From contig NZ_CP070480.1 in the NCBI RefSeq assembly GCF_016924835.1, positions 1,178,001-1,242,000 on the forward strand: a stretch of 64,000 nucleotides of DNA, in the 5' to 3' direction. Below the pieces are notes generated by a model that made no database searches, was not told where the DNA came from, and saw only the letters and a program-made list of their open reading frames with translations. Origin of the DNA: Rothia sp. ZJ932 (GTDB lineage Bacteria > Actinomycetota > Actinomycetes > Actinomycetales > Micrococcaceae). Numbering within the stretch: position 1 is the first letter of the stretch; each line of letters starts with the position of its first letter. Below are positions 1 to 64,000 of this stretch, piece by piece. The position numbers and the translations under genes were made by a program.

Positions 1-85
1 AGAGGCCGCCGGTAAGGAGCAGAGCGATTGCAAGCAACACAACAGCAGCCAGCGGATGGCGACGCTTTTGAGAAAGTGCCTTCAC
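1..85 (-). CDS. qcrC: Cytochrome bc1 complex diheme cytochrome c subunit, N-terminal part only
   Basis: Only the first 28 codons lie in the window, reading off the left edge from a GTG at 83-85. They encode a short basic start (VKALSQKRRHP) followed by a hydrophobic helix, the signal-anchor pattern of actinobacterial QcrC. QcrC is the membrane-anchored diheme cytochrome c of the bc1 complex, which passes electrons directly to the aa3 oxidase. No heme motif is visible because the gene is cut. The call rests mainly on position: qcrC directly follows ctaE in actinobacterial cta-qcr operons. An unrelated secreted or membrane protein cannot be excluded from the sequence alone. Confidence 0.65.
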   Translation of the reverse strand, partial: MKALSQKRRHPLAAVVLLAIALLLTGGL

Positions 86-141
86 GTTGATTTCCTTTAG
101 TGTGTGCTAAATATGCTGAGTTTAAAGTTTCACTTCAAGGT

Positions 142-780
142 TTACTTCAAGAAGTAAACGATGTAGAACAGGACAATCCAGATCACATCAACGAAGTGCC
201 AGTAGTAAGAAACAACAATTGCTGAAGTTGCTTCGTAGTGACCAAAACGCTTAGCGACGTAAGCGCGTCCAATAATGAACAAGAAGGCCACAAGACCACC
301 GGTCACGTGAAGTGCGTGGAAGCCAGTGGTGATATAGAAGGCTGAGCCGTATGCGCTAGAAGCGATGGTCATGCCTTCTGACACGAGGTTTGAGTATTCA
401 TAAGCCTGAACTGAAACAAAGAAAGCACCCATGAGGAAGGTCAACAAGAACCACTCAATCATGCCCCACTCTTTGAAGTTAAAGAGTGAGCCGGTGCGGC
501 GAGGTTTCAGCTGCTCAGCTTTAAAGACACCAAACTGGCAGGTAACCGAGCTCAAAACGAGCACGATAGTGTTACCGAGCGCCAGCGGAACCTCGAGGTG
601 ATGCACGTTTTCTGCCCAAATGTCTGGGCGTGCAGCACGGAGCGTAAAGTACATTGCGAATAGTCCGGCAAAGAACATGAGCTCAGAAGCCAACCAAACA
701 ACGGTGCCTACTGATACAGCGTTGGGTCGGTTCAGAGTCGCATGTGCGGACTTACTGGGTGTATGGGTTGCAGTTGTCAC
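142..780 (-). CDS. ctaE: Cytochrome c oxidase subunit III
   Basis: Subunit III of the aa3-type terminal oxidase, an integral membrane protein that stabilises the catalytic subunit I. The protein has a long run of hydrophobic helices and the family signatures [17 protein letters not shown] near the N-terminus, [10 protein letters not shown] in the middle and [11 protein letters not shown] near the end. I place the start at the GTG at 778-780 ([10 protein letters not shown]), which fits the family's usual N-terminus; an upstream TTG at 816 would add 12 unlikely residues. qcrC follows 56 bases downstream on the same strand, so the two are probably co-transcribed. trpD is divergent upstream. Confidence 0.95.
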
Positions 781-976
781 ATAGACATTATGTCTGTAAA
801 ACTCTCTCAGAACCAACAGGTTAGAGGTTTGGCAGGGGGGTGTGTTGCATCTGACCCCTTATTTTTCGCGGTTTTTGGTGCTTTTGTGACATTTACTTTA
901 CTCATCAGAGGATGGAGCGAAGAAACAATCTACGTGAAGGTGAAGACGTGGGGGAGTGAGACATACAATTTGGGAT

Positions 977-2023
977 ATGACTTATCACGCTGAACACTCC
1001 TGGACGATGATCCTTGCTGACCTCGTTGCACGTAAAGATCTCACACCACAACAAATTGACTGGGCAATGAATGAAATCATGACCGGTCAGACATCTGAGG
1101 CAATCATCGGTGCTTTCCTGGTCGCCCTCCACGTCAAAGGTGAGACCCCTGATGAACTCAACGCCTTGGCTCAGGGCATGCTTGATAAGGCTGAACCCAT
1201 TGAGGTCACACAAAACGCCGTTGACATTGTTGGAACCGGTGGCGATCTTCAAAATACGGTGAATATCTCAACGATGGCTTCACTTGTCATCGCTGGCGCG
1301 GGTATTCCCGTCATTAAACACGGTAACCGTTCTTCAACCTCGTCCTCAGGTTCAGCTGATGTGCTGGAGGTTCTTGGCGTTAATTTGGCTCTCCCCATCC
1401 ACCAGGTAGCCGAGGCAGTCAATAAAACCGGCATCACCTTCCTCTTTGCACAGGTATTCCATCCCTCTATGAAATTTGTGGCTCCCGTTCGCCGAAGCCT
1501 CGGCGTTCCCACCGCCTTCAACTACCTTGGCCCCATGACCAATCCTGCACGCGTCCGCGCATCCGCCATCGGTGTTGCTGATGCAAAAATGGCAGAAAAA
1601 ATCGCTCAGGTCTTCGCATCCCGCGGCGACCACGCCCTTGTTTTCCGTGGCTCTGATGGTCTCGATGAAATTACTATCACGGGGGAGTCACAAGTCTGGG
1701 AGACCGGGGACGGCTCATACGTTGAGCATATTATTCGTCCGACTGATTTCGGTTTTGAAGAAGGCAGTCTGGATGATTTACGCGGGGGAGATGCAAAGCA
1801 TAACGCTCAGGTTGTGATTGATACTTTATCTGGAAAGCAAGGTGCTATTCGCACCGCGGTTGTACTCAACGTTGCCTCTGCCATTGTCGCTTTTGAGCCT
1901 CAGGGCTCATCAACAGATTTCAAGGACCGCTTCGCACAGGCGATTGCTCGGGCAGAAGAATCAATCGACTCAGGTGCTGCACACAGAGTGCTAGATCAGT
2001 GGGTGGCATATACCAACCAGTAA
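977..2023 (+). CDS. trpD: Anthranilate phosphoribosyltransferase
   Basis: Second step of tryptophan synthesis: transfers the phosphoribosyl group of PRPP to anthranilate, in the cytoplasm. The protein carries the family's glycine-rich PRPP site (DIVGTGGD), the conserved KHGNRSSTSSSGSADVLE segment and the FNYLGPMTNPA motif. Length is normal at 348 residues. I choose ATG 977 because it leaves the usual short lead before the first helix; a GTG at 956 would add seven residues but has its purine-rich stretch too close. The gene stands alone, divergent from ctaE, away from other trp genes, which is common in actinobacteria. A strong terminator follows. Confidence 0.95.
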   Translation: MTYHAEHSWTMILADLVARKDLTPQQIDWAMNEIMTGQTSEAIIGAFLVALHVKGETPDELNALAQGMLDKAEPIEVTQNAVDIVGTGGDLQNTVNISTMASLVIAGAGIPVIKHGNRSSTSSSGSADVLEVLGVNLALPIHQVAEAVNKTGITFLFAQVFHPSMKFVAPVRRSLGVPTAFNYLGPMTNPARVRASAIGVADAKMAEKIAQVFASRGDHALVFRGSDGLDEITITGESQVWETGDGSYVEHIIRPTDFGFEEGSLDDLRGGDAKHNAQVVIDTLSGKQGAIRTAVVLNVASAIVAFEPQGSSTDFKDRFAQAIARAEESIDSGAAHRVLDQWVAYTNQ

Positions 2024-2040
2024 GTACAAGTACCACACAG

Positions 2041-2077
2041 AAAACCCTCAACTCTTTGATAGAGAGTTGAGGGTTTT
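2041..2077. terminator. Bidirectional rho-independent terminator between trpD and the DUF3054 gene
   Basis: A perfect 15-bp stem (2041-2055 with 2063-2077) and a 7-base loop, with an A-run on the left and a T-run on the right. It can stop trpD transcripts and, on the other strand, transcripts of the convergent DUF3054 gene. Confidence 0.9.
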
Positions 2078-2084
2078 TTCATTT

Positions 2085-2447
2085 TTAGGAGTGCTCGATA
2101 CTCAACAGCTTATAGGTGATAAAGCGAGAGGTGCCTAAGATGATACCCGTAAAGATCAGGGTGACCGCCCAGAAAGAGGTTGCGAATCCGCCACCTAAAA
2201 GTATTCGTAAAGCCATGCCAAGATTCGCGACAATAAGCCACTGCACCAACCATGCAGGTAGCCAGCGGTGGAACAGGAGAGAACTCAGGAAGAATCCCGC
2301 CAGAGCTGCCACCATAAAAGGTAATGCTGTTTCAAAAATTCCCAGTAGGTTGAGACCGTGGGAGGCGCGCCCGATAACTGCAAAGATCAATATTGCTAGT
2401 AGATCCATCCCAAGGACAATGAGCTTGTGTGGCGTTGAAAGGTTCAT
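2085..2447 (-). CDS. DUF3054 family membrane protein
   Basis: A 120-residue protein made almost entirely of four hydrophobic helices (roughly residues 8-28, 38-62, 64-84 and 92-112), with the GRASH sequence after the first helix that is typical of DUF3054 proteins. These are widespread in actinobacteria and their role is not known. The gene is convergent with trpD and divergent from rbpA, with no operon partner. No enzyme motif is visible. Confidence 0.8.
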   Translation of the reverse strand: MNLSTPHKLIVLGMDLLAILIFAVIGRASHGLNLLGIFETALPFMVAALAGFFLSSLLFHRWLPAWLVQWLIVANLGMALRILLGGGFATSFWAVTLIFTGIILGTSRFITYKLLSIEHS

Positions 2448-2634
2448 ACAGGAACTCTAACCTGTCAACAGTTGACTCACCAGTTGATCGACGCACTAGG
2501 TAGGGCAACTGAGGAACGATGGTAGGCAAGATAGGGTAGTACTTTTAGAACTACTTTACATAATATAGATTATCGGCTTTCTATACCCGTTGACTTCACG
2601 TCCCCAAACAGTGATTTGCACACCCCGTTATAAT

Positions 2635-2660
2635 GGAATGTTAGTAGTACGTTATGTGTT
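2635..2660 (+). promoter_or_regulatory. SigR/SigH-type promoter of rbpA
   Basis: GGAAT at 2635-2639 and GTT at 2658-2660 are separated by exactly 18 bases, the consensus for promoters of the thiol-stress sigma factor SigR (SigH in mycobacteria). It lies 65 bases upstream of the rbpA start codon. A perfect TATAAT at 2629-2634 just upstream suggests an overlapping housekeeping promoter, although no good -35 hexamer is seen at 17 bases. In Streptomyces rbpA is known to be a SigR target, which supports the reading. Confidence 0.7.
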
Positions 2661-2724
2661 TAGTCAGTGAACTAAACAGTTGAGATCTTTAGAGTCTAGA
2701 GAGCCTCTTGAGGAAAGGAACACG

Positions 2725-3063
2725 ATGAGCGATCGCAGCTTGCGCGGTATGCGCCTCGGTGCACAGTCCATGGAAACCGAAGCTGGTGTTGAACCGGCAC
2801 CCCGCCAGCGCGTTGAGTACCGTACCCCCGATGGTGAACGTGTTTTTGTGACCTTTGCACAAGAAGCCGAAATCCCCGCGACGTGGATGGCTAAATCAGG
2901 TAAAGAAGCGTACCTGGTCAATGGTGATTCCACTCAGGAAGAAACCGCTGAAAAGCCCGTCCGTACCCACTGGGATATGCTCATGGAACGTCGTTCTATG
3001 GAAGAGCTTGAAGAAACCCTCCAGAAGCGTCTTGAGGTTTACCGCGAGCGTCATTCCCTCTAG
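2725..3063 (+). CDS. rbpA: RNA polymerase-binding protein RbpA
   Basis: RbpA binds RNA polymerase and the primary sigma factor and stabilises the open promoter complex; it is found only in actinobacteria. This copy is 112 residues, the usual size. It shows the conserved core RVEYRTPDGERVFVTFA and PATWMAKSGKEA, then the acidic/basic C-terminal helix (THWDMLMERRSMEELEETL) that contacts sigma. The zinc-ligand cysteines found in some RbpA proteins are absent. The start is the ATG at 2725, behind the ribosome site AGGAAAGG at 2711-2718; an upstream in-frame start at 2680 has no such site. It is preceded by a SigR-type promoter and followed by a strong terminator, so it is probably monocistronic. 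Confidence 0.97.
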   Translation: MSDRSLRGMRLGAQSMETEAGVEPAPRQRVEYRTPDGERVFVTFAQEAEIPATWMAKSGKEAYLVNGDSTQEETAEKPVRTHWDMLMERRSMEELEETLQKRLEVYRERHSL

Positions 3064-3094
3064 AGCTAACTACCCTCTGAGGCACTTTTCTGCT

Positions 3095-3132
3095 GAAAAA
3101 GGGCGATTTCTTAGTGGAAATCGCCCTTTTTC
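3095..3132. terminator. Terminator of rbpA
   Basis: A perfect 16-bp inverted repeat (3095-3110 with 3117-3132) with a 6-base loop; the stem begins and ends in A/T runs, so it can act in both directions, serving rbpA and the convergent mannosyltransferase gene. Confidence 0.92.
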
Positions 3133-3149
3133 AGTACTTATGCAGTGCT

Positions 3150-3887
3150 TTATGTGCGCTTGAGCAACTTTTTGAGACCGTGTACTCGTGCAGAAAGACC
3201 CCACTGGGTTACTTTCGCCATCGAGTCGAAGATGATACTGCCGTCCATCTTGGAATCGCCGATTTCACGTTCCACAAAGGTGATCGGAACTTCGACAATT
3301 CGTAAGCCAGCCTGCTCGGAACGCCATGCGAGATCTACCTGAAAAACATAACCCTTTGAATCAATACCTTCAAGGTTTAGCTTAGCAAGGGCTTCTTTAG
3401 TGTAAGCGCGGTAGCCAGCGGTAATGTCTTTGATACCTGTGCCCAGAATCAGGCGGGTGTAAAGGTTAGCTCCGCGTGAAAGAATCTGGCGGTGAACAGG
3501 CCAGTTTTTGGTTTTGCCACCCGGTACGTAGCGTGAACCGATAGCCAGCTCAGCCCCGCACTCGATGGCTTCAAGCAATAGCGGAAGCTGCTCGGGCTGG
3601 TGGGAGCAGTCTGCATCCATTTCAACTAGGACATCGTAGCCGTGCTCTAAGCCCCACTCAAAACCTGCCAGGTAAGCGCCGCCCAAGCCGTCTTTGACGG
3701 TACGATGCAGGACGTTAATCGCCGAGTCGTCTGCTGCCATAGCGTCAGCGAGATCTCCGGTGCCGTCGGGGCTGCTATCATCGACCACAAGGATGTCACT
3801 GTGAGGAACGGCTGCGCGCAAACGAGCTACAACAACCGGCAGGTTGTCTTTCTCGTTGTAGGTGGGAATAACCGTGAGAACTCGCAT
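3150..3887 (-). CDS. ppm1: Polyprenol monophosphomannose synthase (family 2 glycosyltransferase)
   Basis: Transfers mannose from GDP-mannose to polyprenyl phosphate on the inner face of the membrane, giving the lipid-linked donor for mannan, lipoglycan and protein O-mannosylation. The protein has the GT2 fold: [12 protein letters not shown] at the N-terminus, [14 protein letters not shown] and the metal-binding [12 protein letters not shown]. Length is about 245 residues, matching the catalytic domain of Ppm1; no acyltransferase domain (Lnt/Ppm2) is fused. The second ATG (3885-3887) is preferred because AAGGAG lies nine bases upstream; the first ATG at 3893 would be only three bases away from it. 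It is the last gene of the helY block. Confidence 0.88.
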
Positions 3888-4025
3888 GTGCATTTACTCC
3901 TTGTGCGCTGGGCCGATTGCGCGAAGACGTGTAGACCAACTACCAGTATAAGGCACCGAGTTCCCTGCTATAAATTTGGGTGCAGCTCCCCCACCCATTC
4001 TGTAGGTGAGAAAGGGGTACATCAA

Positions 4026-5096
4026 CTAGAGGGCAAAAACTTCTTGACCGCGAACTACAGTTACGTGGCATCGAGGAAAAACAATGCCATCGAGTTCAGG
4101 AAGCATAGGAGTTCTAGCCCGTGGATCAGTGCTCCACGCAGCTACCCTATCGTCAGCTGTTTGCACCATAAGTGCAGGTGCCTCCCACACTGCAAAGTCA
4201 GCGTTACCACCGGGTACTAGTTGCCCCTGGGTGGGTTCGGCAAAGCCGAGAGCACGCCAGTTACCGCGGGTCATCGCGTTGAAGGCAGCGCGGGCTGAAA
4301 TATTGTGGGAGGCGTCCGCCCGATGGATAGCGTCGCTGACCAGCTGCCAGCCCCAGCGTCTACTCGTGCCCTCAGGATCAGAACCTATAAAGGTTGAAAT
4401 TCCAGCGGTGATACTGCGAACTAGACTATTCTTGCTATCTTCCAAGGAGGAGTTAAAGCCCAGGCTAAGGTTGAGTTTTTCGCAGACGGCGAGCTGTTCA
4501 TCAGTAACTACTGATACCCCGTCCAGCCTGAAGCCGGCGCGCAGGCGTCTCAATGGGCTGTGAGCGTCCACCGCCCTGATAATTTCAAGTGCAGCATCCA
4601 CCTGGCGGGTGTTGCTGGTAGCTAGAGAAACTTTTACCCCTGCATCAATTGCCAGGTTAACCAGTTCACCGGCGTTCTCTTGTAGCGGGTCACAGTACAC
4701 ACCGTAAGCTGCAGTCAAAGACTCCGGGCTTACATCTTCTGAGTGCTCAATGATTGCATAGGGAAAAATCCGCAACGCTAGCTCTGAAGCCGAAAAATCG
4801 GGCACAAGGTTCAGGGGAGCAAAAACGGTAGCAGCAACGTACCCCTGGGCAACCAGCTGCTCTCCAAGCTCCTGTAGGTGAGCTGTGGAATCTACCCTTA
4901 CTCCCCCAGCAACAAAGCCCGGAGTCACCAATAAACCGTCAAGACCAGTCTGCTTCATGCTGTCATCGGCTATTGACGTAGCACCAGCGTCTGACCCCAC
5001 CCATTCCACTTTCTCGCCGTTAGTCAGCATTGCGCTGGCAAAAGGATCAGCAGGGCTGTAGACACTGCCATCTCGCAAAAGGTACACTGCATTCAC
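4026..5096 (-). CDS. Amidohydrolase-superfamily protein lacking the metal-binding HxH motif
   Basis: The frame of a TIM-barrel amidohydrolase is clear: VTPGF early, a late GSDPEGTSRRWGWQLV segment, the RAAFNAMTRGNWRALG helix and the C-terminal GGNADFAVWEAP typical of cytosine-deaminase-like enzymes. However, the usual HxH after TPGF is replaced by VAGGVRV, and I see no clear replacement for the other histidine ligands. It may therefore be inactive or use another chemistry. The start is a GTG at 5096 with GGAG six bases upstream; a TTG at 5108 is less likely. It begins 18 bases after helY, so it is probably co-transcribed. Substrate unknown. Confidence 0.7.
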   Translation of the reverse strand: MNAVYLLRDGSVYSPADPFASAMLTNGEKVEWVGSDAGATSIADDSMKQTGLDGLLVTPGFVAGGVRVDSTAHLQELGEQLVAQGYVAATVFAPLNLVPDFSASELALRIFPYAIIEHSEDVSPESLTAAYGVYCDPLQENAGELVNLAIDAGVKVSLATSNTRQVDAALEIIRAVDAHSPLRRLRAGFRLDGVSVVTDEQLAVCEKLNLSLGFNSSLEDSKNSLVRSITAGISTFIGSDPEGTSRRWGWQLVSDAIHRADASHNISARAAFNAMTRGNWRALGFAEPTQGQLVPGGNADFAVWEAPALMVQTADDRVAAWSTDPRARTPMLPELDGIVFPRCHVTVVRGQEVFAL

Positions 5097-5114
5097 GAAT
5101 AACTCCAAACTTCT

Positions 5115-7958
5115 TTACATCTGATCGGCGACAACGCCGCGCTTGATGAGACCTATACTTGCTTCGCAGAGGGTTCTCAGATGGGGATCCTGCTGAGAAA
5201 CATGCGCAATCTGATCCAGCGAATCAATAACCTGTTTGATCCAGCGCACAAAATCACCAGCAGCCAAATCAGTGCCCTCCAAAGCCTTAGAGAGGGAATC
5301 CCCGCGTGCCCACTTATATACCGGCCACACCATCCCGAGATCAGGCGCAGGGGTCTGCGGTAGCTTGAACCGCTGCTCAGCATCATTAAGCTTGCTCCAC
5401 TGCGTAATGAGAGTGGTAATGGATGATTCGATGTCAGGACGCGGGTAACGACTGAGCAAACCACCGTCATCTCGTTTGCCCTGATAGACCACCGCAGAAA
5501 CAACGGCAGCCGCTGACGCTGAGTCTAGCGCGTCCATAAAGCCTTTTTCGAGGCACAGTGAGGTCAGGAGATCCTTTTCACCGTAGATACGACGCAGGCT
5601 TCTGCCTTGAGGAGTGAGCGAAACAGACCCGTCTTCACCCTGCTCTACATAACCATAGGATGCCAGCAGATCCGTAATGCGGTTAAAGACCTGCGAGATG
5701 GTATTAGTACGGCGGGAAATCTGCCGACGCAGACCATCCGTCTCGCGGTCCAGCTTCCACCAGCGCTCAGCCCAGCGTGCGTGGTCCTCACGCTCAGAGC
5801 AGCCGTGACAGGGATGCTGACGCAGAGCCTGGCGCATCTGCTCAAGTTTCGCGTAATCAGGAGATTCTTTATGATCGAACCAGGTGTTCTGCGCTCGCTC
5901 ACGCGGAGGAATGTTCTTGTAGAGCGCCTCACGCATACGAGAAGCCATATCGCGACGTTCCTTGGGGGTTTTACCCTGCCATTTTTTGGGTACCTTGATT
6001 TTAGAAACAGGCACAATCGGTCCCACCAAATCGCGCACATCAAGGCGACGGATGTGGGCGTCAATCGTCAAGATGGACGGGCGGGGGTCATCATTCGACT
6101 CGGCACGGGTTAGTACTACTGCCTCTCCCCTGTTTTTACCGCGGGGAATTTCGATGACATCTCCGGGCACTAGCTGCTGCAAAGAAGCAATGGACTGCGA
6201 TAATGAGAGCTTTTTGCGGCTTTTTTCCACTGATTTTTCAAGTTCTTTAATATCCCTGCGAAGACGCGCGTAGTCGGTAAAATCGCCCAGATGGCATTCC
6301 ATGGACGCAGTATACCCTTCAAGAGCACGCTCGTTTTTACGCACACGCTGGGCGATGCCCACCACTGACTTATCAGCTTGAAACTGGGCGAAAGAGGATT
6401 CTAGGATTTTACGGGTACGCTCGGCCCCAAACTGTGCGATGAGGTTCGCGCTCATGTTGTAGGTGGGACGGAAGGAAGAGTTCAGCGGGTATGTACGGCG
6501 CGAAGCCAAACCTGCAACCTGTTCAGCCTGCATACCGGGGCGCCACATCACCACCGCGTGCCCCTCGACATCAATGCCGCGGCGTCCCGCGCGTCCTGTC
6601 AGCTGAGTGTACTCACCGGGGGTAATGTCCACATGGTTTTCGCCATTAAACTTGGTGAGCTTCTCAAGCACCACGGAACGGGCGGGCATGTTAATACCCA
6701 GCGCCAGAGTCTCCGTTGCAAAAACCACCTTAATGAGACCCTCAGAGAAAAGAGTCTCAACAATTTCCTTGAAAACAGGGAGCAAACCGGCGTGGTGAGC
6801 AGCTACACCGCGAGTGAGCCCCTCACGCCATTCGTAGAATCCCAGCACCTTGAGATCTCGGACGTCCAAGGACGCGGTCGCCTCAGCAATGTAGGCGCGG
6901 ATGGTTTGCGCTTGGGCTTCAGTAGTCAGCCGAATATCAGCGTCGATGCACTGCGATACTGCGCCATCACACCCAGCACGAGAGAATATAAAGCAAATAG
7001 CCGGTAGCAGACCGTTCGCGTCGAGTGTTTCAATCATTGCCGGACGCGAAATACGAGCTGGCATAGACGGCGGCGAAGAAAAACCGCTTACCGACGTATT
7101 GAGAGCTGCACCTCGACGGTCTCTGGGACCACGGCGACGACCGCGCTGATGGGGCGCTCGCGGACGAGCGCGTGAGGGCCGCCCTCTATGGGTACGCATC
7201 TTAAGTAGCTCGGGGTTAACCGCAGGTGCATCATCAGACTTATTGCTGAGAGCATCAGCCGCTTCTCCTACGGTGGTTTCTTCAGCGAAGAGGTCCACCA
7301 GGCGCTTACCAGCCAACACGTGCTGCCACAGGGGCACTGGGCGGTGTTCAGAGACAATAACATCGGTGCTACCACGCACGGTATCAAGCCAGGCACCGAA
7401 CTCCTCAACGTTCGATACTGTCGCCGAGAGAGAAATGATAGAGATGTGCTCTGGCAGGTGAATAATTACTTCTTCCCACACTGCCCCGCGAAAGCGGTCA
7501 GCCAGGTAATGAACCTCATCCATAACCACAAAAGCGAGGTTATTCAGGGTTGAAGAGTCTGCATAAAGCATATTACGCAGAACTTCGGTGGTCATGACCA
7601 CCACCGGCGCCTCAGAATTAATGGAGGTGTCACCGGTCAGTAGACCCACGGCATCTTCGCCGTACTGCTCTACCAGGTCATTGTATTTCTGATTGCTCAG
7701 CGCCTTGATGGGGGTAGTATAAAAAGCCTTTTTTCCCTGGGCAAGGGCGCAGTGAATAGCGAATTCACCCACGATGGTTTTGCCCGCACCGGTGGGGGCA
7801 GCTACCAGCACCCCGCGTCCTGCTTCAACGCTGCGGCAGGCCTCTTTCTGAAAAGTATCAAGCTCAAAACCCAACTGGGATTCAAAAATGCCGAGCTGCG
7901 TTTTAGAATGGGCAGCTCGTTCTTTAGCGTGACGGTAGCGTTCTGCATAGATAGACAT
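5115..7958 (-). CDS. helY: Ski2-like DEAD/DEAH-box RNA helicase (HelY type)
   Basis: A 947-residue superfamily 2 helicase. Motifs visible are Walker A AAPTGAGKT at residues 53-61, DEVH at 147-150, SAT at 178-180 and the late QLTGRAGRRG motif VI. The C-terminal 180 residues form the DSHCT domain of Ski2/Mtr4-type helicases. Between the two RecA domains is an arginine-rich, proline-rich stretch at about residues 255-285, likely disordered. The closest characterised relatives are mycobacterial HelY and yeast Ski2; the RNA substrate in bacteria is unclear. It lies downstream of tatA-tatC, a common actinobacterial arrangement. Confidence 0.92.
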   Translation of the reverse strand: MSIYAERYRHAKERAAHSKTQLGIFESQLGFELDTFQKEACRSVEAGRGVLVAAPTGAGKTIVGEFAIHCALAQGKKAFYTTPIKALSNQKYNDLVEQYGEDAVGLLTGDTSINSEAPVVVMTTEVLRNMLYADSSTLNNLAFVVMDEVHYLADRFRGAVWEEVIIHLPEHISIISLSATVSNVEEFGAWLDTVRGSTDVIVSEHRPVPLWQHVLAGKRLVDLFAEETTVGEAADALSNKSDDAPAVNPELLKMRTHRGRPSRARPRAPHQRGRRRGPRDRRGAALNTSVSGFSSPPSMPARISRPAMIETLDANGLLPAICFIFSRAGCDGAVSQCIDADIRLTTEAQAQTIRAYIAEATASLDVRDLKVLGFYEWREGLTRGVAAHHAGLLPVFKEIVETLFSEGLIKVVFATETLALGINMPARSVVLEKLTKFNGENHVDITPGEYTQLTGRAGRRGIDVEGHAVVMWRPGMQAEQVAGLASRRTYPLNSSFRPTYNMSANLIAQFGAERTRKILESSFAQFQADKSVVGIAQRVRKNERALEGYTASMECHLGDFTDYARLRRDIKELEKSVEKSRKKLSLSQSIASLQQLVPGDVIEIPRGKNRGEAVVLTRAESNDDPRPSILTIDAHIRRLDVRDLVGPIVPVSKIKVPKKWQGKTPKERRDMASRMREALYKNIPPRERAQNTWFDHKESPDYAKLEQMRQALRQHPCHGCSEREDHARWAERWWKLDRETDGLRRQISRRTNTISQVFNRITDLLASYGYVEQGEDGSVSLTPQGRSLRRIYGEKDLLTSLCLEKGFMDALDSASAAAVVSAVVYQGKRDDGGLLSRYPRPDIESSITTLITQWSKLNDAEQRFKLPQTPAPDLGMVWPVYKWARGDSLSKALEGTDLAAGDFVRWIKQVIDSLDQIAHVSQQDPHLRTLCEASIGLIKRGVVADQM

Positions 7959-8014
7959 ATATCTAATCCTACGGCAGAGAGATCAGTACCCTCCACCGAC
8001 TTGTGCTCTCAGCG

Positions 8015-8053
8015 GATAAGCCCAGCACATCGTCATCGGTGGCTGGGCTTATC
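8015..8053 (-). promoter_or_regulatory. Hairpin between tatC and helY
   Basis: A perfect 12-bp inverted repeat (GATAAGCCCAGC at 8015-8026 and its complement at 8042-8053) with a 15-base loop. It lacks a T-run on either side, so it is not a textbook terminator; it could be a processing or stability element within the operon. Confidence 0.55.
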
Positions 8054-8074
8054 GAAGAAAAATTGAGGCGATAT

Positions 8075-8935
8075 TTAGTTTTGTTCTACGCGACCAAGCT
8101 GATCCAATTCTTCTTTACTGGTAGCGCGGTTCAGTTCTTCGGAGGTCAGCCCCGCAGCGAGCTTAGCGTTCTTACGATCACGACGCTTATCGTTGAGAAT
8201 ACAAATGCCGATAGCAAGGAAGAAGAAGAAAAGCAGGGGCGCCGCGAGGTAGAACATGGTCATGGGATCAGTACCCGGTGCCACCGCTGCCGCTAGGGTA
8301 GCCACTACAACAACAACCCAACGCCATGCTTTGAGAATGGTGCGACCGCGAATCAGACCCACCATATTGATACCCACCAGAACAACGGGAAGAACGAAAG
8401 CAATACCGAAGATCACCATAAACTTCACGAAGAAGGAAATGTAAACCTCAGCGGTCATCACGTTCCAAGTACCCTCAGGGTTGAACATGGTCAGCGCCTT
8501 GATAGCTGCTGGAATACACCACCACGCTACTGCCAGACCCAGGAAGAACATGGGAACAGCCGCGGAAACAAAACCAATGGCGTAAAGTTTTTCGCGCTTG
8601 TACAAAGCTGGAGTAATAAACGCCCACAGCTGGTACAGCCAAACCGGAGAGGCAAGTACCAAACCGATGTAAAGCGAAACCACGATCATAAGGTTGAAAG
8701 CGGCTGCCGGGGTCGCATAGTTCAATACCGCTTCGCGACCCTCAATCGAGTTAATTTCTTGTAAAGGACCGGAGATAGCGTCAATGAAGGGGTTATAGAG
8801 AAAGAAACCGCCGATAGCACCCAAGACAGTAGCGATCGCAGCCTTAATCAAACGGTTTCTGAACTCGCGGAAGTGCTCCCCCAACGCCATTTTCGCTTGG
8901 GGGTTATTCTTTCGACTGGTCACTTTACTCGCCAT
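8075..8935 (-). CDS. tatC: Sec-independent protein translocase TatC
   Basis: Core receptor of the twin-arginine system, which exports folded proteins across the cytoplasmic membrane and recognises the twin-arginine signal peptide. The 286-residue protein has six predicted helices and the family hallmarks: LGEHFREFRNRL at the N-terminus (with the conserved glutamate), the FITPALYKREK loop and the FGIAFVLPVVL helix. The C-terminal tail is long, charged and lysine-rich, as in many actinobacteria. It follows tatA after a hairpin and precedes helY. No tatB is seen here; in many actinobacteria tatB lies elsewhere. Confidence 0.96.
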   Translation of the reverse strand: MASKVTSRKNNPQAKMALGEHFREFRNRLIKAAIATVLGAIGGFFLYNPFIDAISGPLQEINSIEGREAVLNYATPAAAFNLMIVVSLYIGLVLASPVWLYQLWAFITPALYKREKLYAIGFVSAAVPMFFLGLAVAWWCIPAAIKALTMFNPEGTWNVMTAEVYISFFVKFMVIFGIAFVLPVVLVGINMVGLIRGRTILKAWRWVVVVVATLAAAVAPGTDPMTMFYLAAPLLFFFFLAIGICILNDKRRDRKNAKLAAGLTSEELNRATSKEELDQLGRVEQN

Positions 8936-8954
8936 GGGTACTCCGAAAAGTCAG

Positions 8955-9027
8955 AAATCTTTACACTAAGAAACGCCCGCATCTGCGCACCTCGCGGGGT
9001 AACGCAAATACGGGCTATCAAAGATTT
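8955..9027 (-). promoter_or_regulatory. Nested hairpin between tatA and tatC
   Basis: Two nested inverted repeats: outer AAATCTTT/AAAGATTT (8955-8962 with 9020-9027) and inner GCCCG/CGGGC (8975-8979 with 9011-9015). It fills the gap between tatA and tatC and ends about 20 bases before the tatC start. It may let part of the transcripts stop after tatA, so that TatA is made in excess over TatC; this role is inferred. Confidence 0.5.
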
Positions 9028-9030
9028 TAG

Positions 9031-9300
9031 TTACTTGTTGTGGTTATCAACGACGGGATCAGTTGAAGAAACCGAACCGTGTGAAGGGTTGTTGATAACT
9101 TCACCCTCAACAGGGGTGGTAGCCGACGCGTTCTTGTTCTTGCCGTCCTTCTTCATGTCATCAACTTCTGACTTGAAAATACGCATGGACTGACCCAAGC
9201 TGCGAGCCATGCCGGGGAGCTTCGGCGCACCAAAGAGAAGAATGATGATGAGCAGGAGAATAAGAAGCATTACCGGGTTGTCAAAGAGGCCACGAGCCAT
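9031..9300 (-). CDS. tatA: Sec-independent protein translocase TatA
   Basis: The pore-forming subunit of the twin-arginine system. The 89-residue protein has the classical layout: one N-terminal transmembrane helix (residues about 6-21), the hinge and amphipathic helix [24 protein letters not shown], then a charged, unstructured tail. The start ATG overlaps the stop of the upstream small membrane gene (TAATG at 9298-9302), so the two are translationally coupled. tatC follows after a hairpin. Confidence 0.95.
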
Positions 9301-9662
9301 TAGAGTGCACCTTTCTGTGCGTTAATGCGTATATCGTCTACGCGTTGGGGCTGACCGAGCGTCTGGCGACGCTGGTAGCGCCTGGTTGCACGATCGATTT
9401 TACGTTCTTTTTTACCCAACTCATAGTCTGAAACAGCTTCATTGAGTGGGGTGAAGATTGCAGGCTTGGAAGTTTTTTCGACAGTCAGGTAGCTAACCTG
9501 CTGCGCTTGCTCCATTTTTTCGGAGTAATCGGTTGCCCATTGTTCAACAGATCCCATGACGTTCAGCCCTTTTTTCACTATTGAGTACAGCAAAAAACCT
9601 ACGACTGCTAACGAAACTGCTGCAAGTGCTCCTGTGAGAAGCATCCAAAACCACCAAGGCAT
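9300..9662 (-). CDS. Small membrane-anchored protein of unknown function, coupled to tatA
   Basis: I do not recognise a named family. The 120-residue protein has one N-terminal helix ([20 protein letters not shown]) followed by a polar region rich in lysine, arginine and glutamine, likely cytoplasmic (residues 30-120). Its stop codon overlaps the tatA start, and it lies between pafBC and tatA, a position that is often occupied by a small uncharacterised gene in Micrococcales. The coupling suggests co-expression with the Tat system, but no export function can be read from the sequence. Confidence 0.7.
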
Positions 9663-9748
9663 AAAACCAAGTATAAAACCTCCAGCCCTATAACGTGTGT
9701 GGTTTCGCTGTGAGATAGCAGGTAATTTACCGTTTCTTAATCAGCGTT

Positions 9749-11605
9749 TTATATCTGAGGGTCAAAAAGGCTCTCGGGGTTGCCATTTTCTGTTGCACAG
9801 TAAGCACGTAACGAGTGCGGTTCGATGATTTCAAGTTCCCCATACGATGAAAGGATAAGCTCCATGAACCAGCTGGGGTTAAACACATCAAAAGAAAAGT
9901 AGTCGCCTGATACTTGATTGCTGTGGCGCTGACATAGTTGGCGGTGGTAGGTGCCGGGTAAGTGGGCTTTGACGATGGCGGTGAAGGACGCGCGTGCATC
10001 CGGTGCAGTCTCGATGTGATGGGCTGGGGGTAGCTGTTCTTGCTGAGAAGTGAGGCTTATTCCGCTCAGTCGGAAAGTTCTTTCAGCATCACGCAGTAAG
10101 CACTGGGCGCGAACGTAAAGTTCGCCATCAACCATACGAAGTTCCAGGGGTTTGATACGGCGATAAGTGGTTGATGTACCCGTTGAATAGGTGATGTCGA
10201 CGGTCTCACGCCGCTCCAGAGCGGCAATCAGCCAGGCAGGAGCGCTGTCATCGGCGATAACAGCTATTTGGTGTGAAAGACGCTCCCCCTGTGCAGAAAG
10301 CTGCACTAACTTACCTTCAAGCTGACGCAGGATTTTCGTTTCAGGCATGACCGCACCCAATGCGCGCAGTGCCAGCAAAAGATAAATAATTTCCTCCGTA
10401 GACAATGGTGCTGCAGTACGCAAATGCTGTACTGCCTCCATACGCTGCACCTGATCGTGGGTGAGATTTAAACTTACGCTCTGTTCATCAGCGGAGATCC
10501 ACAGTAGGTTGAGGGCGCGCACCACCTCAGCACGGGTGACTGCGAAACGTTCAGCGATATCCTTCACGCTCACGGGGGCGTTTTCAAACGCGAACTCCGC
10601 GTAGTTAAGGATGCGCACAAACAGCTCCGCCGCGTCCGCCCGGGTACGCGGTGCCCCGTGCTCTTCCCATCTCATAGATGAGGTATCGCAGGGTTCACTC
10701 CCCCGGTGTCTGCCTGCCACCGCGGCTTTCATCGTGCGGCAACGCTCCCTCATGCTCAACTGTATGTGATCGTCGAAAACCTGTTGAGCTGGTATATCAG
10801 CGGGGCGATTCGGCTCAACAGTAGCCCCCGACAGTAGGATGCGTGCTGCCGCTTTATCTGCTACCACGGCGGGAATGCTCAAAAGCTCACCATGACGACG
10901 TAGCCACACTCGAGGAACAGGGATTGAAGCAATGCCTTGTAGATAGTCGTAAGCAGAAAAAGAGCCATCAGCAGACCGGTAGGTTCCAGCAGTTAAAGCC
11001 GCTTTGGTGAAGCGGTCTAGGCGATAGACCCGAGGCTGACGCTCGGTCGCTTCAACCCCCATGCAGTACCAGGTGCCGAAGGTAAAGCCTATGCCCCAGA
11101 TGGATGTCCTGCGACTGCGCGTCTCACCACGAGCGTTAGTGTAATCGAAGCTCAACACCTTCTGCTCAGCTAGCGCCTCAATCACCTGCTCCAAATAAGG
11201 TGCCTGCTTAAACACAACCTCAGAGTGCCCATTGGCACTCTGGGTCTGTTCAACACCTAGTTTGGCAAGTGCCCGCTCCACAGAGCGGTGAGCTACGCCC
11301 TCCTGCCAGCTCGCGGCAGCCAGCGATAGCAACGAAAGATCTACAACAGATAAATGGTGAGCGCTCCCTTTGGCATGCTCAATGCGATACAGCGTTTCAA
11401 CCCCCACCTTAGACGTCACCAGGGTGTACCCCAGCTTGCGCAGAGAATCCTTATCTCGCTCAAACGTCCGTTCGAAGGCGGCCGTTGATGGTGCGTTACG
11501 GTACGACGTGATGGTATCACGTATCTGTGCGCGCGATAATCCAACCTCACTGGCGGCAAGCACGTTCAAAACGCCCAGCAACCGCTCAACACTGCTTCTA
11601 CTCAT
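9749..11605 (-). CDS. pafBC: Single-chain PafBC transcriptional activator (two WYL modules)
   Basis: Activator of the LexA/RecA-independent DNA-damage response. Many actinobacteria encode PafB and PafC as two genes; here both are in one 618-residue protein. The first half has a winged-helix domain (SVERLLGVLNVLAASEVGLSR, residues about 4-70) and a WYL domain with GIGFTFGTWYCMGVEA. The second half repeats the plan from about residue 320 (ELFVRILNYAEFAFENAPV) and ends in another WYL-like domain. A natural fusion of this kind is known from Arthrobacter. The gene lies just downstream of the FKBP and pupylation genes, its usual context, although its function is not pupylation itself. Confidence 0.92.
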   Translation of the reverse strand: MSRSSVERLLGVLNVLAASEVGLSRAQIRDTITSYRNAPSTAAFERTFERDKDSLRKLGYTLVTSKVGVETLYRIEHAKGSAHHLSVVDLSLLSLAAASWQEGVAHRSVERALAKLGVEQTQSANGHSEVVFKQAPYLEQVIEALAEQKVLSFDYTNARGETRSRRTSIWGIGFTFGTWYCMGVEATERQPRVYRLDRFTKAALTAGTYRSADGSFSAYDYLQGIASIPVPRVWLRRHGELLSIPAVVADKAAARILLSGATVEPNRPADIPAQQVFDDHIQLSMRERCRTMKAAVAGRHRGSEPCDTSSMRWEEHGAPRTRADAAELFVRILNYAEFAFENAPVSVKDIAERFAVTRAEVVRALNLLWISADEQSVSLNLTHDQVQRMEAVQHLRTAAPLSTEEIIYLLLALRALGAVMPETKILRQLEGKLVQLSAQGERLSHQIAVIADDSAPAWLIAALERRETVDITYSTGTSTTYRRIKPLELRMVDGELYVRAQCLLRDAERTFRLSGISLTSQQEQLPPAHHIETAPDARASFTAIVKAHLPGTYHRQLCQRHSNQVSGDYFSFDVFNPSWFMELILSSYGELEIIEPHSLRAYCATENGNPESLFDPQI

Positions 11606-11657
11606 AGATACAAGAATAGCCCCCGACCTCTTAAAATCGGGGGCTATAAGCTATGCG

Positions 11658-12056
11658 CTACTTGCGAACATCTACCAAATCAACCACGAAAATCAGGGTT
11701 TCGTTGGGACCTATAGCAGCACCGGCGCCGCGCTCGCCGTAGGCGAGATGTGAGGGAATCTCGAGGCGACGGCGTCCGCCCACCTTCATGCCGAGAAGAC
11801 CCTGATCCCAGCCTTGAATGACCTGACCTACGCCAGCGGTGAATCCTAAGGGCTCGCCACGGTTCCATGAAGAGTCGAACTCCTCACCGGTTGACCACGA
11901 AACACCTACATAGTGGCACTGAATGTAGTTGCGGGGTTCAACCTCGGCGCCCTTGCCCTCAATGAGATCAGTAATCACGAGTTCTGTGGGTACATCGCCC
12001 TCAGGAAAGTCGATTTCAGGCTTGGTACGATCAAGTTTACGTTCGCCAAATGACAT
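11658..12056 (-). CDS. FKBP-type peptidyl-prolyl cis-trans isomerase (cytoplasmic)
   Basis: A 132-residue single-domain FKBP that speeds proline isomerisation during protein folding. The active-site pattern is complete: HYVGVSWSTGEEFDSSW, the VIQGWDQGLLGMKVGGRR segment with the conserved tryptophan, and IPSHLAYGERGAG. There is no signal peptide, so it acts in the cytoplasm. It sits directly downstream of a lipoprotein FKBP, suggesting duplication into an inside and an outside version. Confidence 0.93.
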   Translation of the reverse strand: MSFGERKLDRTKPEIDFPEGDVPTELVITDLIEGKGAEVEPRNYIQCHYVGVSWSTGEEFDSSWNRGEPLGFTAGVGQVIQGWDQGLLGMKVGGRRRLEIPSHLAYGERGAGAAIGPNETLIFVVDLVDVRK

Positions 12057-12093
12057 CAGAGAATTTCCTTATCTTTATGAAATGGTCAGTAAT

Positions 12094-13176
12094 TTACTCA
12101 GAGGGGCTAGGCTCTGCGGCAGGAGCATCAGCGGGTGCTGATTCGCTCGGAGGTGCATCACCTGCCGGAGCCATGTCGTTTGCTGACTCCGCGGGTGCCG
12201 GTGATTCTGAAGCTGCTGCGCTAGAGCTGGGGGCAGAAGTTTCAGCGGGTGCTGTACCTTCAACGCTACCCAAGAGGTCAATCACGAATACCAAGGGACC
12301 TTCCGGTGCCTTGTTCTGAGCGGCATTAGCGCCGTACGCCATCTCGGTGGGGATAGTCAGCATCACACGTGAGCCAACCTTCTGACCCTGTAAACCGTCT
12401 ACCCAACCCTTGATGAGATTCTCGTTGAGGGGGAAGGACGCGGGAGCAGCACCTTCGGCGTAATTGCCGTCAAAGACTTCACCATTGTTCCAGGTCACAC
12501 CCAAGTAACGAACAAAGAGGGTATCGCCCTTATTCACGGTCTGACCGTTGCCTTCGATGAGCACGTCAGATACCAGCTCGAGGGGTTCATCACCCTTGTT
12601 CTCAGGCAGGGCAATAGTAGCGTTATTGCCTTCCAAGCTGAATTTGGGCTTTGACTCACCCAAGTCCTTCTGCTCACCCTCAACGATGCTGGGGATTTTT
12701 CGAGCAACGGTGTAAACCTCAACATTGGTTGCGGTACCGGGGCTAGCGGTCACCATGGCGCCGTCTTTACCCACTGATTCGTTTGAAGAGTACGAGAAGG
12801 TAGTACCCACCTTGTTAGATGAGAGCAAATCGTAAAGCTCGGGGGCATTTTTTTTCAGCTGCTCGTTGACCTCAACAATTTGCAAAGGAGCACCTGCATA
12901 GGTGCTGCCCTGAGAGCTACCGTCAGCACCAGAGAAAATAGTGCCCTGAAGTACAAGAATATCGCCGTCATTGATATCGTCACTGCTACCCTCTTCAACC
13001 ACGTGAATCTGGGTCGAGGTAGCAGCAAACGGAGTCTTAAAACTAACGGAGGGCTCTGCAGTTGCTGACTTCACATCGTAATCAACCTTTGAGAGGTCGC
13101 TAGTACCCGCACCGCAGGCGGTTAGTGCCAAAGCTAAAGCAGCAGAAGTCGCTGCCCAGGTCATCTTTTTCTTCAC
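12094..13176 (-). CDS. FKBP-type peptidyl-prolyl isomerase lipoprotein
   Basis: A secreted lipoprotein isomerase. From the GTG at 13174-13176 the protein starts VKKKMTWAATSAALALALTAC, a signal peptide with the lipobox LTAC; the upstream ATG at 13221 would bury this behind 15 residues and is less likely. After a divergent FKBP-like first domain (about residues 55-150) comes a full FKBP domain with RYLGVTWNNGEVFDGNY, LIKGWVDGLQGQKVGSR and IPTEMAYGAN. The last 60 residues are rich in alanine, proline and serine, a wall-spanning type of tail. It probably assists folding of exported proteins outside the membrane. Confidence 0.9.
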   Translation of the reverse strand: MKKKMTWAATSAALALALTACGAGTSDLSKVDYDVKSATAEPSVSFKTPFAATSTQIHVVEEGSSDDINDGDILVLQGTIFSGADGSSQGSTYAGAPLQIVEVNEQLKKNAPELYDLLSSNKVGTTFSYSSNESVGKDGAMVTASPGTATNVEVYTVARKIPSIVEGEQKDLGESKPKFSLEGNNATIALPENKGDEPLELVSDVLIEGNGQTVNKGDTLFVRYLGVTWNNGEVFDGNYAEGAAPASFPLNENLIKGWVDGLQGQKVGSRVMLTIPTEMAYGANAAQNKAPEGPLVFVIDLLGSVEGTAPAETSAPSSSAAASESPAPAESANDMAPAGDAPPSESAPADAPAAEPSPSE

Positions 13177-13265
13177 GAATTTACTTTCGGTTAGAGGGAT
13201 AAAGACTGTTCGCTCACTCATCTTACAGATGTTTTCTTAGTATTTACTCTAGAAATTCTGGTGAT

Positions 13266-14702
13266 TTAGATAAAGGGCGGTGCCCACGAGCTGGTGGGTT
13301 TCACATCGTTGAGAACCTTGATGAGCTCATCAACGCTGGTGGACTCGGTGGCAAAGGGATCTTTGCAAACCGCCGTGAACTGGGGGTAAGCATTAAGTTT
13401 CAGGTGTACCCAGTCCACTGTGAACTGTTCCCCCGCCGCTCGTGCCGCATTGATGAACTCACCACGAATACGTGCGCGAGTGTGTGGCGGTTCTAGTGCC
13501 GCCTGGGCAATTGCCTCAGCAGACACTACTGAACGTACGCGTCCTTTCTTCGCCAAAATATTGAAAACGCCGCGGGTCTGGTCAATATCGTGGTAGGCAA
13601 GATCAAGCTGAGCAATCTTGGGGTCACCGTAACCACGTGCTACACCCTCGATGATATAGGTATCCAGAAGTTTTTTCTTAATTGCCCAGTCAATTTCGGT
13701 ATCAATAGCGCTAAAATCTTGGGATTCGATGGCGTCAAGCGCGCGTTGCCACAAATCTAGAATATAGGGCACGTCCTCATGGTGGGCGCCGTGTTGCTCG
13801 ATGTAGGCAGTAGCGCTAGCTAAATAATGACGCTGCATCTCAAGGGCGCTGCGTCGAGAACCATCAGCCAGCATGAAATAAGCCGTACCCGTCAGATCAT
13901 GGGAGATGGTTCGTAGCGCTGTGGCGGTGTCTTTGATTTCGTAATCGTTGAGGGGGTAACGATCTTCTAGCATGCGCAGCACAATGTCGGTGGCACCCAT
14001 TTTGAGAAGAGTGGTGGTCTGCGACATGTTTGAATCGCCGTTGATTACGTGCAATCGGCGGTAGAGCTGCGCGTCTGCGTGAGGTTCATCGCGGGTATTA
14101 ATGAGTGGACGCGAGCGTGTGGTAGCAGTGGATGACCCCTCCCAGATGTAGTCTGCTCGCTGGGAGAAAGAGTAGCTGGAGTCTTGGCTCAGGGCCTCTG
14201 CAGTACCCCATGAAGGCGGGCCCTGGCGGTGAGTTTTGCCCGCGCCCACTAGAATTTGGCGGGTCACCAAAAAAGGAATGAGAGAACGCACGAGCTTAGC
14301 GAACTCTACTTTGCGTGAGAGCATGTAGTTTTCGTGAGAACCGTAAGAGTTATCGGCTGAATCAACATTGTTCTTGAAAAGATAAAGGTGCCCGGTCAGT
14401 CCCTCTTCCTGTAAGTGGTCTTCTGCCTGATTGACCAAATCGTTGAAGAGATACTCGCCTGCCTTATCGTGGGCGATCAGATCTCGCATGCTGGCGCACT
14501 CGGCGGTGGCGTATTCGGGATGAGATCCCACATCGAGGTATAGCCGTGAGCCATTGGGCAAAAAAACATTGGTGGAACGCCACGAATCGACTACAGGTTT
14601 GAAAAGTTTACGCGCTGCCTCCTCCGGCCCCAAATGACCGACCCCCTGGGGGCTGTAGCGGATTCCAAACTCCGTTTCGATACCAAAAATTCTGCGTTCC
14701 AC
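13266..14702 (-). CDS. pafA: Pup-protein ligase PafA
   Basis: Joins the C-terminal glutamate of deamidated Pup to lysines of target proteins using ATP; related to glutamine synthetase. The 478-residue protein begins with the ATP/metal loop RRIFGIETEFGIRYSP (glutamates 9 and 11) and has the conserved HPEYATAECAS, FKNNVDSADNSYGSHENY and RRLHVINGDSNMSQ segments. Start is GTG at 14700-14702. It follows pup directly with a 54-base gap; the proteasome genes prcB and prcA that usually lie between them are absent. Confidence 0.97.
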   Translation of the reverse strand: MERRIFGIETEFGIRYSPQGVGHLGPEEAARKLFKPVVDSWRSTNVFLPNGSRLYLDVGSHPEYATAECASMRDLIAHDKAGEYLFNDLVNQAEDHLQEEGLTGHLYLFKNNVDSADNSYGSHENYMLSRKVEFAKLVRSLIPFLVTRQILVGAGKTHRQGPPSWGTAEALSQDSSYSFSQRADYIWEGSSTATTRSRPLINTRDEPHADAQLYRRLHVINGDSNMSQTTTLLKMGATDIVLRMLEDRYPLNDYEIKDTATALRTISHDLTGTAYFMLADGSRRSALEMQRHYLASATAYIEQHGAHHEDVPYILDLWQRALDAIESQDFSAIDTEIDWAIKKKLLDTYIIEGVARGYGDPKIAQLDLAYHDIDQTRGVFNILAKKGRVRSVVSAEAIAQAALEPPHTRARIRGEFINAARAAGEQFTVDWVHLKLNAYPQFTAVCKDPFATESTSVDELIKVLNDVKPTSSWAPPFI

Positions 14703-14756
14703 GAATGCTGTGCTCTCTCTAGGTGCGTAATGAGGTCAAGACGGTAACCGAGTCGG

Positions 14757-14957
14757 TTACTGACCACCCTTTTGAATGAAACCGCGAACGAACTCTTCAG
14801 CGTTTTCCTCGAGCACGCCGTCGATTTCAGCTAAAAGATCATCAACCTCAAGCAACAGGTCTTCATCAACAGCCGCGGTGGCTTGCGCCAGCTCAAAGTC
14901 TTCAGTTTCCTGAGGGCTCTGCTGGGCTGACAGTGCTTGAACTTTTTTCTGTTCCAC
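14757..14957 (-). CDS. pup: Prokaryotic ubiquitin-like protein Pup
   Basis: A 66-residue, acidic, intrinsically disordered modifier. It has the conserved C-terminal half with DLLLEVDDLLAEIDGVLEENAEEFVR, here named only by its ends (residues about 33-58), and the ending GGQ. The terminal glutamine must be deamidated to glutamate by Dop before PafA can attach it. The N-terminal half (residues 1-30), which engages the Mpa pore, is rich in glutamine, as usual. Located between dop and pafA. Confidence 0.97.
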   Translation of the reverse strand: MEQKKVQALSAQQSPQETEDFELAQATAAVDEDLLLEVDDLLAEIDGVLEENAEEFVRGFIQKGGQ

Positions 14958-14997
14958 AGGTTTTTTCTCTCTTTTCTTGAATATCAGACAGGTAGTT

Positions 14998-16587
14998 TTA
15001 GTGAGTAACAGCGTGAGCGCCTAAGGCTCGCATCAGCCCTTCGGAGCTTTCATCAGCCAAATAGGGTTCGATCTCTGCGCGAGTAAGGCTCAAAGGCTCA
15101 TCCATCGTTAAACGATAGGTCACGATATCTAGAGGGTTACGAGTGACTATCGTATCCCAGCTTGCCGAGACAACTTCGTGCTGCCAGATCTCCACAATCT
15201 TCCCTCGAAGGTATGCGCGCGTATCATGAGGCGGTTGGTGCGCTGCCTGACGAATCTGCTCTTCTGTGAAGAGCGTTTTCATCTTGCCCAGGGCAATCAG
15301 TTTGAAATACAGCCCCTTATCGGGGCGCACATCAGAGTACTGAATATCGATAGCTCGCATTTTGGGGTTATCCCAGCTGACACCCTTATTTACGTAGGCT
15401 CGCATGAGGTTATACTTCGCTACCCAATCCAGAGTATCTGCAAGGCTCAGTGGGTTCTGCTCTAGAGCGTCCAGTACCTCCTGCCACAGTGTCAGGACGC
15501 GGGCAGTCATCTCATCGGGGTGAGGATTGGCCTGACGGGCTACGGCAAGAAAAGTTTTTTGAATCTCCACAGCAGTTGTAGAGCTACCATCGCTGAGCTT
15601 CACCGGAGCCTTCATCGACAGATCACGGCTCACCGCGTGCATAGCTGCTACCGGATCAGCCAAGCGAAACACCGGAGCCACCTTCTGCTCAATCGCATCC
15701 AACACCAAAGCCACGGTACCAAACTTCAAAAGATTAGAAGTGTGCGAAAGGTTCGCATCCCCCGTAATCACGTGCAAACGGCGGTATTTCTCACGATCCG
15801 CGTGCGGCTCATCGCGGGTATTCACCAAAGGTCTGCGAATGGTAGTTTCCAAACCCACTAACCGCTCAAAGAAGTCCGCCCGAGACGATATCTGAAAACC
15901 CGCCTGCTCACCGCTGGCACCCAAGCCCACGCGTCCTGCACCCGTATAAATAATGCGGGTTGCGAAAAACGGCGCTAGCACCAAGGTCAGATACTCGAAA
16001 TCAACACCGCGATCTACCAGGTAATTCTCATGAGAACCATAAGACTGACCTTTGCCATCAGTGTTGTTCTTATAAAGGTGAATAGGCTCAACCCCAGTAT
16101 TCTGCGCTGAACGCGCCAGAGCATCCACCGTCTCAGCGGCAATAAAGTCACCGGCAGCATCCCACAGTACAGCATCAAACGGGTTCGTCACCTCAGGTGA
16201 TGAGTACTCGGGGTGAGCATGATCCACATATAGACGGGCACCGTTGGGAAGAATCGAGTTCATGGTGACTTTATCCCAATCCAACCGCTCAGCATACATC
16301 CCCGATTCACGCAAAGCCTCAGCAGCAATATCCTCACTCGTGAGCACATATGCCTCATCGGTCAGCTGCGACTCATGCGCCAGCTCACGCTGCATAGCGA
16401 AACCGCGCGCGTCCTCCAGGGGCTGCTCAGAATCGTATTCCCACTGCGCTCGCTGGGCAGTTCTAAAAACCATCGCATTATAAGTATTCACGATGGTTGC
16501 AGAAAGTACCGTGTGGTTAGCTTCGGGGGTCGTTGGTGCAATCACACCGAACTCGGTCTCTGCCCCCATCACCCGCTGAACGCCCAT
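14998..16587 (-). CDS. dop: Deamidase/depupylase Dop
   Basis: Converts the C-terminal glutamine of Pup to glutamate and also removes Pup from substrates. The 529-residue protein is a PafA homologue with the loop MGAETEFGV (glutamates 10 and 12), HPEYSSPEVTNP, YKNNTDGKGQSYGSHENY and RRLHVITGDANLSHTSN. It is longer than PafA, with the Dop-specific N-terminal insertion after residue 40. It starts four bases after the mpa stop, its ribosome site lying inside the end of mpa, so the two are translated from one message. Confidence 0.97.
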   Translation of the reverse strand: MGVQRVMGAETEFGVIAPTTPEANHTVLSATIVNTYNAMVFRTAQRAQWEYDSEQPLEDARGFAMQRELAHESQLTDEAYVLTSEDIAAEALRESGMYAERLDWDKVTMNSILPNGARLYVDHAHPEYSSPEVTNPFDAVLWDAAGDFIAAETVDALARSAQNTGVEPIHLYKNNTDGKGQSYGSHENYLVDRGVDFEYLTLVLAPFFATRIIYTGAGRVGLGASGEQAGFQISSRADFFERLVGLETTIRRPLVNTRDEPHADREKYRRLHVITGDANLSHTSNLLKFGTVALVLDAIEQKVAPVFRLADPVAAMHAVSRDLSMKAPVKLSDGSSTTAVEIQKTFLAVARQANPHPDEMTARVLTLWQEVLDALEQNPLSLADTLDWVAKYNLMRAYVNKGVSWDNPKMRAIDIQYSDVRPDKGLYFKLIALGKMKTLFTEEQIRQAAHQPPHDTRAYLRGKIVEIWQHEVVSASWDTIVTRNPLDIVTYRLTMDEPLSLTRAEIEPYLADESSEGLMRALGAHAVTH

Positions 16588-16591
16588 AGTG

Positions 16592-18268
16592 TTACTCCCC
16601 CCGCCCGGAACGAACCGGTGAGGCGCTCAAAAAGCGCAGGCGCAAGTTCTTCTGAGCCAGAACGTCCTCAATCTCAGCAGCCTGGGGAACATCGACCTGA
16701 TCCTCAAACTCAGCGCGGATTGCCTCTAGCACATGCTCCGCTCTCAAACCCCGTGAACCGGTTGCCAAGAAGTCTTTAATAGCCTGCTTCTTAGCGTTAT
16801 CAACAATATTGCGAATGACGGCGCCCGAGAGGAAGTCACCCCGGTAGAGCCAACGGGAAATGCCGTTCTCGAACTCCACGCTGATATAGCGGTTGAACTC
16901 ATCAAATGAATAGAGAGAATTGACCGCGCGGTCAATAATGGATTCCAGTGCCACCTGCGCCGAACCTGCACGCTCAACCTCAGACTCGTGTACCGGTAGC
17001 TCTGAGTTCAGGTAAAGCCCAAAGATTTCGCGCGCACCAGCGGCATCGGGGCGGTTAATGCGGATTTTCACATCAAGACGCCCCGGACGCAGCACGGCGG
17101 GGTCAATCATATCCTCGCGGTTGGTAGCGCCAATAACAATGACGTTATCGAGCCTTTCCACACCGTCAATTTCAGCCAGAAGCTGCGGAACAATGGTCGT
17201 TTCAACGTCGGATGAACGCCCAGAACCACGGGTACGGAAGAGCGATTCCATCTCGTCGAAGAAGACCACCACCGGATTACCCTCGGCTGCTTTTTCGCGG
17301 GCTGCACGGAAGATATCGCGAATCTGACGCTCAGTTTCACCCACAAACTTATCGAGCAGTTCCGGGCCCTTAATGTTCAGGAAGTAACCGGTCGTTGAGC
17401 CATCCTTGCTCAGCTCAGCAGCCCGGTGAGCCAGTGAATTAGCCACCGCCTTGGCAATGAGGGTCTTACCGTTACCCGGAGGACCATACAACAAAATACC
17501 CTTGGGCGGAGTCAGGTGGTACTCACGGTAAACCTCAGGATGCAAGAAGGGCAACTCCACGGCGTCCTGAATCTGCTCAATCTGTGAACTCAGACCACCA
17601 ATTTGGCTGTAAGTAATATCGGGAACTTCTTCAAGAATAAGTTCCTGGGCATCAGTCGAAGGCACCACCGCGCGCACCATCGAAACCTTGGAATCGAAGA
17701 TGACAGCGTCCCCGGTAGACAGTTCAGAGCCGCTGACGCTCCCCGCCAAACGGGCAACAGTCTTAGCCTGGTTTGGAAGCTCAACTACTACGTGAGAAGC
17801 ATCAAGAACCTCCCGAACCACCACCACGTCCCCATAGTTCTCATAACCTAAGCTCACCACAGCCTGAGAATGCTCATTGAGCAAAACGGTCATGCCCGGT
17901 TCAACCTCATCGGGGTTCAGCAGCGGTGATAAGGGAAGACGCACCAGGCGTCCGCCCATCAACACATCAAGATAAGGCTCAACCTCAGCAGGGGTTTTAC
18001 CTGACGCCAACTGAGAATAAGTCATCATGCCCCGACCCACCTCAAGCACCACAGCTGAATTAAGCGGCGGTGAAACCTGCTGAGCCATCGCCACGCGCAT
18101 ACGCTCAATCTCAGCCTTGGTCATCTCTAAAGCGCGCACCAGCTTCTGATTCTTCTCACCGGCAACACGCAACTGCCGGTCAAGGTTGCGCCGGTTCTCG
18201 TTGGTGAGATTGAGCTGACGCAAAGCCCTCTGATAATCAGCGGTTGATACCTGGGAGTTCTCGCTCAT
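16592..18268 (-). CDS. mpa: AAA ATPase forming ring-shaped complexes (Mpa/ARC), without proteasome-docking tail
   Basis: Hexameric ATPase that recognises Pup through an N-terminal coiled coil and unfolds pupylated proteins. The 558-residue protein has the coiled coil at residues about 10-62, the OB domains at 70-210, Walker A GPPGNGKT at 262-269, Walker B VVFFDEM ending at 340 and the arginine-finger region ATNREDMIDPAVLRPGR. Proteasome-partnered Mpa/ARC proteins end in GQYL; this one ends in PVRSGRGE with no such motif. With prcBA missing from the locus, this suggests unfolding without degradation by a 20S particle, as proposed in Corynebacterium. Confidence 0.95.
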   Translation of the reverse strand: MSENSQVSTADYQRALRQLNLTNENRRNLDRQLRVAGEKNQKLVRALEMTKAEIERMRVAMAQQVSPPLNSAVVLEVGRGMMTYSQLASGKTPAEVEPYLDVLMGGRLVRLPLSPLLNPDEVEPGMTVLLNEHSQAVVSLGYENYGDVVVVREVLDASHVVVELPNQAKTVARLAGSVSGSELSTGDAVIFDSKVSMVRAVVPSTDAQELILEEVPDITYSQIGGLSSQIEQIQDAVELPFLHPEVYREYHLTPPKGILLYGPPGNGKTLIAKAVANSLAHRAAELSKDGSTTGYFLNIKGPELLDKFVGETERQIRDIFRAAREKAAEGNPVVVFFDEMESLFRTRGSGRSSDVETTIVPQLLAEIDGVERLDNVIVIGATNREDMIDPAVLRPGRLDVKIRINRPDAAGAREIFGLYLNSELPVHESEVERAGSAQVALESIIDRAVNSLYSFDEFNRYISVEFENGISRWLYRGDFLSGAVIRNIVDNAKKQAIKDFLATGSRGLRAEHVLEAIRAEFEDQVDVPQAAEIEDVLAQKNLRLRFLSASPVRSGRGE

Positions 18269-18322
18269 ACGATGCTTCTTTGTTCGAAGGATGGTGGTGA
18301 TTGCGGGCTAACTGCTGAAGAC

Positions 18323-19342
18323 CTAGCCCTCGTGGTTGAGGTGCTCGTTAGCTTCGGCAGCATGCGATGCTAAGTTCTGAGCATCGCGAGCGGCGCGGCG
18401 CAGCTTACGATCTGTCACGTTACGCTCACCCAAGGCAGCAGGAGTCCATGCGTTCATATCCTCTTCAGAAAAGTCGGTCTTGGACGCGCGACGCTTAGGA
18501 GCTAGACGAATCGCGCCGTCTGCCAGTCGGCGGGCGGTAATCAAGAAACCGGTGTGGGCAACCATACGGTGGTCAGGGCGTACTGCCAGACCCTCCACAT
18601 GCCAGCCACGTACCATCGTCTCGTGAGATTCAGGCTCGGTAAAACGACCATCAGCGCGCAGCGCCTCAGCAGTACGCGAAAGCTGGGTAACAGTTGCAAC
18701 GTAGCAAATAATAACGCCACCGGGAGCCAGCACGGTCGCTACCGCATCCAAACACTCCCAGGGGGCAAGCATATCCAGCACCGCTCGGTCAACGCTGCCG
18801 GGTTCTTCAACATCGCCCAAAGTCTCCGCCAAATCACCCAGGGTAATCTCCCACGCGGGGTGCGGACCGCCGAACATGGTTTCCACGTTGCCGCGAGCAA
18901 TATCAGCAAACTCCTCACGACGCTCAAAAGAACGCAGGTGCCCCTGATCGCCAATAGCCCGCAACAGACCAATGGACAGCGCACCCGAACCTACGCCAGC
19001 CTCAATCACACGCGCACCGGGGTAAATATCAGCCATAGTGACAATCTGACCGGTATCTTTAGGGTACACCACCGCAGCACCGCGAGGCATAGACAGCACA
19101 AAATCCTTATATAGCGGACGCAGGCACTGGTACATCAACCCCTCAGAGTTAGTAATCACCGTGCCCTCATCACTGCCAATCAAATCATTGTGATTGAAGT
19201 AGCCACGATGCGAGTGGTACTGACCATCAGTCTCAAGGGTAATGGTGGTAATACGCCCGCGCTCATCAGTAATCTGGACGCGCTCGCCGGGGCGGAAGGG
19301 ACCACGACGGTTGTTAGCGCCGGTGGGAGTTGAAGAGGTCAT
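18323..19342 (-). CDS. trmI: tRNA (adenine-58-N1)-methyltransferase TrmI
   Basis: Methylates adenosine 58 in the T-loop of tRNAs using S-adenosylmethionine. Of the 339 residues, the first 80 form the small N-terminal beta domain of TrmI and the rest the Rossmann methyltransferase domain, with the binding loop VIEAGVGSGALS, the acidic FERREEFADIA and the motif ADIYPGARV before it. The C-terminal 50 residues are charged and probably disordered. In actinobacteria trmI normally lies just upstream of mpa, as it does here, 54 bases away on the same strand. Confidence 0.95.
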   Translation of the reverse strand: MTSSTPTGANNRRGPFRPGERVQITDERGRITTITLETDGQYHSHRGYFNHNDLIGSDEGTVITNSEGLMYQCLRPLYKDFVLSMPRGAAVVYPKDTGQIVTMADIYPGARVIEAGVGSGALSIGLLRAIGDQGHLRSFERREEFADIARGNVETMFGGPHPAWEITLGDLAETLGDVEEPGSVDRAVLDMLAPWECLDAVATVLAPGGVIICYVATVTQLSRTAEALRADGRFTEPESHETMVRGWHVEGLAVRPDHRMVAHTGFLITARRLADGAIRLAPKRRASKTDFSEEDMNAWTPAALGERNVTDRKLRRAARDAQNLASHAAEANEHLNHEG

Positions 19343-19449
19343 CTGCTTCCTTACAATCTAAAAGTCTTGAAAAATGTTGAGTTTTAACTATTGTCTCAAA
19401 TTTGCCGGTAAGGAGCGATTTCGAGCAACCCATCCGTGAGAAGTCAGTC

Positions 19450-20593
19450 TCACCCATCGCGCAGGTAGCGGGATTCGCGGGTCAGAATGCTACCGGCATC
19501 GGCATAGGTAATGACACCCAAAATCCTTTGCGCCTCATTAACTACAGGCCATGCCGCAGGAACCAAACCATTTTTCACTTCAACCGGCTGCTGATCCCAG
19601 ATATACCCGTTGAAATACTCCATGAGGTCATAGCGCAAAGCCGTGTGGGCAATCGCTGGCTCGCCTAGTTCTAGAGCCAACTCCCCCAGTGGCGTAGACT
19701 CAGCGGCACCTTCCAGCAAAGCCTGCGGAACCCACCAGATGCGTCCGCCCGCTACCGGTGAATCAGCAATAACAACAGCTAATCCCCGAGCAGCCTCGTC
19801 CCTCACCACTCCCACCGGAGTCTGCCCACTAAAAAAAAGCGGCAGGACGCATGAGATTAGTCGCTAGCAGAGGGTCGTGACCCACCGCCTGCTGTTTCAA
19901 AACCTTCAAGTGCGCCTGAGCGTTACGCCACAGATAAGACGCCACATAAATCAAAATCACCACGGAGAACAGACTAGAAAGCCAACCTGTCACCACCGCA
20001 AAACCCGCGAGGGCAGGAATCAAAGCCACACCGCACCAGGCAGTTACCCTCACCGCTCTTGATTTAAGACCACCAACCCTATGCACGAACGCTTCTACCG
20101 CGTGCCCACCGTCTAGCGGGTAAGACGGTAGGAGGTTAAAAACAAAAATCGCGAGGTTGGCATCCGACGCCAGATGCAACCCCCACCGAAAAGGCGAAGC
20201 GGGCAAAATCTCCACAAGAACGTACCCCAGCAGGGCAAAGATCAGGTTCACCACCGGTCCAGCCAAAGAAACCAACAAAGAAGTAGTCGGGCTGCCCTGG
20301 GTCAGCTTCGTCAGCCCGCCCCACAGCGTCAGCGAAATAAAAGAAACCCTCTGCCCCCGCGCCACACCCACAGCAGCATGCGCCAACTCATGACAAAAAA
20401 CAGCAAACGCCACAGTGAAAGCAACAGTCGCAGAAACCGTTAGAGCATCGCCCAAACTCACCAAAGGCGAACGATTGAGATAGTAGGCATACCCCACAAC
20501 CACAACCGCCATAAAAATAAACCAAGAAGAACGTAAGTAAATCGGCGCACCAAACACCCTACCCACCTGTACGCCCTGCACCGAAGGTGCCAT
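19450..20593 (-). pseudogene. Site-2-type M50 metalloprotease with C-terminal CBS-like region, frameshifted
   Basis: Intramembrane zinc metalloprotease of the S2P/RseP superfamily. The part up to 19829 has HELAH (residues 68-72 from the ATG at 20593) and the second metal motif NLLPSYPLDGGH. At 19831-19838 the plus strand has eight A; reading seven instead joins the two frames without a stop (PAAFFSGQTPVGVVRDEAARGL). The remaining 120 residues then form the CBS-like C-terminal region. So one base is extra relative to an intact gene. It could be true decay, phase variation or a sequencing error. The start ATG has GGGGGAG just upstream; an upstream start at 20617 lacks one. It lies 107 bases before trmI. 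Confidence 0.85.
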
Positions 20594-20754
20594 ACACTCC
20601 CCCACACTGTCTAACAACTAGCCACCATCTTATGCCCACCCCCATCAACGCACCAAGAGGTTCACCACCCGGTGAACGCACTCCTCAACACGAGCAGTAG
20701 AATCAATACCAGAGTAAAACGACCTATACACAGAACGGACGCAACACTTCATAT

Positions 20755-21612
20755 ATGGAATCGCTCACCACTCTCAACAACCTCCCCCGATCATCCCAGA
20801 ACCACACCACCGTTCTCCTTGCCGCCTTTGAAGGGTGGAACGACGCCGGTGGCGCAGCCAGCGAAGCCCTCCAGTACCTCACCCGCGTCTGGGACTTCAC
20901 AGAACAAACCGGCTTCAACGACGACGAATACTTCATCTATACCCAACAACGTCCGCTAATGATGTCCCAACCCGATGGTCCTGCAGAAATCCACTGGCCA
21001 GAGCTCTCAGTCTCCGAAACAACCCTGCCCGACCAAAACATCCGCCTCATCGTACTCACCGGCCCAGAACCCGCACAACGCTGGAAAACATTTATTGACG
21101 AGTTCTACGCGCTCGCTCAGCGCTTGGACGTCGATACCGTGCTCTTTCTCGGCGCTCTCATGGCAGAAACACCCCACACCCGCCCCTTCCCCGTTGAAGT
21201 AACCAGCGAGTCACCCCTGCTACGCCAGTTGCCGCTCGTCGAACGCACCACTTACACAGGCCCAACAGGCATCACGGGAGTAACCGCCCTTGCCGCACCT
21301 GACAATCTGCCGGCAGCCAGTCTTTGGGTATCAGTTCCCCACTACGTCGGTCACCCACCGCACCCCAAAGCAACCCTCGCGCTGCTACGCAGCCTAGAAA
21401 CACTGTTGGGTATAGCGATTCCTCTGCGTCCCTTCGAAGATGAGATGGACGCGTGGGAGCGAGGTGCCGCTGAACTGCTAGAAGAAGAAAGCGAACTCGC
21501 CGACTACGTCCGCCAACTCGAATCAATCTACGACGCCGAGAACCCCACCACACCCTCAGGCGAAGACATCGCGGCGGAGTTTGAGCAGTTCCTCAAACGC
21601 CGCGAACAATAA
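20755..21612 (+). CDS. PAC2 family protein
   Basis: Belongs to the PAC2 family, named for the eukaryotic proteasome-assembly chaperone 2; in actinobacteria the proteins are common but their function is unsettled. The 285 residues show the family core: LLAAFEGWNDAGGAASEA near the N-terminus, then the RLIVLTGPEPAQRWKTF strand-helix and FLGALMAETPHTRPFPV. The C-terminal third is acidic and helical. It is transcribed away from the minus-strand block that holds the pupylation genes. Notable because the canonical 20S proteasome genes are not present in that block. Confidence 0.9.
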   Translation: MESLTTLNNLPRSSQNHTTVLLAAFEGWNDAGGAASEALQYLTRVWDFTEQTGFNDDEYFIYTQQRPLMMSQPDGPAEIHWPELSVSETTLPDQNIRLIVLTGPEPAQRWKTFIDEFYALAQRLDVDTVLFLGALMAETPHTRPFPVEVTSESPLLRQLPLVERTTYTGPTGITGVTALAAPDNLPAASLWVSVPHYVGHPPHPKATLALLRSLETLLGIAIPLRPFEDEMDAWERGAAELLEEESELADYVRQLESIYDAENPTTPSGEDIAAEFEQFLKRREQ

Positions 21613-21614
21613 AT

Positions 21615-21658
21615 AAAACGGCGGGCACCTTCTCACTGTCAGAGGTGCCCGCCGTTTT
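21615..21658. terminator. Terminator between the PAC2 gene and mshC
   Basis: A perfect 16-bp inverted repeat (21615-21630 with 21643-21658), GC-rich in the middle with A-run and T-run ends and a 12-base loop. It serves both convergent genes. Confidence 0.92.
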
Positions 21659-21668
21659 AATGATGTTT

Positions 21669-22958
21669 TTAGAGTTTTACGCCAAGACGAGCGTCCAGGA
21701 TATCGCGCAGTAGAGCACCGCCGCCGATACCCTCCTTCGCCACCGCGTTCCGTGCCCAAGCCTCAAGAACATCGAGCGCTGCAGGGGCATTGAGGTCATC
21801 CGCGAGATACTCACGGACGCTTGCCAATGCCTCATGTGCCGCTGAATCATCACCGGTAAGCTGGCTGGCAGTGGTAAAAAGTTCAAAGCGTTCCTGAGCA
21901 CGGGTGAGAACATCGTCAGTCCAGAACCAATCAGAACGATAGTGATTGCTCATAATTGCCAGGCGAATAGCTCCGGGATTCACTCCAGCCGCGCGTAGTT
22001 TAGACACCAGCACCAAATTGCCCAAAGACTTGCTCATCTTCTCGCCCTCCAGCCCTACCATACCGGTGTGGGCGAAATGGCGTGCCATGGGTTTACGGTC
22101 TACTGCATAAGCATGACCGGCACCCATCTCATGGTGCGGGAAAATCAAATCAGAACCGCCGCCCTGAACAGTGAAAGGAGCCGGAAGGAACTTCTGAGAA
22201 ATCATGGTGCACTCAATATGCCAGCCAGGGCGTCCTGCACCCAAAGCGCCACCGTCCCAGGAAGGCTCACCTTCGCGTGCCACGCGCCACAGCAACGGAT
22301 CAAGAGCATCTCGCTTGCCCGCGCGCTGCGGGTCACCACCGCGCTCGGCGAAAATAGGCATCATTTCTTCTCTGCTCATACCCGAAACATCACCGAGTGA
22401 CCACGCGTCCTCAAAATCGGCAGTAGCCCGCTCGGCAGCAGCGTTATCAAAGTAAACATCGCCATCGGGGTGAACAAGACCGTGCTCGTCAGTGAAACCG
22501 GGAACGCGGTAGGCAATTCCCTGCTCTACCCAGCGTTCAACGACCGGAACAATCCACTCAATCGACTCAACCGCACCGACGTAGTGATCAGGTGCCAGAA
22601 CGTTGAGCGCCACCATATCAGTATGAAAAAGCTCCGTCTGCTCCTGCGCCAGATCTCGCCAATCAACACCGGTTGCTGTTGCACGTTCTAACAAAGGATC
22701 ATCAACATCGGTCACGTTCTGCACGTAGGCAACAGAAGCACCGGCATCACGCCAGGCACGATTGAGCAAATCAAAAGCCACATATGTTGAAGCGTGACCC
22801 ATATGAGTTGCATCGTAGGGAGTAATACCACAAACATAAAGACTAGCTGCGTCCTCCTTCGGCAACTGCACTACAGCCTGCTGCGTAGTATCGAAAATAC
22901 TGGGCCAAGGTGCAGTACCCGGTAGAACAGGAACGGACGGCGACTGCCAAGACTTCAA
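21669..22958 (-). CDS. mshC: Cysteine:glucosaminyl-inositol ligase MshC (mycothiol synthesis)
   Basis: Joins cysteine to glucosaminyl-inositol with ATP, the third enzymatic step to mycothiol, the main low-molecular thiol of actinobacteria. It is a cysteinyl-tRNA synthetase relative: zinc-ligand Cys43 in [15 protein letters not shown], the HMGH version of HIGH at 52-55, the WHIECTMIS segment with a second ligand cysteine and KMSKS at 307-311. At 429 residues it lacks the tRNA-binding C-terminal domain, which distinguishes it from CysS. Start is a TTG with GAAAGG eight bases upstream. It follows a terminator at the end of uppP. Confidence 0.95.
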
Positions 22959-22999
22959 GGGGAAAACCTTTCACATACAACTTTTAATCTGCATAAAAC

Positions 23000-23032
23000 A
23001 ATACCCGCCCACGCCAAGCGTGAGCGGGTATT
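23000..23032 (-). terminator. Terminator of uppP
   Basis: A 9-bp outer stem (AATACCCGC at 23000-23008 with 23024-23032) continued by a 5-bp inner stem (CACGC/GCGTG), followed on the minus strand by GTTTTAT. It separates uppP from mshC. Confidence 0.85.
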
Positions 23033-23049
23033 ACACTGTGAGCGTTTGG

Positions 23050-23880
23050 TTACGCCACCAGAACACCGAGCCCCAGCAGAACGTAAATCACAGCACCCAG
23101 CGCAATGCGGTACCAAACAAACAGACCGTAGCTCTTAGATGAAACGTACTTCAAGAACCAACCAATCATCAGGTAACCCACGACGAAAGCCACAATAGTT
23201 GCCACAACCGTTGAGCCCAGACCGTAGTAACCGTTAAAACCTTCTGAGAAGCTATCGACCAGCTTGTACAGACCAGACGCGAAAACAGCAGGAATCGCCA
23301 GCAAGAAAGAATAGCGGGCAGCAGCTTCGCGGGTGTAACCCATGAGCAAGCCGGCAGTAATAGTGCCACCAGAACGAGAAACACCGGGAATCAGAGCCAA
23401 CGCCTGAGCGAAACCAAAGATAATGCCGTGCTTAACGGTCAAGTCATTCAGCTCACGCTGCTCTTTACCAATGCGATCAGCAATACCCAAGAAAATAGCA
23501 AACACAATCAGCATGGTGGCTACAATCCACAGGCTTCGGAAGGTGCTATCGATGTACTCCTCCAAGAGCAGACCCAAAATACCAATGGGCAGCGAACCAA
23601 CAATGATGAACCAGCCCATGCGGGCGTCCGGGTCTTTCTTATCGACCTTGCCCACCAAAGAACCGAACCAATTTTTCAGAATACGCACAATATCGCGCCA
23701 GAAAAAGATCAGCACGGCGGTTTCAGTGCCCAACTGGGTAATTGCGGTGAAAGCAGCACCGGGATCCTCAGAATCCGGCAAAAACTGCCCTACAAGACGC
23801 AAATGACCGGATGACGAGACCGGCAAAAACTCCGTCAGCCCCTGAACGAGGCCCAATATAATCGCTTGAATCCATTCCAC
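23050..23880 (-). CDS. uppP: Undecaprenyl-diphosphatase UppP (BacA)
   Basis: Membrane phosphatase that turns undecaprenyl diphosphate into the monophosphate carrier for peptidoglycan and other wall polymers; extra copies give bacitracin tolerance. The 276-residue protein has at least seven hydrophobic helices and both catalytic motifs: [13 protein letters not shown] near the N-terminus and [10 protein letters not shown] in the middle. Length is normal. It is flanked by terminators on both sides, so it is likely its own transcript. Confidence 0.96.
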
Positions 23881-23907
23881 CTGTAAAACTGTACCGGTTA
23901 AAAAACA

Positions 23908-23937
23908 AACACAGCAGTACTTTTGTACTGCTGTGTT
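23908..23937 (-). terminator. Terminator of the acidic small gene upstream of uppP
   Basis: A perfect 13-bp stem (23908-23920 with 23925-23937) around a TTTT loop; on the minus strand it is followed by TTTGTTTTTT, a strong T-run. Confidence 0.92.
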
Positions 23938-23967
23938 AGTTCTAACAAAGTTCAGAAAACGTGTTTC

Positions 23968-24276
23968 TTAGTGGTTATCGCCCTCACCGGGGAGTTCGTC
24001 ATCACTGAAATCTTCATCATCGAATTCGTCATCGAACTCATCGATGTCTTCAAAGTCCTCATCGTCTTCATCATCTTCAATGAAGACTTCCAAAGGAGTG
24101 ACCTCTTCAAAAGCCTCAAAAAGGGCGTCTTCGTAACGCTCGAAAGCGTTAGCAATAGACACGTAGGCATTGTCGATGGCGGTGTCATGTTCGCCGCGAC
24201 GGTTGACAATAGCGGTAAGGTGTTCTTCGAGTGCTCCGGTCAAAACGGAAAGCGCTGCGCGAGGATCGTTGCTCAT
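23968..24276 (-). CDS. Conserved small acidic protein of unknown function
   Basis: A 102-residue protein. The first 65 residues look like a helical domain (DPRAALSVLTGALEEHL and AYVSIANAFERYEDALFEAF); the last 35 are almost only aspartate, glutamate, phenylalanine and isoleucine. Similar proteins with an acidic tail are found in Micrococcales near uppP; they are sometimes labelled primosomal protein, a label I cannot support from sequence. The acidic tail could mimic nucleic acid or bind metal or basic proteins, but this is speculation. It ends in its own strong terminator. Confidence 0.7.
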   Translation of the reverse strand: MSNDPRAALSVLTGALEEHLTAIVNRRGEHDTAIDNAYVSIANAFERYEDALFEAFEEVTPLEVFIEDDEDDEDFEDIDEFDDEFDDEDFSDDELPGEGDNH

Positions 24277-24329
24277 ATATAAGACGTTATCGCTTAAAGC
24301 CGTGTTCTGGAACTACATTGGAGAGAAAT

Positions 24330-24572
24330 TTGCGAGAACAATCCATAGCTAGCCCGGCTTTACGGGGCAAAACCGATCACGACCGTTACGAATATCTCAT
24401 CATCACGGTAGAACCCGGTGAGTCCCTTAAAGAGGCGCGAGCAAGAATCGGCGAGCACGCCGAGTACGGCAAATGGGAACTATCACGCAGCATTATTCTG
24501 TACGGCGGGCGTCGCCGTTACTGGTTGCGTCGCCGCATTATGCGCGTACAACGCACCACACAGTTTCTGTAG
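24330..24572 (+). CDS. DUF5703 family protein
   Basis: A short, basic protein of about 80 residues with the family core DRYEYLIITVEPGESLKEAR, HAEYGKWELSRS and GGRRRYWLRRRIMRVQR. The function is unknown; such genes are limited to actinobacteria. I choose the TTG at 24330 because GGAGAG lies just upstream and translation from there gives the family's normal length; longer upstream reading frames would run into the divergent gene. It is followed by a strong terminator. Confidence 0.75.
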   Translation: MREQSIASPALRGKTDHDRYEYLIITVEPGESLKEARARIGEHAEYGKWELSRSIILYGGRRRYWLRRRIMRVQRTTQFL

Positions 24573-24606
24573 AACCCGCACACACTGCTCTTTGTTTTCC
24601 TCAACT

Positions 24607-24641
24607 AAAAGGTGACCCCAGATTGTCTGGGGTCACCTTTT
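24607..24641. terminator. Terminator after the DUF5703 gene and ldh
   Basis: A perfect 14-bp stem (24607-24620 with 24628-24641) with a 7-base loop, an A-run before it and a T-run after it; usable from both sides by the two convergent genes. Confidence 0.92.
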
Positions 24642-24681
24642 TATTGAATCGATTGGCATGCTTGAGGAACGCGCGAACTTT

Positions 24682-25647
24682 TTAGTCTCCGTAACCGACT
24701 GATTCCAGAGTTTTCTGGATTTCACCTGCAGATTTGCGCAGTTTCTCGATTTCTTCTTCGTTCATGGGAACATCCAGGACGCGCACTACACCGGCACGAT
24801 TGACGATGGAGGGAAATGATACAGCAGCCTCGCCCTCGATGCCGTATTTGCCCCGAATCTGAGTTGAAAGGTTGAGCACGGCGTCCTCGCCACCCAAAAC
24901 CGCTTCAACGATGCGAATTGCCGAGATGCCGATTGCGTAGTTGGTAGAGCCCTTACCCTCGATAACCTTGTAGGCTGCACGCATAGCGTCGTTGGCAATT
25001 TCTTTCTTGACGTCCTCGGTGAAGAGCTTGTTGCCGTCCTCGCCGGTCCACTCGTCCAGGGGAACCATACCGATATTGGCAGCAGACCACACGGGAAATT
25101 CCGAGTCGCCGTGCTCGCCGACGACGTTAGCGTGAACGCTCTTGATAGAAACTTTTGCTTTGTTAGCAATAAGCCAGCGCAGACGTGACGAATCAAGCAC
25201 GGTACCGGATGCGAAGCAACGCTCGGTCGGCAGACCGGTAATCTTCTGAGCCACAACGGCAAGCACATCACAGGGGTTGGTGACAATCATCAGAATTGCG
25301 CTGGGAGCAACTTCCATCACCTTGGGTAGCATTGCCTCAAAGATACGGACGTTAGCATCAACAAGATCAAGCCGTGACTGACCGGACTGTTGGCGAGCAC
25401 CTGCGGTCACCACTACCATGTCGCAGTTACGCAAAATTTCAATGTCGCCGCCACCGGAAACCTTTGCTTCGGAGGCGAACATTGTACCGTGGGCAATGTC
25501 AAGCCCTTCAGCCTCGGCGCGCTCACCTGCAATATCGTAGATGACGATTTCATCTGCAGCGCCACGCAGAGTTGCAGCGTATGCTGTTGCAGAACCTACA
25601 CCGCCTGCACCAATAACGCCGAGCTTGGTTGCCTTATGAGTAGCCAT
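24682..25647 (-). CDS. ldh: L-lactate dehydrogenase
   Basis: Reduces pyruvate to L-lactate with NADH, regenerating NAD in fermentation. The Rossmann loop GVIGAGGVGSA is at residues 10-20, the substrate loop reads AGARQQSGQSRLDLV with a glutamine where malate dehydrogenases have arginine, and the catalytic histidine lies in GEHGDSEFPVW. From the ATG at 25647 the protein has 321 residues. That start is preferred because GAAAGG lies ten bases upstream; ATG 25656 would be too close. The gene stands alone between a terminator and a long intergenic region. Confidence 0.95.
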   Translation of the reverse strand: MATHKATKLGVIGAGGVGSATAYAATLRGAADEIVIYDIAGERAEAEGLDIAHGTMFASEAKVSGGGDIEILRNCDMVVVTAGARQQSGQSRLDLVDANVRIFEAMLPKVMEVAPSAILMIVTNPCDVLAVVAQKITGLPTERCFASGTVLDSSRLRWLIANKAKVSIKSVHANVVGEHGDSEFPVWSAANIGMVPLDEWTGEDGNKLFTEDVKKEIANDAMRAAYKVIEGKGSTNYAIGISAIRIVEAVLGGEDAVLNLSTQIRGKYGIEGEAAVSFPSIVNRAGVVRVLDVPMNEEEIEKLRKSAGEIQKTLESVGYGD

Positions 25648-25952
25648 GGGTTTCATGCCTTTCAGAGGTTTACCTGTTCTGGTAGTTCTATTATGACACA
25701 AAAATATGTGTTTATGTTGGGTTCAACTGACTTTAACTACAATTTAAACCAGGAAAGCAACATTTTAACCCCAAAAACCCTCATAAACACACATAATCAC
25801 AGGGCAACTTCTTGATGCATCTCATACGCACATTTGCACCGACCGGGCGCAACGAGGCACAAATATGCCCCGTCAAAGGTTTCCCGGGATTGGGAGAACG
25901 CCGACTGGACGATGATAGACATGGGACGCTAGCCTTGCCGCAGCATTCCCAT

Positions 25953-26018
25953 CGAGATCCTGATTAATCGTCGAGTTCCTGTTTTAAAACAGGATTTCAG
26001 CAACAAATCAGGATCTCG
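25953..26018. repeat. Nested inverted repeats upstream of ldh
   Basis: The 13-base sequence CGAGATCCTGATT (25953-25965) is repeated inverted at 26006-26018. Between them lies a perfect 18-base palindrome, TCCTGTTTTAAAACAGGA (25977-25994). No gene covers the region. It is not a simple terminator since the arms are 40 bases apart and lack a T-run. It could be an operator, a folded RNA or the remains of a mobile repeat. Confidence 0.7.
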
Positions 26019-26043
26019 GCGGAAGGAAGATTTAAAAACAAGG

Positions 26044-26074
26044 AACCCCGGTCACTGATTCAGTAACCGGGGTT
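26044..26074 (-). terminator. Terminator of tRNA-Leu
   Basis: A 9-bp stem (AACCCCGGT at 26044-26052 with 26066-26074), followed on the minus strand by TTGTTTTTAAA; it lies directly downstream of the tRNA gene. Confidence 0.88.
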
Positions 26075-26081
26075 TGATTTG

Positions 26082-26167
26082 TGCGCGAGGGGGGACTTGA
26101 ACCCCCACCCTCTAATACGAGGACTAGCACCTCAAGCTAGCGCGTCTGCCTATTCCGCCACCCGCGC
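26082..26167 (-). tRNA. tRNA-Leu (anticodon GAG)
   Basis: An 86-base gene that folds as a class II tRNA. The acceptor stem GCGCGGG pairs with CUCGCGC (one G-U), the anticodon stem CTAGC/GCTAG holds the loop TTGAGGT with anticodon GAG, there is a long variable arm, and the T-arm GGGGGTTCAAGTCCCCC contains TTCAAGT. It reads CUC/CUU leucine codons. CCA is not encoded. The discriminator base is A, as expected for leucine. Confidence 0.95.
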
Positions 26168-26470
26168 AAGGTGACCAACAAAAGCTGAACTCTTGTAAGC
26201 AACAGGTAACAATCTACACGCTCCCCCGCCACAGCGCAAACCAAAGACAGCTTTTCAACTATAAGTTGCATCACTTTACCAATCTGGCAGACAAAACCGG
26301 TTTGTCAATGTTAAAAATTTTATGCGAAAGAGTATTCCTGCCCCATTACTAAAAATTTCTAATAGCCACACCCGAAGATAATCAGTTTAGCTGATAAGTT
26401 ATCATGTCAAAAGTCCTGAATATCTGACAATTATTAGACCGCCATCGACGACAGATATACGATAGGTGAT

Positions 26471-29125
26471 GTGAATAACGAAAACTTAACGAGAGAAGAA
26501 GCAGCCCAGCGTGCAGAATTGCTCACCGTAGATACCTACGATGTCCACGTCGATCTCACCCACGCTGCAGATACATCCTTTGCCTCCTACCCCACCGCAA
26601 CCACCGTAAAGTTCACGGTGGGTCAGGCACAAGAAACCTTCATTGACTACATCCACCAGTCTATCGACTCCGTAAAACTCAACGGGGAGCATCTCAACCT
26701 CAGTCACGCAGTTGAGGGGTCTCGTATCATCTTCACTCCCCTACCCGGAGAGAACGTCCTGACCATACACGGCAGGTCCTTTTTCTCCCGCTCTGGAGAG
26801 GGTTTGCACCGCTACATTGACCCCAAAGACGGCAAGGTATACCTCTACACCCAGTACGAGCCTGCCGACTGCCGCAGGGTATTCCCCAATTTTGAGCAGC
26901 CAGATCTGAAAGCTGTCTTCAACTTTCGCGTGACGGCTCCCAGCCACTGGGTGGTCAGCTCAAATGCGCAGCTAGAGCGCACCCTTGAGGACCCGTCAGA
27001 CAGCTCGGTCTCCAAGCGCATTTTTGCTCCTACCAAGCGTATTTCTACCTATATCACTACCCTGCTTGCCGGGGAATATCATGTAGAGCGCAGCATCTAC
27101 ACCCCCACGTCCAGCGTCAATTCCGGCAAAATTCCATTGGTAGCCTACTGCCGTCAGTCGCTTGCCGAGCATTTTGATGCACAGAACATTTTCGCAGTAA
27201 CCCAGCAGGGGCTTGATTTCTTCCAGGATTTGTTCGACTACCCCTACCCCTTTGAAAAGTATGAGCAGGCTTTTGTACCCGAGTACAACCTCGGTGCTAT
27301 GGAAAACCCCGGTCTCGTGACCTTCACCGAGGGTTATATTTATGTTTCGGGAGCCACCAAGGCAGATCTTGAGGCGCGAGCCAACGTTATTTGTCATGAA
27401 ATGTCGCATATGTGGTTTGGTGATCTCGTGACCATGAAGTGGTGGGACGATCTGTGGCTTAAAGAATCGTTTGCTGATTTTATGGGTACGCTCGGCTCCA
27501 TTGAAGCCAACGGTTTCGAGGACGCGTGGGTTACTTTCGCGAATCGCCGCAAGGCGTGGGCTTATTATCAGGATCAATTGCCGACGACCCACCCTATTGT
27601 GGCGGATATACCGCATTTGGAAGCTGCAAAGCAGAATTTTGACGGTATTACCTATGCCAAGGGCGCTTCGGCTCTTAAGCAACTCGTGGCATTTGTCGGT
27701 TTTGAATCTTTCATCGCGGCGGCGCGTACCTACTTCAAGCGCCACGAATATCAGAACACTACCCTTGATGATTTCTTAGCAGTGCTCGATGAAGCGTGTA
27801 ACCGTGATGTTTTCACTTGGGCACATGCCTGGTTGCGAACCAGCGGTTTATCTACCCTGCGTACCGAGCGCGTCCGCACACCAGATGGGGGCGTTGAGCT
27901 CTATGTTCATCAGGAACTTCCAGCCGGCGTGCCTGCACAGTTGGGACGACCACATCAGCTCAAGTGCGCCACTTTCACGTTGAGAGGTGACGCTCTAACA
28001 CCCTCCGGCACCATAGCGTTGGAGATTCCTGCGGGCGAAAGTGTACGTGTCAAGCTCGAACTGTGCGATGCTGATCAGCAACTCGTTAGTGATGCGGATG
28101 TACTGCTACTCAACGCTGAAGACCTTTCATACGCCAAAGTTATTTTGGACGAGGACGATGGCAGGTCACTGGTGATGCAACGCATTTCGACTCTTGAGGA
28201 CGCGCTCACCCGCGGGCTCATGTGGGGTAGCTTGTGGAACCAGGTGCGTGATGCTCTATTACCAGCGGCTGATTTTGTTCAGATGGTCGCCTCTCATGTG
28301 GCTCACGAAGCCTCTGCGACCCTCTTGGCGTCTATAACGAGTCAGTCTCAAAGTGCCATCAAGTCTTATGCCCCCGCTAATGAACGGGCTGCTCTCTGGA
28401 GCACTCTGTACGACGCTTTTGCGCAGGCACTGCAGCTAGCAGCACCGGGAAGCGATAGTCAGCTGATTCTCTTGCGCGCCACCCTCAGTTGCGCGGCTCA
28501 CACCGATCGGGGTATTGAGTTCGCCCAAGACGTTGCCCGTGGAGCCTTAGAGAACCTTGAAGGCACGGCTATCACTGGCTTGGAGGGAATCAACTACACC
28601 CAGTCATTAGGATGGTCAGCACTGATTGCTCTTGCTAGCCATGACCGCGTTGAGGGTTCAGTTCTTGAACAGGGTCGCGCTTTTAACCCTTCTGCCACAG
28701 CGGAGAGGGGTTTCGCGTTTGCGACTGCGGCGCGTCCGCTAGCATCGGTTAAGAAAGCTGCATTTGAGGCAGTGATGACTAACGCTGAGCTTTCCAACGA
28801 AATTCTCACCGCCACCGCCAACGGTTATCAGGCTGGACCACATGAGTTGCGTGAGGATGATGCGCAGCAATACTTTGACCTGCTAACTCGTGTGTGGAGT
28901 GAGCGTTCGATTGTGATGGCTACTCGCGTTATTGATGGTCTCTACCCCGATGCGACATTTCAAGACGAACCTGCTATTAACGATCACCCGGCAGTAGCCT
29001 TAGGCGAGCAGTGGCTTGCAGATCATGAAGCCGCTCCGAGCGCATTACGCCGAAAAATCATCGAACATGTTGACGATGCGCGCCGCAGCCTAACAGCACA
29101 AGCAGCAAGGAGCACTCAGAGATAA
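26471..29125 (+). CDS. pepN: Aminopeptidase N (M1 family)
   Basis: Zinc aminopeptidase that removes N-terminal amino acids from peptides in the cytoplasm. The 884-residue protein starts at GTG 26471 with NNENLTREEAAQRA, the usual actinobacterial PepN start. The exopeptidase motif GAMEN is at 275-279, the zinc site HEMSH at 309-313 with the third ligand Glu332. The C-terminal 300 residues form the ERAP1-like helical domain. The upstream region has only a weak ribosome site (AGGTGAT). It stands alone, with an inverted repeat after it. Confidence 0.96.
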   Translation: MNNENLTREEAAQRAELLTVDTYDVHVDLTHAADTSFASYPTATTVKFTVGQAQETFIDYIHQSIDSVKLNGEHLNLSHAVEGSRIIFTPLPGENVLTIHGRSFFSRSGEGLHRYIDPKDGKVYLYTQYEPADCRRVFPNFEQPDLKAVFNFRVTAPSHWVVSSNAQLERTLEDPSDSSVSKRIFAPTKRISTYITTLLAGEYHVERSIYTPTSSVNSGKIPLVAYCRQSLAEHFDAQNIFAVTQQGLDFFQDLFDYPYPFEKYEQAFVPEYNLGAMENPGLVTFTEGYIYVSGATKADLEARANVICHEMSHMWFGDLVTMKWWDDLWLKESFADFMGTLGSIEANGFEDAWVTFANRRKAWAYYQDQLPTTHPIVADIPHLEAAKQNFDGITYAKGASALKQLVAFVGFESFIAAARTYFKRHEYQNTTLDDFLAVLDEACNRDVFTWAHAWLRTSGLSTLRTERVRTPDGGVELYVHQELPAGVPAQLGRPHQLKCATFTLRGDALTPSGTIALEIPAGESVRVKLELCDADQQLVSDADVLLLNAEDLSYAKVILDEDDGRSLVMQRISTLEDALTRGLMWGSLWNQVRDALLPAADFVQMVASHVAHEASATLLASITSQSQSAIKSYAPANERAALWSTLYDAFAQALQLAAPGSDSQLILLRATLSCAAHTDRGIEFAQDVARGALENLEGTAITGLEGINYTQSLGWSALIALASHDRVEGSVLEQGRAFNPSATAERGFAFATAARPLASVKKAAFEAVMTNAELSNEILTATANGYQAGPHELREDDAQQYFDLLTRVWSERSIVMATRVIDGLYPDATFQDEPAINDHPAVALGEQWLADHEAAPSALRRKIIEHVDDARRSLTAQAARSTQR

Positions 29126-29172
29126 ACAGTAGGCTTATCAAGATGCTGCCAAAGTGATTCAAGCAATCTTAC

Positions 29173-29217
29173 AAATGCCGGTTTAAGGAGTCATAAATAC
29201 CCCTCAAACCGGCATTT
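29173..29217. terminator. Inverted repeat after pepN, probable terminator
   Basis: A perfect 12-bp inverted repeat (AAATGCCGGTTT at 29173-29184 and its complement at 29206-29217), which can extend inward imperfectly. The following T-run is short, so termination may be weak. Confidence 0.65.
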
Positions 29218-29266
29218 CGTGAGAAGCTATACAAGTAGTTTTGCAACCATTTCAAGGAGTTGGACG

Positions 29267-30430
29267 TTGGCCGAATTTGCACTGGGCGATCGTGGATCAG
29301 TAAATATCATCACTCATGATTTTTATGACGCTGAGATTCTGCAGGTCTTTGAAGAACTCCAAATGGATCGTGAACGTATCTGGAGCGGTCAGGCTCGTCT
29401 GGTCCCAGAGCCGGATAACCCCCGCTCCTCACGTTCGATTGCTGTCTACATTGACGACCTTAAAGTTGGCAGGCTCTCCCCCGAGGACGCTGCCGAGTAT
29501 TGGAACCCCATTGCGCGTGTGGTTGCCAGCGGGTATGACGCGATGTCTTACCTTCAGCTAACCGCTGTTTTGCGTAAGAATGGGGGCGAACCCTTCATTG
29601 AGAGCCAAGGTATTCTCTCACTCAGCGCTCCGGGTTCTCTATTCCCGCTTAACCAGGCACCAGCTCAGGCTACCCTGCTACCTCAGGGGGCGTCCATGAA
29701 GGTTCTTGACGAGAAAGACCATTCGTCATATCTGCACACGATTCTGCCCTCCAACGGTGAAGGTCGAGTCATTTTGGCACTTGAAGCTAACCAAATTAAG
29801 CTTAACGACGGCACCGTCGTTGATTCTGTTGATGTTCTCCACGACCGCAAGGTCGTGGGTCGTCTCAGTACACAAATTTCTGAGCAGTTAGCCCCCGTTA
29901 TCCGCTACGCATTTGAGAACAATAAACTCACCAGCGCATGGGGCACTATTCGCGGCAATTCCTTTGAAATCTCTCTGACAGTTCAAGCGGCACGCCCTTC
30001 TGAGCTTCCTCAGGAATGGTTTGATACTCTGCCCAATAATGTTCCGGAGCTTATTGCCGAGAGCGATCACTATGAGGTTCCTGCAGCCTACATTCCTTCC
30101 GAGGGTGAAACTCAGCAGGTTTCTACGCCCAAGAAACGTCGTGCCTTTGGCGGTTCAGCTGCATCTCCCGCTCCGGTATCAGCCGCAGATAACCCTGTAG
30201 AAACTTCTACAGCTTCAGCACCTGCTTTTTCTTCTCGACTGGCTGCACTGCTGGGCGTTTTTGGCGGTTTGATTCTCGCTGGCGGCATCGTCCTCATCTT
30301 TACCCGCCCCCTTCTGCTGGGTATTCTGGGCACTGTGTTGGGGGCTTCTCTTGTGCTCATGGGTCTGCACTTCGGTCGCTACTCAATTACCGACACTGAT
30401 GCTGCTGAAAGCACTGTGACCGACTCATAG
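29267..30430 (+). CDS. Membrane protein of unknown function
   Basis: I do not recognise a characterised family. From the TTG at 29267 (AAGGAG seven bases upstream) the protein has 387 residues. Two related soluble segments can be seen: residues about 30-150 (GQARLVPEPDNPRSSRSIAV) and 150-250 (EGRVILALEANQIKLNDGTV), each ending in a similar pattern (KVGRLSPEDAAEYWNPIARV and VVGRLSTQISEQLAPVIRYA), so the protein may contain a duplicated domain. A proline- and serine-rich linker leads to two C-terminal helices (about 325-345 and 349-370). It is followed by a strong terminator and has no operon partner. Confidence 0.75.
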   Translation: MAEFALGDRGSVNIITHDFYDAEILQVFEELQMDRERIWSGQARLVPEPDNPRSSRSIAVYIDDLKVGRLSPEDAAEYWNPIARVVASGYDAMSYLQLTAVLRKNGGEPFIESQGILSLSAPGSLFPLNQAPAQATLLPQGASMKVLDEKDHSSYLHTILPSNGEGRVILALEANQIKLNDGTVVDSVDVLHDRKVVGRLSTQISEQLAPVIRYAFENNKLTSAWGTIRGNSFEISLTVQAARPSELPQEWFDTLPNNVPELIAESDHYEVPAAYIPSEGETQQVSTPKKRRAFGGSAASPAPVSAADNPVETSTASAPAFSSRLAALLGVFGGLILAGGIVLIFTRPLLLGILGTVLGASLVLMGLHFGRYSITDTDAAESTVTDS

Positions 30431-30462
30431 CCGGTTTGAGAGTTACCTGAGACTTAAAAAAT

Positions 30463-30503
30463 AAAGAGTGCGCCCCACCGATAAAAGGTAGGGCGCACTC
30501 TTT
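30463..30503. terminator. Terminator between the unknown membrane gene and the LCP gene
   Basis: A 17-bp stem with one mismatch (30463-30479 with 30487-30503), an A-run at its left edge and TTTAGTATTTT to the right; suited to stop both convergent genes. Confidence 0.9.
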
Positions 30504-30526
30504 AGTATTTTCTCGGCAATGAGAGT

Positions 30527-31735
30527 TTAGTCGGCGCCGTAGGTGGCTACGTAGTTCTCCATGGTGCCTGTGTTCAGGGCGTTGGAAAGAGCTGCGTTAG
30601 CGTTGAGGTCAACCACCACGATTGACTGCCCATCGTAAGACCAGCCGGTACCAGCATTCGGCAGAGTCATCATGCGCATACTGAAGTTGGGGTTGGTAAA
30701 CATCGGGGATGCAATCTGGGTGATGGTCCCTGCATCCAAACCGTTATCGACGCGCATGTAAGGCGCAATGGATTCTATCGTTGATTTGAACTCAGTAGCG
30801 TTGCTCAAAATACCGCGAGACTTCAGAGAATTGAAGACTCCGCGCAGGAAAGCACGCTGGTTACGGACACGCTGGTAGTCACCGTCGAGGAACTGGTAAC
30901 GCTGACGCACGTACACCAGGGCTTTGCCGCCGTCCATCTCGTTGGGACCAGCAGTGTAGGTGTAAGGGCCAGCGCTAAAGGGAATAGCGTTATTGACGGT
31001 GACGCCGCCGAGGGTATCTACCAGTTTCTTGAAACCAAAGAACTCGATTTCAGCAACGTGGTCAATGCGAACGTTGAGCAACTGCTCAATAGCACTTACC
31101 TGCAGGGCTACTCCACCGTAGTTGAGAGCAGCGTTAATCTTGGCTGCACCAAAACCGGGGATATTAACCCAGGTATCGCGCATAACTGAAATGACGTATG
31201 CACCCGATCCGTCCTCAGGAATGTGCAAAACCATAATGGTATCTGCACGAGCACCGGAAACACCTTCGCTGTTATTAGCACCGCGAGTGTCAGAACCCAG
31301 CAAAAGCACGTTAGTTGCAGCTGTATCAGCGGGTCGGCTCCAGTTACCATTTTCGATCGAGTCGGGAATACCGTTACCATTTCGATCAAGGTCAGAGGCA
31401 AGGGTCTTACCCTCGGAGTTCTCCAGAGTGTACTCAGTACCGGCAGGTGCCGCTACAAGGGAACCCTCAGGACCGTCGGCATCCTTAGGTGCCTTTTCCC
31501 CCGCTTCAACTGCCTTTTTGAAAGCCTCAAGGTCTTCTTCTGGCACGGTACCGTCTTCGTTCGGAAATGCCTGTTCTGTATCTTCAAATTTTTCGGTATT
31601 GGTGTCCCACGCGCGTCCCACGCTGTAGATATAACCGCCAATACCCATACCTGCCACCAGCAAAAGTGCAAGCAAAATCAGAAGGATTTTCTTACCTTTT
31701 TTCTTTTGAGGTGGGGTTTCTGCTTGCACTGACAT
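30527..31735 (-). CDS. LytR-CpsA-Psr (LCP) family cell-wall ligase
   Basis: LCP proteins move lipid-linked glycopolymers such as teichoic acids or arabinogalactan onto peptidoglycan outside the membrane. The 402-residue protein has a short basic N-terminus, one membrane helix (about residues 16-36), an acidic stretch and then the LCP domain with LLGSDTRGANN, RADTIMVLHIPE, YVISVMRDTWVNIPG and VYVRQRYQFLDGDYQRVRNQR; these hold the conserved arginines and aspartates that bind the pyrophosphate. The gene is single. The exact polymer cannot be read from the sequence. Confidence 0.93.
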   Translation of the reverse strand: MSVQAETPPQKKKGKKILLILLALLLVAGMGIGGYIYSVGRAWDTNTEKFEDTEQAFPNEDGTVPEEDLEAFKKAVEAGEKAPKDADGPEGSLVAAPAGTEYTLENSEGKTLASDLDRNGNGIPDSIENGNWSRPADTAATNVLLLGSDTRGANNSEGVSGARADTIMVLHIPEDGSGAYVISVMRDTWVNIPGFGAAKINAALNYGGVALQVSAIEQLLNVRIDHVAEIEFFGFKKLVDTLGGVTVNNAIPFSAGPYTYTAGPNEMDGGKALVYVRQRYQFLDGDYQRVRNQRAFLRGVFNSLKSRGILSNATEFKSTIESIAPYMRVDNGLDAGTITQIASPMFTNPNFSMRMMTLPNAGTGWSYDGQSIVVVDLNANAALSNALNTGTMENYVATYGAD

Positions 31736-31826
31736 GCACGCCCCCGTTCATAAATACTAAAAATCTTTCTTCTTAGACAGAAAGTAAAGATGGAATTTAT
31801 TTAGATTCTACTGATTTATATATAAA

Positions 31827-31864
31827 AAGCACCCCGAAACTTACTGAAAAGTTCCGGGGTGTTT
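31827..31864 (-). terminator. Terminator of rpmE2
   Basis: A 16-bp stem with a G-U pair (31827-31842 with 31849-31864); on the minus strand it runs into TTTTTATATA, a T-run. It closes the L31 gene. Confidence 0.88.
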
Positions 31865-31885
31865 GAAATAACAGGGCTAGAAAGA

Positions 31886-32143
31886 TTAAGCCTTGCTACC
31901 GAAGTTCTTGAAACGAGCGTTGAAACGCTCAACACGACCAGCGGCGTCCATGATGCGCTGCTTACCAGTGTAGAAGGGGTGTGAAGCTGATGAAATTTCA
32001 ACTTCTACGAGGGGGTACTCGTTGCCGTCTTCCCACTTCTCAGTCTTTGATGAGGTCATGGTTGACCGGGTCAGGAACGCTTCGCCTGATGCCAAGTCGC
32101 GGAAAATGACGGGGTGGTAATCCGGGTGGATTTCAGCCTTCAT
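31886..32143 (-). CDS. rpmE2: 50S ribosomal protein L31 type B (zinc-free)
   Basis: Large-subunit ribosomal protein. The 85-residue sequence has the L31 start [16 protein letters not shown] and the [21 protein letters not shown] end. The CxxC zinc pairs of type A L31 are missing, so this is the zinc-independent form that usually replaces type A when zinc is scarce. No clear Zur box was found upstream, so its regulation is open. It is transcribed alone and ends in a terminator. Confidence 0.96.
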
Positions 32144-32347
32144 ATTGTTTACCTTCTTTACTTGCCTGGATTTTGCCAGACACGGTACATCTGTAATGGG
32201 ATCCGATCTTCAAGGTAAAGATCTTATCGCTGCGTGAACAGCCAAGAACCCACTCTAGCATTAGACGGCTATCAAAAACTATTCTGAGCGGCAGTTATTT
32301 GCTGACAGTGATATAGCCTTAATCACCTCAGGTGCAGCACGATTGCC

Positions 32348-33217
32348 CTAGCGCGGACGTGTCTCCCAGAAAGCGACGGCGCTGGCGGCTGCGACGTTGA
32401 GTGAGTCCACTCCGTGGCTCATGGGAATCATGACGGTATGCTGAGTCTTCGCCAGGGTCTGGGGTGAAAGCCCGTGCCCTTCGGTTCCCAGAATGAGCGC
32501 TAGTTTTTCGTCGTGGCGTTCTGCTAGTTCGGTGAGGCTCAAAGAATCCTCTTCAAGTGCTAGAGCGGCGGTAGTGAACCCCAGCTCGTGCAGCTGGTCG
32601 AGTGCGTCCGGCCAGCTCTCCAGGCGTGCCCACGGTACCTGAAAGACAGTGCCCATTGAGACCTTGATAGAACGGCGGTAGAGGGGGTCAGCGCAGCGCG
32701 GGGTTACAAGAACCGCATCCACATCAAGTGCCGCTGCGGATCGAAAGATAGCGCCCACATTGGTGTGATCCACAATGTCTTCAAGAATTGCGATGCGGCG
32801 TGCATCTTTGAGTAACTCCCCCAGAGCCATTGGTTCGGGGCGTTGCATGGCGGCGAGCGCACCTCTGTGCAGGTGGTAGCCGGTGATGGTTTCGAGTTCT
32901 TCTTCGCTGCCGATGTAGGCGGGTGTGGTGGGGTATTGGGTGAGTAGGTCGTGCAGGTCGTCTGCCCATTTTTCGCTCATGAGGAAGGAGCGGGGTTGGT
33001 GTCCTGCAGCGAGTGCTCGGCGGATGACTTTGGAAGATTCTGCGATGTAGATGCCCCATTGGGTTTCTTGGGTGGAGCGTAGTTTGACGTCGGTGAGTGA
33101 GGTGTAGTGGCGGGTGTCAGTTTCTGGTGTCTGAGTGAGGGGGTGGGTGTTGGGTAGGGCGTGGATGCGTTGGGTGCGTTCTTGGAGTTGTGTGGGGGTG
33201 CGTTGTTTGGGTTTCAT
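32348..33217 (-). CDS. TrmH/SpoU family RNA 2'-O-methyltransferase
   Basis: SPOUT-class enzyme that methylates the 2'-hydroxyl of a ribose in rRNA or tRNA. Of 289 residues, the first 110 form the substrate-binding domain and the rest the knotted methyltransferase domain, with motif 1 DHTNVGAIFRSAAAL, motif 2 LILGTEGHGLS and motif 3 IPMSHGVDSLNVAAASAVAF. The nucleoside target cannot be assigned. The N-terminus is unusually rich in threonine, proline, histidine and glutamine, which follows from the strong strand bias of this stretch of DNA. Confidence 0.9.
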   Translation of the reverse strand: MKPKQRTPTQLQERTQRIHALPNTHPLTQTPETDTRHYTSLTDVKLRSTQETQWGIYIAESSKVIRRALAAGHQPRSFLMSEKWADDLHDLLTQYPTTPAYIGSEEELETITGYHLHRGALAAMQRPEPMALGELLKDARRIAILEDIVDHTNVGAIFRSAAALDVDAVLVTPRCADPLYRRSIKVSMGTVFQVPWARLESWPDALDQLHELGFTTAALALEEDSLSLTELAERHDEKLALILGTEGHGLSPQTLAKTQHTVMIPMSHGVDSLNVAAASAVAFWETRPR

Positions 33218-33299
33218 GGTTTCTCTTGCGGGGTGTATATGGGTTCAGGCGCGTTCTGTGGGTGAACGCGCCTGATGCGTGGGTGGTGGTGTGGGTTGG

Positions 33300-34085
33300 T
33301 TAGCGGGCGAAGGCGCTGTAGCGTCCTTTGTCGGTTTGGGTGAGGGTGAGGTCCATACCGTAGGTGGTGGCTAGGTTGGCTTCGGTGATGGTTTCTTCGA
33401 TGGGGCCTGCTGCTACGATTTGTCCGTCTTTGAGGAGTAGTGCGTGGGTGAAGCCGGCGGGGACTTCTTCGAGGTGGTGGGTGACGAGGATGGTTGCCGG
33501 TGCGTAGGTGTCTTGTGCTAGTTCGGTGAGGCGTGCGACGAGGTCTTCGCGTCCGGCGATGTCCATGCCTGCGCCTGGTTCATCGAGAAGGAGTAGTTCG
33601 GGGTCGGTCATGAGGGCGCGGGCGATGAGGGTGCGTTTGCGTTCGCCTTCTGAGAGGGTGCCGAAGGGTCGGTCGGTGAGGTCTGTCATGCCCCAGGCTG
33701 AGAGGAGTTCTCGGGCTTGGGTTTCATCCATTGAGTCGTATTCTTCGTTCCAGCGTCCTTGCACGCCGTAGGCTGCGGTGACGACGGTGTTGAGGACGGT
33801 TTCGTCGCCGGGAATTTGGGTGGCGAGCGCGGCGGATGAGATGCCGATGCGGGGGCGTAGTTCGAAGACGTCGACGGCGCCGAGGATTTCGTCGAGGATG
33901 TCTACTTCGCCTCGGGTGGGGTGGAGGCGGGCTGCTGCGATGGAGAGGAGGGTTGATTTGCCTGCGCCGTTGGGGCCGAGGATTACCCAGCGTTCGTCGT
34001 CGTTGACGTTCCAGGTGATGTTTTTAAGGAGGTTTTTGGTGCCTCGGGTGACGGTGACGTTTGAGAGTGTGAGTACTGAGGTCAT
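33300..34085 (-). CDS. ABC transporter ATP-binding protein (YlmA/ModF-like single ATPase)
   Basis: A single 261-residue ATPase domain: Walker A GPNGAGKST at residues 37-45, signature LSEGERKRTLIARALM, Walker B LLLLDEPGAGMD and the switch histidine in ILVTHH. No permease gene is adjacent, so its partner and cargo are unknown; stand-alone ATPases next to rRNA methylase genes are common in Micrococcales. The ATG at 34085 is chosen because sequence upstream of it is low-complexity and overlaps the serB promoter region. Confidence 0.85.
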   Translation of the reverse strand: MTSVLTLSNVTVTRGTKNLLKNITWNVNDDERWVILGPNGAGKSTLLSIAAARLHPTRGEVDILDEILGAVDVFELRPRIGISSAALATQIPGDETVLNTVVTAAYGVQGRWNEEYDSMDETQARELLSAWGMTDLTDRPFGTLSEGERKRTLIARALMTDPELLLLDEPGAGMDIAGREDLVARLTELAQDTYAPATILVTHHLEEVPAGFTHALLLKDGQIVAAGPIEETITEANLATTYGMDLTLTQTDKGRYSAFAR

Positions 34086-34173
34086 GGTTTTTAGTGTAGT
34101 GGTTTTTGGGGGTGGGTGGTGAATTTTTTGGGTGTGTGGTGGTGTGTGGTGGGTGGCACGTATTATGGGGGGT

Positions 34174-35103
34174 ATGACGAATGTAAAGATTGTTGCTTTA
34201 AGTGTTGATGGTGCTGTGTGTGTTGCGGGCGAGGGTGATTTGTTTGCGGGTCTGAGCTCTATTGAGGGTTTGGAGATCGAGGCGGGGATCATGATAGATG
34301 TTCCTGCGAGTGAGTGTGAGGGTGAGGCCGCGGGGCCTGCTTATGCGGTGTATGTGGCTGAGGGTAAGTTTAGGGGTTCTTTGGCTGATCTTCGCGCGGC
34401 TGTTAATGTGCGTGAGGATGTTTTGTTGGAGGGCTTTGAGGTGAGCGTGGTTGATCCTGAGCTGAGTAATGATGAGAAGAAGTTGCTGGTGATGGATGTT
34501 GATTCGACGCTGATTTGTCAGGAGGTTATTGATGAGTTGGCGGGTCATGCTGGGCGTGCTGAGGCTGTTGCGTCGGTGACGGAGCAGGCGATGCGTGGTG
34601 AGATTGATTTTGAGCATTCGTTGCGGACGCGTGTGGGTGTTTTGGAGGGGTTGTCGGAGCATGTAGTGGATGAGGTTGCTGCGCGTATTGTGTTGACTCC
34701 TGGTGCGACTGCTTTGGTGGAGGCTTTCTTGGAGCGGGATTACCCGGTGGCTGTGGTCTCTGGTGGTTTTGTGCAGGTGCTTAAGCCGGTGGCTCAGCGT
34801 TTGAATCTTTCCTATGCGCGGGCGAATGTTCTTGAGATTGAGAACGGGGTGCTCACCGGTGGGCTCTTGGGCGATATCATTGATGGTCAGGCGAAGAAGG
34901 ATGCTTTGCAGGAGTGGGCTAAGGAAGAGGGCGTCTCGAAGGATCAGGTTATTGCTGTGGGTGATGGCGCTAACGATATTTTGATGGTTGAGGCGGCTGC
35001 CTTGGGTATTGGGTTCAATTCTAAGAGCGCTTTGGCTGAGGTTGCGGATGCGCGTATTGAGATCCAGCGCTTGGACGCGGTGCGTCATTTTGTAGGCTTG
35101 TAG
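34174..35103 (+). CDS. serB: Phosphoserine phosphatase
   Basis: Last step of serine synthesis, dephosphorylating phosphoserine in the cytoplasm. The C-terminal two thirds are a HAD phosphatase: DVDST at 108-112 with nucleophile Asp108, the serine motif VVSGGFVQVLKPVA and the metal site AVGDGANDILM. The N-terminal 95 residues are a divergent small domain in the place of the ACT domain seen in longer SerB. The ATG at 34174 lies behind a G-rich ribosome site. Codons are strongly biased to G and T, as is the whole surrounding plus strand. Confidence 0.94.
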   Translation: MTNVKIVALSVDGAVCVAGEGDLFAGLSSIEGLEIEAGIMIDVPASECEGEAAGPAYAVYVAEGKFRGSLADLRAAVNVREDVLLEGFEVSVVDPELSNDEKKLLVMDVDSTLICQEVIDELAGHAGRAEAVASVTEQAMRGEIDFEHSLRTRVGVLEGLSEHVVDEVAARIVLTPGATALVEAFLERDYPVAVVSGGFVQVLKPVAQRLNLSYARANVLEIENGVLTGGLLGDIIDGQAKKDALQEWAKEEGVSKDQVIAVGDGANDILMVEAAALGIGFNSKSALAEVADARIEIQRLDAVRHFVGL

Positions 35104-35213
35104 TAGAAATTCGTCCTATTCCCCCTGGGTGAAAAACTCTTTATTGGTTCCTCGCAGGTCAGCCCATACACACTCGATGAAGATATAAGCTCATGAGAGT
35201 AAACGTATATAAA

Positions 35214-35259
35214 AAGAGCTGGGGCTCACCTTTGTGTATCAAGGTGAGCCTCAGCTCTT
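35214..35259. terminator. Terminator between serB and the short-chain dehydrogenase gene
   Basis: A 19-bp stem with one mismatch (35214-35232 with 35241-35259) and an 8-base loop; A-run on the left and TTGTTCTTT on the right, so it suits both convergent genes. Confidence 0.9.
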
Positions 35260-35305
35260 GTTCTTTGAGTGCCGACAGGCGAGAGCCCATCACAAGTATG
35301 GGGTT

Positions 35306-36046
35306 TTAGTCAATGAAGCCCTTGGCACCGCCGACCAGTTCGATGTGACCGGTTTCGACCTCGGCGGTGACCATCTTTGCTACTTCGTGGGCGAATTCGT
35401 TGACGGTGTAGAGTTTGCCTGCTGCTTCGCGACGGGCATCGAGTGCGCCGGGGCGCAGGCGGTTAAGTAGGGTTGCGGTGACGGTGCCTTCGATCATGTC
35501 AGCTGAGACGACAACCAGTGAGATGCCTTTTTCGGTAAGGGCGGGGATTTCAGCGAACAGTGCTTCTTCGCCTGCCTTTTTGGATTCTGCCACGGGCTTG
35601 TACTCGGGCATGGTCTCCACCTTGTGGATGAAGTGTGCCTGGTGGCTGGTAACGAAGACGATGCGCCCGCCTTCGTTCATTTTTTCGGCCGCGGCGCGGG
35701 CGAAGTTCAGCTGCGCGTCGCGGTTCAGGCGCATGGCGTAGTCTTCGCCCATGTTGGTTTCCATGCCGCCGGAGGCGTTGAGGATCAGGTAGTCCAGTGA
35801 GCCGTAGGTATCGATAGCGGTGTCGATGAGGGTGGTTACGTCTTCAGTGTTGGTAACGTCCGCGCCGACGGCAATAGCTTTGCCACCTTTTTCTTCGATG
35901 GCTGCAACGACTTTGTTAGCGCGCGGTGCCTTGGAACGGTAGTTCACCACGATATTGGCGCCGGCTTCAGCCAGAATCTGGGCGGTCTCTGCGCCCACGC
36001 CGCGTGATGAGCCGGTGATGATGATGGTCTTATCAGTAAGTGACAT
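35306..36046 (-). CDS. Short-chain dehydrogenase/reductase
   Basis: NAD(P)-dependent oxidoreductase of the SDR superfamily; substrate unknown. The 246-residue protein has the cofactor loop ITGSSRGVGAETA, the aspartate-valine pair GADVTN and the ILNASGG segment in place of NAG. The catalytic region is unusual: after VTSHQ the tyrosine is followed by KPVAESKK, so the lysine is seven residues after it rather than the classical four. A PVAxSK version seems to mark a subfamily seen in actinobacteria. It lies 49 bases downstream of fabG on the same strand, so a link to fatty-acid metabolism is possible. Confidence 0.88.
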   Translation of the reverse strand: MSLTDKTIIITGSSRGVGAETAQILAEAGANIVVNYRSKAPRANKVVAAIEEKGGKAIAVGADVTNTEDVTTLIDTAIDTYGSLDYLILNASGGMETNMGEDYAMRLNRDAQLNFARAAAEKMNEGGRIVFVTSHQAHFIHKVETMPEYKPVAESKKAGEEALFAEIPALTEKGISLVVVSADMIEGTVTATLLNRLRPGALDARREAAGKLYTVNEFAHEVAKMVTAEVETGHIELVGGAKGFID

Positions 36047-36095
36047 AAAAATCCTTAGAAAGTATTACAGGGAAAGATGCGTTCAGGTGAGGGAT

Positions 36096-36806
36096 TTAGT
36101 GACCCATGCCGAGGCCGCCGTCAACGGGAATAACAGCGCCTGAGATGTAGGTGGCTTCATCAGAGGATAGCCAACGAACGACCTGTGCGACTTCTTCGGG
36201 AGCTGCAAAGCGTTTGGCGGGAATTGAGTCGATGTACTGTTTCTTGAGATCGTCTGAGAGCACGTCGGTCATTTCAGTCTGAATAAAACCGGGTGCCACA
36301 ACGTTGGCGGTGATGTTGCGTGAGCCCAGTTCGCGGGTGATAGAGCGAGCCATGCCCACCAGGGCTGCCTTGGACGATGAGTAGTTGACCTGACCTACGC
36401 CGCCATATAGACCCACCACTGATGAAATCAAGATGATGCGTCCGCGCTTGAGCTTGAGCATGCCCTTGGTGGCGCGCTTAACGACGCGGAAAGCACCGGT
36501 CAGATTGGTATCAAGCACCGAGGTGAAGTCTTCTTCGCTCATGCGCATTAACAGGGTGTCTTTGGTGATACCGGCGTTAGCTACCAGAACCTCAACAGGG
36601 CCGAATTCTGCCTCAACCTGCTTGAATGCCTCATCGATTGATGCCGCGTCGGTAACATCAGCTTTTACCGCAAAGAACTCTGCTGGGGGCTCACCCGAAC
36701 GGTAGGTGATGGCAACGTTGTGGCCAGCCTTTTTAAACTCGGTGGCAATAGCGTAACCAATGCCGCGGTTGCCGCCGGTTACCAGAACAGTCTGAGCTGT
36801 AGTCAT
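36096..36806 (-). CDS. fabG: 3-oxoacyl-[acyl-carrier-protein] reductase FabG
   Basis: NADPH-dependent reductase of the fatty-acid elongation cycle. From the ATG at 36806 it has 236 residues with the cofactor loop VTGGNRGIGYAIA, VANAGITKD, the catalytic ISSVVG serine and the classical YSSSK (tyrosine plus lysine four later). The closing segment GAVIPVDGGLGMGH is typical of the actinobacterial FabG1/MabA group. ATG 36806 is preferred to 36854 since only it gives the normal N-terminus. It heads a two-gene operon with the SDR gene. Confidence 0.93.
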   Translation of the reverse strand: MTTAQTVLVTGGNRGIGYAIATEFKKAGHNVAITYRSGEPPAEFFAVKADVTDAASIDEAFKQVEAEFGPVEVLVANAGITKDTLLMRMSEEDFTSVLDTNLTGAFRVVKRATKGMLKLKRGRIILISSVVGLYGGVGQVNYSSSKAALVGMARSITRELGSRNITANVVAPGFIQTEMTDVLSDDLKKQYIDSIPAKRFAAPEEVAQVVRWLSSDEATYISGAVIPVDGGLGMGH

Positions 36807-37132
36807 TGTGGTACACTCGTTTTCTCTCGCGCTGTGTGCGAGGGTGAGATCCAATATCTTTCGCTCAAGTTTACGCGCTTGGTGGGCTGTGTTTACTACA
36901 CGGGGAGCCCCAAAACAGTAAGTTTTTAGAAATTTTTGCGGAAAAATTTCAAAAAAGCGGTTCCTAGTCGCCGCAAATACCTGTCATCACCGCGAAGAGC
37001 CGCCTTGAACCCTGGCTACGCATCGCGCTGTTTTTTCGCTGGAGATTCGATGCAAGGTTACGGTCGCTATCAGTACAGGTAGTAGTCTAGATACCAGCGT
37101 AATTTTTTAGTTTTACAGCGGTAAAGGGGCTC

Positions 37133-37612
37133 ATGGCTACTCAAAAAATTTGGACTGAGAAGGAACTTGCCGACCTCGGTTTCATTGCACAAGAGCCGCA
37201 GGTGTACTCAATTACTGAGGCGAACACCAAGCACTCCGTAGATGTTGATCGCAGAGCACGCCAGTACGCCTTTCGAATGTTTTTGCGTATTGTCTGTATT
37301 GTTCTTGCCTGCATTGTCGATGGCTGGCTGAGGTGGGGTTTCATTGCGCTCGCAGCCATTCTACCGTGGGGTGCAGTCATGCTAGCTAACGGTAATGACA
37401 GGGCGCGTGGTGGCGGGGAATTCATGCAGCACCTCTCCCCCGAGCAGCAACTAGCACTTGCCGCTAGCCCCTCACCGCGGGCGGACGCGTCCGCTCAGTC
37501 AAGTGCAGAAGCTGATAGGACGCGCGGTGAAAGTTCGCAGAGCAGCGGCGCAGACGATGCTGAGCCGGTGGTAATTGATGGTGAGATTGTTACCGCAACT
37601 GATGGGGACTGA
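37133..37612 (+). CDS. DUF3099 family membrane protein
   Basis: A 159-residue protein with the DUF3099 core: PQVYSITEANTKHSVDVDRRARQY is the conserved lead (residues about 22-46), followed by two helices (FRMFLRIVCIVLACIVDGW and FIALAAILPWGAVMLAN). The last 55 residues are polar and variable, ending in DGEIVTATDGD. Function unknown. It precedes a zinc-ribbon-like gene by two bases and surf1 behind that, forming a small operon. Confidence 0.85.
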   Translation: MATQKIWTEKELADLGFIAQEPQVYSITEANTKHSVDVDRRARQYAFRMFLRIVCIVLACIVDGWLRWGFIALAAILPWGAVMLANGNDRARGGGEFMQHLSPEQQLALAASPSPRADASAQSSAEADRTRGESSQSSGADDAEPVVIDGEIVTATDGD

Positions 37613-37614
37613 TC

Positions 37615-37857
37615 GTGAATATTTTTGATAGTTTGCGTTTAGGTGCTGCCGAGGTGCCTGTGGCTAAGTGCTCGCGTAAGGGGTGCCAGTTATCGGCTCA
37701 GTGGCAGGTGGTGTGGAATAATCCGAAGATTCACGAGCCGTCGCGTCGTAAGGTGTGGTTGGCGTGCCAGGAGCATCGCAGGTATCTTGAGGATTTTTTG
37801 GCGTCACGCGGGTTTCACCGTGCGACAGAGCCTTTTGAGAGCGAGTTGAGCTCCTGA
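37615..37857 (+). CDS. Small conserved protein with putative metal-binding cysteines
   Basis: An 80-residue protein beginning at GTG 37615, two bases after the DUF3099 stop. It has the pattern KCSRKGC, a central WQVVWNN and then WLACQEHRRYL, so three cysteines and a histidine could bind a zinc ion. Related small actinobacterial proteins have been labelled acetone carboxylase in databases, a label that nothing here supports. It lies 22 bases upstream of surf1, whose product serves cytochrome oxidase assembly, so a role near that process is possible but unproven. Confidence 0.75.
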   Translation: MNIFDSLRLGAAEVPVAKCSRKGCQLSAQWQVVWNNPKIHEPSRRKVWLACQEHRRYLEDFLASRGFHRATEPFESELSS

Positions 37858-37879
37858 TGGTTTCTATTTCTAAGGTTTG

Positions 37880-38845
37880 ATGACCGTGTATCGTTTTTTG
37901 CTCTCGGGTAAGTGGGTGGGGGCTTTTGCCCTGTGTGTTGCGTTCTCGATTCTGTGTTTGTTTTTAGCGAATTGGCAGATGGAGCGTAAAGAAGAGGTCG
38001 ATTACCGTAATCAGCTGATTGCCGATAATTTCAATGCTTCTCCGGTGAATCTTAGTGAGCATGAGGGTGCTTTTGATACTTTTGATGAGCAGTTGAAGTG
38101 GCAGCCTATAACTCTGCGTGGTGAGTATGTCAGCGATGAGCAGGTGTTAGCACGCAACCGTCCGTATCACGGGGTGAACGGGTTTGAGGTGCTGGTTCCG
38201 TTTGTGACGGTGCAGGGTGAGGCTGTGTTGATTTCGCGCGGTTGGGTGCCTGCTGGTTTTGGTGATGCGTTGGCTCCTGAGCAGGAGGTTGGCGCTCCCC
38301 CTGCCGGTGAGGTCACGATTGTGGCGAGGTACCACAACAGTGAGATGGATACCGGCAGGGGCGCACCCGAAGGGCAGATTGCTTCCATTTACCTGCCTGA
38401 CCTTGCCAAGATGACAGGGGTGCCGGTGGGTGAAGCTGCCTACGGTCTATTGGTGAGTGAAGACCCTGCGGTGCCCAGTACCCCCATTGTCAAAGAGGCT
38501 CCGGAGCAAGATACCGGCCCCAATCTTTCTTACTCCATGCAGTGGTACGCTTTCGCTATTTTGATTTACGTGGTCTATGCCTGGTCTGCACGTCAAAAGG
38601 TGCGCAACGATGAGCTGGACGCTCAGTTGGCTGCTGAACTTGAGAAGTACTACGGGCAGTTCTACGACGAAGAGGGCAACTACGTTGGCGAAGAGGACGA
38701 GGATATCATCATCCGCAAAATGCAGATGGTTGATGATATGCCCTCACATCTGAAATCCATCATGCGCCCGGCTCCTGCCCGCAGTAAAAAACGTCGTACC
38801 GATGAAGATGAAGAGGACGCTTACCTCGATTCCCTGGGCATGTAG
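37880..38845 (+). CDS. SURF1 family cytochrome oxidase assembly protein
   Basis: SURF1 proteins help insert heme a into cytochrome oxidase. This 321-residue protein has the two-helix plan: an N-terminal helix (WVGAFALCVAFSILCLFLAN) followed by the conserved WQMERKEEVDYRNQL, then an extracytoplasmic domain with VLISRGWVPAG, and a second helix (YSMQWYAFAILIYVVYAW). The C-terminal 90 residues are acidic then basic and cytoplasmic. ATG 37880 lies behind AAGG; a TTG at 37877 is in frame as well. It fits with ctaE, ctaA and ctaB in the same window. Confidence 0.92.
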   Translation: MTVYRFLLSGKWVGAFALCVAFSILCLFLANWQMERKEEVDYRNQLIADNFNASPVNLSEHEGAFDTFDEQLKWQPITLRGEYVSDEQVLARNRPYHGVNGFEVLVPFVTVQGEAVLISRGWVPAGFGDALAPEQEVGAPPAGEVTIVARYHNSEMDTGRGAPEGQIASIYLPDLAKMTGVPVGEAAYGLLVSEDPAVPSTPIVKEAPEQDTGPNLSYSMQWYAFAILIYVVYAWSARQKVRNDELDAQLAAELEKYYGQFYDEEGNYVGEEDEDIIIRKMQMVDDMPSHLKSIMRPAPARSKKRRTDEDEEDAYLDSLGM

Positions 38846-38878
38846 AGATTGCGCTGTCTTTAGGTTGCGTACTACCAC

Positions 38879-38910
38879 AGCACAGTTCGAATATATATTC
38901 GAACTGTGCT
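38879..38910. terminator. Perfect 32-base palindrome, terminator or operator
   Basis: The 16 bases AGCACAGTTCGAATAT are followed at once by their exact complement, ending at 38910, then TATTTTTATA. Position after surf1 and the T-run fit a terminator. The absence of a loop and the core CGAA-N6-TTCG, which resembles an actinobacterial LexA site without the full consensus, also allow an operator for the next gene. Confidence 0.7.
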
Positions 38911-38967
38911 ATTTTTATACCCTAGCTTATTCACCACCCGCACCGAAAGCCCTAAGGAGCCACCACC

Positions 38968-39696
38968 ATGATGGGATATTCCCACTCTGTCACTGCCGCC
39001 GGGGCATGGCTTCTCTTACACGAGCTAGGAATTACACCCACCCAGGACGCGAGCACCTTGGTTGTCACGACCCTAGCGTGCGCCGGGGCGGGCATGTTCC
39101 CCGACGCCGACCACAAAAAAGGAACCATCGCCCACTCCATCCCGCCGCTCACCAACATTGCTGTAGCGCTGATTGCTACAATCAGCGGCGGTCACCGCAA
39201 AGGCACTCACTCCATTCTTGGCGTTCTCGTCTTTTGGGCTATCGCCTACTTCGCACAAGAGCTTTCTTATCAGGGCATCCCCTGGATATCACTGATTCTT
39301 ACCGGGTTCGCCGGAGGTCTTGCTCTGCGGGTCTTTGGTGCCCCCGGTGGATGGATTGGTGCTATCGGGCTGGGGTATCTTGCCTGGACCACGCAAAGCC
39401 TGTGGCTGATCCCCTGGGCAATTTTTACCGGGTGCATTGTTCATATTCTTGGCGATATGCTAACCACCCGCGGGGTCAACATCCTCTGGCCATTAGTCAT
39501 CAAGCCCCCGGTGCCCACCAAAATATGGCGCAAAAGCGGCTACTTCGCCCTACCTGTTTTAGGAGATGCCGGTTCAGCACGAGAGAACATGATCACCTCA
39601 GCTGTTACCCTCTACATCCTCTGGTACGCCGGTGCTTTCTTCAGCATTTTTAGCAGCTACCCCCTAGAGTTCTCCTCCGCTCTCTTAGGTACTTAG
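38968..39696 (+). CDS. YdjM-like membrane-bound metal-dependent hydrolase
   Basis: A 242-residue integral membrane protein of the YdjM (DUF457) family, related to the bacterial phospholipase C-like hydrolases. It starts MMGYSHSVTAAGAW, with AAGGAGCC before the ATG. The presumed metal ligands are His6, the GMFPDADHKKGTIAHS segment, HRKGTHSILG and the later HILGDMLTTRGV aspartate. At least six hydrophobic helices are present. The substrate is unknown. The gene ends just before the accessory island. Confidence 0.85.
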   Translation: MMGYSHSVTAAGAWLLLHELGITPTQDASTLVVTTLACAGAGMFPDADHKKGTIAHSIPPLTNIAVALIATISGGHRKGTHSILGVLVFWAIAYFAQELSYQGIPWISLILTGFAGGLALRVFGAPGGWIGAIGLGYLAWTTQSLWLIPWAIFTGCIVHILGDMLTTRGVNILWPLVIKPPVPTKIWRKSGYFALPVLGDAGSARENMITSAVTLYILWYAGAFFSIFSSYPLEFSSALLGT

Positions 39697-39737
39697 CCCA
39701 CCAACCACCCACAAAAGAAGAAGTTTTTTAAAAAGAG

Positions 39738-39775
39738 AAATCGCCGGTGTAGCAAGAGGAACTGCACCGGCGATT
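39738..39775 (-). terminator. Terminator at the left edge of the accessory island
   Basis: The stem AAATCGCCGGTG/CACCGGCGATT (39738-39749 with 39765-39775) is followed on the minus strand by TCTCTTTTTAAAAAAC, so it is directed toward minus-strand genes coming from the island. No intact gene of that kind is present. Confidence 0.8.
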
Positions 39776-39843
39776 CAATTCTTAAGCAGTCACCCTAGGT
39801 AACCGGCTTATTTTTCAGAATCTTCTCTGATATCTTGACGCTC

Positions 39844-39897
39844 TTAGTTATCGTCGCCTTCTGACCAGAAAACATCAACCTCTACACCCTCAACCTG
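39844..39897 (-). pseudogene. Possible 3' remnant of a minus-strand gene
   Basis: A minus-strand frame ends at 39844 with QVEGVEVDVFWSEGDDN, just before a proper minus-strand terminator. The protein-like ending and terminator suggest a former gene whose front part was lost when the island formed. Upstream of about 39897 the frame becomes arginine-rich and non-protein-like. I do not recognise the family. Confidence 0.3.
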
Positions 39898-39899
39898 TG

Positions 39900-40428
39900 C
39901 TTGGCGTTCGCTGCGCTCACACTGTTCTGGGGGATTCTCCCGCCCCCCCAGACCCCCCAGTGTGCCCCGCGAAAGTCGCACGCTCGTCTTCGCACGGACT
40001 CCCTCGTACCTCGGTCGCCTTTGCTCTCGACAAGCTGCGCGCTTTGTTTCGCGGGGAAAATGAATCATTGAAACTTGGAAAGTGGTTAGTTGGGCTTAAG
40101 TTCTCGAAGTCTTGTTAAGTACACGCGCATGCGCTTGCGCGGTTTGGGTAGGGAGCAATGAAGAATAAGGGTCAGGCTCTCTCTTTAGGTTGAAAATGGG
40201 GCTAAAAAGCCATAGAAGGGGTCTTGTGGCGATTTTTACCTAAAAGTGAAGTAAAATTGCCCACCCAAGCTTTTTTAGAGCCTTAGACAGGCTTACAGCA
40301 GCTTTTGACGTTGCAGTAACTCGCACACGACCCCCGAAGCCACCGAGCAGCCCCCAGTGCGGGAGAGTAATTACCTGATTAAGTTAAATTCCTATCTGAG
40401 ACATCCCCACCATGCTCTACTAGAAACC
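39900..40428. other. Gene-free stretch at the left of the island
   Basis: About 530 bases with no convincing gene. It begins with C- and G-rich sequence around 39930-39980 and becomes AT-richer toward the repA remnant. Short frames in it are arginine-rich and have no ribosome sites. It may include the former plasmid origin, but no clear repeats were seen. Confidence 0.5.
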
Positions 40429-40763
40429 ATGAGCTTCGAGAACGTCTTCACAGACCACTGGCTACCAGCCAAACCCCTGTGTGCCTGACCGATGCAGGAC
40501 ACCGCGCACCAGTGAACCTACTAGCACGCGTTAAACAAGGGCTCACAGACATTCTCGGCGGGGTTATCAGCTACGGCGGAAGAATTACCAAAAACCCCAC
40601 CAACACGGCTCATATGCCCCTCTGGCGCAACACCGAAGCTCTTTACGGGCTCAAAAAGACCTCGCAAGGGCTCTAGGGAGACGTCGGAGCCCTCCCAGCC
40701 GCCTCACAGGAACGCTCAGATAAGCGTGAAAGATTGATAAAAGAGATTCTAGGAGAGCTTTAG
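40429..40763 (+). pseudogene. Replication initiator repA of a pAL5000-type plasmid, deleted and frameshifted
   Basis: The first frame gives MSFENVFTDHWLPAKPLCA then a stop at 40486-40488, the usual start of actinobacterial theta-plasmid RepA proteins. A second frame from 40479 gives GLTDILGGVISYGGRITKNP and ends in LYGLKKTSQGL, matching the C-terminal region of the same family; the primase-like middle (roughly 200 residues) is missing. An in-frame stop at 40674-40676 interrupts the rest, which ends at 40763 overlapping the repB start (TAGTG). The gene is therefore dead. Family assignment is from motif memory. Confidence 0.7.
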
Positions 40764-40891
40764 TGTCTGCCCAAGCACAAAGAAAACGCACTAAAACCGC
40801 CCGTGAGATAGCTCAGAAATTAGAGATTTCTAAAAGCACTGCTGGACGATACACCCAAGAATACGAACGCCAACAACAAGTAGCGTATTGA
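40763..40891 (+). pseudogene. Truncated repB (plasmid origin-binding protein)
   Basis: Starts at GTG 40763 with AGGAGAG five bases upstream and overlaps the repA stop by one base. It encodes MSAQAQRKRTKTAREIAQKL followed by EISKSTAGRYTQEYERQQ, the helix-turn-helix start of RepB of pAL5000-type plasmids, but stops after 42 codons, about half the usual length. RepB normally binds the origin with RepA. It is most likely a remnant. Confidence 0.7.
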
Positions 40892-40935
40892 TTTGTTAGA
40901 CCCTGCACGACAATCCATGCTGGGCCTTTCTCTGT

Positions 40936-41115
40936 TTATTTTCTCGCTGCATTCGAAATTTTTCCAGATGCGTAAACTATGGAAGTTCCGATGCCTGTCA
41001 TAACGAGTCCAAAAATCACTCTATCTAAGGTTGGCTCTCTTGCAATAAGATAAGCTGAGATGCTGACTAAAAACAATAATGTGAAAATCACGCTTCCCAT
41101 GAACTTATTACGCAT
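40936..41115 (-). CDS. Small two-helix membrane protein, putative immunity partner
   Basis: A 59-residue protein starting at ATG 41115, with GGAGG eight bases upstream. It has two hydrophobic helices (GSVIFTLLFLVSISAYLI and VIFGLVMTGIGTSIVYASG) and short basic ends, so it should lie in the membrane with little outside. It begins 18 bases after the stop of the secreted-precursor gene and is clearly its operon partner. Small proteins of this kind often give immunity to a co-encoded bacteriocin, but I recognise no family and the role is inferred from size, topology and position. Confidence 0.65.
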   Translation of the reverse strand: MRNKFMGSVIFTLLFLVSISAYLIAREPTLDRVIFGLVMTGIGTSIVYASGKISNAARK

Positions 41116-41133
41116 AAAAACTACCTCCCTCAT

Positions 41134-41733
41134 CTATTTTTTCAAGCAGGTTGCTTCACGATTTATATATATCCTTAACTTACCCTCATCAGGACATACT
41201 CCATGTGCAGTTGCAACCGCAATAACCATTGCAGCAATTCCAGCAGCAGCAATACACCCAACACCGGCACTTTCAACCGCAAGAGCAGCACAAATCACCC
41301 CGCCCAAAGTTCCTGCTAGTCCAGCAGCTGCTGCGCCCTGCTCAGCAGGATCTAGTTCGACATAAGGCATCCTATCGATTCCGACAGAGACAGCTGGGGC
41401 TACAAACGAAGAATCCAGTGGGATTATAGGGTTACCATCATTATCGTACGAAAATGTTATATCAATACCCTTTTCAAGGTGATATGTAACAACATCTCCA
41501 GTATCTAATTTCTTAATATCTCGCTCAGCTTGCCCAGCCTTAAGGCCTTCTGCAATAATTAGAAGATTTTTTCTAATCGACTCATTATCCTGCCCAACTA
41601 TGCTAGATGCTGAGGTGGAATTACTAACTTGTAGGCCATTATGCCCATCTGCATATACAGGGGAATTTCCCAGCAAACTTAGAGCCAGCGCGCCAGCAAC
41701 AAATCCTGCTGAAACTTTCTTTACGAGGAGCAT
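41134..41733 (-). CDS. Secreted precursor with hydrophobic four-cysteine C-terminal domain
   Basis: Not a family I recognise. From the ATG at 41733 (AAAGGA six bases upstream) there are 199 residues. Residues 1-28 are a Sec signal peptide with a cleavage site after SPVYA. Residues 29-115 are polar. Residues 132-178 are alanine- and glycine-rich and hydrophobic, and the domain contains Cys148, Cys160, Cys180 and Cys196, which could form two disulfides. The plan - signal, pro-region, hydrophobic cysteine domain - is that of some bacteriocin precursors. The DNA is visibly AT-richer than the flanking chromosome. Function is not established. Confidence 0.65.
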   Translation of the reverse strand: MLLVKKVSAGFVAGALALSLLGNSPVYADGHNGLQVSNSTSASSIVGQDNESIRKNLLIIAEGLKAGQAERDIKKLDTGDVVTYHLEKGIDITFSYDNDGNPIIPLDSSFVAPAVSVGIDRMPYVELDPAEQGAAAAGLAGTLGGVICAALAVESAGVGCIAAAGIAAMVIAVATAHGVCPDEGKLRIYINREATCLKK

Positions 41734-41749
41734 TGTTCTTCCTTTCACC

Positions 41750-42440
41750 CCAGAGCATCTTCGCTCTAGTGATTGGCGTTACATCGATCCAATCATAATA
41801 AAGATAATCAGTCAACCTATTACATTACAAACTGATAACAAAACCCCTAAAATCCCTAATCAAGCACACATTAAAAAATCCGCAACACACCCACCGTCAG
41901 GGTGCTAGGCGTCAACACCAAACAACCCCACCGAACCCTGACGGAGCTACACCCAGCCCAACCACCAGCACTAAAGAACACCACAATCGAACAGCCGTTT
42001 GCACAGGTTTTCACGAGCCGGCGCCATGTTTTTAGATAGCCCTTCTTATTATGAATGACTCATAATACAGGTTCCTAAGTCATTCAATGCATGAGGTGTG
42101 ACAGAAAAACGGCAGCGAAAGTCAGCGAGCTTGCGAACAGGAAACGTGAAACGCGCTGACGATTTTTAGTCCGAAAAACTTTTCGCGGTTGCGCACACAA
42201 GACCAGTGAGCCTGTGCAAAAAATCAGCGTGAACCTGTCAGGAACGAACGGGAGAGGGAGCAGCTGGATTTTTGCATAGGTGGATGCGTCGCCTGTAGCG
42301 CAACCGAAATCTGAGGTAGCTTCCTGAAGCGTCCCTTTAGACAGGGGAGGGCTTGCTCTTCGGGTACACCGACCCCACCGGCAGCAAAAAGCAGGAAGAC
42401 CTACTGCACCAGTTTGAGGACGGTTAGAGCCTTACTAGGG
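41750..42440. other. Gene-free stretch in the island with inverted repeats
   Basis: About 690 bases without a supported gene. Two inverted repeats stand out: CCGTCAGGGT/ACCCTGACGG at 41894-41903 and 41935-41944, and TATTATGA/TCATAATA at 42047-42054 and 42060-42067. A short frame ends at 42429 with TDPTGSKKQEDLLHQFEDG and is followed by a hairpin, so it could be the tail of a lost plus-strand gene. The promoter of the secreted-precursor gene must lie in the left part. Confidence 0.55.
42047..42067. repeat. Operator-like inverted repeat
   Basis: TATTATGA and its complement TCATAATA separated by five bases, in the non-coding part of the island. The size and spacing suit a dimeric DNA-binding protein. 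Which gene it would control is unclear. Confidence 0.5.
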
Positions 42441-42444
42441 CATG

Positions 42445-42475
42445 AGAAAGCCCCCAGCCAGCGCCGGGGCTTTCT
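42445..42475 (+). terminator. Terminator downstream of a lost plus-strand gene, near the repA 3' end
   Basis: A 10-bp stem AGAAAGCCCC/GGGGCTTTCT (42445-42454 with 42466-42475), followed by GTGGTGTCTTTTT. The T-run is a little distant. It could also stop minus-strand repA transcripts weakly. Confidence 0.6.
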
Positions 42476-42486
42476 GTGGTGTCTTT

Positions 42487-43392
42487 TTAGAGCAGTTTCC
42501 CTTGCGTGCCCTTGTTGGGCTTGATTTCTAGTCCCTTGAAGCCCTTAGCCTTGCCGCGAACATTACCCAGTTCGATTGCTGTGGCTTTGGGGGAGTGTTC
42601 GAGAGCAGTCTTTAGGGCTGTCTTGAACTTTTGCTTGAAAACGCGCATTTCCTCAGCCTGTGAGCCGAACTGCTGCCTGAGCTGTTCCCAACTGATCTTG
42701 ACAGGCTTTTCTAGGCTGTTGTCCCTTAGCTCTAGCCAAAGCCAAAGGTCAAAGGCAAGAGGTGATTTAGTGCTGCTGGTTAGCTCACCCCAGCGTTCTA
42801 GGTCTATGGGCATTGTGTGGCGGTTTTCTTCGTCCAGACCCAGCACAAGCGCAGCAAAGTCCCGTGACAGCTCGATGAAGTTTTCACCGCCTCCCTCTCC
42901 CAAGTCCCCATCAGCTGAAAAGGTCAGCCGCTGCCTGATACCCACCCGGTAGCCCGCCTGTTCTACAGTGACAGACTCACTCGCTTTACTAACGGCGGTG
43001 TAATCCACGGTGAGGGCAGCAATGCGCCTAAGCTGCTCTAAGAGTTGGGCAGCATTCCGGGCGCTGTAGGGCAGCCCTACTTGCTTCATGAAGCCCCGCA
43101 GGGAGTCTTTTAGGCTAATGCGTGTCGAGCCAGTGCGCACAGCCTCGGTTGTCAAAAAAACCAAGGCGTGGCGAGCGTATGAGCCATAGGGCAGCACGTG
43201 CCCGCACGTGCCATCTGGGTAGATGATAGCCCCTGCCGAGTACCTCATTACGTCACGCCCGTTAGTGCGTTCCCAGATAGTTGCAGAGGTCTCTACGTAG
43301 GGCAGTGAGCCACTTATTAGCGGGGTAGGGTAGTAGACCTTGCGCTCTTTGTTCAGTTGGTAAGAGCGTCGTTTTTCGGTAGGGTTTTCCAT
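42487..43392 (-). CDS. Plasmid replication initiator, RepA_C family
   Basis: A plasmid RepA-type initiator, up to 310 residues depending on the start. It resembles the family also found in broad-host plasmids: YPTPLISGSLPYVETSATIW early, the LKDSLRGFMKQVG segment, SRDFAALVLGLDEEN and SPLAFDLWLWLELRDN, and a lysine-rich C-terminal tail. I prefer the ATG at 43392 because AAAAGGA lies about 12 bases upstream; ATGs at 43404 and 43419 are in frame, the latter touching a hairpin. The frame is complete. It belongs to a different replicon type from the decayed repA-repB nearby. Confidence 0.8.
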   Translation of the reverse strand: MENPTEKRRSYQLNKERKVYYPTPLISGSLPYVETSATIWERTNGRDVMRYSAGAIIYPDGTCGHVLPYGSYARHALVFLTTEAVRTGSTRISLKDSLRGFMKQVGLPYSARNAAQLLEQLRRIAALTVDYTAVSKASESVTVEQAGYRVGIRQRLTFSADGDLGEGGGENFIELSRDFAALVLGLDEENRHTMPIDLERWGELTSSTKSPLAFDLWLWLELRDNSLEKPVKISWEQLRQQFGSQAEEMRVFKQKFKTALKTALEHSPKATAIELGNVRGKAKGFKGLEIKPNKGTQGKLL

Positions 43393-43420
43393 AGAAAAGC
43401 TCATTCCTTTTCTGTTCATG

Positions 43421-43450
43421 GCCCCTCAGGTGCTCCAACACCTGAGGGGC
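43421..43450 (+). terminator. Perfect hairpin at the repA start, terminator for antisense transcription
   Basis: The 12-bp stem GCCCCTCAGGTG/CACCTGAGGGGC with a 6-base loop is followed on the plus strand by TTTTTC. It abuts the first possible repA ATG (43417-43419). In the plus direction it is a textbook terminator for an RNA antisense to repA; in the minus direction it would fold in the repA leader. Either way it may control the initiator level. Confidence 0.75.
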
Positions 43451-43501
43451 TTTTTCTATACGTCCACACCAGCTTAACAGCTCGGGGGGGGGTATAACAG
43501 G

Positions 43502-43546
43502 GTGGGACGAACGGGTGCATACTTGTGGGACGAACGGGTGCATACT
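43502..43546. repeat. Two iteron-like direct repeats upstream of repA
   Basis: The 22-base unit that begins GTGGGACGAACGGG and ends GCATACT occurs at 43502-43523 and again at 43525-43546, with one base between. The spacing of 23 bases, about two helical turns, and the place upstream of a rep gene fit iterons that bind the initiator at a plasmid origin. Only two copies are present. Confidence 0.65.
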
Positions 43547-43599
43547 CAGAAACTCGTACACGAGCGTTTAGCCTAGTCAATCGGCTATTTTTAGCCAAT

Positions 43600-44030
43600 T
43601 TTCCACGCCCTACAATAAGGGTTTAACAATAGGGGGTGCTCAATCGCCGTCCCCAAGCCCCCTGGCTATGGCGCTGCGCGCCGTGGGGTACATTGCGTAT
43701 GAGCCAACCACGGATTTCATCCTTTCATCTCACAGTTCTCTCGCCCTCACCCGCGCGGTTACCCGCACCGACTTAAGAACAATAAGAACTGTTCACTGTG
43801 CCAACACCTCTTTGTGATGGCACCTATTCATCAGTGTTTCGTGAGTCTTTGCACTCAACACCGGCATCTTATCCAGGGCAAAACGCAAGCTTCAAGGGTT
43901 TGTGGGAAACCACAGAAGCCCAAGATGTGGGTTTTGTATACTTTTCAAGGGTAATACCATATTATTGTGAGGCTTATAACGAGTGAGTCTTTCATATTTC
44001 AAGACACACTGTGCGAAACCACATAAACAC
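43600..44030. other. Gene-free stretch at the right of the island
   Basis: About 430 bases between the iteron-like repeats and the ABC-F terminator. A 62-codon plus-strand frame at 43798-43986 has no ribosome site or recognisable family and I do not call it a gene. A short inverted repeat GTGCCA/TGGCAC lies at 43798-43823. The region may hold the rest of the plasmid origin and the island's right boundary. Confidence 0.5.
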
Positions 44031-44032
44031 AA

Positions 44033-44068
44033 ACGCGCGCAGCCCCCTTGGTAGGAAACTGCGCGCGT
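44033..44068 (-). terminator. Terminator of the ABC-F gene
   Basis: The 10-bp stem ACGCGCGCAG/CTGCGCGCGT (44033-44042 with 44059-44068), followed on the minus strand by TTTGTGTTTATG. It ends the ABC-F transcript before the island. Confidence 0.85.
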
Positions 44069-44103
44069 CCGCCCGATGAAAAACAGGAGGCATCATTCAC
44101 CGA

Positions 44104-45702
44104 CTAGGCGAGAGAAATAAGATCCTGGTATTCCTTGTTCCACAGATCCTCAACAGCATCAGGCAGCATCAGCACACGCTCGGGATTGAGAGCCTCAACA
44201 GCGCCCTCATCATGCGAAACCATCACAATAGCACCTTTATAACTTGCCAACGCATTTAGAATCTCTTCGCGCGATGCCGGGTCAAGGTTGTTGGTCGGCT
44301 CATCCAGCAACAAGACATTTGCCGATGAAGCCACCAGGGTCGCCAGCGACAAGCGGGTCTTCTCACCACCGGAAAGAACACCGGCGGGCTTATCAACATC
44401 ATCACCCGAGAACAAGAAAGAACCGAGAATGGTGCGCACGCGCGTATCATCCAAATCAGGTGCCGCCGACTTCATATTCTCAAAGACAGTGCGGTCGTGA
44501 TCCAAAATTTCGTGTTCCTGCGCAAAATAACCAACCTTCGCCCCGTGCCCGTAAGTCACCTCACCGGTATCAGGCTGAGTAGTCTTTGCCAGCATGCGCA
44601 GCAAGGTAGTTTTACCGGCACCATTAAGACCCAGCACCACCACCCGTGAACCGCGGTCAATTGCCAAATCAACGTTGGTGAAAATCTCCAGCGAACCGTA
44701 GGACTTCGAAAGATCCTGAGCAGTCAGCGGAGTCTTACCGCAGGGCGCAGGGTCAGGAAAGCGAATCGCAGCGACCTTATCAACGACCTGCTCTTCTTCA
44801 AGCCCTCGCATCAGTTTTTCAGCGCGCTTAATCATCTGCTGGGCAGCAGCAGCCTTCGTTGCCTTGGCTCGCATCTTCTCAGCCTGCTGCATCAAAGCTC
44901 CCGCCTTCTTCTCGGCGTTGGCACGCTCGCGCTTGCGACGGGCAGCGTCCTGCTCACGCTGGGTCAGGTAATTCTTCCAACCCATGTTGTAAATATCGAT
45001 GACCGCGCGGTTGGCGTCCAGGTAGAAGACCTTGTTAACCACTAGCTCCATGAGCTCAACATCGTGACTAATCACCAGCAGCCCGCCCTGAAAATTCTTC
45101 AAAAATTCGCGCAGCCAGATGACAGAGTCAGCATCCAAGTGGTTAGTGGGCTCATCGAGCAGCATAATATCGGCATCAGAAAAGAGGATGCGCGCTAGTT
45201 CCACACGGCGACGCTGACCACCTGAAAGAGTGCGCAGGGGCTGATGCAAAAGACGCTCCGGCAAATCAAGATTTGAGGTAATAGTTGCTGCTTCAGATTC
45301 AGCAGCGTACCCACCACCGGCAATAAACTCAGCTTCCAGACGGTCATACTGACGCATTCCCTTAGCGTGCTCGGCAGGGTCTTCACTTGCCATCATCTCT
45401 TGGGCGCGGCGCATCCGACTCGCCACACCGTCCAGACCGCGAGCAGAGAAAATGCGGTCTTTCGCAAGCTGCTCCATATCTTCGACTTTAGGATCCTGCG
45501 GCAGGTAACCAATTTTGCCGCTGCGGGTTACATCGCCATCAGCAGGCAGGGTCTGCCCGGCGAGAACCTTGGTCATGGTTGTTTTTCCAGCGCCGTTTCT
45601 GCCCACCAAGCCAATCTTGTCGCCTTTGTCGATACGGAAGTTCACTTCATCCATCAGCAGGCGAGCGCCAGCGCGCAGTTCAAGGTTGGTGACTGTAATC
45701 AA
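44104..45702 (-). CDS. ABC-F family ATPase (ribosome-associated)
   Basis: A 532-residue protein with two ATPase domains and no membrane helices, the plan of ABC-F factors that bind the ribosome and act in translation or antibiotic protection. Domain 1 has GLVGRNGAGKTT at residues 31-42, LSGGQRRRVELARILF and MLLLDEPTNHLDADS; domain 2 has LGLNGAGKTTLLRML, LSGGEKTRLSLATLV and LLLDEPTNNLDPAS. Between them is the charged coiled-coil linker (RKRERANAEKKAGALMQQAE). The exact subgroup is not certain; it is close to the actinobacterial Uup/EttA-like proteins. Confidence 0.92.
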   Translation of the reverse strand: MITVTNLELRAGARLLMDEVNFRIDKGDKIGLVGRNGAGKTTMTKVLAGQTLPADGDVTRSGKIGYLPQDPKVEDMEQLAKDRIFSARGLDGVASRMRRAQEMMASEDPAEHAKGMRQYDRLEAEFIAGGGYAAESEAATITSNLDLPERLLHQPLRTLSGGQRRRVELARILFSDADIMLLDEPTNHLDADSVIWLREFLKNFQGGLLVISHDVELMELVVNKVFYLDANRAVIDIYNMGWKNYLTQREQDAARRKRERANAEKKAGALMQQAEKMRAKATKAAAAQQMIKRAEKLMRGLEEEQVVDKVAAIRFPDPAPCGKTPLTAQDLSKSYGSLEIFTNVDLAIDRGSRVVVLGLNGAGKTTLLRMLAKTTQPDTGEVTYGHGAKVGYFAQEHEILDHDRTVFENMKSAAPDLDDTRVRTILGSFLFSGDDVDKPAGVLSGGEKTRLSLATLVASSANVLLLDEPTNNLDPASREEILNALASYKGAIVMVSHDEGAVEALNPERVLMLPDAVEDLWNKEYQDLISLA

Positions 45703-45852
45703 GAGGGTATCCTTATCGAGACAAAGTGTGCGTGGCGGTGAGTTACGCGTTTTCCCTGTACGGAGCAGGGGCGCGGCTCAGCATTTTTAAGCTTTTTATA
45801 GTCTAACGGTTGGCGGGTGGGTTTGAGGCGGTGGAACAGGTCACCCTGCCCG

Positions 45853-45871
45853 TTTTGAACACTGTTCAAAA
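45853..45871 (+). promoter_or_regulatory. BioQ-type operator in front of bioYMN
   Basis: TTTTGAACACTGTTCAAAA is a near-perfect palindrome with core TGAAC-ACT-GTTCA. It matches the 13-base TGAAC-N3-GTTCA-type site bound by BioQ, the TetR-family biotin repressor described in corynebacteria and mycobacteria. It ends 18 bases before the bioY start codon, so binding would block transcription of the transporter when biotin is sufficient. The bioQ gene itself is not in the window. Confidence 0.75.
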
Positions 45872-45889
45872 AGTGTTTATAGTGAGTGC

Positions 45890-46480
45890 ATGAGTTCAAC
45901 ACATACCTCTGCCCGCCCCACTTCTGCGGGTACCTCTATTGCGCTTGTCGCTGTTTTTGCTGCCCTTATTGCCGCCTGTGCCCTTCTACCCGCGATTCCG
46001 ATCGGACCGGTTGGTGTTCCCATCACCTTGCAGACCCTCGGCGTCTATATCGCGATGCTCGTTCTGGGTCCCCGGCGAGGTGCAGCAGCCTGCACCCTCT
46101 ACCTGATAGCTGGCTTCATTGGTTTGCCGGTGTTTGCTCGTGGCGGCTCCGGCGTTGGTGTACTGGCAGGCCCCTCCGCCGGTTACCTGCTGAGCTATCC
46201 CGTAGCGGCGGCTGTCGCAGGCTTGGTGGGCTACATACTTATTCGCAAGTACCGCGCACATCTTGCAGGTTTCTTCGGACAGTTCGCGGCAACCTGTATC
46301 GCTTTACTCGTCATTACAGGAATGGGAATCGTTGGCATGATGGTCAACGCCCACCTCACCCTTGGGGCAGCATTCTCTGCCGCTATTATCTATATTCCCG
46401 GTGACCTTATCAAAGGCGTGTTGGCAGCGCTGGTTGCTGTTGCCGTTCACCGCGCATTCCCACAGCTTGCCGGCAAGTAA
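45890..46480 (+). CDS. bioY: Biotin transporter substrate-binding component BioY
   Basis: The S-component of the biotin energy-coupling-factor transporter; binds biotin in the membrane. The 196-residue protein has about six hydrophobic helices and the BioY signatures GPVGVPITLQTLGVYIAML and RRGAAACTLYLIAGFIGLPVF, followed by GPSAGYLLSYPVAA. The ribosome site is weak. It heads a three-gene operon with bioM (16 bases later) and bioN and is preceded by a BioQ-type operator. Confidence 0.96.
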   Translation: MSSTHTSARPTSAGTSIALVAVFAALIAACALLPAIPIGPVGVPITLQTLGVYIAMLVLGPRRGAAACTLYLIAGFIGLPVFARGGSGVGVLAGPSAGYLLSYPVAAAVAGLVGYILIRKYRAHLAGFFGQFAATCIALLVITGMGIVGMMVNAHLTLGAAFSAAIIYIPGDLIKGVLAALVAVAVHRAFPQLAGK

Positions 46481-46495
46481 CCTACAATCAGCACT

Positions 46496-47269
46496 ATGCG
46501 TTTTTTTCGCACTCAGAAAACCCCGAAACCCGCCCCCACTTTTTGCCAGGGGGCGGGAATCGCCTTTAACGCCGCGTCCTTCACAGACACCCTGGGGCAG
46601 CACACTATTATTGAGGCTCTCTCACTAACCCTCACGGCACCCTCCACCGCTTTGCTGGGGCTCAATGGCAGTGGCAAATCTTCCGTTCTCAAACTCATTA
46701 ACGGCATCAATACTGCCAGCAGTGGCTCTATCACAGTTGATGGTGTTGAGGTAGCGGGCAATGAAAGCGCAGTGCGCTCGCGGGTGGGCTTGCTGTTTTC
46801 TAATCCGCTGGCGCAGCTGCTGATGCCCACACCGGTTGAAGATTTAGAACTTTCCCTGCGCTCGGTCATCACCGATGCCGCCCAGCGCCGGACGCGCGCG
46901 CTGGAGCTGCTCGAAACACGCGGGTTGGGCGATCGCGCCCACTCCAGCGTCTACGACCTTTCAGGGGGCGAGCAGCAACTGGTTGCTCTTTCTGCCGTTT
47001 TAGCGGTGGAACCTGAGATTTTGTTGCTGGATGAGCCAACGACCCTGCTTGATCTTCGTAATCGGTTGCGCCTGTTTGAAGTTCTTGATTCCTTAAATCA
47101 GCAGCTGGTAATGAGTACCCACGATCTCGAACTTGCCGCTAGGTGCGATGAAGCTGTGGTGATTCATGAAGGCAGGCTCTGGTGTAAAGGGCCTACTGAT
47201 GCTGTCATCGAGCAGTATCGCCTGTGGTGCACTCAGGGCTTCCCGGCAGAGCCGGTAGGTGAGCTGTGA
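46496..47269 (+). CDS. bioM: Biotin transporter ATPase BioM
   Basis: Energy-coupling ATPase of the biotin ECF transporter. The 257 residues include Walker A GLNGSGKS at 55-62, the Q-loop LLFSNPLAQLLMPTPVEDLE typical of ECF ATPases, the signature DLSGGEQQLVALSAVLA, Walker B EILLLDEPTTLLD and the switch histidine in STHDLE. The stop codon overlaps the start of bioN (GTGA), so these two are translated together. Confidence 0.94.
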   Translation: MRFFRTQKTPKPAPTFCQGAGIAFNAASFTDTLGQHTIIEALSLTLTAPSTALLGLNGSGKSSVLKLINGINTASSGSITVDGVEVAGNESAVRSRVGLLFSNPLAQLLMPTPVEDLELSLRSVITDAAQRRTRALELLETRGLGDRAHSSVYDLSGGEQQLVALSAVLAVEPEILLLDEPTTLLDLRNRLRLFEVLDSLNQQLVMSTHDLELAARCDEAVVIHEGRLWCKGPTDAVIEQYRLWCTQGFPAEPVGEL

Positions 47270-47880
47270 CCGGTCAGCAGCTCTTTGGCACTTACTGCCC
47301 CGGCACTACCCCGGTTCACAGGGCACCCCTGTGGACTAAAGGTCTTTTCTTGCTGACCTTGAGTCTGACGCTGGCGCTGACTCGCCAGTGGTGGATCAGC
47401 GCCGTTGCCCTCGTCATTGTTGTTGCTATCGGGGCAGCGGGAGGGGTTTCCATTAAATCTTGGTGGCATTCATTTGCTCCCCTGGGGTGGATTCTGGCGA
47501 TTCTGATTATTTTTTACACCCTCACCAGAACGCTACCAACAGGTGCAGATGTCATCTTCACTCTTCTTGCCGTTGTTGCCGCATCACGCATCCTACTCAC
47601 TACCACCGCCCTGCCGACCCTCATTGACGGTTTTCTGCATCTCATTTCGCCTCTGCGGCTGGTTGGCATTAAGACGGACAGGTTCGCCCTTGCTTTGGCG
47701 CTGATGATTCGCTCGATCCCGGTGCTCTTCAACGAGTACGAGCTGCTCAAGCAGGCGGCAGCAGCTCGCGGTGTCTCCCCTGCCCCGCACCGGTTGCTGA
47801 TTCCCTGGGTGATTTCGGCTGTTGCTTACGCTCACCACACCGGGGACGCGCTCAGCGCCCGCGGGCTACCAGAAGACTAA
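47266..47880 (+). CDS. bioN: Biotin transporter transmembrane component BioN (EcfT)
   Basis: The T-component that couples BioM to BioY. The 204-residue protein has four to five hydrophobic helices and the EcfT coupling motifs near the end, where the alanine-arginine-glycine pattern reads QAAAARGV and DALSARGLPED. It starts at GTG 47266 overlapping bioM by four bases and is followed by a terminator, closing the operon. The GC content is in line with its neighbours. Confidence 0.92.
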   Translation: MTGQQLFGTYCPGTTPVHRAPLWTKGLFLLTLSLTLALTRQWWISAVALVIVVAIGAAGGVSIKSWWHSFAPLGWILAILIIFYTLTRTLPTGADVIFTLLAVVAASRILLTTTALPTLIDGFLHLISPLRLVGIKTDRFALALALMIRSIPVLFNEYELLKQAAAARGVSPAPHRLLIPWVISAVAYAHHTGDALSARGLPED

Positions 47881-47897
47881 ACCTATCTAGCGATAGC

Positions 47898-47947
47898 AAA
47901 AACCCACCAGAGACGGTAGAGAATTCTACGATGATCGGTGGGTTTTT
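47898..47947. terminator. Terminator of bioYMN
   Basis: The stem AAAAACCCACC/GGTGGGTTTTT (47898-47908 with 47937-47947) with further partial pairing inside the 28-base loop and a T-run at the end. Confidence 0.85.
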
Positions 47948-48023
47948 CGTATGTCGCGGTGCCAGGATTAGATCCTTGGGTGTCAGCTCGGTGCCAGCCC
48001 TGCGCTTACGCAGTATAACGCCT

Positions 48024-48602
48024 TCACATACCGGGTGAACGCCAGCCGGTGGCAAGCAGTTCGTACAGCACTTCAGGGTTCTCACTGTGCTGGGCAGCCC
48101 ATGCCATACCCAAAGTTGCCAGATAGAGTTCACGCCCGGTTACCTCGGGACGCACCAGCCCAGCCCGCTGCACAGGTTCCAGCAGCGCATCCAACTGAGC
48201 AATCACGTCCTGACACTGCATATTGAGCGGTGAATTGTATTCTTCAACCGCCCGGCGCATGGGTTCGGTCAGCCCTTCGTAAGTAGCAAACCAGTCAGCG
48301 AGCGCGCGCAACCAAGCGGTCAGCGCCTGAAGTGACGCTGCTGGGTCGCTCGTGATTTCCGGAGTGATATCGGGGGCTTTGACTGTTTTTTCGTCAAGGA
48401 CCGCGGCGATGAGAGTTTCACGGTTGGGGAAGTTGCGGTAGAGGGTTCCTACTCCTACCCCGGCGGCTTTAGCGATGGCGTCCATGGAGATGTTAACGCC
48501 GTCAGTTTCGAAGGATATGCGGGCTACGTCAAGAATTTTTTGGCGGTTTTTAACCGCATCAGCGCGGGGTTTTTTGGTGTTTTCTGTTGTTTTTAAGTTC
48601 AT
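48024..48602 (-). CDS. TetR-family transcriptional regulator
   Basis: A 192-residue one-domain-plus-ligand regulator. The N-terminal helix-turn-helix (residues about 18-66) reads RQKILDVARISFETDG, MDAIAKAAGVGVGTLYRNFP and NRETLIAAV. The C-terminal domain is helical and belongs to a group often linked with enzymes of secondary or xenobiotic metabolism. It is divergent from a flavin reductase gene with a nested inverted repeat between them, so it probably represses that operon and itself. The ligand is unknown. Confidence 0.92.
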   Translation of the reverse strand: MNLKTTENTKKPRADAVKNRQKILDVARISFETDGVNISMDAIAKAAGVGVGTLYRNFPNRETLIAAVLDEKTVKAPDITPEITSDPAASLQALTAWLRALADWFATYEGLTEPMRRAVEEYNSPLNMQCQDVIAQLDALLEPVQRAGLVRPEVTGRELYLATLGMAWAAQHSENPEVLYELLATGWRSPGM

Positions 48603-48622
48603 GGTCTCATTCTACACTTGAA

Positions 48623-48676
48623 AAGTGGAGAGCGCTTCCGTATAGTCCTTTTTATAAACGGAAATATTCTCCACTT
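48623..48676. promoter_or_regulatory. Nested inverted repeats between the TetR gene and the flavin reductase gene
   Basis: AAGTGGAG at 48623-48630 is repeated inverted (CTCCACTT) at 48669-48676, and inside this TTCCGT at 48636-48641 pairs with ACGGAA at 48658-48663. The arrangement is centred in the divergent promoter region and is a likely operator for the TetR regulator, perhaps with two bound dimers. Confidence 0.65.
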
Positions 48677-48690
48677 AGAAAGGTTGAAGC

Positions 48691-49176
48691 ATGACTATCA
48701 CTTCACACAGCTCTCACAACTTACGCAAGACCTTCGGCATCTACCCCACCGGCATTGCCCTGACCGCAGGTCACCTTGACGGCACCCCGATAGGAATGCT
48801 CACTAACTCTTTCGCAACTGTTTCATTGGAACCACCCCTGGTAACCGTCAGCTTCGCCCACGCTTCCACCACCTGGCCGCAGCTACACAAGATACAGCGT
48901 TTGGGCATCAGCTTTCTGAGTGCTGATGATTATGACACTGCCCAGCTTTTGCGTCGCCCCACCGCTGAGCGCTTCGAGAATCTAGAGGTGCAGAAAAACA
49001 GTGATGGCTCACTCGTGCTCCCGGCAGCGGCAGCCCACCTCATCGTTGAGCTCAATCAGGCATTTGAAGCGGGCGATCACATCATGACCCTGTGGAAAGT
49101 TATCTCGCACAAACGCCAAGACGACGCGCGTCCGCTGGTTTTCCATGACGGTACACTGCACCAACTAGCTGCCTAA
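48691..49176 (+). CDS. Flavin reductase family protein
   Basis: A 161-residue FMN-binding split-barrel protein that reduces FMN with NAD(P)H for a partner monooxygenase. It has the family pattern LRKTFGIYPTGIALTAG, GMLTNSFATVSLEPPLVTVSF and the LGISFLSADD segment, ending in a DHIMTLWKV strand. It is followed 55 bases later by a flavin-dependent monooxygenase gene; the pair forms a two-component oxygenase. Both are probably controlled by the divergent TetR protein. Confidence 0.92.
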   Translation: MTITSHSSHNLRKTFGIYPTGIALTAGHLDGTPIGMLTNSFATVSLEPPLVTVSFAHASTTWPQLHKIQRLGISFLSADDYDTAQLLRRPTAERFENLEVQKNSDGSLVLPAAAAHLIVELNQAFEAGDHIMTLWKVISHKRQDDARPLVFHDGTLHQLAA

Positions 49177-49231
49177 CTCACCCTCACCCCTTAGATCTCT
49201 CAGAAGAAAAACACCCCGAAAGGTAAGAACA

Positions 49232-50560
49232 ATGTCAGAGAAAAAAATGCTCATCGGTATGCAGATGGGTAACGGATACGGCTCCCAAGTTACCGCATGG
49301 AAGTTCCCCGGTGTTGACCCACTCAACTACGCCAATCTCGATGCACACGTACGTTACGCGCAAAAGGCGGAGCGCGGCAAGTTCCAGTTCATTTTCTTTC
49401 CCGATTCACAAAATGACACTCAGGCATCGAATGCTGAAGCGCCTCAGATGACTCTTGATCCACTCATTACCATTGCGTCAATGGCGCGTGAGACCAAGAA
49501 CATTGGTTTTGCAACCACCGCCTCAACATCGTGGAATGCTCCCTACAACCTGGCGCGCCAACTCAAGACCCTGGATGTCATAAGCGGTGGCCGTATAGGC
49601 TGGAACGCCGTAACCGGCTCTGACCCGCGTGCTGCGGCTAACTTCGGTGAACAAATGCAATCCAGCGAAGATCGCTACGGTCGTGCCCACGAGTTCATTC
49701 AAATCACCCAGGCGCTCTGGGGTTCCTGGGATAAAGATGCCTGGGTAGCCGATGCCGAAAAGGGCATCTTTGCCGATAAATCCAAGATTCGCCCTATTAA
49801 CCTCAGTGGCAAGTACTTAGCTTCTGCAGGTCCGCTGCCTATCCCGCCGTCCAAGCAGGGGCAGCCGGTGATTTTCCATGCTGGAGGCTCCCCCAATTCA
49901 CTGACTATTACCGGTAATTACGCCAATGTGGTAATTGGTGCGACTTTCACTATTGAGGATTCCATCCGTCAGCGCAACGCTGTGCGCGCAGCCGCCGAAC
50001 GCGCCGGACGCAACCCCGATGAGGTCAAGTTTATTGCCGGTGTTATGCCGACCGTTGCTGCTACCAAGCGTGAGGCGCTGGATCGTCGCGGTAGGTTCGT
50101 GGAACCTAATATTGGTCAGCGCGTGAGTTACTTGGGAATGATGCTCGGAACTGCCCTCACCCTTGATGATCTTGACCAGCCGCTCTCCCCCGAATTCCTG
50201 GCTAACGCGCGTCCGAACCCCGGTGACCCCCGCTCTGCCAAGGCACTAGAAATCGCCCGCAAAGGGTGGAGCGTGCGCGATATTCTTTACCACGGCGTCA
50301 TTGATTTTCACCCCTCACCGGTGGGCACCGCCGAGGAGGTCGCCGATCACCTGACCGAGTGGTTTGAGGCAGGAGCCGCCGATGGTTTCTGGTTCTCACC
50401 CGATGCGTATGAGGACGGCATCGATGCGTTTGTGGATGGCGTGGTACCGATTTTGCAGGAACGCGGTCTCTTCCATGCCGACTACGAGGGCGAAACTCTG
50501 CGCGAGCACGTAGGAGCACCCGAGCAGTACGGTTTGGACGCGCGCATGGTTCAGCAGTAA
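49232..50560 (+). CDS. FMN-dependent monooxygenase, NtaA/SnaA/DszA family
   Basis: A 442-residue luciferase-like monooxygenase that uses reduced FMN and oxygen. The family signatures are ETKNIGFATTASTSWNAPY, LKTLDVISGGRIGWNAVTGS and PVIFHAGGSPNSLTITGNYA, and the C-terminal part has GTAEEVADHLTEWFEAGAAD. Members oxidise nitrilotriacetate, sulfur compounds or streptogramin intermediates; which applies here cannot be told. The adjacent flavin reductase supplies reduced FMN. A strong terminator ends the operon. Confidence 0.92.
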   Translation: MSEKKMLIGMQMGNGYGSQVTAWKFPGVDPLNYANLDAHVRYAQKAERGKFQFIFFPDSQNDTQASNAEAPQMTLDPLITIASMARETKNIGFATTASTSWNAPYNLARQLKTLDVISGGRIGWNAVTGSDPRAAANFGEQMQSSEDRYGRAHEFIQITQALWGSWDKDAWVADAEKGIFADKSKIRPINLSGKYLASAGPLPIPPSKQGQPVIFHAGGSPNSLTITGNYANVVIGATFTIEDSIRQRNAVRAAAERAGRNPDEVKFIAGVMPTVAATKREALDRRGRFVEPNIGQRVSYLGMMLGTALTLDDLDQPLSPEFLANARPNPGDPRSAKALEIARKGWSVRDILYHGVIDFHPSPVGTAEEVADHLTEWFEAGAADGFWFSPDAYEDGIDAFVDGVVPILQERGLFHADYEGETLREHVGAPEQYGLDARMVQQ

Positions 50561-50572
50561 GACACTGCATAA

Positions 50573-50606
50573 AGACCCGCACCTGTTGCACAACAGGTGC
50601 GGGTCT
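50573..50606. terminator. Terminator after the monooxygenase gene
   Basis: A perfect 16-bp stem (50573-50588 with 50591-50606) with only CA in the loop, followed by TTTTTCTTAC. It also lies just after the convergent nitroreductase remnant. Confidence 0.93.
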
Positions 50607-50611
50607 TTTTC

Positions 50612-51127
50612 TTACAGGACATCTAGAGGACGCCGGGGGTATCCGTGCAGCACGATGGATTCGGCGAGCTCTACACGGCCGGGGCGAGCGTTGAAGAGGG
50701 CATCTTCTTCATTACCGCAACCAAAAGCAATGCCGAAGAGGAGCTTATAGCCAGGCTCCACACCCAGAGCCTTGCGGGTAGTACCTGCAAAGAGGGAGAC
50801 TGCAGCCTGAGGAATGCCATGGTAGCTGTGAGCCGCCAGTGAGAGCAGAAAGTTCTGCGCATACATACCCAAATCGGCAGCTTCTCGCTCAGTGCCTTCC
50901 ATTTCGGGCATGAAGAGAAAGGCTACGTGCGGTGCACCGTAGAAACACAGGTTATCTCGCACGATTTCTGTGCGACCTTCATGATCTTCGCGGGTAATCT
51001 TGCGTGCCCCGTAGGTGATTTTTGCTAGTTCTTGCGAACGCTTGACATAGCGTTCTGACCCATAACCGGAGGGGAGGTCCTCATCATAGCCCCGTTCAGA
51101 GAAAAACCAAGGCACGACGCGTATCAA
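50612..51127 (-). pseudogene. Nitroreductase-family protein, N-terminal part missing
   Basis: The 171 readable residues match the C-terminal two thirds of an FMN-dependent nitroreductase: FYGAPHVAFLFMP, DLGMYAQNFLLSLAAHSYHGIPQAA and YKLLFGIAFGCGNEEDALFN, ending NARPGRVELAESIVLHGYP. The usual first 60-70 residues with the flavin-phosphate loop (a RRAVR/SNTQPW region) are absent. Upstream, another frame starting near 51193 reads MQSYLVSPEQAKTRVEG but is out of frame and unrelated, pointing to a deletion that joined two sequences. The remaining frame starts only at a TTG. It is probably non-functional. Confidence 0.75.
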
Positions 51128-51362
51128 GCGCGCTCAGACCCAACCCCTCCACCCTCGTCTTTGCCTGCTCGGGCGATACTAGATAAGACTGCATGTGCTG
51201 TACCTCTTTTATAGACGGTGCTAAGAATACGGTTTACGGTAGATTGTATGCATTACGCCCCCCTTGAAGTCAGCAGGTTATCCGGCGGGCTGGCACGAAA
51301 TTTTCGCCACCATGAATCATGTCCTGCCCTAGCCTTACCCTGTTAAGGACTATAAGCACTTC

Positions 51363-52490
51363 ATGTATTACCCTGATTCTTCCGGCAGTACCCTCACTTT
51401 TAGCCAGACCGATGAGGATTGTAGTGATGATAACCTCATTATTATTGGTCCCGCAGAAAACCTTGTGAGTACCCTGCTACAGGGCAAAATTGTGAGCGCT
51501 GAGCTTATTAAATTGGTGCGCCGGGCACCCTACTCAACTTTGCCCAACCAAACGCATCAGCCAGCCAATCGCGTGTACCCTAAAACTATGATTTACCAGC
51601 TCCCCCTCTTTTCTTTCGGAACCCTGCTCGATCCGGCAGTGCAGCAGTACGTCTTCGGTAGCACACTCACTCACAGCCGGGGTTCCCTTGCCAACATGCA
51701 CTTCACAGAGGTACCTATCAATGACCCTGCCGTTATTGCAGCAAGCGGACTTGCCGTACACCGCGGACTTGCCAGCCACCTGGGAAGTAGCATCGACGGT
51801 GGACTTCTTGCACTTAGCTCCGAACAGCTAACCCAAGCAGACGCCTATGAGGTCAGTGCTTATGCCCGCCGCCGCGTCCTCACCACTGACGGCAACCAAG
51901 CCTGGGCCTACCTGAACGCTCGACCCCTCGCATCTGCCGAACGCATTGGCATCATTGGTGACGGCATTGCCTACGGTCGTTCCGACGCGCGGGGAGGCTG
52001 GGCGCAGCTATTGCATTCAACTCACCTTGCCCGCAACGAAGACCGCCACCGTCTCTGGAACTTTGCTATTCCCGGCCAGAAACTCAGCAATCTCGCCGAC
52101 TACGCACCGGCTGAACTTGCTCGGCGCTCTATTGATACCGTAATCATCGGCGCAGGAATCAACGACCTCATCGCAGGCACTTCATCTGCTGCTCTGCTCC
52201 AAGAAGTTGAAAATCTCTGCACCATTCTTGAAGTCGAAGGACGCCGTCCCGTCGTCCTCACACCCCTATGGTTGAATACGGAACAGGCTGCCCAAGACTT
52301 TGGCGTTTCTGTCAGCCTTTCCACGGTGCTTGATTACCGCAACCTGCTATTGACCTGGGGAACACGTACCTACCGTGACGTTATCGACCTCTACCCCGTA
52401 CTTGAGGAATTGCCCGAGTATTTGATAGACGGCATTCACCCCGATGCAGGCGGTCACGAGCTTATCTATCAGGCCTTATCTACCGGCTAA
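51363..52490 (+). CDS. Fusion of an AIG2-like domain and an SGNH-hydrolase-like domain with altered catalytic serine
   Basis: 375 residues from ATG 51363, with an alternative ATG at 51588. Residues about 76-190 resemble the AIG2/gamma-glutamylcyclotransferase fold (QLPLFSFGTLLDPAVQQYVFG and the AYEVSAYARRRVL end). Residues 195-375 have an SGNH-hydrolase layout: IGIIGDGIAYGRSD, the IGAGINDLI block III and the DGIHPDAGGH block V. In the first block the nucleophile serine of GDS is a glycine (GDG), while Asn and the Asp/His pair are kept. So the hydrolase may be dead or use another residue. The first 75 residues match nothing I know. A long terminator follows. Confidence 0.75.
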   Translation: MYYPDSSGSTLTFSQTDEDCSDDNLIIIGPAENLVSTLLQGKIVSAELIKLVRRAPYSTLPNQTHQPANRVYPKTMIYQLPLFSFGTLLDPAVQQYVFGSTLTHSRGSLANMHFTEVPINDPAVIAASGLAVHRGLASHLGSSIDGGLLALSSEQLTQADAYEVSAYARRRVLTTDGNQAWAYLNARPLASAERIGIIGDGIAYGRSDARGGWAQLLHSTHLARNEDRHRLWNFAIPGQKLSNLADYAPAELARRSIDTVIIGAGINDLIAGTSSAALLQEVENLCTILEVEGRRPVVLTPLWLNTEQAAQDFGVSVSLSTVLDYRNLLLTWGTRTYRDVIDLYPVLEELPEYLIDGIHPDAGGHELIYQALSTG

Positions 52491-52508
52491 AGCTAATTTC
52501 ACAAAAAA

Positions 52509-52570
52509 CGCGAGGGGTCAGTTATCGTTCAATAGTCCCTAAGATGATGAACGATAGCTGACCCCTCGCG
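52509..52570. terminator. Long terminator between the fusion gene and sufT
   Basis: A 23-bp stem with one G-U-type mismatch (52509-52531 with 52548-52570) and a 16-base loop, preceded by ACAAAAAAC. On the minus strand the A-run becomes a T-run, so it terminates the suf operon and may also act on the plus-strand gene. Confidence 0.88.
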
Positions 52571-52587
52571 GTGTCTCTAGCGATGGA

Positions 52588-52929
52588 CTAGATGTTGAAG
52601 CCCAGCGCGCGCATCTGGTCGCGGCCGTCTTCGGTAATGCGCTCGGGGCCCCACGGCGGCATCCAGACCCAGTTCACGTGCCACTCGTCAATCATGGTTT
52701 CCAGGTTCTGTGCGACCTGTTCCTCGATGACGTCCTGCAGGGGGCAGGCGGCGGTGGTTAGGGTCATGTCTAGAATCAGAGCGTTGTCATCATTCCAGCG
52801 CATGCCGTAGAGAAGACCCAGATCAACGATGTTGACGCCCAGTTCGGGGTCAATCACGTTCATCAGCGCTTCTTCGATTTCTTCCTGCGACGGACGCCCG
52901 CCAGCAGGTGCTTCGGTAGTCTCAGTCAT
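52588..52929 (-). CDS. sufT: Iron-sulfur cluster assembly factor SufT (DUF59/MIP18 family)
   Basis: A 113-residue DUF59 protein that helps place Fe-S clusters into target proteins. It has the core EEALMNVIDPELGVNIVDLG and the conserved cysteine in LTTAACPLQDVIEEQV, ending in the WVWMPPWGPERITEDGRDQMR pattern typical of SufT. It is the last gene of the suf operon, nine bases after sufC. The genes for the desulfurase SufS and the scaffold SufU, often found between sufC and sufT, are absent. Confidence 0.92.
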   Translation of the reverse strand: MTETTEAPAGGRPSQEEIEEALMNVIDPELGVNIVDLGLLYGMRWNDDNALILDMTLTTAACPLQDVIEEQVAQNLETMIDEWHVNWVWMPPWGPERITEDGRDQMRALGFNI

Positions 52930-52938
52930 GAGCTATCT

Positions 52939-53694
52939 CTACTTTCCGATGTAAGAGACGTAACCCTCTTCTTCAAGGCGGTCAGCCAGCTCGGGGCCGC
53001 CCTGATCTACCATCTTGCCGTCGACGAATACGTGAACGAATTCGGGCTTGATGTAGCGAAGAATGCGAGTGTAGTGGGTAATCAGCAGTACCCCCATGTC
53101 GTTGTTGTCGTGCGCGCGGTTAACACCCTCTGACACAACCTTCAGCGCGTCTACGTCAAGACCTGAGTCGGTCTCATCGAGAATACCGAACTTGGGCTTG
53201 AGCAGTTCGAGCTGCAGAATTTCGTGGCGCTTCTTCTCGCCACCTGAGAAGCCTTCGTTCACATTACGTGAGACGAAGTCGGGGTCGATCTTCAAATCAG
53301 CCATCGCTGCTTTGACGTCCTTGGTCCAGGTACGCAGAGCGGGTGCTTCACCGTCAATAGCGGTCTTTGCTGAACGCAGGAAGTTCGACATGGTAACGCC
53401 GGGGATTTCCACGGGGTACTGCATCGCCAGGAACAGGCCAGCGCGAGCGCGCTCGTCCACGCTCATTTCGGTGACGTCTTCACCGTCGAGCAGAATCTCG
53501 CCGGAGTCTACAACGTACTTGGGGTGGCCAGCGATGGTTGATGCCAAGGTTGATTTACCTGAGCCGTTAGGGCCCATGATGGCGTGGATTTCGCCGGAGT
53601 TGATGGTGAGGTTTACACCTTTGAGAATCGGCTTGGTGTTTTCATCATCGAGGATCACTGAAACGTGAAGGTCCTTGATTTCAAGAGTTGACAT
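52939..53694 (-). CDS. sufC: Fe-S cluster assembly ATPase SufC
   Basis: The ABC-type ATPase of the SufBCD scaffold, cytoplasmic. The 251 residues have Walker A GPNGSGKST at 41-49, the SufC-specific AMQYPVEIPGV Q-loop, the modified signature FSGGEKKRHEILQL, Walker B ILDETDSGLDVDAL with SufC's characteristic ETD and the switch histidine in LITHYTRIL. It lies 108 bases after sufD on the same strand. Regulation is via the operon's SufR. Confidence 0.97.
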   Translation of the reverse strand: MSTLEIKDLHVSVILDDENTKPILKGVNLTINSGEIHAIMGPNGSGKSTLASTIAGHPKYVVDSGEILLDGEDVTEMSVDERARAGLFLAMQYPVEIPGVTMSNFLRSAKTAIDGEAPALRTWTKDVKAAMADLKIDPDFVSRNVNEGFSGGEKKRHEILQLELLKPKFGILDETDSGLDVDALKVVSEGVNRAHDNNDMGVLLITHYTRILRYIKPEFVHVFVDGKMVDQGGPELADRLEEEGYVSYIGK

Positions 53695-53802
53695 ATCTGA
53701 TGCCTTCCTAAAGTCTGTTGCGCTGCCCCTTGCTCTGAAGGGGAGCTAAAAAGTTGGGTGCGGCAGGTAGGTACCCGACGCGAGGGAGTGAGTGCTCAGT
53801 AC

Positions 53803-55050
53803 TTAGTTGTTGCTCAGCGCCAGTTCAGCTTCGAGTGCGTCCATGAGTTCGGTTTCGAGGCTTTCGATGCCGATCTGCTGGATGATTTCGTTCAAGAAGC
53901 CGCGCACAACCAGTCGGCGAGCTTCCGGCTGGGTGAGGCCACGTGCCTGCAAGTACCAGAGGTGCTCGGGGTCGAGCTGACCGGTAGTGGAGGCGTGACC
54001 TGCACCGGCAATGAGACCGGTCTCAATTTCGAGGTTGGGCACGGAGTCAGCGCGGGGACCATCTTCGAGCAACAGGTTGCGGTTAAGCTCGTAGGTGTCG
54101 GTGCCTTCTGCTTCTTTACCAATAAGAACATCGCCCACCCACACGGAGTGCGCGTTTTTGCCCTGCAAGGCGCCCTTGTAAGTGACGCGGGACTTGCAGT
54201 TGGGTACTGAGTGGTCCACGAAAAGGCGGTTCTCAAGGTGCTGACCAGCATCAACAAAGTAAAGACCGTACATTTCGGTTTCAGCGCCGGGGGCTGAGAA
54301 CTTGGTGGAGGGGGTCACGCGCACCAGGTCGCCGCCGAGTGAGACGTTCACGTGCTTGAAGCGAGCGTCGCGACCCAAGTGTGCGTACTGGGCGGACGCG
54401 TGGATTGCGGTGTCTTCCCACTGCTGCAGGGTGATGACGGTCAGCTCTGAAGAGTCGCCCACGATGAACTCAACGTTTTGTGAGACCACTGCATCACCAG
54501 TGTGACGCAGTACAACAACAGCCTTTGAGAAAGGTTTGGTCTCCACTACGATGTGCTGGGCAGCGAGCTTTTCGCCCTTGCCTTCGATAGAGATGTTGAT
54601 GTGCTCATCCAGCTCGGTTTCCTGGGCGACGGTAACAACGGTTGCTTCGGTAAAGTGCGACCAAGCATTAGCTGCCACGATGTCTTCGGGAATACCGGCT
54701 GAGCCGATGCGCGCGTCCTCGCGGTCTACGGTTTCAACGGTGACACCGGTGGGTGCTTGAATGTTGATACCCAGACCTGCCTGAGTCAGAGCCTCAGTGT
54801 GCAGTCCGCCCAAGCGCTTGAGCGGGGTGAAACGCCAGTCCTCTTCGCGTCCGGTCAGACGGTCGAAGTCCTCCACCTTGTAAGAGGTGGGGCGACCTGC
54901 GCGTGAGCTGTCACTGACAGCGGGCTTAGCGGCGTGGCCGGTGGGCATCAGAGTATCGTCAGTAACGAACTCGCTGGCTAGCTTTTCGCCTTCTTGGTCC
55001 ATGCCCGGAATAACCGGTGCATCGTGACCCATAATCTTGTTATCAGACAT
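53803..55050 (-). CDS. sufD: Fe-S cluster assembly protein SufD
   Basis: The SufB-like partner in the SufBCD scaffold complex. The 415-residue protein has the C-terminal beta-helix with NRLFVDHSVPNCKSRVTYKG, HSVWVGDVLIGKEAEGTDTYE and the SufD-type HASTTGQLDPEHLWYLQARG, where the histidine is the conserved functional residue. The N-terminal part is helical and variable. It starts one base after the sufB stop, so the two are translationally linked. Confidence 0.95.
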   Translation of the reverse strand: MSDNKIMGHDAPVIPGMDQEGEKLASEFVTDDTLMPTGHAAKPAVSDSSRAGRPTSYKVEDFDRLTGREEDWRFTPLKRLGGLHTEALTQAGLGINIQAPTGVTVETVDREDARIGSAGIPEDIVAANAWSHFTEATVVTVAQETELDEHINISIEGKGEKLAAQHIVVETKPFSKAVVVLRHTGDAVVSQNVEFIVGDSSELTVITLQQWEDTAIHASAQYAHLGRDARFKHVNVSLGGDLVRVTPSTKFSAPGAETEMYGLYFVDAGQHLENRLFVDHSVPNCKSRVTYKGALQGKNAHSVWVGDVLIGKEAEGTDTYELNRNLLLEDGPRADSVPNLEIETGLIAGAGHASTTGQLDPEHLWYLQARGLTQPEARRLVVRGFLNEIIQQIGIESLETELMDALEAELALSNN

Positions 55051-56508
55051 TTAGCCTACTGATCCTTCCATCTGAAGTTCGATGAGGCGGTTAAGTTCAA
55101 GGGCGTATTCCATGGGCAGTTCGCGGGCGATAGGCTCCACGAAGCCACGCACAATCATTGCCATTGCGTCTTCTTCGGTCAGACCGCGCTGCATGAGGTA
55201 GAAGAGCTGCTCTTCAGACACACGTGAGACGGTTGCCTCGTGACCCATAGTGACGTCGTCTTCACGCACATCCACGTAAGGGTAGGTGTCTGAACGCGAG
55301 ATGGTATCAACCAGCAAAGCATCACAAACAACCGACGACTTGGAGTTGTAAGCGCCTTCGCGTACCTGAATCAGACCGCGGTACGCCGAGCGCCCACCGT
55401 TACGAGCCACTGACTTAGAGACGATGGATGATGAGGTGTTCGGCGCAATGTGAACCATCTTTGAGCCGGTGTCCTGGTGCTGACCTTCACCTGCAAACGC
55501 GATGGAGAGAGTCTCGCCCTTAGCGTGCTCGCCCACCATGTAGACAGCAGGGTACTTCTGGGTAACCTTTGAACCGATGTTGCCATCGATCCACTCCATG
55601 GTTGCGCCCTCATGCGCGAGCGCACGCTTGGTGACCAGGTTGTAGACGTTGTTCGACCAGTTCTGAATGGTGGTGTAGCGAACGCGCGCGTTCTTCTTCA
55701 CAACAATCTCAACAACTGCTGAGTGCAGTGAGTCAGACTTGTAGATGGGCGCGGTGCAGCCCTCAATGTAGTGAACGTAGGAGCCCTCATCAGCGATAAT
55801 CAGGGTGCGTTCAAACTGCCCCATGTTCTCGGTGTTGATGCGGAAGTAGGCCTGCAAAGGGATCTCAACGTGAACGCCCGGCGGAACATAAACAAAGGAG
55901 CCGCCTGACCACACGGCGGTGTTCAGAGCAGCGAACTTGTTATCGCCTGCGGGAATGACGGAGCCGAAGTATTCTTCGAAGAACTCGGGGTGCTCTTTGA
56001 GAGCGGTGTCGGTATCCAAGAAGATAACGCCCTGAGCTTCTAAATCTTCGCGGATCTGGTGGTAGACAACCTCAGACTCGTACTGTGCGGCAACGCCCGC
56101 CACCAGGCGGCTACGCTCAGCCTCGGGAATACCCAGCTTTTCGTAGGTGTTGCGGATGTCTTCGGGTAGATCTTCCCAGGTTTTTGCCTGACCCTCGGTG
56201 GAGCGGACGAAGTACTTGATGTTATCGAAATCGATTTCGCTCAAGTCCGGGCCCCAGTTAGGCATGGGTTTGCGGTCGAAGAACTTCAGTGACTTCAAGC
56301 GGAGGTTAAGCATCCACTCGGGTTCGTTCTTCTTCGCGGAGATATCGCGTACAACGTCTTCGCTCAAACCGCGCTTAGCGGACTGTCCAGCTTCATCAGA
56401 GTCATACCAACCGTATTCGTAGGTGCCGATACCTTCGAGTTCGGGGTTTGCCTCCAGAATTTCTGAAATGACGGTGCCGGACGCTTCGCGTTCAACTTTC
56501 TCAGTCAT
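55051..56508 (-). CDS. sufB: Fe-S cluster assembly protein SufB
   Basis: The main scaffold protein on which Fe-S clusters are built. From the ATG at 56508 (AAAGG five bases upstream) it has 485 residues. The conserved parts are [37 protein letters not shown], the cysteine-containing [21 protein letters not shown] and [17 protein letters not shown], ending in the [21 protein letters not shown] cysteine region. The upstream ATG at 56538 would add ten unlikely residues. It is the first structural gene of the suf operon behind sufR. Confidence 0.97.
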
Positions 56509-56587
56509 TACGGCCTTTCTTGGTGGGTTGTTCTTCACTGTGCGTGAAAAATCTTTGTCAACGAAATCTTGTGTAAGCAGTTACTGC

Positions 56588-57331
56588 TTACGTTTCATTC
56601 ACACTTCTATTGAGCGGAACGTGTGTGGTACAAACGTGGGCGCCGGCTGCCATGGTGGATAGTCGGCGAACGTCCACTCCCAAAAGATCCGCAATTATTT
56701 CGGTTTCCTGGTCACAGAAAACCTGAAAATCTTCGGCAAGATCACGAATGGGGCAGTGACCTTGGCATAACTGTATGGACGCGAGCAGGTGGGCTGGCAG
56801 GGCGCGTCCGCCCGGTGGGGGGCTCATGGTGCTTGCTGATGCTACGTAGCCGTCGCGCGTCATAGCTTCTGCCAGAGCTTCGGTGCGGGCAGCAACGTCT
56901 TGCCCGGCAGCTTCGACGATGGGTCGGTAGCGGGCTTCCATCTCGTCAGCGCGTTCCTGAGCGAAACTGGTCAGCGCCTCCTGCCCTACTTTTTCTTTGA
57001 GGAGGGTCAGGGCGCTGTGGGCGATGTGCAAGTAATCGTTGCCTAGCTGGGCGTGCCCCTGAGGAGCAATAACGTAGCGTCGAGCCGGGCGACCGGCACC
57101 TGCCCCGTGCTTTTTAAGCAGGGTAACTTCAATCAGGTTATTTTCTTCGAGTGCGTCAAGGTGGCGACGCACTGCTGCCGGCGTCAGGTTCAAAAGTTCG
57201 CCCAGCGCCGCAGCAGAAACAGGGCCGTGTTCGAGAACGCCGTGGAGAACGCGGTCTCGCGTCCTCTCTTCTGTTTCTGTATTGCGCTTGCTGGCTGAAT
57301 CTTTTTTATCTGCTTGCTTCACGGAATACAC
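56588..57331 (-). CDS. sufR: SufR-type Fe-S-sensing transcriptional regulator
   Basis: Regulator of the suf operon that binds an Fe-S cluster. The 247-residue protein has an N-terminal winged helix-turn-helix (residues about 30-90: ALGELLNLTPAAVRRHLDAL) and, in the C-terminal half, the cluster ligand cysteines Cys189, Cys193 and Cys206 in CQGHCPIRD...FC, with a further Cys234. It lies directly upstream of sufB with 79 bases between. No SufR binding palindrome could be identified with confidence. The order sufR-sufB divergent from an ABC exporter and ctaA equals that of mycobacteria. Confidence 0.94.
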   Translation of the reverse strand: MYSVKQADKKDSASKRNTETEERTRDRVLHGVLEHGPVSAAALGELLNLTPAAVRRHLDALEENNLIEVTLLKKHGAGAGRPARRYVIAPQGHAQLGNDYLHIAHSALTLLKEKVGQEALTSFAQERADEMEARYRPIVEAAGQDVAARTEALAEAMTRDGYVASASTMSPPPGGRALPAHLLASIQLCQGHCPIRDLAEDFQVFCDQETEIIADLLGVDVRRLSTMAAGAHVCTTHVPLNRSVNET

Positions 57332-57442
57332 AACTAAAGTATGCCCTAATTTATTCCCGACTCTCTAGTTAGGTGAACCTACCTCTGACAGGGTCCCCAT
57401 CACGTCCTCAAAATGGAACAAGTTTGGGCGGTGACATAAGAT

Positions 57443-58465
57443 ATGAGGGTGTCTTATCAAACCCAGAAGAAACTACGCGGCACCGGTGCGCCCTGCGCCC
57501 TTTCGGTGCAGAACCTCGCCAAAGAATTTCGCCCCTCACGTAAGTTCCGTGAAGCGAACCCTGATGCGCTGAGTACACGCGGAACATACAGGGCTGTTGA
57601 AGACATCAGTATTGAAGCCTACCCCGGCGAGATTACCGTCGTTTTAGGTGCCAATGGTGCCGGTAAAACCACCACTCTCTCCTGTGCCCAGGGGCTACAA
57701 AAACCCGACGGCGGATCCGTCTCACTTCTGGGTGAAGACCCGGTGCGTGCATCCGCCGAGCTGCGAGCACAGGTTGGCATCATGCTGCAAGATGGAGGGC
57801 TACCGCAGGCGGTTCACCCTCTTCCTCTGCTAGAACACATTGCCAAGATGTACGCTCACCCGCTACCCGTCAAAGAGCTGGCTGAGCGGTTGGGTATTCC
57901 AGAATTTAACGGCACTACCGTCCGCCGTCTTTCAGGCGGTCAAAAACAGCGCGTTGCCCTCGCTGCGGCGTTGCTGGGACAACCCAAAGTGCTCTTTTTA
58001 GACGAACCCTCTGCTGGTCTTGACCCTCAATCGCGTGCGGTGGTTTTCGATATTATCCGCGAGCAGCGCGATGCGGGCACCGCCATTGTGCTTACGACCC
58101 ATCTACTAGATGACGCCCAGAAACTCGCTGACTATGTATATATCGTCAAGCGCGGACGCAATGTCGCCGAAGGCACGGTTGAGCAGCTACTGGCTAACAC
58201 CGCAAACGGCAGCACCCAGCTCAGCTTCACCCTTGGCACCAGGCAGACCTTTGACTTCGAAGAAGCGCTCTCCCCTCGCCGTCTTACCGGTCTCACCTCA
58301 GGACGCGAGGAAGATACCTACACGCTTTCAGGCGAGATTACTCCCGCGCACCTAGCACAGCTCACCGCCTACTTTGAAGCTCGTAACATCATGCCGCGCT
58401 CCTTCACGCTGGCACCGCGAACCTTAGAGGATGTCTTCCTCGATATTTCAGGACGGAATCTGTAA
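57443..58465 (+). CDS. ABC-2 type exporter ATP-binding protein
   Basis: ATPase of a drug- or lipid-exporter type ABC system. The 340 residues have Walker A GANGAGKTT at 69-77, Q-loop GIMLQDGGLP, signature VRRLSGGQKQRVALAAALL, Walker B VLFLDEPSAGLDPQSR and switch histidine in LTTHLLDDA, then a C-terminal extension of about 100 residues. The next gene, five bases after, encodes the permease. The pair is divergent from sufR and upstream of ctaA, as in mycobacterial Rv1458c-Rv1456c; the substrate is unknown. Confidence 0.92.
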   Translation: MRVSYQTQKKLRGTGAPCALSVQNLAKEFRPSRKFREANPDALSTRGTYRAVEDISIEAYPGEITVVLGANGAGKTTTLSCAQGLQKPDGGSVSLLGEDPVRASAELRAQVGIMLQDGGLPQAVHPLPLLEHIAKMYAHPLPVKELAERLGIPEFNGTTVRRLSGGQKQRVALAAALLGQPKVLFLDEPSAGLDPQSRAVVFDIIREQRDAGTAIVLTTHLLDDAQKLADYVYIVKRGRNVAEGTVEQLLANTANGSTQLSFTLGTRQTFDFEEALSPRRLTGLTSGREEDTYTLSGEITPAHLAQLTAYFEARNIMPRSFTLAPRTLEDVFLDISGRNL

Positions 58466-58469
58466 CCCC

Positions 58470-59234
58470 ATGGCAACACACGCTACCCCGGCAAGCCGCC
58501 GCATTATCGCCCAAGGCACCTACGAGACCGTTTCAATGCTGAAAAACGCTGAACAGCTCATGTTGCTCCTCGCTTTCCCCGTCATGGCTTTATGTACCCT
58601 GCGATTTACGGGAATCCTCGATACCTGGGCGAGCGCGCACTCTATTAGCCGTATTGATGCAACCCTTCCCGGCGTCCTAGCGCTCTCGGTTATGTCCACC
58701 GCTTTTTCAGGTCAGGGCATCGCCACGGGTTTTGATCGTCGCTACGGGGTACTGCGTTTTCTCTCCACCACCCCCCTAGGGCGCGGAGGGCTGATTGCGG
58801 GCAAACTGCTCGCCGTGGTCTTAGTGCTGATGGTTCAGGTAGTGGTGATTTGCAGCGTAGCCTTCATTCTAGGCTGGCAACCTGATGTTGCAGCCGTCTT
58901 AGCTTCTCTGCCGACCCTCTTACTGGGCGCTACTGCTTTTACCTCTCTAGGGCTGCTCATTGCAGGCACCGTACGCGCCGAAGCCACCCTCGCTATCGTG
59001 AATATGGCGTGGGTAATCCTCGCCGGAGCCGGCGGCATCTTAATCCCCGGCAGCTACCTTCCCGGGCCACTCTCCTGGTTCACACAGCTTCTGCCCTCCG
59101 GTGCTTTAGGTGAAGCCCTCCGCGCCCAATTTATCGCAGGAAACTTCTCACCCACCTCCCATCTCATTCTGCTCCTGTGGGCACTGGTCGCCGCAGCACT
59201 TGCCAGCAAATACTTCAAATGGTCAGCCTCCTAA
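58470..59234 (+). CDS. ABC-2 type exporter permease
   Basis: The membrane partner of the preceding ATPase. From the ATG at 58470 the protein has 254 residues with six hydrophobic helices and the ABC-2 permease pattern: GFDRRYGVLRFLSTTPLGRGG in the coupling loop and AGGILIPGSYLPGPLSWFTQLLPSGALG near the end. It starts four bases after the ATPase stop. ctaA begins 62 bases later, so the three may form one transcript. Confidence 0.9.
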   Translation: MATHATPASRRIIAQGTYETVSMLKNAEQLMLLLAFPVMALCTLRFTGILDTWASAHSISRIDATLPGVLALSVMSTAFSGQGIATGFDRRYGVLRFLSTTPLGRGGLIAGKLLAVVLVLMVQVVVICSVAFILGWQPDVAAVLASLPTLLLGATAFTSLGLLIAGTVRAEATLAIVNMAWVILAGAGGILIPGSYLPGPLSWFTQLLPSGALGEALRAQFIAGNFSPTSHLILLLWALVAAALASKYFKWSAS

Positions 59235-59296
59235 CACCCCACCCCCAGTTTTCACGACTTCCGCATCTAACCGCACGCAACATCTAAGGTCGCAAC

Positions 59297-60379
59297 ATGT
59301 CACTACGGACGCTCGGTTCACGTTTTGCCACACGATACATCCCCGAACAATACACCTCCTGGGTACGCGCCACCGCCTGGGGCATGCTCCTTGCCAACAT
59401 CGGCATCGTAGCAACCGGCGGCATCGTCCGCCTCACCGGCTCAGGTCTCGGCTGTGACAACTGGCCCAAATGCAACGCAGACAGCTGGACAGTCACCCCA
59501 GAAATGGGCATCCACGGCGCCGTCGAATTTGGCAACCGCCTACTTACCTTCGTCCTGATGGCATTCACCATCGCCGCTTTCCTCGCGATTTTGCGCCTGG
59601 TTTTTGCCCGCATCACCGTGGGTGAATTCTTAGAAATCTTCTTCAAACGCAAGGGCTTCATCACCGGCATTCGTACCGCCGACTACCACTACGCTGACCT
59701 CTTCAATCTCGCCCTCATGCTCCTGTGGGGCATCCCCATTCAGGCAGTTGTTGGCGGCATCTCAGTATGGCTCAAGCTCAACCCCTGGATGATTACCGCC
59801 CACTACGTTCTTTCAGCCATCATGATTGCGCTCGCCGCTATCTACCTCAACCGTGTCTACCGCTACTTCGGCGACACCACAGCTGAGAAAGAAGAACTGA
59901 CCAGCCCCGCCCTGCCCAACGGCACGTCTGCCCTACAAACCCTGGGCTGGATTGGCACCCTCATTGCTTCGGCACTGATTTTTATCGGCACCGTCGTCAC
60001 CGGCACCGGTCCGCACGCTGGCGACCCCATGACCCACCGCCACGCCTTTGACCCTGTTACTGTCACCCGCATTCACAGCATCACCGCATGGGTGTACTGC
60101 GCAGGCATCGTGGTGCTCTTTGTACTGGCGAAAAAGTATGATTGGTCCGCCGCTATTCGCTCAGCCCTCACCTACAACATCATCATGCTGCTCTTTCAGG
60201 CAGCAGTAGGTTACTACCAATACTTCAACGGTCTGCCCATTCTGGTAGTAGAACTACACCTGATCGGTTCAGCCCTCTTCACCTGGGCGGCAGCCTCACT
60301 GATTGAGCGCATGATTACCCTCTCTCGCCCCTCCAACCGCAAGCGCGCTCTGGCTAGACTCAATGTGAGCGGCAAGTAA
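59297..60379 (+). CDS. ctaA: Heme A synthase CtaA (COX15)
   Basis: Oxidises the methyl group of heme O to give heme A for the aa3 oxidase. The 360-residue protein has about eight helices and the conserved heme-ligand surroundings: ATGGIVRLTGSGLGCDNWPKC, the histidine in IHGAVEFGNRLLTF, the TGTGPHAGDPMTHRHAFDP loop and RIHSITAWVYCAGI and VVELHLIGSALFTWAA in the second half. It lacks the long insertion of some B-type enzymes. Located in the ABC-ctaA-ctaB-tkt neighbourhood conserved in actinobacteria. Confidence 0.95.
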   Translation: MSLRTLGSRFATRYIPEQYTSWVRATAWGMLLANIGIVATGGIVRLTGSGLGCDNWPKCNADSWTVTPEMGIHGAVEFGNRLLTFVLMAFTIAAFLAILRLVFARITVGEFLEIFFKRKGFITGIRTADYHYADLFNLALMLLWGIPIQAVVGGISVWLKLNPWMITAHYVLSAIMIALAAIYLNRVYRYFGDTTAEKEELTSPALPNGTSALQTLGWIGTLIASALIFIGTVVTGTGPHAGDPMTHRHAFDPVTVTRIHSITAWVYCAGIVVLFVLAKKYDWSAAIRSALTYNIIMLLFQAAVGYYQYFNGLPILVVELHLIGSALFTWAAASLIERMITLSRPSNRKRALARLNVSGK

Positions 60380-60406
60380 TTCGCGCAGTTTTTTAGAACG
60401 CTAGAC

Positions 60407-60447
60407 AAAAAAGTGGGGCACGCTCTGATGAGCATGCCCCACTTTTA
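60407..60447. terminator. Terminator after ctaA
   Basis: The 12-bp stem AAAAGTGGGGCA/TGCCCCACTTTT (60409-60420 with 60435-60446) with A- and T-runs; usable by the two convergent genes ctaA and the MmpS-like gene. Confidence 0.9.
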
Positions 60448-60484
60448 TGCTGTTATAACACCTTGAGAAAAATCAGAGAAGGTT

Positions 60485-60988
60485 TTACTTCTTGATTTCT
60501 GAAGGCAGAGTGCAGGTAATCTTGTTTTCGTCTGCAGAGAACTGCTCGTCCTGAACAACACCGTCTACAACAATCTTGCAGGCAAGATTAGCGGTAGTTT
60601 CACCCTTACCGGTAACGGTCATGGAGTAACCGTTTTCGGGGTGGATGTTCTCAATAGTAGTACTCCACTCGTTCTCGATAGCGTTGTCAGCTGATTTGGC
60701 GTCGCTGGGGCCGTGGTTCACAGCAGCTGCGCCGTCAGCAGTGACTGACAGTTCAAGGTCAACAGTCTTTTCAACCTCAGTGGTCTCTGCATTTTCTTCT
60801 TCGTTATCGTTGTTGCTGGTCAACAGTGAGCAACCACCGATGAGCAGCAGAAGCGCCAGCAGACCAAGCAACCAAGGCCAGATGCTCTTCTTCTTTTCTT
60901 CGGGTGCGTATGAGCCGTTGGTGCGCTCAGTGGCGCTGGTGCCGTGAGCTACGTGCTCGTTGTTGTTTGAGTGAGGAGTATTAGACAT
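60485..60988 (-). CDS. MmpS-like membrane-anchored protein
   Basis: A 167-residue protein with a long polar N-terminus, one membrane helix (about residues 36-53, KSIWPWLLGLLALLLLIGGC) and an extracytoplasmic domain. The domain shows the MmpS-type pattern: an early strand DLELSVTADGA, then YSMTVTGKGETTANLACKI and VDGVVQDEQFSADENKITC with two cysteines that probably pair. MmpS proteins assist lipid export by MmpL in mycobacteria; no MmpL is in the window. A pseudo-lipobox (IGGCSLL) follows the helix but the long N-terminus argues against lipidation. An inverted repeat lies upstream. Confidence 0.7.
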   Translation of the reverse strand: MSNTPHSNNNEHVAHGTSATERTNGSYAPEEKKKSIWPWLLGLLALLLLIGGCSLLTSNNDNEEENAETTEVEKTVDLELSVTADGAAAVNHGPSDAKSADNAIENEWSTTIENIHPENGYSMTVTGKGETTANLACKIVVDGVVQDEQFSADENKITCTLPSEIKK

Positions 60989-61298
60989 GTCACTACTTTC
61001 TTTTGGGATGTATGTGTGACACCTTCCTTAAACAATAATAAGGCAGGTGATAATAAGAATGCGTAATAAGTGCCTCAATGCCACAGCAGCACATCCCAGA
61101 ACCCTAAATAGAACGTATATTCTATACATAGAGAATATATGTTCTACAATAAGGGCATAAAAGCGGTACTCCTAGCCCATCTTAATAAGGGGTTAGGGTT
61201 GGCGAGCCTAGCAGATGTACCGGCTTAGTCAATGAAACGAGATGTGCTTTCACGCCGTGGCACTACTCAATGGAACGAGTTAGCACTGGTGAGGGCAT
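60989..61298. other. Intergenic stretch between the MmpS-like gene and ctaB
   Basis: About 310 bases with no supported gene. Besides the operator-like repeat at 61109-61146 it contains an imperfect direct repeat TCAATGAAACGAG/TCAATGGAACGAG (61229-61241 and 61267-61279). No RNA gene is recognised. Confidence 0.5.
61109..61146. promoter_or_regulatory. Operator-like inverted repeat upstream of the MmpS-like gene
   Basis: TAGAACGTATATTCTATA (61109-61126) and its near-complement TAGAGAATATATGTTCTA (61129-61146) differ at two of 18 positions. Each half itself contains a GAA-N6-TTC palindrome, so two dimers might bind. It lies about 120 bases upstream of the MmpS-like start. Confidence 0.6.
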
Positions 61299-61357
61299 AA
61301 AAATCCCCTCGCTAAAACTTTCAGGTAGGTGAACGTGCCAGCGAGGGGAAGATTTTT
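61299..61357 (-). terminator. Terminator of ctaB
   Basis: The stem TCCCCTCGCT/AGCGAGGGGA (about 61304-61313 with 61340-61349) with a 26-base loop, followed on the minus strand by TTTTTA. It overlaps the very end of ctaB. Confidence 0.78.
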
Positions 61358-62336
61358 ACAGGGAACTCATCACGGCTTCTCCCACGAAGGGGTCAAGTGC
61401 CAGGGCTATAAAAAGCACCGTCAGGTAGGTGATAGAACCGTGAAAGACAGTCATCGCGGTGCGGCTGGTTGCCTGTTCGTGCTGCGCCAGGCGGTAGAGC
61501 TTGTGGCAACCGTAGAGAAACCATGCACCAGCAATAGCAGCAGTGAGTGTGTACACCCAGCCAGCGCCACCCACCGGCGCCAAAAGAAGCGAGCAAATAA
61601 CCATCGCCCAGCCGTAAAGCACCACCTGCACTGACACGCTCTTAGCACCGGCGATAGCACCCAACATTGGGATGCCAGCGGCCTTGTAGTCCTCGGCGTA
61701 CTTCATAGACAGGGGCCAGTAGTGCGGCGGCGTCCACAGAAAAATAACAGTGAAGAGCACAAAGGGTGTCCAGCTGAGGGAGTTAGTGACCGCTGCCCAA
61801 GCAATGAGTACGGGCATGCATCCTGCTAGACCGCCCCAGACGATGTTCTGGGCGGTGCGACGCTTGAGAAAAATAGAATAAAACACGACGTACAACAGAA
61901 TTGCAATAAACCCCAGCAAGGCTGAAAGGGGGTTCACCAGTACGTAGAGATAAACGATAGAGAGCACCGCGAGCAACCAGGCAAAGGTGAGTGCCTCCCG
62001 GTCATTGAGCTCTCCTGTGACCAGCGGACGCTTTTCGGTGCGCTTCATCTTGCGGTCAGCTTCGCGGTCAATATAGCAATTGAAGGCGCCGGATGCACCA
62101 GCTGCCATTGCACCACCAATCATGGTGTTGAGCATCAACCACAAATTGGGCACCCCGCCGGCAGCGAAAATCATGGTGGGCGCGGTGGTCACCAGCAGCA
62201 ACTCAATAACTTGAGGCTTGGTCAGGTGAATATACGCGCGAATTTTCCTCGCCAAAGGGACGCGCTGCCCCGACTGAACGGGTGAGGGCGATGCGCTCTG
62301 AGCGGCGATGACGCTGGAGGTACCGTGACCTTTCAC
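61356..62336 (-). CDS. ctaB: Protoheme IX farnesyltransferase (heme O synthase)
   Basis: Adds a farnesyl chain to heme B, giving heme O, the precursor of heme A. The 326-residue protein is a UbiA-family prenyltransferase with about eight helices. The first allylic-diphosphate motif is [15 protein letters not shown] (residues about 85-99) and the second lies in [20 protein letters not shown]. The start is a GTG at 62334-62336 behind GGGAG. It is divergent from tkt, the classic actinobacterial arrangement, and serves the same oxidase as ctaA and ctaE. Confidence 0.95.
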
Positions 62337-62808
62337 GAAGAAGGCTCCCTTGGAGGTCGTCGTGCATGTGGCATCATAGGCGAGACCCGCGATGGCGGGT
62401 CTTGTATTCTTCTGCGCTCACAGTGTTACGGTCAGATTCACTAGCAAACGGTGCTGAGCCCCGGGAATGTGAATCCACAAAAGAAGGTGAGGCATAGGTA
62501 ATGCACACGCGAAATTGTTTTACCTTTCAATCTTAGTGCCCGTAAGAGGTAAAACCTAATGTCGTGCGTAAAACCACGGTGCGAAACGATAATCAGCTGG
62601 TAGCTGATTTACCCGTAAACACTGGGTGAAATATGACCGGAATGTGGAAATTACAGGTCTGTGCCTCAGCAAAGATCGGTGTGAAAGACTAGACTCGAAG
62701 GTGAGAGTCACTAACAGTCTTGTGCGTGTCTGTGACCGCGGTGGGTAGTACCTACGGTGAGGGCGCGCGGACTGATGTGTTCACCCCTTATCTAGAAAGG
62801 AGAATTTC
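62337..62808. promoter_or_regulatory. Divergent promoter region of ctaB and tkt with two hairpins
   Basis: This 472-base gap must hold the promoters of both genes. A perfect 8-bp hairpin AGACCCGC-GATG-GCGGGTCT lies at 62383-62402, in the leader of ctaB. A second, GTTTTACCT/AGGTAAAAC, lies at 62517-62525 and 62547-62555. No complete RNA family or riboswitch is recognised, and promoter hexamers are not clear enough to call. Confidence 0.5.
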
Positions 62809-64000
62809 GTGCCTGATCTTGATGCGAAGTTCGAATGGACCACCGAAGACCAGCGTGCAGTTGATACCGCGCGTGTATTGGCAGCAGATGCTGTTGAGAA
62901 GATCGGTTCTGGTCACCCCGGTACTGCGATGAGCCTCGCTCCCGTTGCCTACACCCTTTTCCAGAAGGTTATGCGCCATGACCCCACCGACGATCGTTGG
63001 GCGGGTCGTGACCGTTTCATTCTTTCTCCCGGTCACACATCGTTGACTCTTTACCTGCAACTGTTCCTCAACGGTTATGGTTTGGAACTTGAGGACATTA
63101 AGAACCTGCGCGCTAAGGGTTCACTGACTCCCGGCCACCCCGAGTACGGTCATACCAAGGGCGTTGAGATCACTACCGGTCCGCTGGGTCAGGGTCTGGC
63201 ATCCGCTGTTGGTTTTGCCTACGCGCAGCGTTACATGCGCGGCATGTTTGACCCCGAAGCTGCCGAAGGCACCTCCCCCTTTGACCATACTGTCTACACC
63301 ATCGCGTCAGAGGGCGACATCATGGAAGGTGTTACCTCAGAGGCTTCTTCTTTGGCTGGTCACCAGCAGCTGGGCAACCTAGTTGTTATTTTTGACCGCA
63401 ACCACATCTCCATCGAAGACGACACCGACGTTTCCTTCACCGAAGACGTTCTGGCGCGCTACGAGGCATACGGCTGGGACACCACCCGCATTGACTGGAC
63501 CGCCAGCGGCGAATACACCGAAGATGTAGAGGCTCTCTACAAGGCTATTGTTGCGGCAAAGAAGAACACCGATAAGCCCTCACTGATTGAGCTGCGCACC
63601 ATCATTGGTTACCCCGCGCCCAATAAGCAGAACACCGGCGGCATTCACGGCTCCAAACTCGGCGCAGACGAGCTGGCAGCAACCAAGGAAATTCTGGGCT
63701 TTGACCCCGCAAAATCCTTCGTCATCGAACCCGAGATCCTCGAACACACCCGCAAGGTCATCGACCGCATGAAGGACGAACGCCAGCAATGGCAGGAATC
63801 CTTCGAGCAGTGGCAACAGGCAAACCCCGAGGCAGCAAAGCTGTACGAGCGTTTGAGCTCAGGCAAGCTACCCGAAAACTACGCGGACGCTTTCCCCACT
63901 TTCGAGGCGGGCACCTCTTTGGCAACTCGCGCAGCATCAGGCAAGGTACTGAACGCTATTGCGGGCACCTTCCCCGAACTGTGGGGCGGTTCAGCTGACC
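62809..64000 (+). CDS. tkt: Transketolase, N-terminal part (runs off the window)
   Basis: Thiamine-diphosphate enzyme that moves two-carbon units in the pentose phosphate pathway. The gene starts at GTG 62809 with AAAGGAG six bases upstream and stays open to the right edge, giving about 397 codons. Visible are the N-terminal EKIGSGHPGTAMSLAPVAY with the catalytic histidine, GRDRFILSPGHTSLTLY, the histidine-glycine-proline region GVEITTGPLGQG, the thiamine-binding EGDIMEGVTSEA with its metal ligands and RNHISIEDDTD. It is divergent from ctaB, its usual position in actinobacteria. Confidence 0.97.
   Translation, partial: MPDLDAKFEWTTEDQRAVDTARVLAADAVEKIGSGHPGTAMSLAPVAYTLFQKVMRHDPTDDRWAGRDRFILSPGHTSLTLYLQLFLNGYGLELEDIKNLRAKGSLTPGHPEYGHTKGVEITTGPLGQGLASAVGFAYAQRYMRGMFDPEAAEGTSPFDHTVYTIASEGDIMEGVTSEASSLAGHQQLGNLVVIFDRNHISIEDDTDVSFTEDVLARYEAYGWDTTRIDWTASGEYTEDVEALYKAIVAAKKNTDKPSLIELRTIIGYPAPNKQNTGGIHGSKLGADELAATKEILGFDPAKSFVIEPEILEHTRKVIDRMKDERQQWQESFEQWQQANPEAAKLYERLSSGKLPENYADAFPTFEAGTSLATRAASGKVLNAIAGTFPELWGGSAD

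Follow-up and report, generated by a model that had tools for sequence, protein, structure and literature searches.

A proteasome-free pupylation locus in Rothia and the probable order in which its relatives lost the ARC tail and the 20S

The window, a stretch of 64,000 nucleotides from Rothia sp. ZJ932, carries on its minus strand at 13266-18268 a set of pupylation genes whose order, mpa/ARC-dop-pup-pafA, can be read directly from the sequence (Table 1). The initial annotation had given this order, and it was confirmed with NCBIfam equivalogs (TIGR03689, TIGR03688, TIGR03687 and TIGR03686), all four exceeding their curated cut-offs; its figure of 54 bases between pup and pafA agrees with our measurement from the pup stop to the pafA start. 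The same interval spans about 1.48-1.76 kb in relatives with prcBA, and nothing recognisable as a prcBA remnant was found in the Rothia spacer. All 19 Rothia-titled loci are complete, running from mpa through pafA. A frame read by eye as an M50-like membrane protease lies near the locus at 19829-20617.

Table 1. Features of the pupylation locus in the window
Feature	Position	Strand	Description	Evidence
mpa/ARC, AAA+ Pup-dependent unfoldase	16592..18268	-	558 aa, without GQYL tail	TIGR03689, 642 bits against a cut-off of 505
dop, depupylase/deamidase	14998..16587	-	529 aa	TIGR03688, 601 bits against a cut-off of 492
pup, prokaryotic ubiquitin-like modifier	14757..14957	-	66 aa, C-terminus GGQ	TIGR03687, 64 bits against a cut-off of 41
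pafA, Pup ligase	13266..14702	-	478 aa, GTG start	TIGR03686, 643 bits against a cut-off of 551
pup-pafA spacer	14703..14756	-	54 bases; site of prcB and prcA in proteasome-bearing relatives	read directly

The translation of the window ARC ends in SASPVRSGRGE and, as had been noted initially, has no GQYL; its last predicted strand covers residues 546-551 and is followed by 7 residues to the end. Pattern searches find five motor motifs in it and the corresponding ARC motifs in 126-127 of 127 complete loci, and the best match to a model of the protein is mycobacterial Mpa (7pxd, E 8.6e-52). Patterns for Dop matched 50, 126 and 127 of the 127 loci, the first of them missing translations that start downstream of the motif, and those for PafA matched 122, 122 and 110; both sets are poor discriminators and carry no weight here. 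A second Mpa ending in GQYL, for which the initial annotation had allowed, was not found in the host: the TIGR03689 profile gave a single match at E <= 1e-100, and a scan for GQYL or GQYF before a stop returned only a 12-codon frame ending in GQYF and no gene ending in GQYL.

The whole-genome check for prcA and prcB has likewise been run, on an assembly of 2 contigs that is 99.99% complete. The proteasome subunit family PF00227, searched at E values up to 10, gave no match above cut-off in the host; nor did any other member of the genus yield one, 35 genomes having been covered with the host among them. One weak hit in the host (L001, E 0.012) was rejected, the frame reading by eye as an HflX-like GTPase. 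Other docking partners were also sought. For Bpa (PF10759) the count in the genus was 0 of 35, in a search whose control genomes gave no match either; across the family PF10759 does match, in 92 of 197 genomes, and a Bpa protein query against the host found nothing. No CDC48/Cpa partner stood above cut-off in 16 genomes, at a cut-off that may be too strict for Cpa; at E <= 1e-20 the CDC48 model matches in all 16, through single-domain frames of FtsH-like length and Mpa.

Of the 197 family genomes sampled, 196 have ARC by TIGR03689 and 106 have PF00227; ARC is present in 90 of the 91 that are without PF00227, so that ARC outlasts the 20S and is retained once the latter is gone. The 13 Rothia genomes of this sample all have it. 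For mpa, dop and pafA, dN/dS lies between 0.016 and 0.096 in four Rothia pairs with dS < 2 and between 0.14 and 0.22 in a fifth, values that describe other Rothia pairs and not the window genes, because dS is saturated when the window is compared with the closest relative that carries a name. The retention of the pupylation genes, the absence of the 20S as searched, the want of any gene ending in GQYL and the low dN/dS together argue, at the level of sequence, that whatever the Rothia system does, it must do with no Pup-dependent proteasome.

We consider it likely that this is a proteasome-free pupylation locus that arose by secondary loss of prcBA, in which Pup directs unfolding without degradation and Dop recycles the modifier. 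In such a system Dop would deamidate Pup-GGQ, PafA would join Pup to lysines of target proteins, and the ARC ring would thread the tagged proteins and unfold or remodel them, freeing them at the opposite face of the ring, since ARC has no tail and there is no 20S to dock on; Dop would then take Pup off and recycle it. That unfolding without degradation is the cellular role in Rothia we infer by analogy with C. glutamicum. It is unlikely, though conceivable, that Pup instead serves as a reversible mark that blocks, localises or signals, which PafA would attach and Dop take off, ARC being no more than an accessory: dN/dS of dop and pafA is about as low as that of mpa, and Dop alone is able to reverse the tag according to PMC3511204, but near-universal retention of ARC in genomes lacking PF00227, with the motor motifs in nearly all loci, is hard to expect of an accessory. 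Pupylation would still be degradative if ARC passed tagged proteins to another peptidase such as ClpP1P2, and such a transfer would fit an ARC that retains its motor motifs and the strand predicted ahead of the tail. An actinobacterium would normally be expected to have further peptidases; however, no peptidase of PF00227, the family that includes HslV, stands above cut-off in the host, reading the locus and its flanks by eye showed no compartment-forming peptidase, and we regard this reading as quite improbable.

The loss of the 20S, Bpa and the tail could also mean that the locus is what is left of a proteasome system in decay, and the 13 Rothia ARC proteins do match TIGR03689 more weakly (E about 1e-180 to 1e-200) than those of PF00227-bearing genomes (about 1e-214 to 1e-259); the low dN/dS in Rothia pairs, the presence of ARC throughout the sampled genus and the 19 complete loci make decay very improbable. 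That prcBA lies elsewhere in the host and was missed we find hardly credible: closure of the 2 contigs is not stated, but against this stand the completeness of the assembly, a PF00227 search that yielded a single spurious hit, and the empty result throughout the genus with a search that succeeds in more than half of the family genomes.

Comparison with relatives allows the history of the two losses to be considered together. Among 127 complete loci, 44 have both a GQYL tail and prcBA and 78 have neither, the exceptions being 4 with prcBA but a tail-less ARC and 1 with GQYL but only a prcB-prcA scar. The spacer of L084, 272 bases long, begins with a stretch weakly like the PrcB N-terminus (E 8e-4) and goes on to encode the C-terminal part of PrcA (58% over 43 aa, E 5e-12); on this sequence evidence it is a direct trace of prcBA loss in a relative. 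The sensitive PrcA/PrcB comparison was applied to the L084 spacer alone; the short spacers of L009, L083, L085 and L089, read by eye, contain nothing recognisable. The converse arrangement, prcBA beside a tail-less ARC, occurs in genus g2 (L119) and genus g21 (L098-L100, L127/L128), whose 20S retains its catalytic residues. Bpa was not found in these genera. A scan of G001, G093 and G110 gave no further gene ending in GQYL, and a search of four genomes gave no CDC48-type partner above cut-off. Long branches had raised the suspicion of relaxed selection on g21 prcBA, which dN/dS did not show (0.04-0.11 against 0.04-0.18 in GQYL-bearing controls); purifying selection was measured in g21, g2 being represented by one genome.

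The tail-less clade that contains Rothia has bootstrap/SH-aLRT support of 99/99, in a tree that carries warnings for long branches meeting (g13 with g10) and for odd composition in L108, L014, L110 and L113, and both g2 and g21, genera with prcBA, are placed inside this clade. In the PrcBA tree the two genera form one group (100/99) within Micrococcaceae (100/100), sister with moderate support (87/79) to g17/g22/g30, which in the mpa-dop-pafA tree stand in the sister clade; the prcBA of g2 and g21 look vertically inherited. Tail-less genera with vertically inherited prcBA inside Rothia's own clade argue that the coupling tail of ARC was probably lost ahead of the 20S in the Rothia lineage. By parsimony we infer that the tail was lost once, in an ancestor common to Rothia, Kocuria, Micrococcus and the two prcBA-bearing genera. 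In the tree used for fewest-changes counting the long-branch warning also covers g11, and 15 rows have odd composition, including L014, L013, L011 and the g21 rows L099, L123, L125 and L126. More than one tail loss inside the clade could have occurred, since the tail was lost independently in Glutamicibacter and in other lines outside it.

The main weakness of the tail-first order is that prcBA might have been lost once and then regained by transfer in g2 and g21, a history that we considered and that fewest-changes counting alone would prefer; against it, the PrcBA tree and synteny at the same site carry the tail-first reading, with the sister placement at its moderate support. We lean slightly towards a history in which the ancestor of Rothia, Kocuria, Micrococcus and their relatives lost the tail with the 20S still encoded, the 20S was then deleted separately in some 5-7 descendant lines, and g2 and g21 are a living intermediate. 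The relatives, at least, do not suggest that loss of the ARC tail was a consequence of loss of the 20S. If this order is correct, non-degradative pupylation preceded and allowed proteasome loss and did not result from it, and g2 and g21 run a 20S with an as yet unrecognised activator or with none. The matter is family-wide, ARC being retained in all but one genome while the 20S was lost repeatedly, and with the intermediates (a 20S beside a tail-less ARC, and a tail whose 20S has been deleted) the role of proteasome-free pupylation becomes testable by comparing near relatives distinguished chiefly by the tail and the 20S.

The Rothia locus itself is an already published pattern to which a genus is added; the order of events is the new part of this analysis. 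The initial annotation spoke of "a few actinobacteria" with pupylation but no 20S; such organisms do exist, but they are not few, about half of sequenced actinobacteria having lost the proteasome core genes (2019 review, PMC6466877), and 91 of 197 family genomes being without PF00227 in our search. The layout with pup adjoining pafA and an ARC without tail is described in a 2012 review (PMC3511204), and C. glutamicum, through its ferritin release, is the one precedent worked out for pupylation without degradation (PMC8223512 and PMC12288473). Among the matches listed in a search of titles and abstract openings, with subscription literature mostly outside its scope, no paper dealt with pupylation in Rothia or with a tail-less ARC beside prcBA.

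With the Corynebacterium-type loci, as PMC3511204 and PMC8223512 present them, Rothia has in common the order arc-dop-pup-pafA with pup directly before pafA, the lack of prcBA and Bpa, and an ARC without C-terminal proteasome motif; Micrococcus-type loci (L053, L092 and L093) have the Rothia layout and no GQYL. Corynebacterium is, however, a different genus, and a Ftn/Bfr ferritin of the kind that is the substrate for iron release in C. glutamicum was not found in the Rothia genome by a PF00210 search, whose one match, of 168 aa, reads by eye as Dps. The precedent invoked initially thus holds for the proteasome-free layout, while the ferritin release model is not simply transferable, because the sole ferritin-family gene found reads as Dps. 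Set beside the complete Pup-proteasome system of mycobacteria and of the Arthrobacter-type loci L027 and L137, Rothia has the same gene order, the same ARC fold and motor motifs and the same Dop, Pup and PafA equivalog families, but is without prcB/prcA, GQYL and Bpa. Propionibacterium acnes is comparable to g2 and g21 in that, according to PMC4254994, it has a 20S without ARC and Bpa and so, like them, a 20S without a known docking partner; P. acnes is described there as lacking ARC altogether, whereas g2 and g21 have a tail-less ARC and a pupylation locus around prcBA.

The gene order mpa-dop-pup-pafA proposed in the initial annotation was borne out, with all four genes on the minus strand and scoring over curated NCBIfam cut-offs. 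Among the best 80 of at least 476 matching loci, the window ARC (the unfoldase encoded by mpa) is 60-74% identical to its counterparts in 16 Rothia-titled loci and 54-56% identical to those in three more, and a fully supported pair of the window and Rothia terrae (L014) is recovered in both of our trees (103 rows, and a careful tree of 39). Because the window Pup ends in GGQ, Dop must deamidate it before ligation, following the available portion of PMC3511204. Pup ends in GGE in Rothia loci L007, L015 and L016, and from these termini the requirement for deamidation by Dop may differ between members of one genus. FKBP isomerases, a PafBC-type regulator, TatA, TatC and a helicase are the usual neighbours of a pupylation locus. 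The frame taken as the regulator matched no NCBIfam profile at 1e-10, and residues ~265-330 of the helicase frame form an Arg- and Pro-rich stretch that resembles out-of-frame sequence, possibly through a local frameshift or insertion.

Neighbours of the pupylation locus, and the Dps-like gene of the host genome
Feature	Position	Strand	Remarks
Two FKBP-type isomerases			below pafA
PafBC-type regulator, putative	9749-11605	-	single 618-aa frame below pafA, in the pafB-pafC place; fused, by eye
TatA, TatC			below pafA
Helicase frame	5115-7958	-	below pafA
M50-like membrane protease, putative	19829-20617	-	upstream of mpa; HELAH motif, read by eye
Dps-like protein	L082:1480-1986; host C1:426726-427145		168 aa; only PF00210 match; Dps by reading

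As searched, the absence of 20S genes extends from the locus to the whole host genome, where no match to the proteasome subunit family (PF00227) exceeds the cut-off and the sole weak match falls in what reads by eye as a frame for an HflX-like protein. No match appears in any of the 35 Rothia genomes searched, the host among them, and the search works in the family, since 106 of 197 sampled Micrococcaceae genomes match. ARC was found in 196 of these 197 (E <= 1e-100), including 90 of the 91 without PF00227; the one genome lacking it, G189, has a completeness of 91% and a contamination of 6%. Bpa (PF10759) was silent in all 35 Rothia genomes and also in the control genomes, though the model matches 92 of the 197 family genomes, and a Bpa protein query of the host returned nothing. 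A scan for GQYL or GQYF before a stop codon hit no real gene in the host and exactly two genes, Mpa and Bpa, in the control relative G099.

The relation between the C-terminal GQYL tail and prcBA was followed over 136 loci: 80 from the best-match list, 55 stretches chosen by hand from family genomes to span genera with and without PF00227, and the window. Nine had no readable mpa-to-pafA stretch, leaving 127. In 78 of these both GQYL and prcBA are missing and in 44 both are present; four combine prcBA with a tail-less ARC, and one has GQYL but no prcBA. These rows are not independent and are partly hand-chosen, and 24 near copies were removed to give the 103-row tree, on which prcBA needs nine changes and the tail six. 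In independent pairs differing in prcBA the tail differed the same way in six, the opposite way in none and not at all in three (sign test, 0.031). The counts and the pair test therefore confirm the published association of the tail with the 20S, with exceptions.

The exceptions bear on the order of events. In the careful mpa-dop-pafA tree 21 tail-less rows form one clade (bootstrap/SH-aLRT 99/99) of Rothia, Kocuria, Micrococcus and the numbered genera g2, g3, g10, g12-g14, g16 and g21. Its sister clade (88/99) contains g17, g20, g22, g27, g30 and Glutamicibacter. Within the tail-less clade Rothia groups with Kocuria and, separately, g2/g21 group with Micrococcus (100/100 for each sub-clade). 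In g21 (L098, L099, L100) and g2 (L119), prcB and prcA sit between pup and pafA although the ARC C-termini read QDGATP, QSGQDR, QNGQG and QAATR, respectively. A PrcBA tree, built on 40 of 50 rows after ten that were near duplicates or came from incomplete loci had been set aside, joins g2 and g21 (100/99) inside Micrococcaceae (100/100), adjoining g17, g22 and g30 (87/79), a place matching that in the mpa-dop-pafA tree. This match, together with the shared position between pup and pafA, points to vertical inheritance of the g2/g21 prcBA, in which case the ancestor from which the tail-less clade descends would still have had it. Most simply, then, the tail would have been lost in that ancestor, ahead of 20S deletion in about five to seven descendant lines (counted by eye on the 103-row and 39-row trees: seven as drawn on the former, five with unsupported forks merged). 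The alternative, a single loss of prcBA followed by regain, would be favoured by fewest-changes counting alone, as read from the 103-row tree. Against the tail-first order, the sister support of the g2/g21 PrcBA is moderate, the 103-row and 39-row trees come with warnings about long branches and sequence composition, and separate tail losses elsewhere (Glutamicibacter and others) weaken the case for a single one.

The g2/g21 loci (L098, L099, L100, L119 and L127/L128) present a 20S particle without a known docking partner. In G167, the fourth g21 genome, the tail-less ARC (L127) and prcBA with pafA (L128) lie on separate contigs; five other g21 genomes have a similar tail-less ARC and no PF00227. 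The catalytic Thr, Asp and Lys of PrcB, and the docking-pocket Lys and Arg of PrcA, are present in 50 of 50 sequences, the five from g2/g21 included. For prcBA, dN/dS ranges from 0.04 to 0.11 within g21 and from 0.04 to 0.18 in the controls that carry GQYL. Neither profile nor protein query found Bpa in G001, G093, G110, G155 or G167; no other GQYL-ended gene was found in G001, G093 and G110 (one 61-codon G110 frame ends in GQYF), and no CDC48-family match exceeded the cut-off in G001, G093, G110 and G155.

Genome G008 (L084) has no PF00227 match, and its ARC and shortened Bpa both still end in GQYL. Its pup-pafA spacer of 272 bases holds one frame, whose start weakly resembles the PrcB N-terminus (best E 8e-4) and whose end is that of PrcA (58% identity across the C-terminal 43 aa, E 5e-12); by sequence, this is a deletion scar fusing the prcB start to the prcA end. 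L084, with L107, appears as a recent prcBA loss caught midway. In g26, six of seven sampled genomes have PF00227; the seventh, G077 (L083; 2.4 Mb), lacks it and has an ARC without GQYL, possibly a recent 20S loss with tail truncation.

Apart from its tail, the window ARC looks functional. Five motor motifs are kept, and an AlphaFold2 model from 52 aligned ARCs (mean pLDDT 79.5, pTM 0.57) has the predicted fold of Mpa, the best PDB match being mycobacterial Mpa 7pxd (E 8.6e-52, 48% identity). The last C-terminal strand is still predicted at 546-551, followed by seven residues; in the model of a GQYL-bearing relative (L137, mean pLDDT 78.0) 24 residues ending in GQYL come after the equivalent strand, 538-543, so that linker and GQYL are the main missing part. 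In the alignment, the Rothia sequence immediately ahead of them is also more diverged. For mpa, dop and pafA, dN/dS is 0.016-0.096 in four Rothia pairs with dS <2 and 0.14-0.22 in the pair L018/L020; dS is saturated or >2 in window-L014, L010-L011 and L007-L009.

Published accounts, in the portions available, match the Rothia locus, which is therefore of an already known type: in genomes without proteasome genes pup lies directly ahead of pafA and the ATPase is retained without its C-terminal motif (PMC3511204), core genes are lost in about half of sequenced actinobacteria (PMC6466877) or a subset of them (PMC8223512), and a locus-figure legend names C. glutamicum and Micrococcus luteus (PMC8223512). 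What is added is the evolutionary side result on the order of tail and 20S loss, of which no earlier account was found among the listed literature matches, judged by title and abstract start. Bpa is stated in part of PMC8223512 to co-occur strictly with 20S, and part of PMC4254994 describes a 20S in Propionibacterium acnes, which lacks both ARC and Bpa. The family sample makes the Bpa rule less strict: of the 106 PF00227-bearing genomes, 15 lack a PF10759 match (one g2, G001; three g15, two g25, four g21, four g31, one g9) and a sixteenth (G076) has a partial one under the cut-off, while a shortened Bpa occurs in G008 in the absence of PF00227. A protein query of eight of the 15 found none; fragmented assemblies may explain some remaining absences.

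Pup-directed unfolding or remodelling, with recycling by Dop, is the most likely function of the Rothia system, its rivals being that Pup is a pure mark or that tagged proteins are handed over to another peptidase. The nearest precedent to have been worked out is that of C. glutamicum, whose ARC is proposed, in the available parts of PMC8223512 and PMC12288473, to disassemble pupylated ferritin without degradation. A counterpart of that ferritin target was not found in the Rothia host: a PF00210 search of its genome recovered no Ftn or Bfr, and the sole matching gene reads as Dps, so a target other than ferritin is to be sought. Dps is a hollow oligomer, and solely by analogy with the C. glutamicum ferritin it is a candidate pupylation target of the host.
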